Part shown: piece by piece, positions 1-64,000 of the stretch
How the letters are laid out: the number at the start of each line of letters is the position of its first letter
Position numbering within the stretch: position 1 is the first letter of the stretch
Origin: Scytalidium lignicola
Lineage: Eukaryota; Ascomycota; Leotiomycetes
Assembly: GCA_002812745.2 (NCBI GenBank)
Contig: NCSJ02000172.1
Coordinates: 1 to 64,000, forward strand
Direction of reading: 5' to 3'
DNA length: 64,000 bases
Program-made: the position numbers and the translations under genes
Notes under the pieces: generated by a model
The model's input: the letters and a program-made list of their open reading frames with translations, nothing else
The model's database searches: none
Told to the model about the DNA's origin: nothing

Positions 1-2894
1 AATATTCTTCAGGTATATGTTTTATAGTATTGTCAACATGGACAGCTCTTAAAGATATAATTTCTTCTAAGAAAGTAATCATACTTGTTCTCTAATCAAC
101 TATTGAATTATGCTTCCTTATTCATTTGATCCTTAATATAACCTGATATATTCTTAACTTTATAATATTAAAAGATATCTTTTCTTAATAGCTTTTGTTA
201 TACCTTATATTTAAGTTTTAAGTTTGAATGTTAATATACTTTTGAACTTTAATATTATTCACTAATAATATCAGATAGTTATTGTCTTTAACTCTTATAC
301 TAAGTCTAAGTCATTTTACAACTTGTTTATTGATGAAGTTTCTTTTAACTCCTGAATTGATTAAGGCCTTTACTAGTTTTTTACATAATGTTATGTTGAT
401 ATATAATGAACTTTTACTGTTTATAGAGTAAAGATTGATGTTTCTAGCATTGTCAATTGACATATCATCATTGATCTTCAGGTTTTTAGTATTTTCTTCT
501 AATTTCTTAAAGAGTATTATTTGTTTTTTAACAAGATTTCTTAGTCTTAGTCCATCTAAACTTCTATCATTCATAAAGGTATATACATCTTGTATCCATT
601 TTGCTATTTCATTCTTTAAGTACTCCTTTATCTTAGTAATAAAGATGTTATTTTCTATGAGAATTCTTTCTGCAGAATTCAAAGAGTATATTATTACTTC
701 TTAGTTGAATTGTTAGTCAATCCTTTGTATTAACTCATCTTTTCCTAATAACATAATAAGTACTTCTAAAGGTAGTGAATCTTCTTCTAGTTCATTAACT
801 GTAAGTAATACTTTTACATCTTAGTTAGCTGGTTTGACTACAACCTTAACTAGTTCCCTTTATATTTGTTGGATATAATATTCTTTAGTTTTAAGTAGTT
901 ATTCAACTGATTTCCTTAAGCCTTAGATTTCTCTATTCTGTGTTTCTACTTTTAATTAGTCTTGTTAGTAGGTTATTATTAGAAGTCCTTCATGTTGTAT
1001 ATTATATCTTCTTTATATAATATAACTTAGTCCTTCTTCAATTACTATCCAAGTGTCCTTGAGCATTTAATCAAAATCATCTTGGATTTAAGTTCTTTCT
1101 ACAGATAAGAGGAATTTGTATAATCCTTTCTTTATAACAATACTTTGTAAGTTAGTCTTATAAACTAAAGTAAGATCCTCAAGATTAAGTTCTTATTCTT
1201 CAACTGTTACTTCTTCTTATTATATAGTTTTATAAAGTTAACTCTTGTCCAGGATTTCCTATCCTCTTAGTCCTCTTATACTAATTGTAAAATAATATTT
1301 CAAGATTAATAATTCTTCAGAAACAAGATATTACTCTGTTGGTATAGCCTTAAACTCTGTTAGCATAATCATCTAGATTCTACTGACTCTTAGTATAGAT
1401 CTTTATTTATTTAGGCTAACAACCTTCTTTTGATTCTGAGGGTATTATATATACTAAGTCCTTCTTATTAATACAGAACTTGTTTCTAAGATTCTTGTTA
1501 TTACTATCTTATTTACATTAGTTTCAATAATAACTTCTGGTATAATTATCAAGTCCTAACAATCCTCTTCTTCTTCTGAGGAATTCCTTTTATTATTTAA
1601 ACTTTCCTCTTTTGATAATTCTGATAAGATATCCATAATTCTTAGGATTCTTATAACTCTAACTTTAACTGATATACTTATCTTATTGTCCTTCTTATGA
1701 GTATTTGTTATATGTCTAGATATTTTGTACTTGAAATATAATTTGTTTTTTCTTCTCTTATCAAGTTCTTCAAAGGAGATTTTAAAGGAATTCCCTTTCT
1801 TACTTCTTCCTTCAAAGTACTTCTTTTCCTTTCCTTTAAAGGTCTTTCCTTTCTTCATGGCATTTAACTTTATAAAGTCTTTATAATTCTTCTTTCTGTT
1901 AGTCTTCCTTCTGTTAAAGTAAGACCTTCTTTTCTTGTCCAAGATTATCTTATATTATTCATTTCTAATCTTGATAAATAAGTCAATAAGGGTGTTAAAT
2001 GTAATAATTATAAGTTGTCAATACAGTTCTTCTTTGATAAAGTCCTTCAATCTGGTTTTATACTAGTGTATATATACTTCTTTCCTTTAGTTGACTAATA
2101 TTGTATATTAATAATAAAGTATTATATATTCATTAAGACTTTTGGTTTGCTTAAGGTAAGCTAATTATCTTTTAGTATTCCTTTTCTTGTCAACATCTTT
2201 ATACAAGCATTTGAGTTCTCCTATGTAGTTTTCCTAACTCTTAAGGATGTTTCTTACTCCTTGGTTTGTTATTCCTCTGTTTGTAGTAAACTATTTGTCT
2301 TTAAAGGGTTAAAACCAAGTTTCAGCTACTTCTCTTAAGTATGTAGATGCTTATAGGACCTTATGTATGTCTTCAAGTAACAAATGATCATTTAATACCA
2401 AATAAGTTCTTGTTTACATAAGATATACTTTAAGCTTTTTTTTTGTCTTTATAGAACAGGTTTAGCCTAGTGATTTTAACTTCTTTAAGTATTGTTATTA
2501 AAGCTTGTTTGACATTGTCTTCTAGTTCAAAGTCTAGATTAGGGTCTGGACTTGGAGCTTTTGATACTGGCTTTAGGTCAGGTTTAGGTAATGGAGGTGT
2601 TAGTTTCTTTCTTGTAGCTCTTGACGATTCTTCAACAGTTAATCCTTTTGTTAACTTAGTAAGTTGTTTTAGTAGTATAATAACTTCTTTTAACATTCCT
2701 TCTTAGGTATTAACTTCTTTAATAGTCTGGTTCTTACCTTGGTCTTCTTCAGAACTATCTTCTGAACTTTCCTCAGATATTTCCTTAGATCCCTCTTCAG
2801 ATTCTTCTTCAAAGCCTTCTTCAAAACCTTCTTTAGGTTGTTGTTTATTATTGTTATCCACTGGTATGTCTGTTCTCAAATCCTGATTTATCAA
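1..2894 (-). mobile_element. Ty3/gypsy LTR retrotransposon relic (gag region, RIP-like decay)
   Basis: This AT-rich tract reads on the minus strand as a broken gag region and runs off the left edge. At 2430-2894 there is an acidic Glu/Ser-rich segment, then a Pro/Lys segment, interrupted by stops. Near 2300 a piece reading LREVAETWF resembles the gag core of fungal gypsy elements. At 1556-1942 a 128-codon open stretch is Lys/Arg-rich (KGKEKKYFEGRSKKGN) and ends in LYFKYKISRH. There Tyr stands where a gag zinc knuckle has Cys (C-x2-C-x4-H), as expected from G-to-A changes of TGY codons. Many TAA/TAG stops and the low GC point to repeat-induced point mutation. The open stretches are remnants, not functional genes. 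Reverse transcriptase could not be recognised in 1-1500. Confidence 0.7.
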
Positions 2895-2912
2895 GATAGG
2901 TAATGTTCAAAA

Positions 2913-3187
2913 TGTTACAAAACTACGTTATCCAGATTACTGGATAGCTAAGAGTAAGGTAGATGTTCAAGGACAACGGAAACGTATAACACACAAGCAG
3001 GTTACCAGGTCGAAGATAAGATACAGTAATATATTTAAGTTGAACACAAGGAGTCTACTCTTATGTTCTTATAGTATGCTTATATAGATAATGAAATACA
3101 GTTGGATCGTTGGATTACCTTGATCCCCCGATCCAGGTCCCTGGATCATTGGATCACTCTGATCCAGTGATCCCAGTCACATGACCT
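2913..3187 (-). repeat. Probable 5' LTR of the gypsy relic
   Basis: This segment of higher GC lies immediately upstream, on the minus strand, of the gag relic. Read on that strand it begins near GTCATGTGACTGGG, carries a run of GGATC-type repeats (3110-3175), has a TATA-like box TATATAAGC (3078-3086), and ends in TGTAACA, a plausible LTR terminus. The order promoter, transcript start and gag fits an LTR. The partner LTR would lie outside the window, so the exact ends are uncertain. Confidence 0.55.
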
Positions 3188-3189
3188 TT

Positions 3190-4129
3190 TAATTGTTAGG
3201 TTCTCTATGCACACCTGCCGTGTACCAAGCCTCAGGCCTACACCAATTAGCTTGTTCGGTCAAACCCATAATATAGAGACTCTTCCAAGAAAAGATCTGG
3301 CTATGTCAATCTCGTTATATACATTGTATATAACTGATATTCTCATTATCAACCTGTCACTTGTGACAAGAATGTTTAGACGATGTGACTCTGCTTTAGA
3401 TACGCTGAATGTAGAATAAAGCATGATATAATCGTTTTTCATGTCTTGTAACATATCAATTACAGATCAAGACCAGTCTGGGACCTAGGACAATAAGTTA
3501 GGCTGAAGCTTAAAGGTTTAGCAGAATGAGAGGAGCAATATATGACCTTGCTGAAGTAAAGCTACTATTGTCGATGTGTAGACTTTAGCACAAGACTTGG
3601 TATAGTCTGGAAAGATACCTCTTTGTTTCAAATCCTCTTTATCAGATGCCAGGCTCAAGAGAGCAAATATCTTGTCTTGTGGATTTGTTGACTTTAAGTG
3701 GTGAGGTCTATGGCGACGAAGATTAATACTCTTAACACAAGTAGTATGAAGAAGAGTTGTTAGTGAGAACTAGCTGTATCTATATATATTCCATGACAAG
3801 AGCATAACAGTTAGTTTGTAATGGAATAGTTTGGTAGAAGCTTCTAAATGATACTTTATTAATGATTATTTATTTGTAAAAAANCTTCTGTCCGAAGATT
3901 AACCAAAAAGCTTAATATGTATTGATAATTACATTATATTGATGTCAAGAAATCCTTTTAATTTTGCAAATGAACTTTACATTCTCTGGAAGGGTGATTT
4001 CCTGCAAAACCCATATCCATCCTCATTATAGTCAAGTAAAAAGATGTTTTATTCTAGTAATTAGTAATAGATTGTCTTGTTAATGTTATCTACTTATAGA
4101 GTAAAAGAGATTGTCTAATTCTTGCCGAC
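3190..4129. other. AT-rich intergenic stretch, no gene seen
   Basis: Mostly AT-rich with scattered short frames (for example 3207-3454) that resemble no family. One N in an A-run at 3884. The left part may be retrotransposon flank and the right part the decayed 3' end of the HET pseudogene. Confidence 0.4.
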
Positions 4130-4739
4130 GAATAATCTGTATGTTGTCATTTATTGTACTTATAATAATACTTGATTGGTTTTAGTTATAAACAGTGAGT
4201 GTTTGAGATGTCAAACTTCGCTAAATCTCTAGATGTAGACTTTTCTTGTTATCAATACTGTAAGCTTTTGCTTTCTTGCTAAAAGAGTTTAAATAATCTA
4301 TAACAGAGTTGCTATCAGTATCTGCTAGCCTAAGTTAAGTAAACACTTGTTTAGCTTGTAGATAAATATCCTTCATGAGCTTGACTTACCAGCCTTTTTC
4401 TTCATTGTTGATTTGGTCAATGTACAGAAAGTTGATCCAGATAACGACATACTAATTAACAAGCCTGAGCACCATTATAGCATTATACAAGTTTTTTGTC
4501 ATGTGAACTAGCAAATTTTTGACGAGTATTATACGCTTATTCTCCGGACTTCCCCAGACGTAGGACAAAGCTACAAATTGCAGCTTTTTAGGAAGGCAAG
4601 CATGAAAAATATGATAAGCAGGTATTAGTCTGCGCTTTTCATCATGGGCTTGTAACAGGATTTTCAGAAGTCTGATTTCGTTATTAGAACAATCTAATAG
4701 AAGATATTGAATTATCATAGTCTGGAAATATAAAAACAA
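4130..4739 (-). pseudogene. HET-domain pseudogene fragment
   Basis: The minus strand encodes a recognisable HET (heterokaryon incompatibility) N-terminus including QFVALSYVWGSPENKR, followed by LVHMTKNLYNAIMVLR. The frame then meets TAG at about 4452 but homology continues in the same frame: VVIWINFLYIDQINNEEKGW, stop, VKLMKDIYLQAKQVFT, stop, LRLADTDSNSVIDYLNSF. The stops fall where HET proteins have Gln or Trp, and Tyr replaces the Cys of the usual L-C-I-D/N-Q motif. These are all C-to-T or G-to-A changes, as RIP would make. The family acts in fungal allorecognition and programmed cell death. This copy cannot make an intact domain. Its 3' limit is unclear. Confidence 0.75.
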
Positions 4740-5960
4740 GAGACACAGACGAAAAGAAAAATGAAGGCCAATATTAAAAGTGTGTAATAATGTCCTCAGC
4801 CTTAATAGGACATAACAACTAGTACTTCACATAAGCTCAAAGTAAACATAAAGAGAACAGCAAAAGAGTTATCTTTCCAATACAATAACTTGCAAAATCG
4901 GCTTTTTACTATAAACTTAATATCTTCGTACTTTTTAGAGAAGAAGAGGCTTTGAAAAGCTTACCAGAAACTCCAACCAAAACCCGGGTCTAAGTTAGTC
5001 CGAACTGCTCTTATGTGCTTTGTTAAGAGTTTCTGAACACTCGTACATCTTACACTTGTACGTGACTATTCTACTAATCATGGATGGTTAGGTCTAAATA
5101 TAGTCTTGTTTGCACTGACTGGACTAGCGTTTCACTATTGCTAGAATTACAATTCTAGCTAATCGAATGATTGATCTCAGGTAAATGTATACGGTAAATT
5201 GGGGGGGAAATCAAGTAGAATTGAATCAACTGTACAGAACAAAAATACAGCAAAGGGTAGCTATCTATATAGTCCTTATGAAACTTAACTGAATCAATAG
5301 CTTATTTCCAATACGTTTTCAGTGCATTTAGTGAGACGTGTGCTTTGCTTCTGGAAGTTCGAAGGCTTCGTGTGAGCCGCAGGCTAGCACTCTCGTGATT
5401 TTAGTTTAGTCTTATAACTTTTGTCATACTAGCACTATTATAGTTAGTTGATCTTTAGCCATCAGATAAGCGAATTATTCCTTGTAATAAGAATGTCACC
5501 TGAAAATTTTGTCATTGCCTAAGTTATACGGCTGCAATGGCTGACAAAGCTTGACGTTGCCGGCATCGGTACTGACGGGTGACAAATATCATGTGTTAGC
5601 TAGATTGTGCTGACAAGTTACTATATCCATCAGTCCTGAAATACATTCCATCACTTTGCAACCAGATTTCGAGTTACCAGCAGTCTGGTCTGTCTACTTA
5701 TCATCCTAGTGTGGATACGGCCACGTATAACTTATTCAACATAAGACGGAAAATTCGTAAATGTGACCCATAAACGAGGAAAATCCATCAAGTATTTCTC
5801 TTCTATAAATTGCCTGTAAAGTACAAAGTAGGGTAGACAATTCAATTCAATTATTGCATTCCCGCACATGTGGTATATCAAATGTTCCGACACCGCGATT
5901 CCCATCGTAATTTACTTATGCTTGCGTATTCCGCCTTTGATTTTGCTCTTGCCTTCGACG
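4740..5960. other. Intergenic stretch without a recognised gene
   Basis: No convincing coding frame. Positions 5912-5960 are still related to StuA on the minus strand, beyond the stop of the HET-APSES gene (see that entry and the findings). The rest is AT-rich with no repeat or RNA gene that I could recognise. Confidence 0.5.
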
Positions 5961-7319
5961 TTACGTAGTAGCCATCTCCGCATTCGTACGCGTCTGGTTG
6001 GTGGGATGGTATAAAAGAGCCCCAATATTATGAACAAATAAAGGATATAATGACTCAGTAATCTTTTCCTTGTTGGCGAAGTCAAGAGCACGCTCAAATG
6101 GAATCCTGAACAATAGTCAGTAGTGCTATAATATTCTCCTACTTTTATAACCCACCAAACTCCCTTTAAGTGCATTGGTCCAATCTTGACAATATGTCTC
6201 ATTTTCTCGCTCTTGAGAACACTGTCTCTCAGTCCAGCAACTTTCAAAAGGGTTGTACCATTTATCATATGATTGTCTACCCGTTTTCATTAGTACGTTT
6301 AGAGGTCTTTAAATAAAATCCATACCTTCACGTCTGGCAACAACAACTCCTTTGGCTTCAACCTGAAAACATAGGGTTTTTTCATCTCCCCACAAGGTCG
6401 CAGTGATTCTTGGTTTCATGCCTGGTGGAGCGATTTGACCAGTCGTATCAAAGCTTTGCTGGGGTCTATATTTTTGTTCCTGAATACGCATCTTGTCATC
6501 ACGAGGATCAGTGATGCGTAAGGGTCGGATATATTCTTGGTCTTTTTTGATCTCCTCCCGGAGTCGCTTGAACGCCTTCTTTCTTCCTTCGCCATAGATT
6601 AACGGTATAAAGACGTCAAAAATGCCCAACATGGAATATGCTTTATCCTCTTCAAGTTTAGTCTGGCGGCGTTCTATCCATGAGAATCGCTCATCGACAC
6701 TAAACTGAGATAAAACTACTCCCTGAAGTGCTAAATTAGCAATGCCGGTTATCTCGTGAATAAGTTGCCTTAAAGATTTTTTGTCACCAAGTCGCTGGTG
6801 TTCTCGGGAGAAGAATTCGACCGAACTTGGGGCAAGAAGCTCTTGGAGCGTCCAACCGCGTTTAAACCATCTGCTTTTCCGAAAATCTAATTCCCAAGGC
6901 TGCAGACTAAGCTCCTCGTTGGTATCGAAGGTAAGGCTTGAGACATCCGATAGATAGACGTAACATCGAGTAGCGTAACGGTACCAGCGAAACATTGAAT
7001 TGATAGCTTGTGAGAGTTCGGTATAGTTTGCCTTGTTAATGCAACAAGTGTCAATCCAAAAGTATTGCAAGTCATCTTGTCTAGCTTGTTCTCCACAGAA
7101 TCGGATTTTCTCATAACCAAGCTTATCCTTACCAGTTCCACTTGTCAAGTCTTCGAAGGTGACTTCCTCGGCATCCACCCCCCATGTATGCGAAAGTATC
7201 GCATATGGAGGGATTATATCGTCGCCAACCAAATCCTTAGTGAGACTGAATTCGCCAGTGTTGCTGCGTTGCAAAAGACGCATTGTTTCGGGCGGGAATG
7301 GTGTTTGGCTGGACCCCAC
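5961..7319 (-). CDS. HET domain-APSES (StuA-type) fusion protein
   Basis: Three exons: 7319-6326, 6276-6156, 6105-5961 (introns of 49 and 50 nt with ACTAATG and CTGAC branch sites), total 1260 nt, 419 aa. Residues about 39-185 form a complete HET domain: YAILSHTWG, then [11 protein letters not shown], then [15 protein letters not shown], and [20 protein letters not shown] just beyond. From residue 287 the protein becomes StuA-like: [20 protein letters not shown], then [24 protein letters not shown] across intron 1, [26 protein letters not shown] across intron 2, and [25 protein letters not shown] domains (StuA, Phd1, Sok2) bind DNA and direct development. HET domains trigger incompatibility death. 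Compared with StuA, about four residues (T-R-G-R) are missing near residue 347, and the protein stops right after the domain. MRLLQRSN at residue 13 (7283) is the usual HET start and could be the true one. No such fusion is known to me. Expression is untested. Confidence 0.88.
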
Positions 7320-8235
7320 GCGGCAGGTTAGGTAGAGAGATAGGAGCGTCCCAATCTGGTCTTCGACTGAGAACTAGCTTGCTGTTGAGTTGTCTGTTTA
7401 GTTGGGAGTGGAGGTTGGATTGAGGCTTGCGCTCATATCGACTCAGCTGAGCGGCAGCCTCGCGACAATAGTAGCATCGATAGGGAGGGTTGGGCATCGC
7501 TGCGAACGCAACTGGTCGCTTGCAATTCGCTGCAGGAAATCATGGTTGGCTGTTTAGACCATTCGATGTTCATGCGCGACTGAGCTACAGTATGATTTGA
7601 TTTTGTGACCGCATGCTTCAGTGGGAAAGTAAAAAAGGATCACACAATTTCAAGAAAGCAGAATAGTCAACATGAATCGAGGAATCCAAAAATGGGAACA
7701 AGTCAAGAAAACAGATTGTGCGATCGGTGCCTTTTGGAGACTTATCCTTAGGCAGAAATTCGGTCAGTCGTCCGCAATTAGCAAGATGGTACCGATATCG
7801 GCTAATGTCATGCGTTTGTCAGCATTTTCAGCCGTATAACTCAGGCAAAAGTGAGCTTTTCATGTGACATGCTTGTTTTGGTAATAATTCGCTTATCTGG
7901 TGGTTGATATCTAGCTAACCATAATGGTATTAGGGTGCTAAAAATTATGAGATTAAACTAAAATTATTGAGTTTTTTTTTAGGGAAGCCGATTTAGCGGC
8001 TCACTGTACTTTTGTCAACACTATAATTATTAGCGCCGCCAGTCCCCAGATATGTAAATTCTTAAAAGAAAACCTCTCACAATTATTCAATGCTGCCTAC
8101 TATAAGAGGCTACGGTATGTGCACGAGCTTGGATATGCAAGTGAATTAACCTCCATGGATAAACCCCCTTTAAACGCCTAAGGAAATGATATTACAGAAC
8201 AAACTTTGAAGGAAAACTTATATCTATGTCCGTGA
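7320..8235. other. Intergenic: promoter side of HET-APSES, 3' side of Kex2
   Basis: The minus-strand frame at 7237-7497 overlaps the start of the HET gene and has no recognisable features. The rest holds AT-rich sequence and a T-run near 7972. No other gene or repeat seen. Confidence 0.45.
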
Positions 8236-10842
8236 TCACTTTTTCAACGGCCCCTTCTCATCCATTTCATCATCCTCATCATCATCATCGTCGTCTCCAA
8301 TAACATGCTGCTCATCTTCACTCCCTCTGCGGCCTTCATACCTCTTCTCCCCGCGACCTTGAGCACCATGTTCTGCCTCATCGTCATCATCTCCATCACT
8401 GAACTCGTCCTCATCTTCGCTTCCCGCAGCAAAGGCATCGTACAACTCTCCGGCCCGACGCTTGGTCTTCTGGCCTCTCGTCCTTCTAGTACCGCCATTC
8501 AAACCCTCTGCCTCATCTTCTTGAATTAAATCGAATTCCCATTCGTCTCTTGGATTATTCCTTAGCCGCTTGCGTCGTGCAAGGTAGAGGTAGATGCCTA
8601 GTCCGATACAGAAGACGAGGATCAGAGCTGCGGAGCCATAGATCCAGATCTGAGTCTTGGAACTGACACCAAAAGTGGGGAAGAAAGAGGGTAGCCAGCT
8701 TGAGTTGGTTGTCTCTTTTTCCGAACCAGGTGCAGTGGGAGTTGGTTGCGGAGCTTCTTGTCCTGTTGGTTTAGAGTTCACAGGACGGGTAGGGTGATCT
8801 GTAGGGTGTGTTGGTAGATCCGATTTGGTTGGTTCTGGGGCTACAGTTGCCGTAATTCCGGGGATTGTGGTTGTAGAGATGAGATCGGCATGGTTGTCGT
8901 CATCTTCTTCATTGGGCATAGGGAGGAGTGTCGCTTTATCGGCATTGATAGCTTCACCCCAAAGTTTGAGGTGCCAGTCAATGAATGTGCCATTAAAGTC
9001 GTTGACAACCGTGTCTTTGACATAAACCGTCCATGTTCCAACACCACTTTCACCCCTAGCGAAGGTTAGAATTGATATATAAGAGGCAAGGTACGAAGAT
9101 ACCTACCAGTGAACAACAGACATGAACGTCCAATCATTATACCCTTCAGTGCTCATATCCAACCGACGTGTAGCAGAAAGATGACTCGTTACTTTATTCG
9201 GGCTAACAAGGTCAACACTCAAATCACCTCTCCTGCCATGAGCCACATTCATCGTAACTGTGACATGTTCTACACGTGCGAGATTGGCAGCTTTCAAGTC
9301 TTCCTCATATATGAGGAATGACACGGCTAATCCTTGGTCACCTTGTGGAATCTCTTGGTTCACGTGGATCCAAGGAGAAAAGAACCAAGTTTGAGGTTTG
9401 ACCTTCTCGAATGTTTTGGCTGCTTCAACAATAGCCCACGAGTCTAACTTTCCATACCCAAAGGTGTGGCTGAATTTCTTCCCAATAGCTGTCGTTGCCC
9501 ATTCTCCAGTTTCCAGGTTAACGGGAACGGCAGTATCTATGGTTAAGTATTGCATGTCTCGCCACGTCAAGTCGGGACGGATCTGCAAGACTAGAGCGAA
9601 GATACCAGCTGCAAGAGGAGCAGCAGCAGATGTACCTCCATGACCTGCATAACATTGGTTTATACCAACATCCGTAGTATGAATAGCATCGCCGCTTCCA
9701 CTGCTGTAGGTCACCACCAGCTGTGCTGAGCATTTCTCGGAGTAATAGGGATGAGCTCCCTTTCGGTCGATTGCGCCAACAGTAATGCTGTAGATACTGT
9801 TGGTATATCCGTCAAAATTACAGTTATCCCCTGCCGCAGCGCCGTTTCCAGATGCGAACACATAAATGGAGCCTAAGCCTCCACGTCCCTTTTGGACAGC
9901 ATTTAGCATTGCCCTCTTGATAATAGTCCCGGGTGCATCCATGGCAACTCCATCATCGGGCGGGCCCCATGAACATGAGTATATCTGGTTTTTCTGATAT
10001 GCATAATTCAAAGCGATGGCCTCATCAGCGTCCGTGATCAGCTTCGAAAGGATCCGGAGTCCGGAAATCCTCGAGTTGTATGCCACACCCACGCCACACA
10101 CGTTGTTCTTGACAGCAGCAATCTCACCGGCACATCGTGTGCCATGTCGATCATCAGCCAGCCTTGGCTTTGGTTCGAAGGTATTGTCATTGAAATCGTA
10201 TGATCCCTCAGCAAAATAGTTGTCCTTCAAATCGTCGCTGTACATATCCAAGCCATCATCTACCATGGCAACAGTGGAGTTCTGACCCGTAATGCCTTCC
10301 AGCCATACACCGGTGACGTTGACATCGTGCCCAAGCTGCACAGTGTTGAGCAAATGCCACTGTTCCGTGAATATAGGGTCGCTGATTTGTAACGCCGTTG
10401 CGATGGCCTTCTGCTTAGACACTGTAGCGGGATCAGGAGGATCGTCCTGTCTCTCAACTATAGCAGCTACATATCCTTCTGGAGGTGGAGGTATGAGCCC
10501 TCTCTTCTCTAACCGCGGCTTTAACTTTTGTTTCTGCGCGAATTTCACTCCATCCAGGATATCAGAGTCCCCTAGGGAACGCTTCCGCGTCCTCCTCTCC
10601 TTCAAAGCAGTTCGCACGATATCGTGGTCGTGCTTGCCACACGAAAAGATATGGTGGCCGTCCAACTCGCCCAGCTGGCCCTCATGTGTTAATCCCAGCG
10701 ACACAGCGACTTGTGCCGGGTTGGTAGTTGAGTCAAGCTCCAAGACATAGTAATCTTGAGTGCTGTAGTCGCGCGCTCGAAGCTCAGCGGCAGCAACAAG
10801 CCAGCCCAGCCCCATGAGGCCGAGGACGGCGTGCACCTTCAT
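8236..10842 (-). CDS. kex2: Kexin (Kex2-type) dibasic processing endoprotease
   Basis: Two exons, 10842-9107 and 9055-8236, separated by a 51-nt intron in the P domain (HW|GE). Product 851 aa. The start at 10842 is chosen because it opens a signal peptide (MKVHAVLGLMGLGWLVAAA). An upstream in-frame ATG at 11028 would bury it. A prodomain ends at a dibasic site (LEKR, residue 114). The subtilisin-type catalytic residues are Asp195 (VDDGLD), His233 (DRHGTRCAGE) and Ser405 (GGTSAAAPLAAG), and SWGPPDDG supplies the oxyanion Asp typical of kexins. A P domain follows, then a Thr/Pro-rich stalk, one transmembrane helix (IWIYGSAALILVFCIGLGIY) and an acidic cytosolic tail. Kex2 works in the late Golgi, cutting after Lys-Arg in secreted proproteins. 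All key residues are present. Confidence 0.95.
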
Positions 10843-11950
10843 ATTTCCGGATGGATGTGATGGTTCCTGCGGAACCTCGAGGTTGATGAAGATTTTGCGA
10901 GGCCTAAAGGACACGCATTGATGATAGTCGATATGTCGAAGGAGGAAGGAGGATAAGTTGCCAGCACGTGGATTTAACCAGTCGGAAGAAGGGTTACGAG
11001 TGCTCGATTGCCGACCGTACAGTGCCACAGTACTTCCCCAGTTGCAGTGACCGGGGGCCCGTAGAAGATGGTTAGTTTGGCAAGTGTTTGGCTAGAGCCA
11101 GGCGTGCGAAAATAGAATGGTGCAACGGGTCGATTGCAAGAGCTTTCTTCAACGAGATGCTTTCGATGCTGATCTGGCCTTGGAGTGTTTCAAGCAAGCC
11201 TCGTTCTATTCTGGGAAGTAACAGATTGCCACCCCTCCGCCACTCACACCACACACCACACAAAAGTGTCAAACCCGTTTCGGACTCAGGTCTGTCGGTC
11301 CACCAGCCACATCCACAGCAAAAAGGAAAAAAAGCTTCCGCCACTCCTCGTCCAACCAACCAGTGCCAACTCACCAGCCACACTCACACACCACTAATCA
11401 ACTCCGCTGCGCAGTCCTCTTCGGAAGGGAGGAAGCAGCCGCTGGGGCTGAACGTCACCGCCTCCTCCACCTTGGATTGGGTCGATTATTCTTCTCTTGG
11501 GGTCGTGCTGTGCTGTGCTGGAAAGCCTCCCCAACCTCCAACCTCCTCGATTTCCCTTGGGAATCTCTTCAAATTTTCTCCTGCAACTTTTGCAGCTGTC
11601 CTGCAGATGTCAGATGTGTCATTCATCAACACAGCGAGTAGTCAGGACCCTGTTGCTCCCACCCATTTTCTCTAGTTGTTTTGCGTTTTCTTGAGCTGCA
11701 AGCTCTTAACCTTCCGTTTAGTCGCGCGGCTTTACATTCGGTGACGACGCAACCATAAACGGTCTTCATGATTCAGTCTTATTTGTAAAATCACTAAATG
11801 TTGTTTTTGAATTGGTTTAATTGAGTCTTTGCCGTTTTCTGCGATCAAATCAGAGCACCGATATCTTACTTCACTTTTGCGCTGCCCTCACCGCATGCGA
11901 CAATACCTCTCACGACAAATTCTCCCACTTCTCCTCGTCAGTTATCAGCA
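10843..11950. promoter_or_regulatory. Divergent promoter region between kex2 and the PhoD-like gene
   Basis: A 1.1 kb head-to-head interval. It is pyrimidine- and CA-rich around 11220-11600 (CCAC/ACAC-rich, then CT-rich leader tracts), typical of fungal promoters and 5' leaders. Open frames across 11072-11694 on both strands are low-complexity by-products of this composition. No specific factor site is claimed. Confidence 0.5.
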
Positions 11951-14900
11951 ATGGCAACTCCATACTGGGGAGATCTAACTCCTCCTCCCGTTGTTCGGCA
12001 TGATTCGATAAAGGGTGAAGCTGATCCTGGTTACAAAGGCAAAGGGCTGTCCATCAATACCGCAGACCGCAATTCTTTTCAACCAGCTCCCCAAACCGCC
12101 CGAACAAATCGGGTATCTATTCAGACAGAAGCGCCAACGGTATCTACACAAAGCCCGTTCGTTTCACCAATAGCTACGAGTTTTCGAGGAGACGGATTGG
12201 CTCCTCGTCCACCGTCATTTCCTTATAGTGCAGACCAGATTCTTAGCAATAACAAGGATCGAGAGTTTGAGGAGAGACGGAAAAGACGAGAAAGCCGAAA
12301 CAAAGAATTGTACGACAACTCTGCACCTTTTCTGCCTGCAGCTCCAGATCCTCCTAGAGGACTGCCAATGAACTACAAGCTACCATTTGGTCTTGCTGAA
12401 TCTGCAATTGACTATCAAGTCCCCGGGCGATCAAGATCAACTCGAAAGTCTGATGCCGGTATCAGCCCAACGGATGCAGTGCCGGAAGACTACTATCGCC
12501 CAAATCCCGCCCGAGGTGAAAGTTATACCCAGAGTGTGCAAGGGCTTCCTGCTCAAGGCTCCCCAGCAGAGTCCATGAACAGAAAAGCGAGCAATGGCAA
12601 ATCCGTAGCGCGAAGCAATACACTTGATAGCAGGCGTGATAGAGTTGACAGCCGTACCACATTAGACTCACAGAGTAGGAAGGGGTCCTTAGCCTCCGAG
12701 ACGCGCAAAGACTGGGCCCCGGATAAGTCTCCTCTTCAGAGGCTGGAGCGTCGGCTTGACAGCATCACGAAAGAGGAGAAACGCCTGCGTATGGAGGAAG
12801 CAGAGCAGCGTTTGAGAGAAGCAAAGGCAGCTCGAGGTGAAGAAGATCGACCTTCTCAAAATGCTGCTCGGTTTCAAAATCAACCTGCTGCAAACATAAC
12901 CGGAAATAACGTTGCACCTAGATCGCAAAGCTTCCAGGAGGCAGTCCCCGTACAGAAACCAAATAATATACAAAATGATCAGCTTCAAAGGAGCGGTACA
13001 GTTGAGAAGAGGCGGCCTATGCAAGTGGAAAGTCAACCTGTTACAGAAAGAGGCCCCAATTATCAACCGAAAGCAGAGGAAGAAGCTCCAGTCCAGAAAG
13101 TAGAAAGATCCTCCATACCACAACGCGGAGTAAGCTTCCGCGACCAAGTTGGTCCTGAGACTGCCGNGNGCTGTTACTGCTGGATTGGCGGCTGGTGGAC
13201 TCAACCGCAGTGGAAGTAACAAGTTAAGAAAAGACCCTCCAGCAGACTATTTCTCTAATCGAGGACAACCAGCGGTATCCCCTGGAAATCGTCAAGGGCC
13301 AGTCTCACCAAATTCCTCAGTTCCCATTAACCATGAGGTTGATCCAGATCCCGCTGGAAATAGAGGCGGCCCCCCTGCACGTAGAGCATCCATTCGTGTT
13401 GTGGAACAATCACCGCCTCATTCTCAGTATCAACAAACTGGTGGCGTTCCCAACCAGCCGTGGACAAATGCTAATAGATCAGGTTTAGCAGCAGAGCTAG
13501 GACGTCAGCCAAGTCAACGACAACCAGAGAGAGCCCTTGCATCAGGATCTCTACAGGGAACCGGTGGATATCCTGTCTCTCATGATGGCAACGGGGCTTC
13601 AGTCCCAATTCCACGATCAATACATGATAATGAACCTCCTCAGCCTCATCATCATCACCTATCTAATCTCATGCATCATGGTAGGGACCACATTCCCAAC
13701 GATGGTGTCTATGTAGCAGGCCCACGGCTAGATGACTGGAAGATAGGCGGTGTTGCTTTACTAGCTGGAAAGCTACTGGACCTTGAGGAGCAGGTCGAGG
13801 CCAATACGGATGTAAACCTTCCTTGGTGGGAAAGGAAAGGGAAACAACGACAGGGTTCTATAACAAGTCGCAAAGCTGAAGCTTATGAAGGAGAATTATA
13901 TGATGATACACCAGGTGAGCAACCCCCAAATCACCTGCTAACACTCCCGCTCCACTGCAAAAGTTTTCCGTGCAAATTGCTTTGAAATCTTTCGCTAATC
14001 ATTCAATCTAGGGCCTACAAGATTTAAACCTCCACTATTCCTTAGGTGTGGCCCGTTGCTTAGATATTGCGGTATACGCCGTGAGAGACATCACAATCGT
14101 ACCACTAGCCAAGACATCGAGAGAGATATGTGGAGAGGCAGTATTATGATAGTGACAGAAGATAAAATATCATCATATGAGCTAGCGCCGACTTTACGAT
14201 TATTTTTACAACCGATGGAGTTACTACCACCACCACCGGCTCAGGTTGCTGGTGGTGCTGATTTACCTGCCGAGTATGTTGATCCTCTTGCTGGATTAAC
14301 GAAGCTTGGACGAGATGGGAGGACTCTTTACATTAGACCCGTGGAGGAATTAGAAGAAGAGAAAGATATATCCAGAGAGGAGTCAGACGAAGGGCTTTTC
14401 GAGATGCGGAGACCCGGAAAACCAAATGCAGGCTCTAAAGGTGGATCCAATGGCAGTGGACCCGCAGATAAATCAAGACAATCTCCATACGATGGAGAAA
14501 AGGCTGGCAACTACACAGAAGTGCATGCTTTCAAGCTTCACCAAGAGAGAGGTAAAACATTTTGGCGATTCAATATTAAGGTAGAACTTCGAGAAAAGCA
14601 ACAGCGAATAGCCTATCGGATTAACCGTGGGCCTGCTTATGGATTCTGGGTCCCCGCCCGAGACCAATCGATGAACATTATGTTCCACAGCTGCAACGGA
14701 TTCAGCCTGAGCGTTGAACCAGACCTCTTTACAGGACCCGACCCTATGTGGCGGGACGTTCTGAATACCCATCAGACGCAGCCTTTCCACGTCATGCTTG
14801 GTGGCGGAGACCAAATCTACAATGATGCTGTAATGAACCAGACCACCGTTTTCCGGGAATGGCTCAGTATTAAAAATCCTCTCCACAAAGAAAAGGCGCC

Positions 14901-16863
14901 ATTAACTCCAGAGATGCAGGATGAACTGGAGTCGTTCTTTCTCGAACGATATTGTATGTGGTTCTCTCAAGGCCTCTTCTCTATTGCCAATGCCCAGATC
15001 CCTATGATCAATATATTTGACGACCATGACATAATTGATGGCTTCGGCTCCTATCCAGATCACTACATGGCCTGTCCTGTGATGTCTGGTCTTGGGGCCA
15101 TTGCCTTTAAATATTACATGCTGTTTCAACACCAAAGTAGTATCGATGAAGGCGAAGAAAATGAGCCTACCTGGCTGCTGGGTACACAACCGGGACCATA
15201 TATCCCTGAACTTAGCCGAAGCATATTTACCTCTTTGGGACGAGGTATCGCGTTCCTAGGTATTGACTGTCGGACGGAGCGGATGAATGATGAGGTTGTG
15301 AGTGCCGAGACTTATCATAAGATTTTTGATAGGCTCGAAGCAGAGATCATTAAAGGAGAGCACAAGCACCTTATTGTATTGTTAGGTGTGCCGATTGCTT
15401 ATCCTAGGATGGTCTGGTTGGAGAATTTACTCTCCTCTAGACTATTCGAGCCTGTTAAGGCTATGGGAAGAGTAGGACTTTTAGGGAAGGGCTTCCTAAA
15501 TAAATTTGATGGTGGGGTTGAGATTCTGGATGATATCGATGATCATTGGACTGCGAGACATCATAAGGAAGAGAGGAATTGGTTTATCCAGGAACTTCAA
15601 GATCTGGCAGCGGAGAAGTCTGTTCGGGTGACCATCCTTGGGTATGTATAGCACTACTCAATAATTGTCTTTCATCAATCACTAACCAAGAACAGCGGCG
15701 ACGTCCACTTAGCAGCAATTGGCCAATTCTACTCAAACCCAAAGCTTAACATTCCTAAGCACGAGGACTATCGTTACATGCCGAATATCATTTCTTCGGC
15801 AATTGTTAATACCCCTCCGCCAGACATGCTTGCAGATATTCTCAATAAACGAAACAAGATTCACAAGCTAGATCACAATACATTCGAGGATATGATTCCC
15901 ATCTTCACTCACGATGTTAATGGAAAGCCAAGAAACAACAAACGCCTTCTCAACCGTCGAAATTGGTGCTCGATCCGCCCATACAACCCGGAACTAAGCC
16001 CTCCGCCCACGCCGCCAACATCATCCGATGAAGCTAGTCCTGCACCTAAACAAAGCTTGCTCCGTCGCCTGTCTACCTCTGCGCGCAGGCCTAGCTTCCA
16101 AGGGCAAGGACCATACCAGGAAGGCAGCCCAGATCTCGCTCCCCAAAAACGCGGGGGTCTCCTCCGCCGCTTTTCTACTTCACGAGGGCCAACATACCGG
16201 ACCGAGGCACCACCACTCTCCAACCCAGCCTTCTTCAGCCGCCGCCCTTCCTTCTCTGGCGGGCCTCGAGCTTCGACTGAGTCAACTAGACTTCCGGCAC
16301 TAACGCGTACACTATCTCTGTCAAGGAAAGACTTCTTACCAAAAAACCTCTTCCGCAAAAAGAAGCACGATTCAGGTGGCATAAACGGATATGGTTCAGA
16401 CACCGAAACGGATGATCAAGAGTACACAGGTCAACAGGAAAACGCGAGACTAGAGTTACGAGGAGGTAGCGGTGGGGATGAAGACAGTTACTTCTCATCC
16501 CGCACAACAGCACACGGAAATGTACCTCCCATTCCTACAGCCCCTATGGCTTCTGCTGCTCCTGTTCAAACATCCATTGCCGGCAGCACCCCAACCCTCG
16601 GCCCCAGCTCCAGTCATGGAGCCGCATTCACCAGATCACAGTTCCACCGCATGCCAACAGGGCTGTCAGAGAAGGCTATCCGCAAGGGTAACGGTCACGA
16701 AGTTAATCTCGAGCATGGCCTCGAAGTCCGTCTCAATGTCGAGGTAAACCAGAAAGATCCGGCAGGAATCACCTCACCATATAGATTACTTGTGCCAGCA
16801 CTCTGGTTCGAAGATTTACCTTATCAGGGCGAGCCCTCAAGGGTGGTGCAGTTTCAAGAGTGA
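11951..16863 (+). CDS. Large PhoD-like metallophosphatase family protein
   Basis: Three exons: 11951-13914, 14012-15641, 15696-16863 (introns 97 and 54 nt), about 1586 aa. Residues 1 to about 650 are Ser/Pro/Arg-rich and probably disordered. The second exon holds the PhoD-like fold: FHSCNGFSLSV, GGGDQIYND, NIFDDHDIIDGFGSYPD and GIDCRTERM. GGDVHLAAIG is completed across intron 2. These Asp/His clusters are the metal ligands of PhoD-type phosphatases. A Ser/Arg-rich tail follows. The natural substrate of these fungal homologues is not known to me. Two Ns at 13167 and 13169 shift the frame, and exactly one extra base must be discounted to join the two halves of exon 1. The start ATG follows GTTATCAGCA and gives an MATPYWGDLTPPP N-terminus. 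Confidence 0.88.
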
Positions 16864-17814
16864 AGCCAAGTTGAAGTAAATCCAAATGGAGGCCCTTGAG
16901 AAGGGTATTAGAGATTAAGAAGAGAAGATTAAGGGGAGATGAAATGAGCAACAGTTACATGATGATAAATAATGATGATGAACGACGACGACGATGATGA
17001 TGATAAGATATGACTTGGTATTTCGGACACAAGCGGGTGTTTTCGATTCTGTTTTTGTTTCATCTACTTTAGAAAGTTGGGTTTAAGGGAGCAACATCCC
17101 AGGGCGCATTAGCATGCATGTATGTACTTTTAAAAATACCCGGTGGTTCTGGGGCAAGCTCGGAGCCCAAAAANTTTTCAATAATGATCTGATGATTTTG
17201 TTTGGCTTCTGGACATGTGGTTATTCAGCAGCAACAGCTTCGTATACAGAACGATAATTATGAAACGGATGCAAAATAAAATTAATTAAATGTCCTGCCA
17301 GTCAGTGTAACTACTAACTAACAACAAGGATACATAGACTAGAACATAATTTTCCCGTTATTGGGTTACTAAGAGGTCCCTCCAGATATTACAGTAAAGC
17401 ACAGCTCGAAACCCCACTCTAGCTATTAGATATAGTGGAGCTATTCCCCTGCAAGTAGGCGTTAACCTTGTCGAACAATACTCGGATAACAGAGCTTGAT
17501 CCTCTTCAATCAATCTAAAAGGTTGAGGTCAAGCCTTATCTCATAGACCAAGAGCATTGGGGTTTGCAACTTCTCAACTAATTAAAATGCAGTACAAAAT
17601 AATTGAGAGTGGATTTTCTTTTTAAAAATCAGTCAACGTTCGTATTTTCTATTTGCAAGTTAAATAAACGTTTTTNAGTTTATGTGTGTAATTTTTNATT
17701 ATCAGATAAATTTTATACTAATTAGAAGCGGTATACTTTAATAGGATACTTCAACATTGAATTTTTACATAAAGAAATAAATTATATTTAACAAATCTTT
17801 TGAACGTCGTTGCG
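16864..17814. other. Intergenic, GAT/GAC microsatellite and AT-rich tail
   Basis: The 3' flank of the phosphatase gene carries a trinucleotide-rich tract (16965-17003, GATGAT/GACGAC). Ns at 17174, 17676 and 17697 sit beside A- or T-runs. The last 250 bases are very AT-rich. No gene seen. Confidence 0.45.
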
Positions 17815-20032
17815 ATGAGTCCTAACATATTTGACTGCATCATTTGCGGGTTTCCAATCTACGATTACCTGATGACATCAGGCTCTAAGTCTTGGTTGAG
17901 GGAGTTTCGGGCAAGTGAGTATGCAGCAAGTAATCTAAAAGACTTTGCTAATGCAATCAGTCTATTCGGACCCATTAGGGACATTCGTCTCTAGTGTTGG
18001 TTATCATGAGGATCCTGAGTCAAGTACGTGGATCGCACCGTCTGATCCCAACATGCGATGGGACGACGATGATTATCATTTTCCGGCGTCGGTTGAGCTC
18101 CCAGTTATGCGAATACATCCCGTTAATGGCCGTCATGGTTTCGTACTTCATGACGCGTGCTGGCACCTTCTGCAGAGAGCCTTTCAGCCCAGCGAAATTC
18201 CTCTTGAGCGGTTGGTCGAGGTCTGTGAATCATTGCCATTCCCTCTTCGAGGAAATGGTGTCTCTTGGGGCCATGATTACGGAGGTCTCCACTTCCTCGA
18301 CGACCTAAACTACTATCCCTGGGATGAGCGGCTTCTGGAAGAATGTCACAACGCTACACTGCTTTTATACGCAAAAAGAGACCCGTACATCGTTCCGCAG
18401 ATCCCTACATTACTTGTGACACGTCTAGAGCATCCAACAGAATTACCACTTAATACACAACCGAATGACTGCTTTTCAAGGCTTCCCTGGGAGATTCTCG
18501 AGGCTATAGCTGTCAAGTTGCATACTGATGATGCTCTGGGTCTGCGCCGCGTTTCAGCAGCTTTCCTGCCACTCTTGTCCAGTGCCACCTTTTGGGCGTC
18601 TAGATTTAAAGCCAGTGCTGACCGCGGCTTTATATTTGAGATATGGAATAGTCGGAACGTTACAGATTGGATGAGCCTATATCGACTTACTGGTCGTACT
18701 CATGGCCCATCTGGACTACAGAATAGAAGGAGGATCTGGGACTTGGTCAGACCACTTAAAGATATTGCCAGCCTACGCCTTGCGGACAGTTTAAAGACGA
18801 CAAGTTTGGACGAAAGATTTGCCTGTCTAAGATGGAGCAAGATGTCAGGAGATGTAATGGACGAGGTAACTTACGCCCCGAGCAACTTCTACGAAGGCTG
18901 CCGAATCTTTGGCACACACGTCGCTCACATACCTAAAGACCTCTCAAAGATTGGCTTCTCAATCAGCAGCCTTGCAAATGTCACTTATATTTCAGGCGTA
19001 CGTCTGATTACTGAAAAAGGCTCCGACATATGTCTTGGGTTCATATCTAAAGGCAAGGAAGTCATTAAGGAAGTCACAGCACTGAGTGGATTCATCCTAG
19101 CGGTGGGATCAAGAGGCATCCATGCCCTGCAAGTTGTCAGTCAGGACGTAAGCCTGTCAGAATGGGTTGGGTGCCCAAACGAATCGCCCATAACAGAGCG
19201 TCTCGCCCACTTCAATTTCATCGCTGGCTTAGAAGTGAGCTTTGATGTCAGTACACAATTCTGTCAACTTGTGTATTATTCTGCTAGTATTTACACATCT
19301 GTATAGGGATATAAAATAGTCAGTTTTGGACTTCTGGGGGAAGCCTCGCCTCCTGTCATAGTGCCAAGCGAGCAGGGCTTGTCATTGGGAAAAGCAGCGT
19401 TGTGGTACCCTACAGTACCCGAATCTGAGTTATTCCTAAACGAAGCGTCATTTACGGGTGAAAATCCATCTAGTACTGGATACCGACCATTATTCTGGAT
19501 CAATTTTGGCGGCCCTGGTGGCAGCTACCTCGAAAATGTGACCGGTCTCTCTATCTACTACAGCTTGTACGGTCTGTACAGTCTGGAGTTCCATTACGAC
19601 GCCACTCATGACCTCCCTGGGGCGTTTAGGCTTGGGCGTTGCACATCTACCGATTTGAAGATTCGACACTTCCCTATTGATGGCCCTAGCGGTGAAATCA
19701 TTGAATCCGTAGAGGCCACCATCGTCCGTTATGACAGAGAAAATGCTTATGATTTCCTAAAGCATGGCATATTAAACTCTGTCAAGGTGAGTTACTCCTC
19801 TCTTTAAAGATTAATATGGTCCTCTTAGTTGGTGTCGTTGTTTTCTTGCTCATATAATACGTTAAAGATTACGACTAATCGCCAACGATCCGTCCATGCT
19901 GGCGCCTTATCAGATAATGCTATTCTGAAGCCTTTGGTGATTGCACCTGGAACTACTGTGACAGGTTTTTATGCAAGCAAGGCAGATAAAGACTCTACCG
20001 CATTAAAATTACTTTTGCTGACAAGAAACTGA
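17815..20032 (+). CDS. F-box domain protein
   Basis: Four exons: 17815-17914, 17961-19234, 19307-19786, 19868-20032, in frame throughout (2019 nt, 672 aa). The N-terminus reads FDCIICGFPIYDYL, and exon joining restores WLREFRAIYSDPLGTFV. Then comes a fungal-specific region with WIAPSDPNMRWDDDD, NGRHGFVLHDACW and NGVSWGHDYGG, followed by an F-box (FSRLPWEILEAIAVKL, about residue 205). F-box proteins link substrates to SCF ubiquitin ligases through Skp1. The C-terminal half resembles the region found in large families of such fungal proteins. The frame ends at 20032, but the +1 frame from about 20000 to 20100 reads IKITFADKKLKHLEFGLIS, which looks like the missing tail. A start at 17800 is also possible. 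Confidence 0.82.
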
Positions 20033-22625
20033 AGCATTTGGAGTTTGGTCTTATCAGCTTAGGTGCAATTTCAGAAACCATCGGAAGACGTAATAGTTAG
20101 AAGAGGAACCGACTATCTGCGCAATTTCGAGCTAGGGTTGGTCTAAGAATCGGCGACATGGTGATTTCTCAGATGATATGATTTAGCACAATGAATGAAT
20201 GACCTATGGGCCCTAAAAGTACTTCCACAAACAGGCTTCCTGTATCAATAGTCTTTCACTCTCAATCCGTGTTCTATTTGAGATTTTGAGATATTACAAA
20301 CATCTGGTTCCCTGACCCAGCCTCATTTGAGATCATTTCAATAAGGTAGGAAAGGGGGTGTTGATTGTGCGGTAACCGTGAGCCTTGATCTCCTAAGAGG
20401 AATGATGAGGAATGATGAGGAAAGAGTGAAGAATGAAGAATTGAGAGGAGAATGAGGGTAAATCAATTTGGATTAAATGCACTGTCCAGTATAGCAAGTG
20501 AGTTACATCCCCTAGGAACTTTTCTTTTGGGATGGAACTTGCAGCTTTCAGGGGCAGCTTAGTTTCGTCATTTTTGGAGGTGAGGAACAACGTTGAAAGG
20601 TGATGTTCTGTTATGGTTGTCTTTAAGCGGCGATAAAGAAAGCTTAGCTAAATTTCCTGCAACCTTAGGTTTGTAAGTAAAGCGAATAGAGAGGCTGTGT
20701 AAAATAGCGGGCTAGAAGCAACTGAAAACGGCAGTCAAATCACTAACATCTAGAAAATAGTAGTATGATTGCATATCAAACTCGCTTAAAATTACCAGCG
20801 AAGTATTTTGATCGATTCAAGAACGTGATCCTCATAGTTTCTATATATATTTATTTAGCGAACCCCGACGTCTTAATAGTGATGTGATGGTCAAGACCCA
20901 CTCGACTACATGTAAGCTGACAGGTTCGTCAAAGGGTGAAATACTACCCTGGCACGTTTTGGATTACAGTTTTATCTAAATTGCAAATCGTTTAGCCTTA
21001 CGGTACAGTACTGTAGATACAGGGTATGTGTGTAACTTGATAGCAATTTAAGTGGGTATATGTCCGTACAGTTGTATAGATAGATAGGTAGCTCCTTTTC
21101 GGATCTGACGTGATTCTTGAGAAGCAAAATCAATAAGAACTTGCGTTTTTGAGAATACCCCCTTTTGTGATCAAATTTTCAAAACTGTATGTAATACGGC
21201 CGCTTGGGTCTTACGTGTGTGAGGTAGTCTGGTGGAACACTATATGCAAATTACCGCCGCGAATTTCTTGTTATGTAGAGACACCTTGGAGCATAACTTG
21301 TAAATAAATTATCGTGCTAACCAAGCACTATAATCTCCATTTTCACTAATCTAAATAAAACTAAACAAGCGTGTTTAGGTGCATAAACGTGTATAAGTTC
21401 CCATTCCCTTAAACGAGGGGATATAATAAGTTAATCCTCGTGAGAAAATCTCCAATTTCGATCTTTTGTTGGCGTTGAATAGACATTACTGTACAGACAA
21501 ATGACCTTATCATTAGCTTATTGGGATAAATGCATAAAATATAAATCTCCGCGGTACAGGGATTATAAGGATTGAACAAATAAGAGTTGCAAACTAGATA
21601 CGCACTGAGATTTTGCACCCTTTTGACCAGACACACAGCATTAGAAAGGCTGACTGACTGACAGGATCCCAACTCACCCAATTGTATGCCTGCTTACCTA
21701 ACTTATAACGATGAAGCGTTCATGATTGGCTAGCTATAGGTTTCTCATAACGATTCTATTGGCTCTCTAAATACGTACCAACCCGTCAACAGGGGGGCAC
21801 GGGTCAGTAACTGGTAAGGCATGGATCTTCAAAATCTTCGGGTGGATCCTCTAGTCAGCCGCTTTTAAGTACAGCTGTAAGGCTTGTGTGCAACCATTAT
21901 CGCGGTGGATAAGGGGCAGAGAAAACATCGAAGACATCGGGTATAGACCCGCAACCATGACAAGACAGAGTGGCTAGTATATCGGGTTCGGTTCCTGACC
22001 TTCTGATTACGGCTGTGAGCTGACGTGTGAGAAAACTGAATATAAGCAGCCTCAGGTTGGAATAAGGGCAGAGAGCGGGGAGCTTTGCTAACAAATGGCC
22101 AGATAACGAGGAAACGAATCAACACGAAAATAGTGATCCCGCATGTCATACGGAAGTACAGGCGAAGTGTTGCATTCCACAAGAGACGCTTCTGCCACTC
22201 AGAGTCAGGAATTTCTCTCGTGGGAATCTCGCTATTGCATAAATCCTTTGTTTGAACTCCGAACTATGATTACCAGCGTAGGTCAGCATCCAAGGGTTTG
22301 GTCCCGATATTACTGTACTTTCCCTTCCTGTTTAACAGAAATTTTCCGGTCTGTTTGCATCTCCTTCTTTTCTGACACTTTCCATCTTTCCTTCATCTCA
22401 TTGATTTTTTTTTGTTTGAGATCTTTTCTATTTCCAACTTTTCTGGGCTCTTGTTGGCTTTTCCTTGGAGATCACATACTTTCTTTGTATGTCTTCGGAT
22501 CTCGCTACTCCTAACCATCAAACTTTCCCTCCCTTACAAAAATACGAGTTCCGGTGACACCCCTCACATTTGCTCAGTGTGATTATACAAGTGTGAGATA
22601 TTTCCTTATGCTTTTTGGCGCTATC
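20033..22625. other. 2.6 kb intergenic stretch
   Basis: 20033-20100 looks like the frameshifted 3' end of the F-box gene. Beyond it I see no coding frame with family resemblance, only a GAGGAATGAT direct repeat near 20396-20420, a short TACAGTACTGTA palindrome near 21004, and a T/C-rich leader at 22310-22500 before the glycosyltransferase gene. Confidence 0.45.
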
Positions 22626-24007
22626 ATGGTGGGCCGCCATCACCCATCACTGAAGTCATCAGCTGCTGCAATGACTGCAATGGCGCGGCAGCGAAGCTTG
22701 ATGGTGCCGCTTGTAGGAGTATTGGTTGTTATCTTTTTCTTCATAACGCTGCGTGGCCTTGCTGGTGAGGGTGGACTGAGCGGGGGCTTCCGGCATATCA
22801 ATGGTGCGGATATTGGTCCTGGATGGATTTCACGTAGTGAGGGGCCGGAGATTGGAAGGGCTACAAATGAAACTCTTGGTGTAAGGATTTATTCTTTTGC
22901 TACTCTCTAGACTGGACCTGATCTTGATGGGTCTAATTTTTTACTATTTTGAGAGAAACAGCGTGGCTAATAGATTGCTTGATGACGAGAATTTAGTTCG
23001 AAAAAATCATAGCCGTTGGACTTAAGGAGAGATCAGATCGTCGAGATGCTCTTACGCTGCAGGGCTCGTTAACAGGCATCCGTGTCGAGTTCACGGATGG
23101 CATTAGGGGAGAGGAAATGTCGCCCAAAGCTATGCCTCCGGTATGGTTATGACGAATATTTTTTGTAGGGGGTTATAGGAGAGATTTGATTTGAAATAGC
23201 TGACGTAGGGTTGTTTAGGGAAAAGACTATGATGCAATGGGCAAATCAAATATAGGATCATGGCGAGGCCATATGAATGCCATAAGGAGGTACGTGCCGC
23301 ATCATCGAATCCTATGCGTCGTCACTGACATTTTATTTTCTCTCGCCCAAAGCGTCCTAGAAAATGGCCTCTCATCCGCTTTAATAATGGAAGACGATGT
23401 TGACTGGGATATCCGCATCAAACAACAGATGATGGATTTCGCCCGTGGTACTCGCGCTCTCTCTGACATCCCTCTCACCGAACCACAACATTCACCATAT
23501 GGCGATGACTGGGATATTCTCTGGCCAGGCCACTGCGGAGAGACGCTTCACCCGCGTGAAAATACAACGTATGTCATCTCTGACGACGAAACTGTGGCCC
23601 CGAAAGCTCACCAGTCCTGGCTGAAGGCACTGAAGAACTACCCCGAAGGAACAAGAATCATACACAAGGCGGGCGCACCAATCTGTACATTTGCATACGC
23701 CGTGAGCTACAAAGGTGCGCAGAAGATCATGGCAGCTTCGGCTGTAAACGGACGTAGCATGCCCTACGACAACGAGCTGGCGTTCTTCTGTAAAGACGAG
23801 GCCTTGGGTGTCAAGTGCGTCTCGGTAGAGCCCATGTTATTTATGCACCACAAGGCGGCTGGCAAAGTCAATAAGGATAGTGATATCCAATATGGTGATC
23901 CGAACGAAGAGAGAGAGAAGGGAGTTACAGATCAGATTGTTATAAGTACTAGGCTAAACATCGAGAAATTGATCACAGGATCCACAGATTGGGTTATGCA
24001 GTGGTAG
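22626..24007 (+). CDS. Glycosyltransferase family 25 (LPS-type) protein
   Basis: Four exons: 22626-22880, 22997-23140, 23219-23289, 23353-24007 (1125 nt, 374 aa). A short cytosolic N-terminus is followed by one membrane anchor (MVPLVGVLVVIFFFITL), giving a type II Golgi/ER topology. The catalytic part shows FEKIIAVGLKERSDRRDA, then SNIGSWRGHMNAIR, then ALIMEDDVDWD, where the acidic DxD-like cluster is expected to hold the metal and sugar nucleotide. YDNELAFFCKD lies near the C-terminus. GT25 enzymes transfer hexoses, and acceptors of the fungal members are unknown to me. Upstream in-frame ATGs at 22554 and 22608 are possible, but 22626 gives a clean short tail before the anchor. Confidence 0.85.
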
Positions 24008-25060
24008 ACAAGAAAGGCCCTGGCTTTTTCGTTACTTTTTTCTTCTTTTCTTATTAATTTAATGCTATCGTGGGGAATGGGGGTATTTTGGTGAGGGTTA
24101 TGAACAAGATATCTCAAGATAAGCTCTTTCCTTTGCTGCTCGGGTCTGTTTTATTAACTGGGGTTATCCAATCTGCTGGATACGGGTATGGGAGTTTGAG
24201 GAACAGCAGGTGACTTAAATCAAAGGCTGATGTATTGTACAAATAGAGTTTATGTGCTTCCTTATGCATCGGTCTGGAGAACGCAGTACTCGGGATGTCC
24301 AATCCTAGTTCCATGCAAAAACAAGATCACGGACAAACGTATCTCCTACATCCCATTTATGTGTTAGATGCGGAGGCAATAACAAGAGCAAATGATAAAT
24401 ATTTCGGTCTAAGATGTACCGGGCGTGAGCAAAAAACTTGAAGTTAATTAATACTACTACGGGACTATTAACTGTTTTTGTTCGTAGCTACCATCAGCCA
24501 ATAGGCTCAATTGTCGCAGCATGGATGCAACCCCGCCCCAGCCTCGCGGATCCCTTCCCATACAAGGCTGAACCCCATCTTTCATCTGGAGAAAGTGCAC
24601 GAATTGTAAAGTCGTAATCTCCACTTATGAGGATATCTTCAGCTTTTTATCCGCTGGGCGTTGGGTTACAGATATGGACGGTTAACAGGGCCAGCTGCTG
24701 CACTTCCAAGAATACCATACCAACGGGCAACAACTCGCCGTTGCCCCACAATGTGTTGATATTGCTTCGTCGTCCGGTAATGATTGCATGTCATCCCTTG
24801 TCTCCAGGTATGATGGCAGTAGTCAATTGCCGTGATGATCCTCTTCCTTGGGGTCCAACGGTCATCTCTATGTAACGTTGGTTATGCAGGGGAACCAGGT
24901 GGAGTCGTCTGTTGTACCCCGACTCCTGCGTGAGGAGAAGAACATCACTGACGCAATGAGACCAGGAGAGCTATAAAAACCGGCTGCTTCCGAGAAGAAG
25001 AAAAATGTTGCTTGTTATGCTGAACTATTATAGCAAGGCAATTGCTCGTCATCAAGCAAT
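24008..25060. other. Intergenic, upstream region of the GH29 gene
   Basis: No gene recognised. The last 100 bases, with a TATAAAA-like element at 24974, precede the fucosidase start and probably hold its core promoter. Confidence 0.45.
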
Positions 25061-27896
25061 ATGTTCTGGCTCAGTATATTCATAGCAGCTGTCCAGGCAC
25101 AATACGTCTTCAATCCCAAGAATGTAGACGTCGGTACCTCGGGCTCCAATCCCTCATTTGCAATCGACGTCTCTGGCCTCTATAACAACCGCGGCTTTGC
25201 TAAAACTCCCGGTGATGCCGACTTCGATGGTCTAGGCAATGCGTACCCGGCTGACCACCTCCCTCCATCCAACTTCCTCTACAATGGCATCAACTTCACC
25301 TTTCCACAGTATAAAACCTCTGGATATGATAACTTACTTTCTGTAGGCCAGACTGTTCAAGTTCCTCAGGGAAGGTATTTCAGTGCGTATATGTTTGCAT
25401 CCTGTGAGAATGGCCTTGTCGAAGGTATTGTCAACGCCACTTATGCCGATGGAAGCACCAGTTCGAGTTCCATTCTCGTGCCAGCTCTCTTCTCCTGGCC
25501 ATATCCGTCAGGAGGAGATATCGTCCTGCCGTACTACCTCACAAACGAGACGATCAACTATAACCGCTCTATGTTTTTTGAGACGATCAGTTGGCTTGAT
25601 TCTACCAAGGAATTGGTTTCCATCACCCTTCCAAACGTCACTGAAGGATCGAATAGTGGTCCTGGCGGTGCTGCTATTTCGACCAGACTCCATCTTTTCT
25701 CACTCTCTGTCTTGCCTGCGACCGGTACGGCATTAGATCTCGAGATTCAGTATGCGAGATCCACTCAGAATTGGTTCCCTGGAACGAACAAGACTCAAAT
25801 CGTCGAGGTTCTTGTCAACAATGTTGGTGAGGATTGGGTACTTGCCAATAATAGTGTGCAGGTTTCCATCTCCTCACCTGGCTACAAGACTGTAACTCCT
25901 GGATATATCAAGAGATTGAGACCTGGTGATCAGGCGATGGTACAAGTTGGTGTTGTGAATACCGACGGAACGGCTCCGGGCTCTACGGGCAATGCTACTG
26001 TCATGGTGACTGGTGCTGGAGTCAGCAGCTCTTATACGTTCAATGCAACATTTGGAATTGCGCTGTATGAGCCAACCTTCGAGTCGATTTACACACATGA
26101 AAGTCCGCCTTGGTATAATGATGCTAAGTTTGGAATTTTCATTCACTGGGTAAGTGGTTCTGATATACCCATAGATTACCTGCGGTTAACATTGGCACAC
26201 AGGGGGTTTACTCTGTTCCAGGTTGGGGTAACGTGGGCAAGAATGAAAGCTATGCAGAATGGTAAGTACAACTGAGTTTAACAACTTCTCAGCTCATGAA
26301 CAGCCAACTCACAATTATAGGTACTGGTGGGATATGAATCAAGGCCCGGACACCACGGATCGCACATATGAATACGATCTGGCAACATACGGACCCGACC
26401 ATGTATATGACGATTTCATCCAAGACTTCACAGCCTCCGATTTTAACCCAAAGGACTGGGTGGACCTCTTTGCTGATGCTGGTGCAAACTACTTTGTACA
26501 AGTCAGTAAACACCACGATGGCTATGCTATATTCGATCTGCCCTCGAATGTAACTTTGAGAACTTCCGTGGCTCAATTTCCACATAGAAACCTGTTGCAG
26601 GTATGTATGCTATCAAGCCGTAGAAGCTTCAACTATCATTGTGCTAATATTCCATTTTAGGAACTCTTCGATGCAGCAGCTCAATACCAACCACAACTCC
26701 ACCGCGCCACGTACTTCTCTCTGCCCGAATGGTTTAGCCCAGCATACCAAAAGTACGGATTTGATCGGTGGCCGGGTGGGAACGCCACTAACCCTTACAC
26801 AAATGCCACACTACCTTATACCGGCTTCGTACCAGTAGAAGACTTTATCACGGATGTTATTCTACCTGAGATGAACACGCTTGCGGCTATGGGCACGGAG
26901 ATTATGTGGTGTGATATTGGAGGTCCGAACTTAACTGCCGAGTTTGCGAGTCAATGGTTTAATACTGCTGCGGAGCAGGGTAAGCAGGTGCTCATGGATA
27001 ATAGATGTGGACTGCCAGGAGATTTCGATACTCCAGAGTACGCAAGATTTGGGGCAGTACAGGTTAGGAAATGGGAGGTAAGAATTCCAAATTATTCACT
27101 TGCTTACTTTATATATGGTCCCCATTACTTGATCAACCCATTATTTTTGCAACAGAGATAATAATCCTGATGGCTAACATTACTCTTTCAGTCCAATCTT
27201 GGAATGGATCCCTTCTCTTATGGCTACAACCGCGCCACACCTACATCCGCCTACATGACATCAGAGGCAATCGTAACATCACTAATCGACATCATCTCCA
27301 AGAACGGCAACTTCCTCCTCGATATCGGCCCGCAAGCAAATGGTACTATCATTGAAATCGAGCAAAACAATCTTCGTGGGGCAGGTGTTTGGATTAAATC
27401 CCATGCTGAAGCCATCTATAACACCACCTATTGGTATGTCACACCCGAAGAAGGCGATGAAATCCGCTTCACACAGACGCTAGATGCATTCTATATTTTG
27501 ACCCTGAGCCAACCTAATGATACCATTGTGTTGGAGTCCCCTATTCCATGGGTTGAAGGTGATCAGGTTACCGTTGTTGGTGGGAATATGAGCGGGACTG
27601 TGGTTCCTTCTAGCAAGCTTGCAAACGGGGCGGTCCAGTTGAGTATTTCAAGCGAAGTTCAGAATGCGGATCAATATGCCTGGGTGTTTAAGATTAGTTA
27701 TGGAGGAATGACTGGAAGTGGTAGTGGTAGTGGAAGTGGTAATGGTACAAGTACAGGTTCTGGTGGAGGTAATTATACCTCTACTTCCACTGCGGGGATG
27801 CCGACTGCCACAATTAATGGAGCGGTGATGGTAAGTTATTCAAAGGGGGCTTGGTTTGCTCTAGTAGCCGTCTGGATCGCACTCTGGCAGATTTAG
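25061..27896 (+). CDS. Secreted GH29 alpha-L-fucosidase, probably GPI-anchored
   Basis: Five exons: 25061-26149, 26213-26261, 26321-26600, 26661-27078, 27192-27896 (2541 nt, 846 aa). A signal peptide (MFWLSIFIAAVQA) opens the protein. An N-terminal beta-rich region of about 340 aa precedes the GH29 barrel, which begins at WYNDAKFGIFIHW, continues as GVYSVPGWGNVGKNESYAEW across the 49-nt exon 2, and has FVQVSKHHDGYAIFD. The probable nucleophile Asp is in EIMWCDIGGPN. NGNFLLDIGPQANG closes the fold. The C-terminus has a Gly/Ser/Thr linker (27715-27790) and a hydrophobic end (WFALVAVWIALWQI) like a GPI signal. Several N-x-S/T sites fit secretion. Role: release of alpha-L-fucose from glycans at the cell surface. 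Substrate unknown. Confidence 0.92.
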
Positions 27897-30675
27897 ACTA
27901 GACACCTGTGTACCCTTCTGTAAGATGAATAAACCCTCTTAAAACCAAAATTTGATCAACGAAATAATCAACTTGTTACCGCGCACCTGTGTTCTCCTGT
28001 ACAATATGTTAGCAAGTGACGTAGCTACCTAGCTTCGGGCGAATTTTTTATTATTATGCTCTAGTCCATAAAGTCAACTTGCCCTCAACTATTGGTATAT
28101 TTTCTTTCAGGTTTTATCAAAAAATGCATACTGCAAACTAATTCAAATTTACCCTTTAAACTCAGTTATAAAAAGCTCTTAGTTAATCGGTGGTAGTAAT
28201 GTACTCTCAACGAGTAGCGACATTGTAAATTTTGGCTAATAACCATGCTTTGTTTTAAAACGTTCGAAATTCTCCCTAATATAATGGGTATAATAGTTAT
28301 AATCCTTGCTTATAGCCTTTGTAAACTATAATTAAACCTTTCGGATTTATTGAAACTTCTCTATTAAAAGGAAATATATGTTATAGTGGAGTAAATTTCT
28401 CAATGGGACTGGCCAGTTGAACACAACTGTCATACTAGATAGACATATGGGGGATGGAATGTGTGTAGAGCTTCCTTGTTTTTATGACTAGTTTATTCAG
28501 AGAGAAGGACTTCCCTTCCTTGACGCCCATGTGTAGGGATCTACTGTATCTCCAATATAAAAGGACACCACCTTTATGCTTATAAATTGACGCCTTTGCA
28601 GAGCGATAAATATTAATAGTGCATAGAACAACATCGACAAGAGTCTAATTATCCAGTAGCGATGAAAGGTTGATCTTGGATCCGGCTCCTTTCTTCCTTC
28701 CCGTTTGGGGGGAGTTTGGAGACTATCAGTCGCCAGCTTAGGGAAGGAGACCGCATCACTGTGAACACTAATACGTGTCTTTCTGGGGCCTTCGTCCGTC
28801 GAAATCCTCATTGCCTCCTACCGATTAGTCTCCCTTTCTCCTTTGGTTTTTGCTTAAGTTACAGTAAAGCCGCCTCGTTAAAAGAAATGCAAGATTGCAT
28901 CATTGAAGATCGTTGTCCGAAAGCTAACTGGGGCTTTTGTGGAAGCTCCCCAAGGGGCGCGCGGGAGGGGTTCGTTCCCCATGAATTCGGGTTTTAATTC
29001 CCTTTTCTATCTCATGGTGTTCCCACCTCCACCCCTTTCGCCTCGAAATCTTGTGTGGAGGTAGCAGCCGTTCTATGTGTTAGAATGAGTGACTTGGTTA
29101 AAAGATAAGACAGAGGTTTCTTATGTTTTCTTTTCTTTTCTTTTTGTTTTTCCACTGTAAAAGGATAAAAGGTGAGTTAGGATATAGTTTCTCGGGTGTA
29201 TGGAACACAGCAGAATCGACGGGGGGTTGAAATCTTGAAAGTGCGACATTGGGAGCTTCAGTCCTATGATGATGATCCTGGAGCTTTAGACACAAACATA
29301 ATTGCTCCTCTTTTAAAGGATCGACGGTGTTTTTGGCGAAAAGGGAGGTGTTCCTGGACGCTTGCACGCTCACAGGCTCGGAAGCATCTCCGTCAAGTGT
29401 GTTTCGGGCGTTTGACACTCTGGGTTGTCCAAAGTACGCCGATGCCCATGCCCTATGACATCCACTGCCTCGGGTATGACGTCAACGCGCAGCTTCTCTG
29501 GAGGTCAAAGACTGCACTGCAATTCACAATTTGCCTCATGTCTGAAATGCTGGGGTATGTGCATGACCGATAAAAGGAACGGAAGTGATGGAAGTTGTGT
29601 TATGTTGTGTTGTGGCTTTGCTTTGGATGTTTTTGGATCTGATTGGGAAATGAGGATATCTTTAAAGTGCGGATGTTAGGTGTAGGCACGAATTGGACGA
29701 AATCTTTTGCTGTTTTCTCTCTTGTATCCCAGAGTCCCTTTGCTTATCTCCCTTCTTAGTCTTCTTAGTCCCCGACCCTGAGAATGAAGTCACAATGGGC
29801 TGTGAGCACTACCAAAAACGCAGGAGTCAGGCTTGTCAATTGGACGCTGGAGCATCCTAATGACTGTCTCTCGAACCTCATTGAAAGGCCAAGGATATCC
29901 GCGTGCGCTCTGCCCGCTGATTCATCCTGCATATCAGAGGCGCGGCAGACTAGGAGAGCGTCTACGTTGCTCCGGCTGCTAGGCAATCAATTGGCTTGAA
30001 AATTCGACAGTCCGCTCATTTTTTGTTTACCGCGAAAACTGGGATGCTGATGGCATGCACGACCGATGATTTGCATTCGAAGGGAAAGGGTGAATATTGC
30101 CGTTGATACGCACATACGCACATACGCTCCCCGTCCACTCTAGTGTCTAGATAAAGAATGAGGCCCAGTAGGAGTGTAGATGATGATATTGCCGCCCTGA
30201 TGTAACGGGGCTCTACGACTCTAGTCTATGACCATTGTTGGATGATGCCTGAGAGCCAGAAAGGGTGACGAGGGGGAACAAACCGCTAGCGGCCAGTCAC
30301 AACGTCATCGCTCGCCGAGCAGCCACAACTTGATTCATAATGGTCGAACTTCTTTCGTGCGGGCAGCCACAATATTCACCGTCCACGACGTTGAAGAGCG
30401 ATATATTCTATTTCCTGCAGCCACATCTCTTACCCCTCTCACGCATCTGGCACGAGGAAGTCCTTAACGTTTCTTTCGTACCCTTTTTCCACCTCGTCCC
30501 CAAGTTTCTCATTACTTGGAAGAAGCTTCTTCGCTTACATACTGCTCTTGCATCTCCTTGCCGCCTTTTGCCTCTTGAAGAAACGAAACCTACCTACCTA
30601 CCTCCTTATCCCTCTCCAGTCTCGTCGCCTTGCTGATCTCACCTCTCACGTCTTGATATATCCAAGCTGCCCGCC
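27897..30675. other. 2.8 kb intergenic stretch before the kinase gene
   Basis: 27900-28480 is AT-rich. 28490-30000 has mixed composition with open frames on both strands (for example 29196-29573) that show no family features. A CATACGCA repeat lies at 30110-30127. 30380-30670 is strongly pyrimidine-rich and is probably the 5' leader of the kinase transcript. Confidence 0.45.
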
Positions 30676-32871
30676 ATGGATCACATAAAAAATATGCTTC
30701 GTCATGGTAGGCTCGGGTCAAGCACGTTTGGAGATCTATCGTCCAGGGCGCTAACTACAACACCCAGGGAAACAAGCGCGAGCGTCACAGTTCCAAGATG
30801 ATCCCACGACGAAAGTGTCTCCAATCAATGTCCACCAACAGTCCAACAAAGCAGGTCATTACAGCAATGTTGCGGCGCCAGCAGTGAAGAGCCAGAACAA
30901 CCACGCGAATGACGAATCCTATGTGCCAGAGTCTCGAGCTTCCAAGAGCGACGGGACCTCTGCGACAACATCGCAGCAAAGGGCTGCCGCCAAGGCGAAA
31001 CGGATTGAGCAGGAAGATTTAGCTCGCATTGTCGCGGAGGAGAATGAGAGCAAAGGCAAGCTTCCAAAGTATCCAGGTCTGGAGCGATGGCAGCTTCTGA
31101 GCAAGATGGGAGACGGTGCCTTCAGCAACGTATACCGGGCACGAGATTTAGAGGGAAATGCCGGTGAAGTCGCCATTAAGGTCGTCCGTAAGTTTGAGAT
31201 GAATTCTACGCAGGTAAGTGTGGGCCAAAGCTATGCCCTCCATTTCCTTAGTGATTTTCTCCTCAACTCCTTTTTCTTCTGAAGGAACACTTTACCAACC
31301 AAGGTTGTTAATCCTAGGGCGATGCTCATCTTCACCCGAACTTCAAGAAGCATCCTAAAGGTGCAGAGGTGCGCCCCATCTTTTTCCTACCGTTAATCTC
31401 AGTTGCCTATCCTTCTATTTCTGATGTCTATTTTTTTGGATTTTTTATTTTGTGCTATTTCGCTCCCTTTTGCATACGCGAGAGAACAGGTACTTACAGT
31501 TCTTCTCATTGCAGAGAGCGAACATTTTGAAGGAAGTTCAGATCATGCGGCAAATAGATCACGACAACATTATAAAACTAGTGGATTTTTTGGAATCGCG
31601 ACAATATTATTACATTATCCTAGAGTTGGCGCCTGGAGGAGAACTCTTCCACCAAATTGTTCGCCTTACCTATTTCAGTGAAGATCTATCACGGCATGTC
31701 ATTACCCAGGTCGCCAAAGCATTAGAATATCTCCATGAGGAGAGAGGTGTTGTACACAGGTGAGCCATATATGACCCCGGCATATCCTTGATGCCTCCTC
31801 AGCTGACGTCATTTCAGAGATATCAAGCCCGAAAATATCTTATTTGTTCCTATTCCGTTTGTTCCTGCGAAGAATCCGATGCCAAACGCCCCAGGAGATG
31901 AAGATAAGATCGACGAGGGAGAATTCATTCCTGGTGTGGGTAGTGGTGGCATAGGAATGATCAAAATTGCCGACTTTGGCTTAAGTAAAGTCGTTTGGGA
32001 TACTCAAACAATGACACCTTGTGGTACAGTCGGATACACGGCACCGGAAATTGTCAAGGATGAGCGTTATTCGAAGAGTGTTGATATGTGGGCAATGGGT
32101 TGTGTCCTCTACACCTTACTCTGCGGTTTCCCTCCATTTTATGACGAGAGCATCCAAGTGCTCACCGATAAGGTCGCTCGTGGTCAATACACCTTCCTCT
32201 CACCTTGGTGGGATGATATATCTAAGCCTGCCCAAGATCTCGTCTCTCATCTTCTGACCGTTGATCCAAGCAAGCGATACACTATCAAAGAATTCCTCAA
32301 CCACCCTTGGATTAAGCAAAGCGAGGAACCAACATATGCTGCTCTCGATGCTCCGCCACTTGCAACTCCTGCTGCTGAGAGACTAAAGCAAGGTGACCCC
32401 TTACGAGCATTCAATCCAGACCTTATTGAATCACCGAGTTCGAAACGAATGGACTTCCGAAGTCCAGGAGCAATCAACCTTCGGGAAGTTTTTGATGTTG
32501 GTTACGCGGTCCATAGGCAAGAAGAAGAGGTCAAGAGACGCAAGAATTTCAAGCAAGGATATCAAGGGCCTCTCAATCCTATCGATGACGACGAGTATGA
32601 AGAGGAAGATACCAACCCTACCAAAGTCAACAAGGCGACAGATTCAGATGTGCATACTGTTGAGCAAAGTCTTAAAAATACAAATCTGAACGCAAAGGCA
32701 CCACTAGCTTCAAAGGGATACGGTATGCATTCCCCAGCTGTATCGGCGGCAGCTAGAAAGGAGGTTAGGAAAAAGACAAACTTCGAGTTAAATTTGGATG
32801 GTGCAACGTTGCTGGGCAGGAGAGGACGGAAAGGCCCAAGTGCTCTCCGAGAGACGACTACCGTTCAATGA
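30676..32871 (+). CDS. Srk1/Rck2-type CaMK-group serine/threonine kinase
   Basis: Five exons: 30676-30706, 30768-31213, 31318-31368, 31515-31759, 31818-32871 (1827 nt, 608 aa). The kinase domain has the Gly loop (KMGDGAFSNVY), the ATP-binding Lys (EVAIKVV), the catalytic loop HRDIKPEN split by the last intron, ADFGLSK, and TPCGTVGYTAPEIV. A 51-nt micro-exon encodes GDAHLHPNFKKHPKGAE between beta3 and helix C, an insert I associate with the fungal Srk1/Rck2 subgroup. The family is phosphorylated by the stress MAP kinase (Sty1/Hog1) and acts in stress response and cell-cycle timing. The C-terminal 180 residues are low-complexity and basic/acidic. The start at 30676 is in a good context (GCCATGG). 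Confidence 0.9.
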
Positions 32872-33636
32872 TAGTAGTCAAAAGTGGACGATTCTCTCTT
32901 GGAAGACGAGTAGTAGTAGGGACGGGCTGGTGTAGAGTTCTCTTTTTCATTCTATTTTCCATTGGCATTAGGGTTCTTTACGGCAGTACTATGCAGATCT
33001 GTCGGGTATGGAATTTTCCTTTTTATCACTTCTGCAGCGCTTTTAGGTGTCACAGCTGCAGATATTATATAGGCAGAGAGAAAATATGCGGTAGCCAGGC
33101 CTAGGCTGTAAGGCTCAAGACAACATATCGAATGATTGTGGTCTATAGGAGGAGGATTTCTCTATTGCCTTTTTAAATATCCTGGCGGCGTGGGCTGGAT
33201 CTGTGTGAGCAATTAAAAGGGAATACGTCCGCATATACATATATATACAAATACCACTTCGGAGTTATCTAACTCCAAAAGTAGCGTATCTCACTTATAT
33301 ATTCATCTTGCGGACCAGTAACATCAGACTATTATTGCATTCTTATGGGCACTGAATGTTGCACACAAAGTTTACTGCACTCTCGTCGTCGCCTTCTGCT
33401 GCCTGTGCGGAGGTTTCGTAACTGGGTCGCATTCGGCGTTCAAAATACCAGGGCTGGGTGGCGGGAGTACCACCAGCACCGAAGCTCCGATAGCTCGTTT
33501 CCTCTCCCCCAAGAGCTTAATTGATAGTTTTAACAAAATGAAACTCGTTCACACTGCCTTAGAAACATTTTCGAAGTATTCTATAATATATGCAAAACGT
33601 ACAGAACAGCTTGACATCCATTAACAATTGAGGAAG
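32872..33636. other. Intergenic with a coding-like minus-strand segment
   Basis: Contains the 3' flank of the kinase gene and the promoter of the SDR gene. A 55-codon minus-strand frame (about 33348-33516) looks protein-coding and is listed separately. TATATA-rich sequence lies at 33235-33250. Confidence 0.4.
33348..33516 (-). other. Short coding-like segment, possibly a last exon
   Basis: This minus-strand frame lies between an in-frame TAA on its 5' side and a TAA on its 3' side and encodes about 55 residues including SYRSFGAGGTPATQPWYFER and ESAVNFVCNIQC. Composition and codon choice look like real protein, unlike its AT-rich surroundings. No ATG lies at its start, so it would need an upstream exon, or it is a gene remnant. 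I do not recognise the family. Confidence 0.35.
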
Positions 33637-34978
33637 ATGGCAGGCTATACGTTATCTGAGGTCCTAGGCTTCAACACGAAGCTGAGTGACGTCAAGTTTG
33701 GTCCCGGACTTGTAGGACTCTTTGGTAAGTTTGAATTTCGTGTGATTCTTTGAATATATTCAGATACTTAGATAGCCTTCTATCATTTTCGACTTTAATA
33801 CTACGAAAAGCTGCTTGCTAATACATTAATTACTCTTCTCTAGTCGGAGGAACATCTGGCATAGGCGAAACAACCGTGAAAGCCTTCGCCCGTCACGCCA
33901 TCTCACCTAGGATTTATGTCGTAGGCCGGTCCCAGGAATCCTATGACCGGATTGCAAATGAAGTCAAGGCCCTTAATGCCGATGCGAAATTGACCTTCCT
34001 GCCTGCAGACTGTTCTGAGATTCGCGAGGTTGATAGAGTTTGTAATGAAGTTATTAAGATAGAGGAAGGGATTCAAGCGAAGGGGAAAGGGGGAGCGGAA
34101 GTTAACCTTTTAATGCTTACGGTTGGGTTTATGAGTGTTTTGGGGAGAAATGGTGAGTTTCTTTCCTTCTTATTTTTATTTTTGTTGCTGTTGTTGCTGT
34201 TGTTGTTGCAGAAAGATCAGCCTGAATCTTCTCACAAAATATCATATTTGGATAAACTTAATATATATCTATAATACGGAACCATTAAGGAATTTTCTGC
34301 TAACTTCAGAAATTAGAATCCCCAGAAGGTCTGGATCGTAAAATGGCCTGCCACTACTACTCCCGTCTCCGCTTCATCAACAATTTCCAACCACTCCTCG
34401 ACACTGCCTCCGCATCTAACAAACCGGCCCGCGTTGTCTCCGTCCTTGCAGCCGGTCACCACGAAAGCGATATCGACTTCAATGATCTGGGACTCAAGAA
34501 GAATTTCTCAGTTTCCAACTGTGCCAAACATTCCTCTGTTATGACGACCCTTTCTTTTGAAGAATTGGCCAAGAAGAATCCTGGAACGGCATATGTGCAT
34601 ACTTCTCCCGGTATAGTGAAATCAGGTTACCTGAGATCGTACGATACGTGGTATATGAAACCGTTCATAGGCGCCTTGAATATTTTGATAAAGCCCTGGG
34701 AGACTGGGTTTGAGGAGTGTGGAGAGAGACATTTATTTGTTGGGCTTAGTGGGATGGAGAAATGGGTTGCGAGGAAGGATAGGGAGTTGTTTAAGAAGTG
34801 TGAGGTTGGGACGAATGGGGAGAGAGGGAGTGGTGCTTATACTGTGGGACCTAATAATCAGATTGTGGGAAATGGAGCTTATTTTGCGAAGTTGAGGAGT
34901 GAGGGTGCTGGGAAGAAGGTTATGGAGCATACGTTGGGTGTGTTTAAGGAGGTTGAGAAACTCAATGCTACGCGCTAA
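33637..34978 (+). CDS. Short-chain dehydrogenase/reductase-fold protein
   Basis: Three exons: 33637-33724, 33844-34152, 34317-34978 (1059 nt, 352 aa). The Rossmann nucleotide-binding motif GGTSGIGE follows intron 1, and YVVGRS matches the strand that sets NADP versus NAD preference. Downstream come LLMLTVGF, ARVVSVLAAG and YVHTSPGIVKSGYL. The usual catalytic Y-x3-K does not appear at its expected place: after VVSVLAAG the sequence runs NCAKHSSVMTTLSFEEL. This matches an atypical fungal SDR group, so the reaction is unknown. Intron 2 contains a T-rich/TTGCTG microsatellite (34165-34209). The neighbour RidA gene converges on it. Confidence 0.82.
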
Positions 34979-35219
34979 CTCGGGATTTATGGCTTTTAAT
35001 TTGTAATAGTAGTTTGATACCTTAAGAACGGTTCTCTTTTTATTCATTTATTTACTTATCACCGATAGAGCTGCCTTCTATTCATCCCGCATCACTTTAT
35101 AAACCGGCAGGTCTTTGTTCGGTCTTTTTTTTTTTTGCTGCTGTACAAAACAACTTCAATTTTTGCCAATTGTATTTAAATACATTTTTAAATTAATGAG
35201 GCTCTCAATTTCCCCCCAA

Positions 35220-35735
35220 TTAAGCCAGTGCGATGCACTCAATCTCAATTGGCACTCCCTTCGGCAACTGGTAAACCGCAACACAGCTCCTCGCCGGCTT
35301 ATGCGTAAAGAACTTCTCATACGTAGCATTCACCTCGGCAAAGTTATCCATGGTCGTCAAAAACACGTTGACCTTGACGACCTTGCTGAGGCTGCTTCCT
35401 GCTGCTTCTAGGACCGCAGTTAGATTCTTGATGCAGAGCTCAGTCATCTCGGAGATAGTGTTGGTGGGCTGCGTAAGGATCGTGCCTTCTGCGGTGCAGG
35501 GAATCTGGCCTGAGCAGTAGATTGTCTGCGGGGTGGCTATAGCTTGGGACTGTAATATATGTATATTAGGCTGGCGAAACTTCAAATTTGGAGATTTCAG
35601 GCGTGATGGCGACTTACGTATGGGCCAGCAGCTGTTCAGTGTTGGGTTAGTTATGTTTCTGTATGTGTGGAGGTGGGGTAGGAATAGCATACGAAAGGCT
35701 GCATCTTTGGTATATACTGGCTTGAAGTCGGCCAT
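35220..35735 (-). CDS. RidA/YjgF/Mmf1-family imine deaminase
   Basis: Three exons: 35735-35693, a 14-nt micro-exon 35631-35618, and 35549-35220. Joined, they give 128 aa, the normal length of the family. The joined start reads DAAFPAGPYSQAIATP, the conserved entrance of RidA proteins. Further motifs are IYCSGQIP, ITEL-like TELCIKNLTAVLEAAGSSL, VVKVNVFLTTMDNFAEVN and the substrate-binding Arg in KPARSCVAV. RidA hydrolyses reactive enamines/imines formed by PLP enzymes such as threonine dehydratase. In yeast the mitochondrial and cytosolic forms are Mmf1 and Hmf1. No targeting peptide is seen, so a cytosolic form is likelier. An uninterrupted reading of the region would wrongly translate both introns. 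Confidence 0.9.
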   Translation of the reverse strand: MADFKPVYTKDAAFRMLFLPHLHTYRNITNPTLNSCWPIRKSPSRLKSPNLKFRQPNIHILQSQAIATPQTIYCSGQIPCTAEGTILTQPTNTISEMTELCIKNLTAVLEAAGSSLSKVVKVNVFLTTMDNFAEVNATYEKFFTHKPARSCVAVYQLPKGVPIEIECIALA

Positions 35736-36587
35736 TATGAAGAATTATAAATATAATATGTTATACTGAATACCTTAATGCTCAATTGCAATTTTAATTG
35801 ACGTTCGAATATAAAGATGTTATCTTTAAATAAGTGGGATGTAGGAAGGACATGTATTTTGTTCTCGGTGACCGCGGGGCAGCTACGGTCGCCGGTTTGT
35901 CACAGAATGCAACCCCGAAGCTAAGAAAGACCGAAAGCGAATTTCAACGACATCTCATTCCAAGAACTCTAGCCATATCCTCCAACGGATCAGTTCACAA
36001 GTTTTAGCTTGGTTAATTTACTTTGTCTGCCTAATATTGACCCCGAATACCCGGTCGGCGGACTTTTTTNCGGTACTTGGAACTCTCAAACTCGATGAAC
36101 TGTGCTCTAGCACGCTTATAGGCTATTTTGACCACCTACGACCTAGCAGGAATAGAGGACGAGAACAGATCAACAGAAATGGGATCTATTGGATATTTCT
36201 AGTTATGTTGGTTTACAGCAATAAAGATGATGCTAGTGTTCAAATATGAACTGAATTTGACTAAAGTACGACAAAAGTTTTGTTATCATTAAACTTACGC
36301 AAAGCACGACGCGCTATACAAGCACCCAGACAGCCACCCAAACACCGGGATAACGCCAGTTCCAAAATCAATACAAGACATCATCAGCGCCGCCAAAATT
36401 ATACAACGGACAAATACTCAACACCAAATAATTGAAGTTAATCATAGAGTCATCACAAAAGGGCTTGCGTCACGTGATAACCTTACTGATTACGCTGACT
36501 TGGGGCTAATTGTGCTCCTTGAAGCAGCAATATATCTAGCTGCAGTAATAACTTGTCTGATCAGCAAGAATTTAGAAACTCGCAAAA
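35736..36587. other. Intergenic, no gene seen
   Basis: Promoter side of the RidA gene and 3' side of the next minus-strand gene. Moderately AT-rich. One N in a T-run at 36070. No feature recognised. Confidence 0.45.
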
Positions 36588-37400
36588 CTAGGATGGCATA
36601 CGGTGATAATTCATCTTACCGGTAGCGTTTTCCTGCGCCTGGCAAGACCCAATATGCTCACCCCAATGAGCATCTGGACATCCGCATGATCCGATAACAG
36701 AAATTTTATCCTCCCCAACATCGCAACATTTGGAGTCATGGACTGTGAAAATCCCATTACAACAACTACAGAATTCCTTACTGATGACTGGTGGTAACTC
36801 CGGAGTTGGTAACCGTGGAGGTCTTGGAGCTGGAGGGGGAGCTGATCGCCTCCGGGATGCTTGTGGAATAGATTGAATGTGGTATTCATACTCAAGCTTA
36901 GACTCTCGACTCAAAGTTGAGTCGATATTTTGTGTTGGTGTCTTTGCTTTCGAGGAGCGATTCTGAACATGCCGACGATGCCTCGTTGGCGAGGAATAAT
37001 CCACACATGGTAAGTACCTACTGGAAGAGAGGTTGGTTGGTTGCACCGATGCTCTCAAGGTGGGTTTTCTTTGTGAGTTTTTAAAGTCTTCCATTGTCAG
37101 ATCTCTCTCTACCACTGAATGCATCAGAGTTCGCTTTATTGGCATTTTTGTACCATTTCTTTTCGTCAAAAGGCGTTGCTGAGAAGTCATTTCTCCTGCT
37201 TGCTTTTCGTTATCTATGACACTGGAGTCCCAGTGCACCTTCTTAAGGGTTTCCTTTTGAATGCGGGCTGTTTTCAGATAATGAAGTTGTGAGAGAACAA
37301 CTTCATCTGGTAAACAGGTCAATGTGTCGCCAGCTACATAAGCTGAGCGCTCAGAACTCATGGTGGAAATATTTGTTGAGGTGCGATAGAATGAAGCCAT
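36588..37400 (-). CDS. Hypothetical protein with Cys-rich C-terminus
   Basis: A 270-aa frame without recognised homologues. The N-terminal two thirds are basic and Ser/Arg-rich (SPTRHRRHVQNRSSKAK). A proline stretch follows (APPPAPRPPRLPTPELPP), then a compact Cys cluster with CSCCNG, KCCD, CGCPDAHWG and SCQ that could bind zinc. The start could also be the Met at residue 14. A GTAAGA donor lies 36 bases before the stop, so a further 3' exon is possible. Function unknown. Confidence 0.6.
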   Translation of the reverse strand: MASFYRTSTNISTMSSERSAYVAGDTLTCLPDEVVLSQLHYLKTARIQKETLKKVHWDSSVIDNEKQAGEMTSQQRLLTKRNGTKMPIKRTLMHSVVERDLTMEDFKNSQRKPTLRASVQPTNLSSSRYLPCVDYSSPTRHRRHVQNRSSKAKTPTQNIDSTLSRESKLEYEYHIQSIPQASRRRSAPPPAPRPPRLPTPELPPVISKEFCSCCNGIFTVHDSKCCDVGEDKISVIGSCGCPDAHWGEHIGSCQAQENATGKMNYHRMPS

Positions 37401-39436
37401 CCTATACCCACAAGTGGGGGAGCTCAGTAGTGAGTAGGCTTTGGCTACTTAGCCGACGTGGTATGAGAATTTAATACGTGAAGGGTACTTTTGATACTTT
37501 GGTCCAGCGATGATGATAGCCGGATGAGATGGAATCCTTTTCAATGATGGAATGTTGATGGATGTCCTCCAGGTAGGTGATGACAGGAAGGTAATTTGAC
37601 GAATTTTCTCACAAAAGCAAGCGATGGTAGAGCAGGTCGAGGGGGTTTGTGTCACGTGGGGGAGGTCCCTATATTGGCCAAAGGTTGTTGGAATTTAGTG
37701 CAAAAAAGTTTGCTAATAAATGCTAGTGAGTTATGGATGAACTCAATGGATAGGAAGATAGAAAGAAGAAGGTTGACAATGAGGGGGGAGGTGCTCACCT
37801 TTTATGGGGGGGGAAGAACTATGTCAATGGCAGGGGCCAATCAAGCGACAGAGCTGAACGGCGGCCCATGCAGGTAAGGCCCCCTTCGCACACAGAATGT
37901 GGCTAAGCGACACTCCTCATTACTTCACAAGTAGAGGAATGTGCTTCTTTGTATATTTGAGTAAGTTTTGTTTCTTTAAGTACCTCACTTTTCGGTGACC
38001 AGAAGTGATATTGATGGTCCGTGCACGGGAGCTTAGAGTGGAGATGAGTAGTAGAGATACAATATCTACGATACTCTCAAGTGTTGAAGGTATAACTAGT
38101 TAAAGAGATGAATTATTACTTTGTAGTTCAGAAGAATGATTTTCTGTAACTTGCATCAGGCTCTCTTACCTTGTCTGCTTGTCTTTGGGTTCTTGGACGT
38201 TGACGTGATCACGTGGTAAGATCGCATTGAGTGCTTCTAGAAGTACTCAATTTCTGTGCTCAAATAATACCAATTTTTGAAGGGATCATGCAGTATATGT
38301 AAGCAAAGTGTCCTGTCTAAGTCTGTGTCAGTCTATCTGCGTCGACCAATGTGAATAGCTACATATCACGTGTAGCAAAGCTTAGTCATCGTGGCTGAGT
38401 AATAGTTTACGTAATCCAAATAGGCACCGACTTCGTTGATTTGTAGATGTCAAGGAAGTTTCTCTATGACGCTTCTAAATTGAGCATGATAAGTGTCATG
38501 TAACATGATTGTCTCAGTCTGATCCATAGCTTTGATGTGCAAGCATTACACTCCCTCCAGTGATGATTGAATAAACTCACACTTCCTATCTCCTCGATGA
38601 AGTTTCCCTTTTCGGTTATTAATGATCTTGGTCAATCCACAATGTGATCTGAAGAACTGAAGAGCCATATTGACTCTATCGTATCATCTCCTTACAGAGG
38701 ACTCAAATCAGGGCTCCAAATTTGCTGAGAACTAGCACTAGATTTTGTATACTGTCCAAAAAAAGACCCAACTCTACCTAAGTAGTTGGTCCAAGATCGC
38801 ATCATTGTTTTCCTATTCGATAATTATATCGGCTACTTGACTGACCTCCCGGAAACTCCTGCATCCTTAGTTAATACTTTAATCACCCCAGCAACCTAGG
38901 TGTCGCTTCAACACTAAACTCCTGCAACCACAACTACATCTAATTCCAATAAAAATCTAATATCAAGAGAGAAAAATATATAAGACCAAAAAGAAGTTTA
39001 AAAATAGTCTGAGTGACAAAAGAGTTCGGTTTCAACACAGCCATAGCCGCTCACCTACATCTCTGCTAATGTCAGTATTCACTTCACCCATTAGACTTGG
39101 TTGTCCAATCCTTTTCTCGGAACAACAACTTGTCCTGACCATTATACCACAACGGCGCTGTTTGTTGTTCTGTTGAGAGGTAGGTTGCTTATTTGGCATT
39201 ATATAGGGAAGGTTAGGAGTTGAGGAGGAAGGTCGCTAGCAAATTATGGAGAGTGGTTTCCTCTTGAGTTTGATTATGTCAGCACTTCTGGAGAATATGA
39301 TTGGCTTAGCTGTGACGCTACCAACCCCCTTTTCGCTGAGAGCAAAAATAATATAAACTAAAAGTGCAAGTATATTTATCTATGCTAGACCTTTTCAAAG
39401 TCACCATCTTGTACCATGGCAAATGATAAGGCCTAG
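37401..39436. other. 2 kb intergenic stretch
   Basis: No coding frame with family features. A G-run near 37805 and ordinary AT-rich sequence follow. Nothing recognised in 37900-39400. Confidence 0.45.
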
Positions 39437-40356
39437 CTAAGCATAATGCACACGATACGCATCTGGAACTTTAAAGGTTAAATCCAGTTTCCCCATCACT
39501 TTCCGCACTGCTTCCAGACCCCCATCATAAAATACAGCCCCGATAATAGCTCTCATGGCTCTTGCTACTGTCCTTGATTTATCCTCAGCCTGGACGTCAT
39601 CCTTGAGCAATGCAAGGATATTCCTTCGCTTCGACGGCTGCAGTGGCTTCCTAGGTCTAATGTATTTCTCGATTTTGGTTTTACGCCCTAGTTGATCAAG
39701 GTGTCTTCTTGAGAGCATCTTATTCATGAATTTTCTTGCATCTCCTATAATTTGATGGTTAGTCAGTTCTTTCTTTACGTTCTCCAGTCACTTCAGTAAA
39801 TAATACAAAAAAATACAATATTGAAAGATGAAGGACCCAACCAACCATTAGAAACTTGAAAGAGATAACACTGGTCTTTCAACACTAGCTTCATTGCTGC
39901 CTCTCCAACAATCGAAAAGCCTCTGTTTCCATCGTCTAAATGCCTGTGCGAACTTCCCACACATGTGATGCCAGAACCAGGGGATTCAAGTGCTTCTTCC
40001 AGGAGATCTGGATCTCTGAAATGATATTGGATGATTGTTTCAATATTTTGCAGCCACTGTGATGCGCCTATGCCTGCTGATGAATAGATACCTCTTTGTA
40101 GAACTAATTCAGTACGCTGGCCGCGGGGTGATTGCTCCATAGGTGTCCTTGTCAGTTGGTTGCGAGATTGGTGTACACCAGGAGACCCAGATAGATTATC
40201 ATGTAGATCAGCACCTTGATTAACTAGGCGGATATTCGATGCCACTGCTGAAGGTGAAGAATAAATGCTTGAAGATGAACTCCTGTTCGAATCTGATTGA
40301 CTCATGTTTGGTTGTTCGCTATTTTGGTACGCAAAGTTTGGTTTGAAACCTGACAT
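39437..40356 (-). CDS. RNase III-fold protein with degenerate active site
   Basis: Two exons, 40356-39846 and 39744-39437 (819 nt, 272 aa). The first 95 residues are Ser/Gln-rich. From about residue 100, NIETIIQYHFRDPDLLEEAL matches helix 1 of the RNase III domain. The signature position (normally L-E-F-L-G-D) reads FSIVGEAAM, so the catalytic Glu and Asp are Ser and Glu. The second catalytic motif (D-x2-E-A-x-I-G-A) reads ARAMRAIIGAVFYDGG, with both acids replaced by Arg. Fold-defining residues (IIGAVFYDGG) remain. No dsRBD is present. This suggests a non-catalytic RNA-binding or structural role, as in mitochondrial ribosomal RNase III paralogues. Confidence 0.72.
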
Positions 40357-40996
40357 TTATTTACTATTACTACTACCACTGAAGAGTGACAATAATAGAT
40401 GTAGCTCTGAATCACAGTTTCTTCCCCATTTACCGAACATGACCCCCAGATCTGTTCTCAAAAGTCGGTTGTATTCACTACGTTTGTTAAATTATTCGTT
40501 TTAAACTTATTAATTCTCTACGTCGATGCTTTAGCACTCTCCTTGCATGATCAGAGAAACAGATGTCTGGAACACGAGAAGACATGCACAAGTGGCAACC
40601 TTCTTTTGGTTCAGGTTTTGCGTTATGTGGTGATCGATTGGGTCGAAACACTGCTAGGTGTAACACCACACCGAAAAAACACCTACACTAAGTTGATACG
40701 GAACATAAGTTACACAATTATGCACACTTTCCTTTGTTATTCTTTCGACCTTGATAGTAAGCACTGCTATGAACAATATTCTTTGCTCAAACCTCTACAA
40801 ATAACAAGAAAAACTAGGGAGATCTCTATATATTGGATATCCCTTTGTGCTTATTTTATTTTTCACCTTTGTACATCTGCACACAACAGTTTTTNGTTTG
40901 TATATTTCCACTAACCCATTTTATTCAACACAAAAGACACAAAGAACCAGCTCTGTATCTCCTCTCCACACACAAAAAACATCTGTTAAAACTGGC

Positions 40997-41404
40997 CTAT
41001 ATATTCTCGCCCTCCAGCAACACAATCGCCTTCTTCTTCTTCTTCCTCTCTCTCTCAACGTTCCTCTCAAGCGTTAATTCTTTCTCATCTCTCTTCCTAT
41101 CAAGCTTGTCATTAGTTCCTTCAAACTCACCACAAGAGCTCCTCCTGTCGAAGAGAGCTCGACCCGCACGATGGGAGGTTTTATTCTCTCGATCAGTTTT
41201 CCTTGATTTTGGTGCCCGGAGCTGACTTGCGACTGTGGATTGTGGCGGATGATGGGTTTTATCGGGTATTGTATCATCGTCGCCATCGTCATTGTGGAAG
41301 TCATCCTCCGCCAGGGAGGTGGTTAAGTCGTCGATAGTTTCGTCCTGGCTACAATCCATTGTGGTTGTGGTTTGATTATTCTCGGTTTGGGAAGTAAGTG
41401 ACAT
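40997..41404 (-). CDS. Small charged hypothetical protein
   Basis: A 135-aa frame. The N-terminal half is acidic (AEDDFHNDDGDDDTIPD) and the C-terminal half very basic with a Lys run (ERERKKKKKA). No family recognised, and composition bias alone can keep such a frame open, so it may not be a gene. The ATG context is reasonable, and AT-rich non-coding sequence lies on both sides. Confidence 0.4.
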   Translation of the reverse strand: MSLTSQTENNQTTTTMDCSQDETIDDLTTSLAEDDFHNDDGDDDTIPDKTHHPPQSTVASQLRAPKSRKTDRENKTSHRAGRALFDRRSSCGEFEGTNDKLDRKRDEKELTLERNVERERKKKKKAIVLLEGENI

Positions 41405-42398
41405 TTTTGCTTTAGTTGTAGCTGATGATTTTGTGAGAAGAGGAAGTAATATGTGCTGGGGATTTGGTATGAATATATATATGAATGCAGTTTATCTAGA
41501 TATAGAAAAACAGTGCATCTGGCTAGGAAATATTGGGTGGGAAAGCTCCCTCGTTTTATATCCTAGCAAAAGATGATGCACTGAAACTCGAGGATAATAG
41601 CTCTTTAGTGTACTAAACAAAGTCTATGTTCTAGAACAAAAAACACTTAATACTACTCAGAATTTCTCCCGTTTTACTCTCAAGTTCTTCATGAAAATGA
41701 AGGAGAACAATTGCTACCTTTGTGACTATATGAGACAAATATGAACCATCAGCCCCGTGAACATTAGAACGTACTTGACCCTATTTCTTGTAAACCCATC
41801 ATATGAATGTTGAACAATGCTTTGTTATATCAGACATTTTTAAATATAAGACTTTCCGTTATTGTCCTCGACAACCATTGTAACCCTCGAGAGTATTTGA
41901 AACATGCCTAAGATATGATCGTATTATATGATTTGAAACTTTCTAGAAACGTCAATAATCTCTAGCTCAAAGATATCATCTCAGGCCTTCCTTCTACTAC
42001 ATCCAAGCACAAGAATCTTCTCCTATATTAGAGACCAAAATTCGAGAACAGCGTTAGCATAGACCACTAATAGAAACTAGTCAAAGATAATTACTTGCAG
42101 ACAAAGAAACCAAAAGAACAATAAGCATCATGGTGAAACACCTCTAGCTAGATCCAGCCCTGAAACATTCGACTCTGAACAGAACTTAAAAGTCCATTCC
42201 TTCACAAGTAAAATAACAATAAAACCCACTAAATATAATGGTACACAAATAGATTTGGTATATACTACGTATACTTAAAACAAGAAACAGATACAACGCT
42301 GCGAAACCATTAAATCGTTACATCGTAAAAGGGTTCATTACACCGGCTTTGAAGCCTAAGCCTTCTTATTCATCCACTATCCACACAGCAAGGTCGTC
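41405..42398. other. Intergenic, no gene seen
   Basis: AT-rich throughout. No open frame of note and no repeat recognised. The right end is the 3' flank of the DUF7514 gene. Confidence 0.45.
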
Positions 42399-42693
42399 TC
42401 ATCGATAATCAGGAGCATACCTCCTAGGATCAACCCCTCTGACAATAGGAATGCCTCTACCCCTATCTCGCATACTGTCCCCACTGTCCCTCTCTCTCGA
42501 ACCCCTCAGATCCCGATCCGAATACCCTCTATCCCTCTCCTTCCACTCCCGATCTCTTCTCTCCCTTTCACGTCGTCTTTCGGTCGTAGTTCCATCATCG
42601 ACACTAGTTCGTCTCCCACCAAGTGGGATAACTGGCACCGCCCCGCTTCGAGGAGGATACAAACGATCGAAGTATCTCTCTCGATCACGGTCC

Positions 42694-42731
<38 letters not shown>

Positions 42732-44566
42732 ATCTCTCCATCGATCAGAAGCCTCATATGGATCCCGCTCACGTCCACGATCGCGATCTCGGTCTCTATC
42801 ACGAGCATCTCGACTAGGTCTTCTACTTCTATCGCCTTCTCTATCCCTATCTCTAATGTCGCCTCCTGCCCTGCCACCACTAGTAGAAAAGAACTCTTTA
42901 CCATCGGGGAGGTCTTTCCACGTGACATTATTGACACCGCCGGACCCTGTATGGGGGTTTCTAACATTATGCGCGTCCTGGAAAAACTGAGCGGATAATT
43001 TCCCATTTAGATCCACAGGTACGGCTCCAAATCCCGAGGTGCTTCTCTTTTGACTACGGCTCTCTTCCTCGGCCTCTCGGGAATGATATCGTGAATCTGG
43101 CGGTGTTGGTATCGTTTGTTGTAGAGGGACTGTGCCGGGAGCTGGAGGGGGCGAAGGAGCGTGAGGAATTTCGCCAAACAAAGGTGCGGACGATGATGTA
43201 GTTGGCTGTGGTTTGCTGGTATATTGATGTGTACGTGGTTTCCTAGAACGCGCTGAAGGACTCGTATCTTCATCGTCGGCATCCGACGGCTCTGATGATG
43301 ATGGTGATAGACTGTTAAAACTCGACCTACGATTATGACGTGGATGGCTGTGTCTCCTAACTCGCGGCTCTGGTTCAGGGAATATGTCAGGCGGTGGGCC
43401 GCCGTCAGGGGACGCAACAGGAGACGGAGAGCTAAGATTATCTGGAACACTTCGACGCCTTGAGCGAGACATGCGAGAAGTTTTAAGTTCGGGGGCGAGG
43501 AATTGGTTGGTACGATGAGTTGGAGAATCACTTAGTTTTGGCCGTGTAGGACGACCACTAGCTACGGAGACATGCTGGTATGGAATAGGGCGACTTCTAG
43601 ATTTTGCCGCATCGAAGTAATCGCCTGCTACATCAGCAGCCCGAGCCGGGGGCGGCGAACGACTTCTTGAAGCTGGTCTTCTACTGCGGACATGGGAATA
43701 GCCAGATTGGACTTTTGGTCGACGAGGCATATCCGGACGTGGCGAGGTTGATTTGCTCATAGCAGCATCTCGACGGAGCTGCTCAGCACATTGATTGTGC
43801 CATCTCTCAACATCGGCATCTGCCTTGAGCGGAAAGGCTTCTCTTGGTAAATCCGGAGGGAATACATGTCCAGTCTCTGGATTCTTGATGGCGAAGTTCT
43901 TGACAGCATTTTGCATGAATGGAACGTGTTCTTCGGGCCCTAGTAGAATCTCTATGGATTGCCATCGAACGAACCCACGGGTTGTCAAGGCTGGAACGGA
44001 AGGTCGTTCGAAGTCATCGGTTGTGGGCTGCAGCGTGTGCTGACAGCCTATCGAGGCGTAAATCCACGATATAGAAGGATGAGGCACATCAACGAAGAGA
44101 GCTATCCCAAGAGAACAGGGTCAGCCTGATGATTTCCCGAAGCAGACACACTCGCAACCATCAAGACGTACAATCATAATTCCCACCAACAGCTTTATAG
44201 AAACATGCTAGTTTTGACGGCGTAAGGTACTTCTCATTCGGATCTCCAATACTGCTGATCTTGAAAGAGAAAATCAGTCTCAAATCTTCATCAGAGCATA
44301 TATATCAAGCCCAAAAACAGCGCTAGGCAGCTCACAATGTGATACGCAATACCCCTCAGCAACAGATCCAACAGCTTGGTAGGTTTCTTATCAGCCTGAA
44401 ACAAGTACCCATAGAAGGATTTCGAATCAACCGGCGTGCTCTGCGCAGAAGATCCTGAAGCTGGAGATGAAGTCGCCGTCTCGGTCGGCGCAGGCATGAT
44501 AAGCAGCGGCGGCTGTGATGCGAGATCTGGATCCGGCTCTGGATCTGGAGTTGCTGGATCCGACAT
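42399..44566 (-). CDS. DUF7514-type protein with Arg-Asp repeat tail
   Basis: Three exons: 44566-44336, 44259-44172, 44101-42399 (2022 nt, 673 aa). The conserved part spans residues about 50-230 across both introns: SFYGYLFQADKKPTKLLDLL, RGIAYHI|ISSIGDP, LTPSKLACFYKAVGG, then SLFVDVPHPSISWIY and GFVRWQSIEILLGPEEHVPF. I assign this to DUF7514 from memory, with moderate certainty. The rest is disordered: SR-rich, then a long Arg-Asp dipeptide array (42690-42900) like those of splicing and RNA-processing factors such as U1-70K. The array is encoded by a GGTCTC hexamer repeat. Function unknown. The charged tail suggests nuclear RNA-related assembly. Confidence 0.82.
42693..42734. repeat. GGTCTC hexanucleotide repeat inside a CDS
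   Basis: About six to seven copies of GGTCTC in tandem encode alternating Arg and Asp on the minus strand. Multiples of six keep the frame, so copy number can vary without breaking the gene. Confidence 0.85.
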
Positions 44567-45776
44567 TTAAAAAAGAAAGGTTACTCTGTTCAGACACGAC
44601 AACGAATATTATAGCGGGGCTGTAAATTAAAAGATGTGCCTTTGTACAGCGCAATATGCATGCTGGCACGACATAGCGAACGATCCGCAAAGGAAAAACG
44701 GACGCGCGCGGGTGGTCCTGGACAAAACCGCCTTTGTTTTTCTGCATTCACTTTCATTATTGGGTGGTTTGCGCGAACCTCGCATTTTACCGCCTAAAAG
44801 CAGTTCCAACATGTCGTGAGCTGGTCGTCAGCAGGCTACACGTGTAGCCACACTGGATAGGGAAGGCGGTGAGCTGGTTTGGGATGCGGGGTGATTTACA
44901 AGTAGGCATTCTCAGTCCACCCTGTGATTCATCCAAGGCTCTAAAGCATGTCACGAGAAGAGACACCGAAACATTTAAAATCATGAGGCTCTTGTAAGGA
45001 ATGTCATATACTGTGATGGAATGTGATCTGGAAATGATATATAATTATAGCCTAATAAATGAAGTCCTTGTAGTCGTGAGAGAAAAGATGGGATATAGAC
45101 AAGCTCTTGACTGTGCCACTGCCACTCTACAAATTGATACTCAAAGGCTGAAATGATTCTTGGAATTATTATGACGGTCAAACCGAATAGGGGATAGCAA
45201 GCTGCAAAAACATACATTAACAAAAGAATATTACTGGCAGCTTCTATTTCAGAAACTATAGATTTGTTATTATACATTATGCGCGGCAGTGTACGTAACG
45301 TACGGAGGTTCCATATAAGTACGTTAGGTCCCGGATTCTCCGGGTTTACTCCCTCCCTTTTTTATAACGCCACATCTTCTCTTTCAATTCACCATGTTAT
45401 CAAGGATAGAAAACTGCAAAAATCTATAAATAAATAGTATTAAAATTAAAAGCTAAGTAAATTCTTTCCTGCTGCAAGGGTATCGTGGTTTCATCGCATA
45501 TCAACAATTTTTCTTTGTTGGGAAGGTCCGCGCCCCTTGACCGGACCTTCCTTCGTCTTCACAACTCCATAATTGGTCTACCCAAAATTCCCGAGAAGAT
45601 GAAATGAAAAGCAAAAAAAGAAGGGAAAAAAAANGAAATCCCAGAAATCCCAGAAATCCAAATTACAACTCGTTTCCTCATATCTCGTATTCCTCAATGT
45701 GTCCATGAATCCCATAGCGCCAAATACTTTTTGTCCATTTTACTATCAGCCCTCGTCTTCCAAAGATCCGCGAAAG
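44567..45776. other. Intergenic between DUF7514 and arrestin genes
   Basis: Frames at 44627-44984 are uninformative. A palindrome-like ACGTAACGTACGGAGG lies near 45295. An N at 45634 in an A-run is followed by a tandem GAAATCCCA repeat (45636-45660). Confidence 0.45.
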
Positions 45777-47363
45777 TTAACACTTTCCCGGCGCGACTAA
45801 CTGTCTTCCAGAAGGCTGCTGCGCCGATCCAACATCTTCATAGCTAGGTGGTTGCGCGGCGTTCTGTGTTCGACTTTGTGTAGTCCTCAACACTGACGTT
45901 CCAATCAACTCCTCCCCAGGAACCTCGATCACTCTGGGCCTAAGGTGCTGCTCTACATCAGCTATCTCCTGTGCTTGTTCTGCAGCATTCAACCTCCCCG
46001 TCACCCTTCCTTCTGAGGCAATTTGCACTGGGAGCTTCAACGTCACGTTCGAAGCAGGCACACCAGTTCCGGGAGTATGTATCGAGAGGTTGAGATCGAG
46101 AGCGTAGATCCTTGATGCGATGCAGGAGTGAAATGTGGGAATCCAGGTTTTCGAGCTCGGCAGGGATAGTGGAACGACGATGGTAGCTGTGTAGAACGTG
46201 TTCTGATTCTCATCGGCATCAGACCTCTCGGATGAAGATGCGGAACTGGTAGACGCTGCAGAGGGGCGGCGTGCGAAGGTGTCAGATGACTGAGATTCAT
46301 GTTTCGTCCATGATACTGACTCTACGCATCGAGAAGAGAGTGGAATAGTAGTGCTGTATACTCCTCGGGTAGGTTCATACTCAGTTATCATATATGCGCG
46401 AGCCGCGAGGCTTTGTGCAGGACGGACTGAGTAAAATGTCACCACCTTGATCTTGGATGTCAAGCCGCCCAAGCGTGGCGGCTGGTAAGAAGGATCCTGA
46501 GGATCAAATCGGAGGTCCAATTTTGTCAACGTCGTTCCAGGCGTCGTACCATTGGCTGTGGATGAAGCTGGAGAAGGGAGAACGAAAGCACTAGGTTGAG
46601 CGGCTGAGACAGTGATTTTCCCCAATTTACCTGAGAATACCCCCTTCTTCAGCGTCTTCGATCGCGAGAGACAGTAATCATTGTCATAGGGACCAATGCT
46701 CATTGGAGGTGCAGCTAGTGCTGCTGGGATGACATTCAGCTTTTTAGATCCTTCAACTAGAACTATCTCCTTTCCATCTTGGTCTCGGTACTGAACAACC
46801 CGAGCTTTGACGACATATCGGACCTTGGCCATGTCTGGACACAAGTCGTCCAGACTGCTATGTTCACGATCGCCTATACTTGGTGGGAGTTGTAGGTGAG
46901 CGTGATGAACATGCTCGGCTGCTACGCTGTGGGCGCAGCTTGATGGAAGTAGATGCTCAGGGATAACAAAGTTGAACGGGAAGGTGTATGTTCGTCCAGC
47001 TTCAGCGATTCGTGGATGAGGATAATCTGATTCTGGGATGGGCATGACCAATTTAAGAAAGCTATGTCGGGCGGTTGTGCGTGATCCTCCAGTTGCAGGA
47101 GACATGCTCTCTACGAAGGTCTTAGTCGTTCCTTCGAGAGTGATTTCGACCAGGTCGAATCGTGCATTGTTAGATGCCGTGACCTCAATTCGACCAGAAA
47201 GGGCATCGGAAGTGGTGTAGACCTTATCATCACTGTGGTTGTCCAGGACGATGTCCATTCCAGGCTTGCCCGCATGCGTCATCTTTTTGGCGTAGGTTGA
47301 AATGGCGCTGGTGGTAGTGTAGATAGAGGTTCCAGGCATATCAATATGGACCAGGCAACTCAA
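45777..47363 (-). CDS. Arrestin-like (ART) trafficking adaptor
   Basis: Single exon, 528 aa. The N-terminal half looks like an arrestin beta-sandwich: MDIVLDNHSDDKVYTTSDAL, LSGRIEV, LVEITLEGTTKT, YTFPFNFVIPEHLLPSSC and VRYVVKARV. The second half has IKVVTFYSVRPAQSL, a Ser-rich loop, and ASNVTLKLPVQI. A PPSY motif at residues 505-508 is the kind of PY motif that recruits the Nedd4/Rsp5 ubiquitin ligase. Arrestin-related proteins select plasma-membrane transporters for ubiquitination and endocytosis. The transporter targets cannot be told from sequence. Met9 (MPGTSIYTTT) is an alternative start. Confidence 0.85.
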   Translation of the reverse strand: MSCLVHIDMPGTSIYTTTSAISTYAKKMTHAGKPGMDIVLDNHSDDKVYTTSDALSGRIEVTASNNARFDLVEITLEGTTKTFVESMSPATGGSRTTARHSFLKLVMPIPESDYPHPRIAEAGRTYTFPFNFVIPEHLLPSSCAHSVAAEHVHHAHLQLPPSIGDREHSSLDDLCPDMAKVRYVVKARVVQYRDQDGKEIVLVEGSKKLNVIPAALAAPPMSIGPYDNDYCLSRSKTLKKGVFSGKLGKITVSAAQPSAFVLPSPASSTANGTTPGTTLTKLDLRFDPQDPSYQPPRLGGLTSKIKVVTFYSVRPAQSLAARAYMITEYEPTRGVYSTTIPLSSRCVESVSWTKHESQSSDTFARRPSAASTSSASSSERSDADENQNTFYTATIVVPLSLPSSKTWIPTFHSCIASRIYALDLNLSIHTPGTGVPASNVTLKLPVQIASEGRVTGRLNAAEQAQEIADVEQHLRPRVIEVPGEELIGTSVLRTTQSRTQNAAQPPSYEDVGSAQQPSGRQLVAPGKC

Positions 47364-50300
47364 CGAACGCTGTAGGATATTGTAGAATACTACAACTACT
47401 TTTGAAATATAATTATACTTCTACTTTGATCAGGCGATGAGCTCTGCTGTCGTTCGAGAATATCGAGGCGCGTGGTCAAACTCCAAGAAATCAAACGCGG
47501 GGTTTGGCTGTGTAAGAGATATCGCAATTGGCCAGGGCCAAACTGTTGATAGCAACCGTGGCGCTCAGCAGTTAATTACCGATAACGATCGAGTACCTTC
47601 GGATGCCCAATTGAAAAAGGAATCAGATAATTAAAGTTGAAGCTTGAAGTATCATGATCTGGAGTAAAGCTGAAAGCCCTTACCTTATATACCAAGCAAA
47701 GTCTCCACCATGCATTAAGGGAAGAACAAAGGCAACCCACCCCCCTTGCCCCTTGGCCGCAATCTAGAGGCGACCACATGGCTAAGGTTGCTTGTAATTG
47801 TGCTCGACAACACCTCCAAAGGGCGCAAGGCTTCTATTTCGAGCCTGAGTCATTAGTCAAGGAAAGCATCTCGCTGCATCTGAGCCCTTCCGTAGACCGG
47901 CTGCACCGCTCCACTTCAGCGCGCTACGACTGCACGCCGCCAGGCGGGTTCCAGGTCTGGCGGAGTCCGGGTTGGTAGCCAGGTAATTCGGCACATTTAC
48001 TCAGTCGGCCGGCATGAAACTGCCAGTTATATTCCACCATTTCAGCATTTTTGATTATGATTTTCTTTTGATATTACAATTCTATCGTATTCTAGAGACT
48101 CTAGGCTTTAAAACGGTATAAAATGTGGAGTTTAGTTCCTAGTGCAACAAGAGTTAAAGGTGTATTCTGAAACAGATGTCCATTAGGTGATATTTACAAT
48201 TTCATATTTTATTTTATTCTATATTATCTTAAAGCTTATGATCTCTAGAATTCATTAACAAGTAAAACTATAACATCAAACCAAAGTCATAATGAAAAAT
48301 ACTTGAAATGGCGGTCGATTCAACTGAAAAATTGGCTGTTGGGCGACTTGGTACGCCGGAAGTAGTGATTAATTATTAATTATTAATTAGTTTCTTAGGC
48401 GCACAGGCCCTCATGTCGTTGTCACAGGGCGTGCGACACCAGGGCGTGCAGGGGACCTTTCCATCGCCGTATGTGGCTGACCGCCGCAACCAAACAACTT
48501 ATTTTTTATCCCAGTCATCAATCATACGGAGTAAATTATTCTTCACCTTTTTCGCATTTTTACAACCCTGTTGGGTCACAAAATTCTACGCCTTTCCAAA
48601 GAGCGTAGCCTGGAGAGTGGCGTCTGCCAAAAACGTCACCAAAATTCTAGCCCTCAGTAGTAATACCCTCCATCCTGATGATACTATTCTCTGACGTGTG
48701 CACGAAATGCTTAAATAGCATAGTCAACCAGAACTCAATCCGGCTCTCTGATTGGCCAGAATTGATACGGTACGTCCGTACGTAAGTATACAAAATTCCA
48801 AACCACCGTCAGATCAGGCCAGGATTAGGTCATGCCAGGCCGTCAGCACCAGCACAAAGTGGATTTTAATTGCCCTCTCGTGCCTCTCTCCTCGGCTTTT
48901 CCTGGCTTCTAGACTGTTTTTCAGGTAATTTACTTTCCGGGTGACGGCTACCTGAGGTTTTACAGTGTTGGTTTGCTGCTGCTGTTGCTGTACCCGCCAT
49001 CGATCCACGGATCCACACTTACCCGGCTCAAAATGGGGGAAATCTCACCATTTACCCAAGATTTCTCTTTCCCCGGGGCAAAATAGTTGGGTTTCTAGAA
49101 GTCATTGAGAATGGTGCTAGCCAATATTACGGAGAAGTTCCGCACAACCAATTGGCCGTTATTTACTTAGATATTTTTTATATCTCGCACAGCCTTGCAG
49201 CTACATACAGTAATTACCCCTACGAGCCCTACCCATGCTTGGAAATGCGGCTTTTAATGATCAAATGATCTCTATTGAATTGGATAGAAGAATGTTGCCC
49301 GTGGCTCATTTTCATTCATACATCAAACCTTCAGCCATTAAAAGGTCTCTCTTCTTTCATCGATTGGAGAACTTCCTACCGGTCCTTGGTGTGTTTGAAA
49401 CACCCTCAACTGGGTCGACGTATTTGATCCCAGGCGTTAAGCAAGAATAGTGGACTATTGGGTGCATACGTGGAAAACGTGTTTGATGGTGTGAGAAAAG
49501 CAGAGTTGGTGGTTCATTCAGTCCAGCCGTGACCTCTCACCTCATCAACAGGTGGAAACGTGATGTCAACAGTATTTCGCTGATGAGCCAATCGGGACCT
49601 TCCAAAGCAGGGAATAGCAGTACCTTATTGTTTCTATTATTCCATTATCCCATTATTGGTTTTTTCATGCATTGTGTGCATTGAAGGAAAAAAAAAANGA
49701 CCAAGGTAGAAAGTGGATACTCTCGTTTCATTATTGCCTGTTGACAAGAAATCTTTTTAGTTTTGGGGAAATTTTCAAAACATTGTCGCCGGAGTCTCTC
49801 CTAACAGAAAGTTCAGCCTTGGGTATGACACATCGTCAACCGTGTACGTTAAGTAGACACGAGGTTGAATTAGGACTGTTGCTTTGCTGCAGGCGGCGGT
49901 CCGCTTTGGGTGGGTCCCTGTTACGCCAAGTGTAGCAGGGGAGAAGTAGACTGGTTGGCCGTCGGCTCTGGGCGCCCTTTGGAGGAAAGCTGGAGCGGTG
50001 GGGACCCATAGAGAAAGTTTTATTTTAGGGGCAAGGCAAAAAAAAAGTTCCAGGTGGGCAATTGAACTACTCACGGATGGATGTGGAGACCGCGGTTACT
50101 GAAGGCTGAGAAGAAAAGAGACATTCGATATATAACTGATTCCTAAATCAGCCTCTTGTTACGTACCGAATACCTCATTGTAACATGTTGGAATGGCGAG
50201 AATGGCAAAGTAACAGAGTACGTACTCCGTTCGTTGGAACATGTGCCATTTTCCCTTGCCAATGAGCCCGGTACCGCGGATTCCACGTGGCGTGGAGCTA

Positions 50301-52369
50301 AAATACGAATGGGAAAGCGGCAAAAGTTTGAGACACATAAAGGGCGCGCATTTGACAGGAGAGACAATGAGAGAAACATGAAAAGGAAAAGGAAAAGGTA
50401 CCGTACATGAACTTACTAGTAGGCTAGCAAATGCACCAAAAGAAAAAAGAGTCACAGGAGATTAATTACTCCGACCGTGACGACCTGCGTGTGTTGGTGT
50501 CTGAACCATGTCATATTGTCGTATCTTATTATTAGTTCTGGTGGGAAATTCCCTTTTGCTTAACAATCATCAACATCTATAGTACAGTACAGTACAGTAC
50601 ACAGCACAGTACCACTCCGTATTAATTATGTTCCTAGAGCGCCAGAGCGCCTTCCACTTGACAGACCGTCAAGTCATTCAGGAGGCTTACCAGGCTTACA
50701 CTGAGCTAACCGCTTTTTTTTCAAACCCCAACGGCCAAGCCGATCCGGGTCATGTTGCGCGCGGCATTCGAGATGGTGCAATGCAACACGCAATAAGTTT
50801 GTTTCTTTATGGGTACCGTAGAACATTACTGTATTTGAGGTGGACATCATACGAGTGTATTATCAAATAATAATACGACGAACGTAAGGGGAACCCATCA
50901 AATATCGAGAGAGTTAGGGATGTTTACTCCCTAGGTATTGGTATTTTGTTTCTTTTGTAAGTAATTTATCCAATTAAGAGTATTTCAGCATGCATAGGGG
51001 GAAAAAGGTGATGGATGGTAGACATCAAGGTTGTTCGGTTGAAATCCCGGGTTTCCAAATTTTCGAAATCCCGTTTATTTGAATTCCGTTTGTTTTCTTC
51101 GGTACGGAGTCCTCGTAGCCGGGTTCGGAATAGGCGTCTTCCCTGCACAACTCCTGCGGAGTCCGCGCTGGTCCGACGTCACGTGTAGTCCGCTTCGTTA
51201 ATTACGTGAGCTCATCATTTTTGGTTCTTGCTCAATGGATCAATTAACCCACAGAATATTTTCCACTAAATACAGTAATGAAGGTAACGATTATTTTTTA
51301 TAAACTAACTAATTAAGCCCAAACAAAGAAAGAAATTATCTTTTTCAACTACTACGACCTGAAATAGAAACATGGGTCTAGATGCACATCAATGTAGGGA
51401 CAGACTAATCTGGGATAGTTAGAACCAAACTGTTTGGTTTTCTGGGGTTTCTAACTTAGTTAATGCGAAAGAAAGTCAAGATTAGGTCATCCTGTGCCTC
51501 CCCAGAAAACCCGCATTTTAATTAATGTTCTCAAATCTGGTCAGCAAATGTGCAATTGAAGCCCGATCCCGATGTCGGACATCCAAGGTGACGACGAGGC
51601 TGCGACGGCGTGCTTGATCTGGAAATGGAGTGCGAGAAAATTGAAGGCACGGTGAAAAGGAGTCATACGGCACATTACTGTATGAAATGTAAGTTAGTTT
51701 AAAATCTCTCTTCTAGGACTGTTCCACAAAATGGTCTTGGCTTGGTCCTTCATCCCCATTTATAAGCATGGGGTGTGGTGGATTATTCCGAGAATTAGGA
51801 GATATCGCGTACTTCAGATCTGGGGTAAGGAGGATCGATCTAATTTGTCAGAAGCCAAGAGATCAAGACAGCTACGGAACCACAATAATATAATTCTGTA
51901 TATTGGTATCATTGTCATAACTCATTTCGGCGTCATGTTAGGGTATGATTTCAGGATCTATCTCCACAATCATCATTGAAAAGGCCTTCAATATTGTACA
52001 ATGGCTCTTGCCATGTCAATATGATTGACATGAACACTGAGCTAGGCTCCAGAGCTTAGAACAGTCTTTTGGTGTTTCCATATGCGCACCAATAATTCAA
52101 CAATCGCATCTTCCTCCTTATGACTCATGTCGTTGTCATATAAAACTTTTTNATATGCTTCTTAGCCTACTATATAGTGCTTAACTAAGGCACTTTGGAG
52201 AATTGTCCATTCAATGACTACTTCCAGAAACTGTTGCGATTATGTGTCTTCGAACCAGGCTCTTGCTCATATTCCTGATAAGGTCTACATCTCTAAATTT
52301 AGAGAAACAAACCCATCATAACTGTTATCGTTTGAATACTAGTGTTTCCCAGCTATACCTAGATTAGCC
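47364..52369. other. 5 kb stretch without a convincing gene
   Basis: Short frames on both strands (47437-47978, 48413-48694, 49235-49450, 50143-50870, 51731-51979) show no domain or family signature. Notable sequence: AATTATT repeats at 48368-48388, a GTACA repeat at 50581-50601, several GTACG/ACGGAGT palindromic clusters (48770-48785, 50219-50235, 51100-51125), Ns at 49698 and 52152. I see no RNA gene. It could hold old, eroded repeats. Confidence 0.45.
50581..50601. repeat. GTACA pentanucleotide tandem repeat
   Basis: Four to five tandem copies (AGTACAGTACAGTACAGTAC) followed by diverged ACAGCACAGTACC copies. Confidence 0.8.
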
Positions 52370-55300
52370 CTAGCAAGAGGGTGATTCTAGGACACGAGTT
52401 CTCTTGATTCCGTGTGGCCCGTCTAGATCCTTATTTTGTAACCCTGACGTTGTAGCAGGAGAGGAGTTAGTACGCCAAGATCCTTCAAGTCGACTAAGAT
52501 CTCCCGAGCGACGCACAAAACCAATTTTAGACGTACGTCGCGAACCCATAAGCACATTATCACTAGGATTAAAGGATAGCTCATCAGCATCATCTGAGTC
52601 TTCCATCTTAGTCCATCGGCGCTTGGTTGGCTTGGCCGCTGTCGACGATGTCTTTTGTAACTCGTGATGCTTATGAGCTTGTTCTGTACTTAAAGGTACC
52701 GTACTTGCTGAAACGTTTTTGGTTGTTGTAGGAGATGTATCCAGTTTGTCGATATTTCTTGAGAATAATGACTTCTGTTGTGACCCATCTGAGCCATGCA
52801 ATATCTCATCCACTGGGTGCGGTTTGTTGATGATTATCTTCGTTGGAGAGCTTTTAGGGACCGAGCTACTTGGGAGAGGCGGTACTTGTTGCTCCCTATT
52901 AATAGCGGCTGAATTACCTTTATCGTCTGCTAATCCATCAACAGAACAGAGAGTACTAGACTTCCTTGTAGCACTCGACTGAATACTGTTTATCGATAGA
53001 CTGACATCTCTCGGTGGAATTAAGTCGTTTTGATTTAATGACGGAGAACTTGATTGGCCATGACTAACTCCTCCTTGAAAACTGACTTGGTTCTGATCTA
53101 TAGAGTTGTTCAATCTCTCATCATGCTCAGTCGCCTGGCGACTTTGAGACAATGCACTAGCAATTTTTGATTCTCCGGGAGACAATTGACGTAAACTAGA
53201 CAGTAATAGTCTCGGTAGTTCTTTGGTAGTAATTCCTTGCAGATGATCCTCCTCATCAGAAAACATATAACTTTTATCGATTGAAGAGTTAAAGCCTGCT
53301 CGGTCAGGCTGAGACGTTTTGATAATCATAGAAGGTGAATCGTTATTTCCAAGCGAAGTTCTGCCTGTGTGACTGGATACTGCTTCGTTTGATGGAGCTT
53401 CTTCTTCTATAATTATCCCTTGAAAAACATCATCGTCCGAAGATTCGTGGCTTCTGTCTCCAGAGTCAGGAATCTCAATCCTGACGCACTTGTCTAACTT
53501 TGGTGTTGCAGGCAATTTAGGTAAATGCTCAAGAGCCTCGGCATCTACAGAGTGTGTAAATGACGTCTCTGATTGAGGTAATTCCCGATTCCGTGGTAGT
53601 AATTCAGGTAATGATTCTTTGGTAGAATTGTCGTTTGCTGTATCAGGAGCTTTTCCGTCCAAGGAGGCTTTTACGTCGCTAACAACGCCTGGTATGGGAT
53701 GGTTAGAACTAGAAGAAGATTGATGCTCCAGATCGACAGGGTCTTCGGGTCTCTGAACAGAGTCATGGACCTTGATATGGTTTTGAAGGTGGGATTGATG
53801 ATAAAACTTTTTCCGGCACTTAGGATAAGAACATAGTAATGGTTTTTCCCGGCCGTGAGTCTTTNGCATGGCGGTATGCCCCCGGAGGCCATGCAAANTG
53901 TCATAGTGCATCCAAGAGCATCTCTGAATGGACAAGGATATTTACCAGTTCGGTAATTGTCTGCTGATTTGACCTTAGTTCGCTCTAAAGATTCTGTTCC
54001 TGTGATTTGAGTGTGTTTTCTGACAGTAGCAACAGTGCTTGAATTCCTTTTATCCGTCGAGATATTTTTGACTTCTTTCTCACATACTAGGCTACCCCCG
54101 GTCGTTGTGGTTTCATTTGATGCCGATTGCTTTAGATTACTATCCTTGTGATCAAACAACTCTGAGCTAACACGAGCTAGCAGTCGGTGTAAAGCTGCAC
54201 CTCCTTGATGTGCTACCTTCACATGGTGTAGTAGATCTGAGAGGTTAAAATAACCATCTTTGCCAATATGTCTACAACCTTCTTCGAAACACGGGAACGG
54301 CGTTGCAGAATGAGTACGGAGAAGATGCATATAGATCTCAGGTTGCGTTTCATTAGGCAGGCGATTCACTCTGTATTTGACTGTAGGAAATAATCTGCAA
54401 TCAGGATGAGGACATGCTGCTGGTGGAGAGTCGGTCTCATCATGATCTTCAAGTTTAAATGCCTCCAAAAGCCCCAAGTCTGACTCTTCACCATCAGCTA
54501 AGTCGGGAGATTGAGCCCGTAAATTGGTTGAGTGAAGCCGCCTCTTAGCAGCCTGTGGTGTTTGATTATGGGGGGTACCGACAAACACAGGATCTGAGGA
54601 GTCATCGGAAGAGTCTGAAGAATTGAGTTGGAGAAAACGCTCCTCTCGTTTTGTATCTTTTAATAACTCGGCATGGAGTTCAGGATCAACATGCTCTATT
54701 GTCGCCACTGCCTCGGACCAATCAATGTAGGTATCATCTAAAACCTTTTTCGTTCGTCTTCTAGGCCTACTTGATCTCAAAATAGGCTGCAAACGAGGAG
54801 CGCTTATTGAAGCGCTTTCAGTGACACTTTCCTTATATGAGACTTTCTGGCGTGTTGACGATCTTTGAGCCATAGTAGTTATCCTAAATGACTCGCTATC
54901 CGAACCCTGTTCATCTGGTAGCTGCCCATTGTACCTATCTCTGAATCGGTTTCGCCAGGATACCCAGGTATGTTGCGGATGCTTTTTCAAGTCAGCCAGA
55001 CTCTCAAAAGCGAGGCGTTACTTACTTTTGTATGCAACTCTACCCATATAGGCTCGGCAAGGCCACGACCCTCCTTTCTAATTTTACGTATCCACTGAAG
55101 AAGAATCTTGTCGTCCTCTATCGTAAAAGGAGTCCTTGTCTTACGCCTCGCTTTGGATAGGGATGTGGAAGACACACGAAAAGTGTGCCGAACCTCAGTA
55201 TCTCCATGATATTGAATCTGCTGAGTTTCTTCTTGTATACTAGTATGGCTATTTTTGATAGCACGTCTTTTTCTAGGTGGAGGCTCCAGCGCCCAGAGGG

Positions 55301-56009
55301 AAGGTCCAGCGGTCGGTGAAGATGGGTGGTCAGCGTCTTGCCATATCTTCTTCCGCCTTTCCTTGCGAAGGCTAGTTATCCCAGAGATATTTCTAGGTAC
55401 TTGCCATGCAGGCTCAGTATCTCTTTCATCTAGTCTCCTATTCCACGATGCATGCTTTGCAAGTTGTGGCTGCGCTTGAAGGGGCTTGCTGGTCGAGTTA
55501 TCATATTCAATTGGAAACATGAAGCCACGCAAAATCATGTCATCCTCTTCCATTGCATCGTTACCACCGACCATGGAGTTTTCATCTTGCATGAATTCAT
55601 CGTCTTCCACGGAGTCTATTATAGTCTCGTCCGGCTCAACCGTCAACGCTCTTAACATTTGTCGCCCACGGATGCTATCCCCTGCATCTGTTTCGCCTTC
55701 CATCCTAAGTAAGTGGCCATTATTAACCACAATCTCTCCAGTGTATAAATCTATCTCGTCACCGATGCCGTCAAACTCTCGTCCATATTTCTCGAATATG
55801 TCTTCGAATGCAGACTTTAGCTTATTATTGAGCTCTGCTCGTTTCTTCTCAAGTTCATCTCCAGAATTATATCCAACAAGACCGTATCCATCAACCTCAC
55901 TATCATCACTGGTACCTGTGCTCGAAGAATCACGAGTGACGGTTGAACCCTGCTGAAGCTCCGTCTCCAAGAGGTTTACTAGGCGTTGCCGCTTTGGAAA
56001 TGGTTCCAT
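52370..56009 (-). CDS. scm3: Scm3/HJURP-type CENP-A chaperone with Myb-like and C2H2 domains
   Basis: Two exons, 56009-55026 and 54981-52370 (44-nt intron with CTGAC branch), about 1197 aa. The Scm3 core lies near residues 65-95: LKSAFEDIFEKYGREFDG, then GDEIDLYTGEIVVNNGHLLR. A Myb/SANT-like domain spans the intron (PFTIEDDKILLQWIRKIRKE, WVELHTK|HPQHTWVSWRNRF). Four C2H2 fingers follow: CPHPDC...H-x4-H, CFEEGC...H-x4-H, CPFRDALGC...HAKTH and CSYPKC...HIKVH. The rest is disordered. Scm3 deposits the centromeric histone CENP-A. Fungal orthologues are known to carry varied DNA-binding modules. Ns at 53865 and 53898 break the frame. Discounting both restores finger three with C-x12-H-x3-H spacing and makes the CDS divisible by three. 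Confidence 0.85.
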
Positions 56010-57577
56010 TTGGGAGTTTGAAAGTAATTCTGCTCATAAATAATAATATAAATTGGATTCAGTGGTGGCATTGAGAACCAAACACTGACATCTAATATTG
56101 GGCTTATCAGCAGAATCACTTTGGTTGGGGTAGACGCGTGAAATCGCGTGTCGTTCGTTCAAAGAGGTTGCATAATTTTTCATAAAGCAGAATAACTTAT
56201 GCTGCATTAGCCTCTTAGCACGGCAGCATAAATATTACGGGTATCGGAAATGCCAAAGACGCAGGTACTACATCATGATCGAGGATGTACTGTACTTACG
56301 TACCTCGTAGCAAAATGCATCATAACTAAGCAACAATTTAAACTATAAACATATTATAATTTGTGATTATTATATACCTCCTGGTTATTTGACAAACGTT
56401 AAAGGATCACTTGAATTCTCAAGCGCAATTGTTAACTAGATATCTGTGAGAACCTCCAGGTGTATCTCATCATCCTTAATATGCTTCAGCGCTGCGCTAT
56501 ACTTTGCAAGAGACATTTTTCTCTTGTTTTTACGACTGGCCGAAGTAAACCTCTTCATCATGAGTAACGAGATAGAAAGTTATGTACAGTGGCATGTTTG
56601 CCTCTGAGTCCCATGCTTAATAATTGTCAAGTCTTGGAGGGATCTGTTTTGCCAGACTCAGTCTCGTCCGCAAGGCTGGTCGATTTGGAGAGAGCCATGG
56701 CGCTCTCCGACGAGGCTGTGAATACACCGATATCTCAGGAAGTACCGTCCGTCCCTGCGTCCCGAGACACACCCTGTAACGAGACAAACCATAGGTACTT
56801 CGAGTTCAAGGAATTATAAACCTGTGGACGCATTAAAATTTCTATATATTTGTATTTCAGCTAAGTTATATACTTCTCACGAACACTCCTGACCTATTAA
56901 TTCTGAAAATTATCATCGCGTCATCGCCGCCCCCTTGAATTTACAAAGGGCCTCCTTTCACACTATAATAGGTCCATTGACTTACGACACCACCATCAAA
57001 CTTTTTTTTACCTTTTAAACTCATAGAACAATTAGATATGGATATCTAGGCTTTATTATAATGCTAAAAAGCTATTCCTACTCTTGTGGCAGCCGGGGCG
57101 TGCCCTGTCATACGACGTCGCCACATAAGCTGATACCTCCTCTAATTTCACTTCTGGCTTCCCCTCAAACTCTTTTGCGCTCTGCTTGGAATCTGGTAAG
57201 GTAAAAACTTGAAGACGAGGTGAATCTGTGAAGCTCGAAATGATGTTGCATATGAAACTGACGGGGGGGTGCGTATAATTCAGAACAACGGACCTAGATA
57301 TTCGCAAGGTGGACGCGCCCTCGACGCTGCCTTTGCATGCGGTGTCCAAGGCCGGTAGTCGCTCGGCCTTGTTGCTGCCTTGCGCTAAGGCCAATGGCAT
57401 TAATAAAGTTTGTTCCTTCGACAGGCATTCATACATAAACGTGCTCTTCCCAATGCTTCCTTGTCACTCGATCGGCCGTTCGGAAAAAGATTGGACTTCA
57501 ATCAATGAGAACTAGCCGACGTTCACACACTGCCAGACTCCGTCTAACATACTCCAGCTTAAACAACACGAGACAAC
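56010..57577. other. Intergenic between scm3 and the GFA gene
   Basis: Frames at 56589-56819 (+, 76 aa) and 57056-57436 (-, 126 aa) are open with near-normal composition, but I recognise nothing in them. Either might be a short gene or an exon. 56830-57060 is AT-rich. Confidence 0.4.
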
Positions 57578-58061
57578 ATGGCGGCGACAGACACCTCGAT
57601 CCGCTCCAGCTGCCACTGCGGCGCCATCACAGTCACAGTTCCCCGACTCCCCGAGTACGTCAACGTGTGCCAATGCACGATTTGTAGACGCTACGGCGCC
57701 GCTTGGGGCTACTACCATCCCGATGAAGTAAAGATCGAAACGAAGCCGAATGCAGTGACTAAGCAGTATGTCTGGGGCGATCGAGACCTGTCTTTCAACT
57801 TCTGCGATAACTGCGGTTGCGTGTAAGTCAAGCAATTTCTGCTCCATTCGATCGAAGACTGATGTTGTGTACGGTAGATGCTATTGGTGGCCCATTCGAC
57901 CTCCGCCTACTGACGAAGGAGAATACAAAATGGGGCTCAACACAAACAATGTCAATCCCGAGCTCCTGAGGTTCGTCGATCGAAAGTTTGAGTATTCGGT
58001 TTTGATAAGCCCGCTGCGGTCGAAGGACACGGCGCATCCTGATGATCCGGCCAAGTATTGA
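57578..58061 (+). CDS. GFA/CENP-V-fold zinc protein
   Basis: Two exons, 57578-57822 and 57878-58061 (429 nt, 142 aa). The zinc-binding pattern of the GFA family (Mss4-like fold) is complete: CHCGAI near the N-terminus, CQCTICRRYGAAWGYY, then CDNCGCV and CYWWP across the 55-nt intron. The family includes glutathione-dependent formaldehyde-activating enzyme-like proteins and CENP-V. Most fungal members lack an assigned substrate. Length is normal. The ATG follows ACAAC and is the only good start. Confidence 0.88.
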
Positions 58062-59228
58062 ACACCGCCTCGAACCAGTGCAATACGTAGATACCTTATA
58101 GATTGATCCACGAAACTTGTTGCCGCATATCTGAACGAATATCTGAACAATTGCCTCATCGTTCTGTGCTCATGATAGTCGTTACTGCTGTCCCAATGTC
58201 TGCCTCGGAACCCTGAAAACCGTTGCAAACTCCAAAGCTTCATCAACAACATCACTTCTTCAACTTCCTTCTCCGACAACGCAACGTCATACCGAAACAC
58301 ACTCAGCAGCCCATGGCAACAGTAGCAATCACTAAGTAAGTTAATCTGTTTGCTATTATTCTTTAGCTATTTCTCTATAAGGACTTGACTTGTACTTTGA
58401 AAAATTCTACAGTTTAGCTATGCTGTCGATCGTTCTGTGAAGAGCGTCAAAAGCTACTATTGCTGTTGTCCCCTGCTCTATCATAAATATTAACCTATTC
58501 CCGGAGTTCGGGACCGTGGCATAGAGCGTCTATTAAGTTTAAATATAGCTCCAAAGTTTACAGTAAAGACCCAGAGTGTAAAGAAACCTGTCTATGTTAC
58601 CGGATTTATCCGGACAAAGGTGGGAGATGCACAAATAACGCATCTTAATAAGCGAGGAAGGATTTATCGCCTTTACTAAATCTTGTATTTAACGTTAGGT
58701 AGGCAGTTGTTGATACTCGATTACCCAGGTAATCATATATATGATCAGCTTTCGCAAGCTGTACTTCTAGAAAGGACATGATCGTCGGTCTCACTTGTGC
58801 TACCTTCCTGTAACTCGCATTCCTTCGTAGTTGAATGCGATTGAGCATCGAATTTGTCCTACGCTAAAAACGGCGGTAGAGTGGTGCTAAAATTTTCGGC
58901 GTAATTACAGCGGGCCTTTAGGCTATCAATGCCCTGTAATACGCTGTAGTTATAGTAGGCTTTAGGGACCTCGCTGTAATGCCCGTAGTAGGTTATGTGG
59001 CACGTGCATCACTAGCTCCTTGGCAGATTCCCATGACCTTTTACCGCGTCATTCCAAGGGATAATGTTCAGCCTTGTTAGTTTCAACGCCTGCTATGTGA
59101 GACCTGTGGTCAACCTTTCCCATTTTGATAATTACTGATTGCCAACTCGTAGCGACTGATCCGGTGAAACTTTCTAAGACATATTCAAGCTTTATAAATT
59201 AGAGGATGTTTTGTTAAACATTTCCAAG
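58062..59228. other. Intergenic with a small inverted-repeat element
   Basis: No gene recognised. The frame at 57881-58300 (-) is a shadow of the GFA gene. An inverted repeat (58898-58983) is listed separately. Confidence 0.45.
58898..58983. repeat. Small inverted repeat, possibly a MITE-like remnant
   Basis: GGCGTAATTACAGCG at 58898-58912 is mirrored by CGCTGTAATGCC at 58972-58983, with inner copies of CTGTAATACGCTGTAG at 58934-58949. The arms enclose about 60 bases. No target-site duplication is clear. Confidence 0.45.
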
Positions 59229-60790
59229 ATGCTTTGCCAGAAGTGCCGCGCCCCACTGAGACTTGACAGCTCTTTGGATGGACTTAACCCTGCGGCTTTT
59301 GATCTCTTAGTCGGTACGATACTTTCACCTTATGTTCTAGTTGATGCATTTAATATTTTATTACAGGTGCTTCTTCTCAGCCACATGTTAAAGTCATTCC
59401 ACCTTCCCGACCTGCTTTTCCAGCTGAAAGGCAACAGCTATATGACCGCGTTTCTAGGAATGCTGCAACCCCGGTTTTCAAACGAAACATTTCAACCTTA
59501 AACCGAAATGACTCAACAGAATCTGATACTGGGAAAAATGGGGTCAGGGATAACCCAGCAATGTCATTTGTGATGCTCACGGAATCTCAAGTCGTCCCCC
59601 CATCATTGACTAGAGCCCAAGACTTTGCGAGCTCAAGGAACCAGCAAGATGTGGATCAATCTACGAGTAGTGCTGAACATGAGGAGAATACGATATCACA
59701 AGATATGGAAAGAGTTTCCAGACTGTTTGAGATACTTTCTGCGCGATCAGATATTGATCATCCAATTTGCGTCGAATGTACCGAGCTTCTAGTGGACGGT
59801 CTGCAAAGACGGCTCGAAGCTGCTACAAAAGAAAGGGATGCATATATCGGATTTTTAAAACAGGTGCATGCTGATGCACCTACCGAAGAAGAGGTCAAGG
59901 AATCACAAGAGCTTCTAGCGAGGGCAAAGGATGCTGAGTCGGCAGCTAAAGAGGAACTTAAGAAGCTGGAAACAGAGAAAGCAGCGATTGATGAAGAGGT
60001 TGCTGCCTTGGAAGAAGAGGCTCGACTTCTTGATATCGAGGAGGAGCAGTTTTGGAGATCTCGAAATGAATTTGCAATGAAACTGGCGGAATTTCAGAAC
60101 ATACGCGATGGCGTCAATTCTCAGTATGATCATGACTCTCAACAACTCGAAAAACTACAAAGGACCAACGTATACAATGATACGTTTTGTATAAGTCATG
60201 ATGGCAAGTTTGGAACCATCAATGGACTCCGTCTAGGAAGGCTCCCGAATGTGCCAGTTGACTGGCCGGAGATCAATGCAGCCTGGGGACATACAGTTCT
60301 TCTACTTGCTACGGTTGCCGATCGACTCGGTTTCAAATTCCAAGGATACGAGCTACAACCTATGGGTTCAACATCTAGGATTATTAAATATGATTATCCA
60401 GCCTCTTCTTCAGGGCGGGCAGGGTCCCAACGAGCGAGTACTCGGCCACCCAAAAAATCAGCTCTCGAGTTATACTCTTCTGGAGATATGCCCCTTGGTC
60501 TTACATTTATGCATCGCAAGTTTGATATCGCAATGGAAGCTTTCCTAGAGTGCATGCGACAACTCGGTGCATTTGTTGAACAGGAGTCTGCCAGAACTTC
60601 TGAGCATGGTAGGGGTCTTACTTTACCATACAAGATTGAAGGTGAGAAAATCGGGGATGTTAGCATCAAACTTGGGATCGCACAGAATGATGATGCTTGG
60701 AGCCGTGCTTGTAAATTTACTCTGACATGTTGCAAATTTCTTCTAGCGCATGCTAGTAATGTTAACTCAGCAGGTGGTAGAAGATCATAG
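59229..60790 (+). CDS. atg6: Atg6/Vps30 (Beclin 1 family) autophagy protein
   Basis: Two exons, 59229-59313 and 59367-60790 (1509 nt, 502 aa). The N-terminus has MLCQKCRAPLRLDSSLDGL, the conserved start of the family with a Cys pair, and a second pair in HPICVECTELLVDGL. A long coiled coil follows (about residues 165-270, rich in Glu/Lys/Ala). The evolutionarily conserved BARA domain includes VYNDTFCISHDGKFGTINGL, INAAWGHTVLLLATVA, YELQPMGSTSRI and FDIAMEAFLECMRQLG. Atg6 is a subunit of the Vps34 PI3-kinase complexes I (autophagy) and II (endosomal sorting). A Met six codons upstream (59211) is possible, but the family start is the one chosen. Confidence 0.95.
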
Positions 60791-61081
60791 ATATCCAAGG
60801 GATAATTTATTTATGTCGATCATATTATGCATAGCGTTAGGAGTTACGCGGAAAAGGATATTTGATGTTCTAGGTATTTCTTGGTTAATTATGCAATTCA
60901 CCGACGTTGTATCCATCTCGAGCTCATTATAAATCCTCATTAAAAAGTTCCAAAGTGTGTGTAATTTAATATATTTTATGATTGTGAGCGTATGTGTCCG
61001 TAACTACCAGTACGGACTGTATATTCTCCAACTTAAACGCAAAATTTTGTCCATGTTTCAAAAATTAGAATCCTTAACACT
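60791..61081. other. Convergent 3' interval
   Basis: Short AT-rich interval of 291 bases between the ends of atg6 (+) and the Zn2Cys6 factor (-). It must hold both polyadenylation regions. Confidence 0.5.
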
Positions 61082-63341
61082 CTACATATACATATTACCC
61101 TGATAATTTCCGTCCCACCATCGCTCCATACCTGGCAACCACCATAAGTCGTCATCCAAAGTTGTATAATCTTGAGGGCCATATAATGTCTGATCGACAT
61201 CTGGCATACACGTAGCATCTCCTATTCGATCTGCTACTTGAGGAACAGTATCCCATCCAGTCTGCTGTATTCCATTCTCAATTGGCTGCACCTGCACGGG
61301 ATCTTTCCCCGAATCTTCCACGCCAGATTGTGCTTTCCGTCTGTTCTCATAAAAATTGACGATCATCCTCATCTTTCTTGCGTATTTCTCTAGACTATCT
61401 GTATATCCTTTTCCGCCGTCAATGCCATCCATCCCGGGACCCAGCCTTACCTTTGCCTCCTCAAACTTAGTTGCTAAGGTTTCTAGCACTGTGACATAGT
61501 CCAGAGCCTCTTTCACAAATCCTATGTTCCGCTTAGGGCACGAGAGTCGGGCCAATGTTGTTATCGCAAAGCTCAGCTGAGACCATGTTACGAATGAAGT
61601 GGATAAATACTCTGTAGAAGGAATAGATAAGACAGTTGTGATAAATGAGTTTACTGCTATGAGAAGTGCATATAGACCGTCTAACTGAGAGAGGTCATTC
61701 AACGCGACCTCGTGCAGGTGGATAGATGCACTGTAACAATGCATCAAAAAGAATTCTTTCAATAATGTTAGCTATACTAAAGATGAACTGAACAAAAATT
61801 ATTGATAAGAATGAAGAGATTTAGCGTACTGTTTTCTTGTAGGTCACTAGATACGGAGGCCTGGAAGCTAGCTAACTCTGCTTGGAATGTTTTCATGTGA
61901 AGTTCCATTGGAGCTTTGATTATAGATTTACCCTCCCAGTTATGGTGATGAATACTTCTAGATATGCGCTCCACGATGTGCTGGAGCTGGATGAGACGAA
62001 CCAAGTATATATCGGTAGAGTATTCTGGATTCTCCGACAAAAATTGACAACATTCGTCCATATGAGGCGTGAATCTTAAGGCGTCAATCTTTTGGAAACA
62101 ACTTGATACTCTAAATAGATTTAGATTCTGGACAACAAAAATAGAATGCCTGGTTCTATAACACTCACACCGTAGTTAAGTAAAAGCATCCAAGGACTGC
62201 CCTCCTTTCCTCACTAGTCCTTGTCTTTACAACATTTTCCCGGCCGGGAAGCTTAACTGAGGAAAATCGAGCTCTATCGAGCGCATTAGGTGATCTGTTA
62301 AGCCCAAGGTCTGCCATCAAGGATACTGCTAGTTGTATGAAAGTGGTCAATTGTGGATGATATAAACAGTGGTAATGATACCTATTAACAGAGTTAGAAT
62401 ATTATAATGGTTAGAAACTTGAAACACGAACCAAGAACAAAAGACAAGAAGCCCTTGAAGCAGATCTAAAGATTTCAAACTCCTCAGAAGCAGATGCTCA
62501 CTCAAATACTCAACAATTTTCTTTTCAAAAAGTGTTTGCCTAGGTAAGTTATAGTAAGAGGCTGCCATAACTATTGTCATGTAAAGGAATGGGTTTGACT
62601 GTCTAAGATTGGCAGCCTTAACACCAGGCGGTAGGATGACGAAAGGGAATTGAGCAGTTAGCTCTTCCTGATAGATGCGGATGAGTCTATCGCCTTCTTC
62701 ATTATCCGGTTCATCTGATGGATAGTTAAGAAGGCAGTGATAAGTGCTTCGTCTTTGAGGAGCTGGCGCATTTGAAAGATAAGTAAAAGGCGATTCAGGA
62801 ACGTTCTTATTCCCGATATCCTCGTTTCCTTGAAGCTGAACTACACCTAACCCATGTCCATGGTGATCTTGTTGTTGTTGTGCAAGACCAGTAGATTCAG
62901 CAGGGGATTTTTCTGGAGTCAATGGTCCCGGTTGATCATCAGTAATTGCCAGGGCAGGATGTTGGCTGACGTTCTGAGAAGCTTGAAGTAAAGAAACTAT
63001 TCCATCTAATTTCTTTTCTAACTGAGCCACGCGTCTATCTTGTAGTTAATATTATATCTTAAGAAATACAATAATTTAACTTACGTTGTTCTCCTGGGTT
63101 TGCGTTGTCTCACAGCTGGTGGCAAAACGGTGCAATCCTTATTTAGACGATGACACCTATTAAACACTCTTAAGCTCTCTCATACAGTGATATAAAATAT
63201 TATCATAAAAGGGATGGGATCTAATTACCTGTCACATTTGCTATTAGGAGTTCCTGGTCGATAGACACATTTGGATTTAGCAGCAGCACAAGTTCCACAT
63301 GCACGAGTGCCGGTATGGCTGGTAGTATGCTCATGCATCAT
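61082..63341 (-). CDS. Zn2Cys6 fungal transcription factor
   Basis: Six exons: 63341-63229, 63156-63085, 63034-62432, 62381-62169, 62110-61830, 61755-61082 (1956 nt, 651 aa). The zinc cluster is split by intron 1: CGTCAAAKSKC, ten residues, then CDR|CHRLNKDC, an exact C-x2-C-x6-C-x10-C-x2-C-x6-C. A basic linker and a short coiled coil (VAQLEKKLDGIVSLL) for dimerisation follow. The middle homology region includes LVFCSWYHYHC across intron 3, QLAVSLMADLGLNRSPN, VLGCFYL and IDALRFTPHMDE after intron 4. Such factors bind CGG-type sites. The regulated genes are unknown. Start could also be the adjacent ATG at 63338. Intron 3 uses a GTTCGT donor. Confidence 0.87.
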
Positions 63342-64000
63342 TGCTATGAGTGGACTGAACCATTTTAAACTTCACAGTTCATTGCTTGCTTACTCTCACT
63401 CACCGAGAAATGCATGCAGAGCGGAAGAGGAGAGGAAAACGGTGTCCGCTGCCTCGAGGTGTCTTCTTATATGTTGAGTGTAGTTAGGACCGGGAACGGA
63501 GCACTAAATATGTTCCGGCTCCCGCTCGTATGTGACGCACTATTACAAAATAAAGTTCTGCTAAAGAACCAGGGATTCACGTAAAGACGTTAAAGATCGG
63601 CCCTTCATAAATTATCATATTGATATAAATGCTATCTACGCTACAAATTACCGTTTTCATGTATGGCTTAGTTAATAACTCAAGCCCCGTTTAACAACTC
63701 ATATCGTAACGCCCCATACCCTGTTTTTAAATACCTTGGACAGGAAGTTCCTCGTGGGTCTTTTATTTTCATAGGTCTACAGTATGAATGAAAAAGATCA
63801 TTCCCACACCTCCAGCGCAGCCCAATTAATGCGGCTCAGAGCATAGAGAATTATCAAGATAGCAAATTGATTCCCATGGATTGACGCGGTATCAGTTCTG
63901 GATCTAAGCTTAATTACGGAGCGATCTTTCACGATGGTGTTGCAGAGGATCCAGCTGTTAGGAGGCGAGCCTGCTCATTGGCACGAACTGGTGCAAAATA
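63342..64000. other. Right-edge region, possible start of another gene
   Basis: Promoter side of the Zn2Cys6 gene. The plus frame from 63885 to the window end is open and reads LNYGAIFHDGVAEDPAVRRR and onward, with coding-like composition. It may be an exon continuing outside. No start or splice site could be fixed. Confidence 0.3.

Follow-up and report, generated by a model that had tools for sequence, protein, structure and literature searches.

The window, that is, the whole stretch of DNA analyzed here, comprises 64,000 nt of the Scytalidium lignicola contig NCSJ02000172.1. Near its left end it contains a spliced gene on the minus strand with three exons, running from an ATG at 7283 to a stop codon at 5961 and encoding 407 amino acids. 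The order of parts in this protein is a HET domain, about 20 residues of a linker known from the region ahead of NACHT, and a StuA-type APSES domain. The features are as follows:

6326..7283, minus strand: exon 1, with HET, the pre-NACHT linker and the start of APSES in an unbroken frame
6277..6325, minus strand: intron 1, 49 nt, GT/AG, at the position of the first core intron of the genome's own stuA (89 nt there)
6156..6276, minus strand: exon 2, with the helix-turn-helix part of APSES
6106..6155, minus strand: intron 2, 50 nt, GT/AG, at the position of the second core intron of the own stuA (80 nt there)
5961..6105, minus strand: exon 3, with the final part of APSES (stop codon 5961-5963)
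6534..7283, minus strand: HET part, residues 1-250, with none of 81 conserved columns changed and a confident structure model
6471..6533, minus strand: linker, residues 251-271, which precedes NACHT in HET-NACHT paralogs
6471..6478, minus strand: junction, where DNA homology to HET-NLR genes ends (6478) and DNA homology to stuA begins (6471), with an A5 run inside
5961..6470, minus strand: StuA-derived APSES part, residues 272-407, including both introns
6229..6230, minus strand: point where 12 nt (TRGR) are missing in comparison with each of 119 StuA sequences
5928..5960, minus strand: about 11 codons of StuA homology beyond the stop (by blastn, the match extends to 5938)
7284..7390, minus strand: upstream region, which aligns with the DNA ahead of a HET paralog on C469

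We regard this fusion, as a feature of the assembly, as real with high confidence. HET and APSES share a single frame of one exon (ORF 6309-7319 from a GTG; 6309-7373 from stop to stop), and Pfam recovered both domains in the spliced protein above their cut-offs, namely HET (PF06985, 53.2 bits against 22.5, in two stretches with the best one at residues 27-116) and KilA-N (PF04383, 30 bits against 23.8, residues 311-387). A deposited S. lignicola protein, B7463_g8127, is marked partial and is identical to the fusion over 407 residues. No NACHT or NB-ARC domain was found in the protein by Pfam, and no NCBIfam family was found for it. The original prediction of one gene joining HET to StuA, with two introns in the StuA part that have clean GT/AG ends and keep the frame, is thus borne out. 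Its start, which had been placed at the upstream in-frame GTG (7319), is moved to the ATG at 7283 as the likely one.

The HET half, which had been predicted to be complete, shows no difference from 43 relatives at the 81 columns that at least 97% of them conserve, and one difference in 108 columns under a looser cut (93% of 44 rows, the fusion included). Its structure model is confident (pLDDT of 80-95 for 10-residue blocks, with one block at 62), and structures with deoxyribosyltransferase and TIR folds are among its best matches, at low Z. HET domains are described, in passages of PMC9815663, PMC10197012 and PMC4986451, as death effectors with a remote likeness to TIR. The database relatives most alike (P0016, P0017, P0019, and P0020; 84-85% over residues 1-245) have, as predicted proteins, neither the linker nor NACHT. 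Among paralogs in the genome, the alignment with the one on C469 begins at 7390, ahead of the ATG, with 75% DNA identity. HET matches number at least 150 in the S. lignicola genome, where 150 of 228 candidates were scored. Proteins P0002, P0003, P0008, P0021, and P0059 have tandem HET, with the same HET part matched twice, in distinct stretches. A further locus (L038, C368:10414-11145) has a HET copy interrupted by stops and, after it, sequence judged by eye to be WD40-like, with no NACHT.

The original prediction was silent on the identity of the residues ahead of the StuA part, which prove to be the pre-NACHT linker of a receptor gene. The sequence following the HET match was read in 31 loci including the fusion itself (30 of 59 matches, plus C11). 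Fusion aside, five alignments reach residue 271 or further. Four of them (C543, C566, C469, and C11; 60-71% identical to the fusion across the HET part) carry the whole linker, and all four then continue with K|GGLL...SYxWIL, where NACHT begins. In the fifth (C61), the end has no likeness to the linker and NACHT is absent. At most other loci the match stops at about residue 245-250 and different sequence follows, while the database relatives P0004, P0005, P0013, and P0023 run on into GGLL. The linker is found, too, ahead of the NACHT of C88 (L058, 233500-238000), an NLR with an N-terminus other than HET, and so belongs to the NACHT module. Since the linker-bearing paralogs continue into NACHT, the fusion holds the first residues of this module, and its parent was probably a receptor gene cut there. 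Judged from these alignments, the parent was probably a HET-NACHT gene whose switch and sensor were swapped for StuA.

The junction is sharp at the DNA level. In comparisons within the genome, similarity to HET paralogs stops at 6478 and similarity to stuA starts at 6471, and the frame shared by the two parts depends on the A5 run between these positions. When remains of the C11 paralog's NACHT part were sought in positions 1-9000 of the window, nothing scored better than an E-value of 7. A reciprocal product of the recombination was also sought and not found. The genome has 16 NACHT matches, and the upstream sequence was read for three that lack a HET of this subfamily (C47, C88, and C158), the weaker matches on C52, C354, C388, C555, C177, C655, and C18 being left out. 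C88 has another N-terminal region there, C47 and C158 are full of stops, and none of the three has a stuA match at E ≤ 0.001; no StuA N- or C-terminal piece was found in the genome outside C93 at E ≤ 1.

An intact stuA gene of the genome lies on C93, with core introns at the same places as in the fusion. The APSES part of the fusion shares 111 of 127 core residues with the own StuA, a value tied among the own, Xylogone, Chlorociboria, and two metagenome StuA proteins, so that the donor may have been either the own stuA or that of a related fungus. A set of 119 StuA sequences was assembled for comparison (118 from the database and the own one; P0226, missing the anchor motif, was dropped), in which 99 of the 127 core columns are conserved in at least 99% of sequences. 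The fusion differs at 14 of these 99 columns (10 substitutions and four deleted residues), the own StuA at none. The core is therefore not whole, contrary to what had been claimed. In the helix-turn-helix, all 119 StuA sequences have MTRGRRDG, against L----RDS in the fusion, and changes are concentrated in this element (9 of 24 columns versus 5 of 75, p = 0.0007; 0.012 with the deletion counted once), as if the fold had been kept and DNA recognition dropped. The wing segment KIGPMHLKG and most of the APSES domain are kept. No recognizable StuA N- or C-terminal region is present in the fusion.

Passages of PMC4333399 name K62, R65, H53, and K56 of PCG2 as DNA contacts. These positions were located through an alignment to PCG2 (4ux5, 19 bits) with a numbering offset of 2 taken from the QXGXGXXQ wing motif, a correspondence inferred across APSES families. 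By this mapping, the gap would cover the match of K62 in helix B, and the match of H53 in helix A would be changed from K to T; the match of R65 would be kept, and that of K56 would be changed from N to K, as in PCG2. Loss of DNA binding by the tail is likely but, given that the wing segment and the match of R65 remain, not certain. A structure model of the APSES part failed, unlike that of the HET part.

The two halves have changed to different degrees. Not counting the deletion, substitutions affect 10 of the 95 near-invariant APSES columns that are retained, versus 0 of 81 HET columns (Fisher p = 0.002), a rough contrast, as the column sets differ in threshold and diversity (97% of 43 HET versus 99% of 119 StuA sequences). 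Within APSES, changes fall on 14 of 99 invariant versus 2 of 28 variable columns (p = 0.52); invariant columns are hit at least as readily as variable ones, which fits plain relaxation. Across 134 codons compared with the own stuA, 67 of 86 differences are at third positions, with 58 silent codons and 16 residue changes (pS = 0.74, near saturation; pN = 0.066). Such values mean that the sequences diverged for a long time under constraint, which may have happened in the donor, ahead of the join. Dating of the fusion by synonymous sites was considered and rejected, since a pS of 0.74 may have accrued in a donor StuA and neither dates the join nor proves selection. GC3 settles nothing, being 0.45 for HET, 0.39 for APSES, and 0.44 for the core of the own stuA.

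All 134 APSES codons are open in the fusion. When a neutral tail with 16 changed codons was simulated, it was still open, with no stops or frameshifts, in 4-21% of cases depending on the assumed indel rate, which makes selection on the StuA-derived tail only possible. The original prediction had the gene end at 5961; StuA homology continues for about 11 codons past this stop. The 12 codons beyond the stop still show five silent versus three residue changes. With conserved codons there, the stop seems to have arisen after most of the divergence, and the protein's end at 5961 looks accidental.

The suggestion that HET and APSES are not otherwise found together agrees with a check of domain architectures. 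No second protein with both was found among the best 120 of 7,986 matches in the full-length search, the best 120 of 930 in a search with the APSES region, or the best 120 of 5,948 in a search widened to longer proteins; the full-length and widened searches scored only the candidates sharing most words, and long domain lists were seen in part in the widened one. Among the matches listed, P0001 is the only protein with both PF06985 and PF04383. It is also the only one of the best 120 full-length matches whose alignment covers the APSES part; of the others, just P0069 extends beyond residue 290, ending at 304. No report of a fusion of HET with APSES, KilA-N, or StuA was found in the literature, with most subscription journals outside the scope of the search, and the terms APSES and KilA are absent from the main texts of PMC9815663, PMC4986451, and PMC12258605. 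On the sequences compared, HET plus APSES is a new combination of known parts, not seen elsewhere among the matches listed. A survey of Sordariales NLRs (PMC12258605) counted 185 non-canonical domains, of which 170 occur in only one to three proteins each, so a singleton is of a common kind and does not prove function.

The gene lies at the edge of an AT-rich region. The first 5 kb of the contig have 24-38% GC (26% in positions 1-2500 of the window), and the RIP composite index is 0.42 in 1-2500 and 0.06 in 2501-5000 and is negative in the fusion. A decayed HET copy (4239-4577, minus strand; 70.6 bits, three stops) is found 1.4 kb downstream of the fusion. The right flank consists of ordinary genes, with a subtilase first (10 of 40 open frames scanned). 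This neighbor (8236-11091, minus strand) is a Kex2-type subtilase with a P-domain (PF00082, PF01483), adjoined by a second open frame at 8236-9102. No partner receptor gene was recognized beside the fusion.

Our tentative preference, held at somewhat below even confidence, is that the protein may be a HET effector carrying a C-terminal bait derived from StuA. A break where NACHT begins in a receptor gene of HET-NACHT type would have been followed by in-frame joining to genomic DNA from a Leotiomycete-type stuA, introns included, that covers the APSES domain. If expressed, its product would combine an intact, TIR-like HET death effector with a StuA-like domain of altered DNA-contact helix in place of NACHT and repeats. 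Whatever binds StuA would also bind this C-terminal mimic, as a bait or docking surface; binding would cluster or unmask HET, which would then trigger local cell death. Both a bait role and the guidance of HET to StuA sites on DNA had been proposed earlier. The first is still hypothetical and fits the data; with HET intact while the StuA copy is altered in the helix-turn-helix, the bait role is favored and DNA targeting disfavored. A bait role is further supported by the sharp junction between two stretches that each have no close second copy, by the continuation of all four whole-linker paralogs into NACHT, by the unequal substitution of HET and APSES columns (0 of 81 versus 10 of 95), and by the open APSES codons with two GT/AG introns. 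It also has precedents: PMC10890737 describes Podospora BH as HET joined to a lectin-fold domain, a tested case of HET with a non-NLR specificity domain, and integrated decoys have been proposed for fungal NLRs (PMC12258605, PMC5658179).

Nearly as likely is a real but non-functional chimera, a truncated HET receptor whose tail is StuA debris left by illegitimate recombination; HET would then look intact because little time has passed or because selection acts on HET alone. Much that weighs against a bait favors this explanation. The fusion is confined to one genome among the matches listed, its stop falls within StuA-derived sequence with conserved codons beyond, and invariant StuA columns are freely changed, while the gene borders the AT-rich, RIP-like stretch with its decayed HET copy. 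The openness of some neutral tails in the simulations, the roughness of the column comparison with its one HET difference in 108 at the looser cut, the lack of a recognized partner receptor gene, and the failed APSES model also count against a bait. On the other side, a non-functional chimera has to accommodate an open frame, two introns with good ends, a HET half unchanged at all 81 columns, and the clustering of changes in the helix-turn-helix.

The idea that a working APSES domain guides HET activity to StuA DNA sites is weakened by these results, and we consider it very unlikely. It would draw on the kept wing segment, the R65 match, and the PCG2-like K at the K56 match, as well as most of the domain, but the TRGR deletion, within a motif present in every StuA sequence compared, takes the position matched to the K62 contact, and the match of the H53 contact is now T (passages of PMC4333399). 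A sequencing artefact, in which a chimeric join or a homopolymer error at A5 makes two genes look fused, is highly improbable. The genome is a draft assembled with MIRA from 200-bp Ion Torrent reads (PMC6256649) and an A5 run lies at the junction; however, no near-identical second copy exists of either side (long DNA matches reach at most 74-77% on the HET side and 67% for stuA, and short ones at most 91% over 44 nt), the other five CDS homopolymers of at least 5 nt keep the frame open, and the nearest N is more than 2 kb away. Recognizable StuA N- and C-terminal parts occur only at C93, and hence there are no orphan halves of a second stuA. Least likely of all is a mimic whose tail titrates StuA partners in a dominant-negative manner with HET incidental, which would suit an altered helix-turn-helix with the remainder kept, but not HET being the better conserved half.

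Returning to the fusion as a HET effector with a StuA-derived bait, we compared it with known systems. HET-NACHT receptors (fungal NLRs of the HET-E/HET-D/HET-R type) resemble it in HET, linker, and, for C469, upstream sequence; they have NACHT and repeats where the fusion has APSES. With StuA/Sok2/Asm-1 regulators it shares the core, intron positions, and an APSES/KilA-N score above cut-off, but it lacks their terminal regions and an intact helix-turn-helix, and is joined to HET. In Podospora BH, as described in the paper cited above, the non-NLR C-terminal domain sets specificity; in the fusion that place is taken by APSES. Integrated decoys include the WRKY domain of the plant TIR-NLR RRS1 (PMC8685902) and candidate PKinase and zinc-finger domains of fungal NLRs (PMC4246468, PMC12258605, PMC5658179). 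Similar to these, a duplicated cellular regulator or DNA-binding domain is joined here to a TIR-like or NLR death module: the intact stuA is at C93, and a related copy is attached to HET. Unlike these, the fusion has no NLR chassis and its DNA-contact helix is altered, and recognition of an effector is putative. The nucleotide-binding domain acts as the switch in NLRs (passages of PMC12258605), and the fusion has none. By analogy, it might represent a minimal bait receptor that works without such a switch, TIR-like HET plus a decoy copy of StuA, a master regulator of development, as a fungal counterpart of RRS1-WRKY, although we consider this rather doubtful.

If the protein were such a minimal receptor, something foreign, such as a virus, a bacterium, or another fungus, would target StuA. 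Were the gene used, it would point to StuA as a target of parasites or rivals of fungi, and the fusion would offer a small two-domain protein for testing the bait idea in fungal death effectors without the NACHT switch. Even if unused, the gene would still show a HET receptor cut precisely where NACHT begins, with its switch and sensor lost and the DNA-binding core of a regulator gained in their place.
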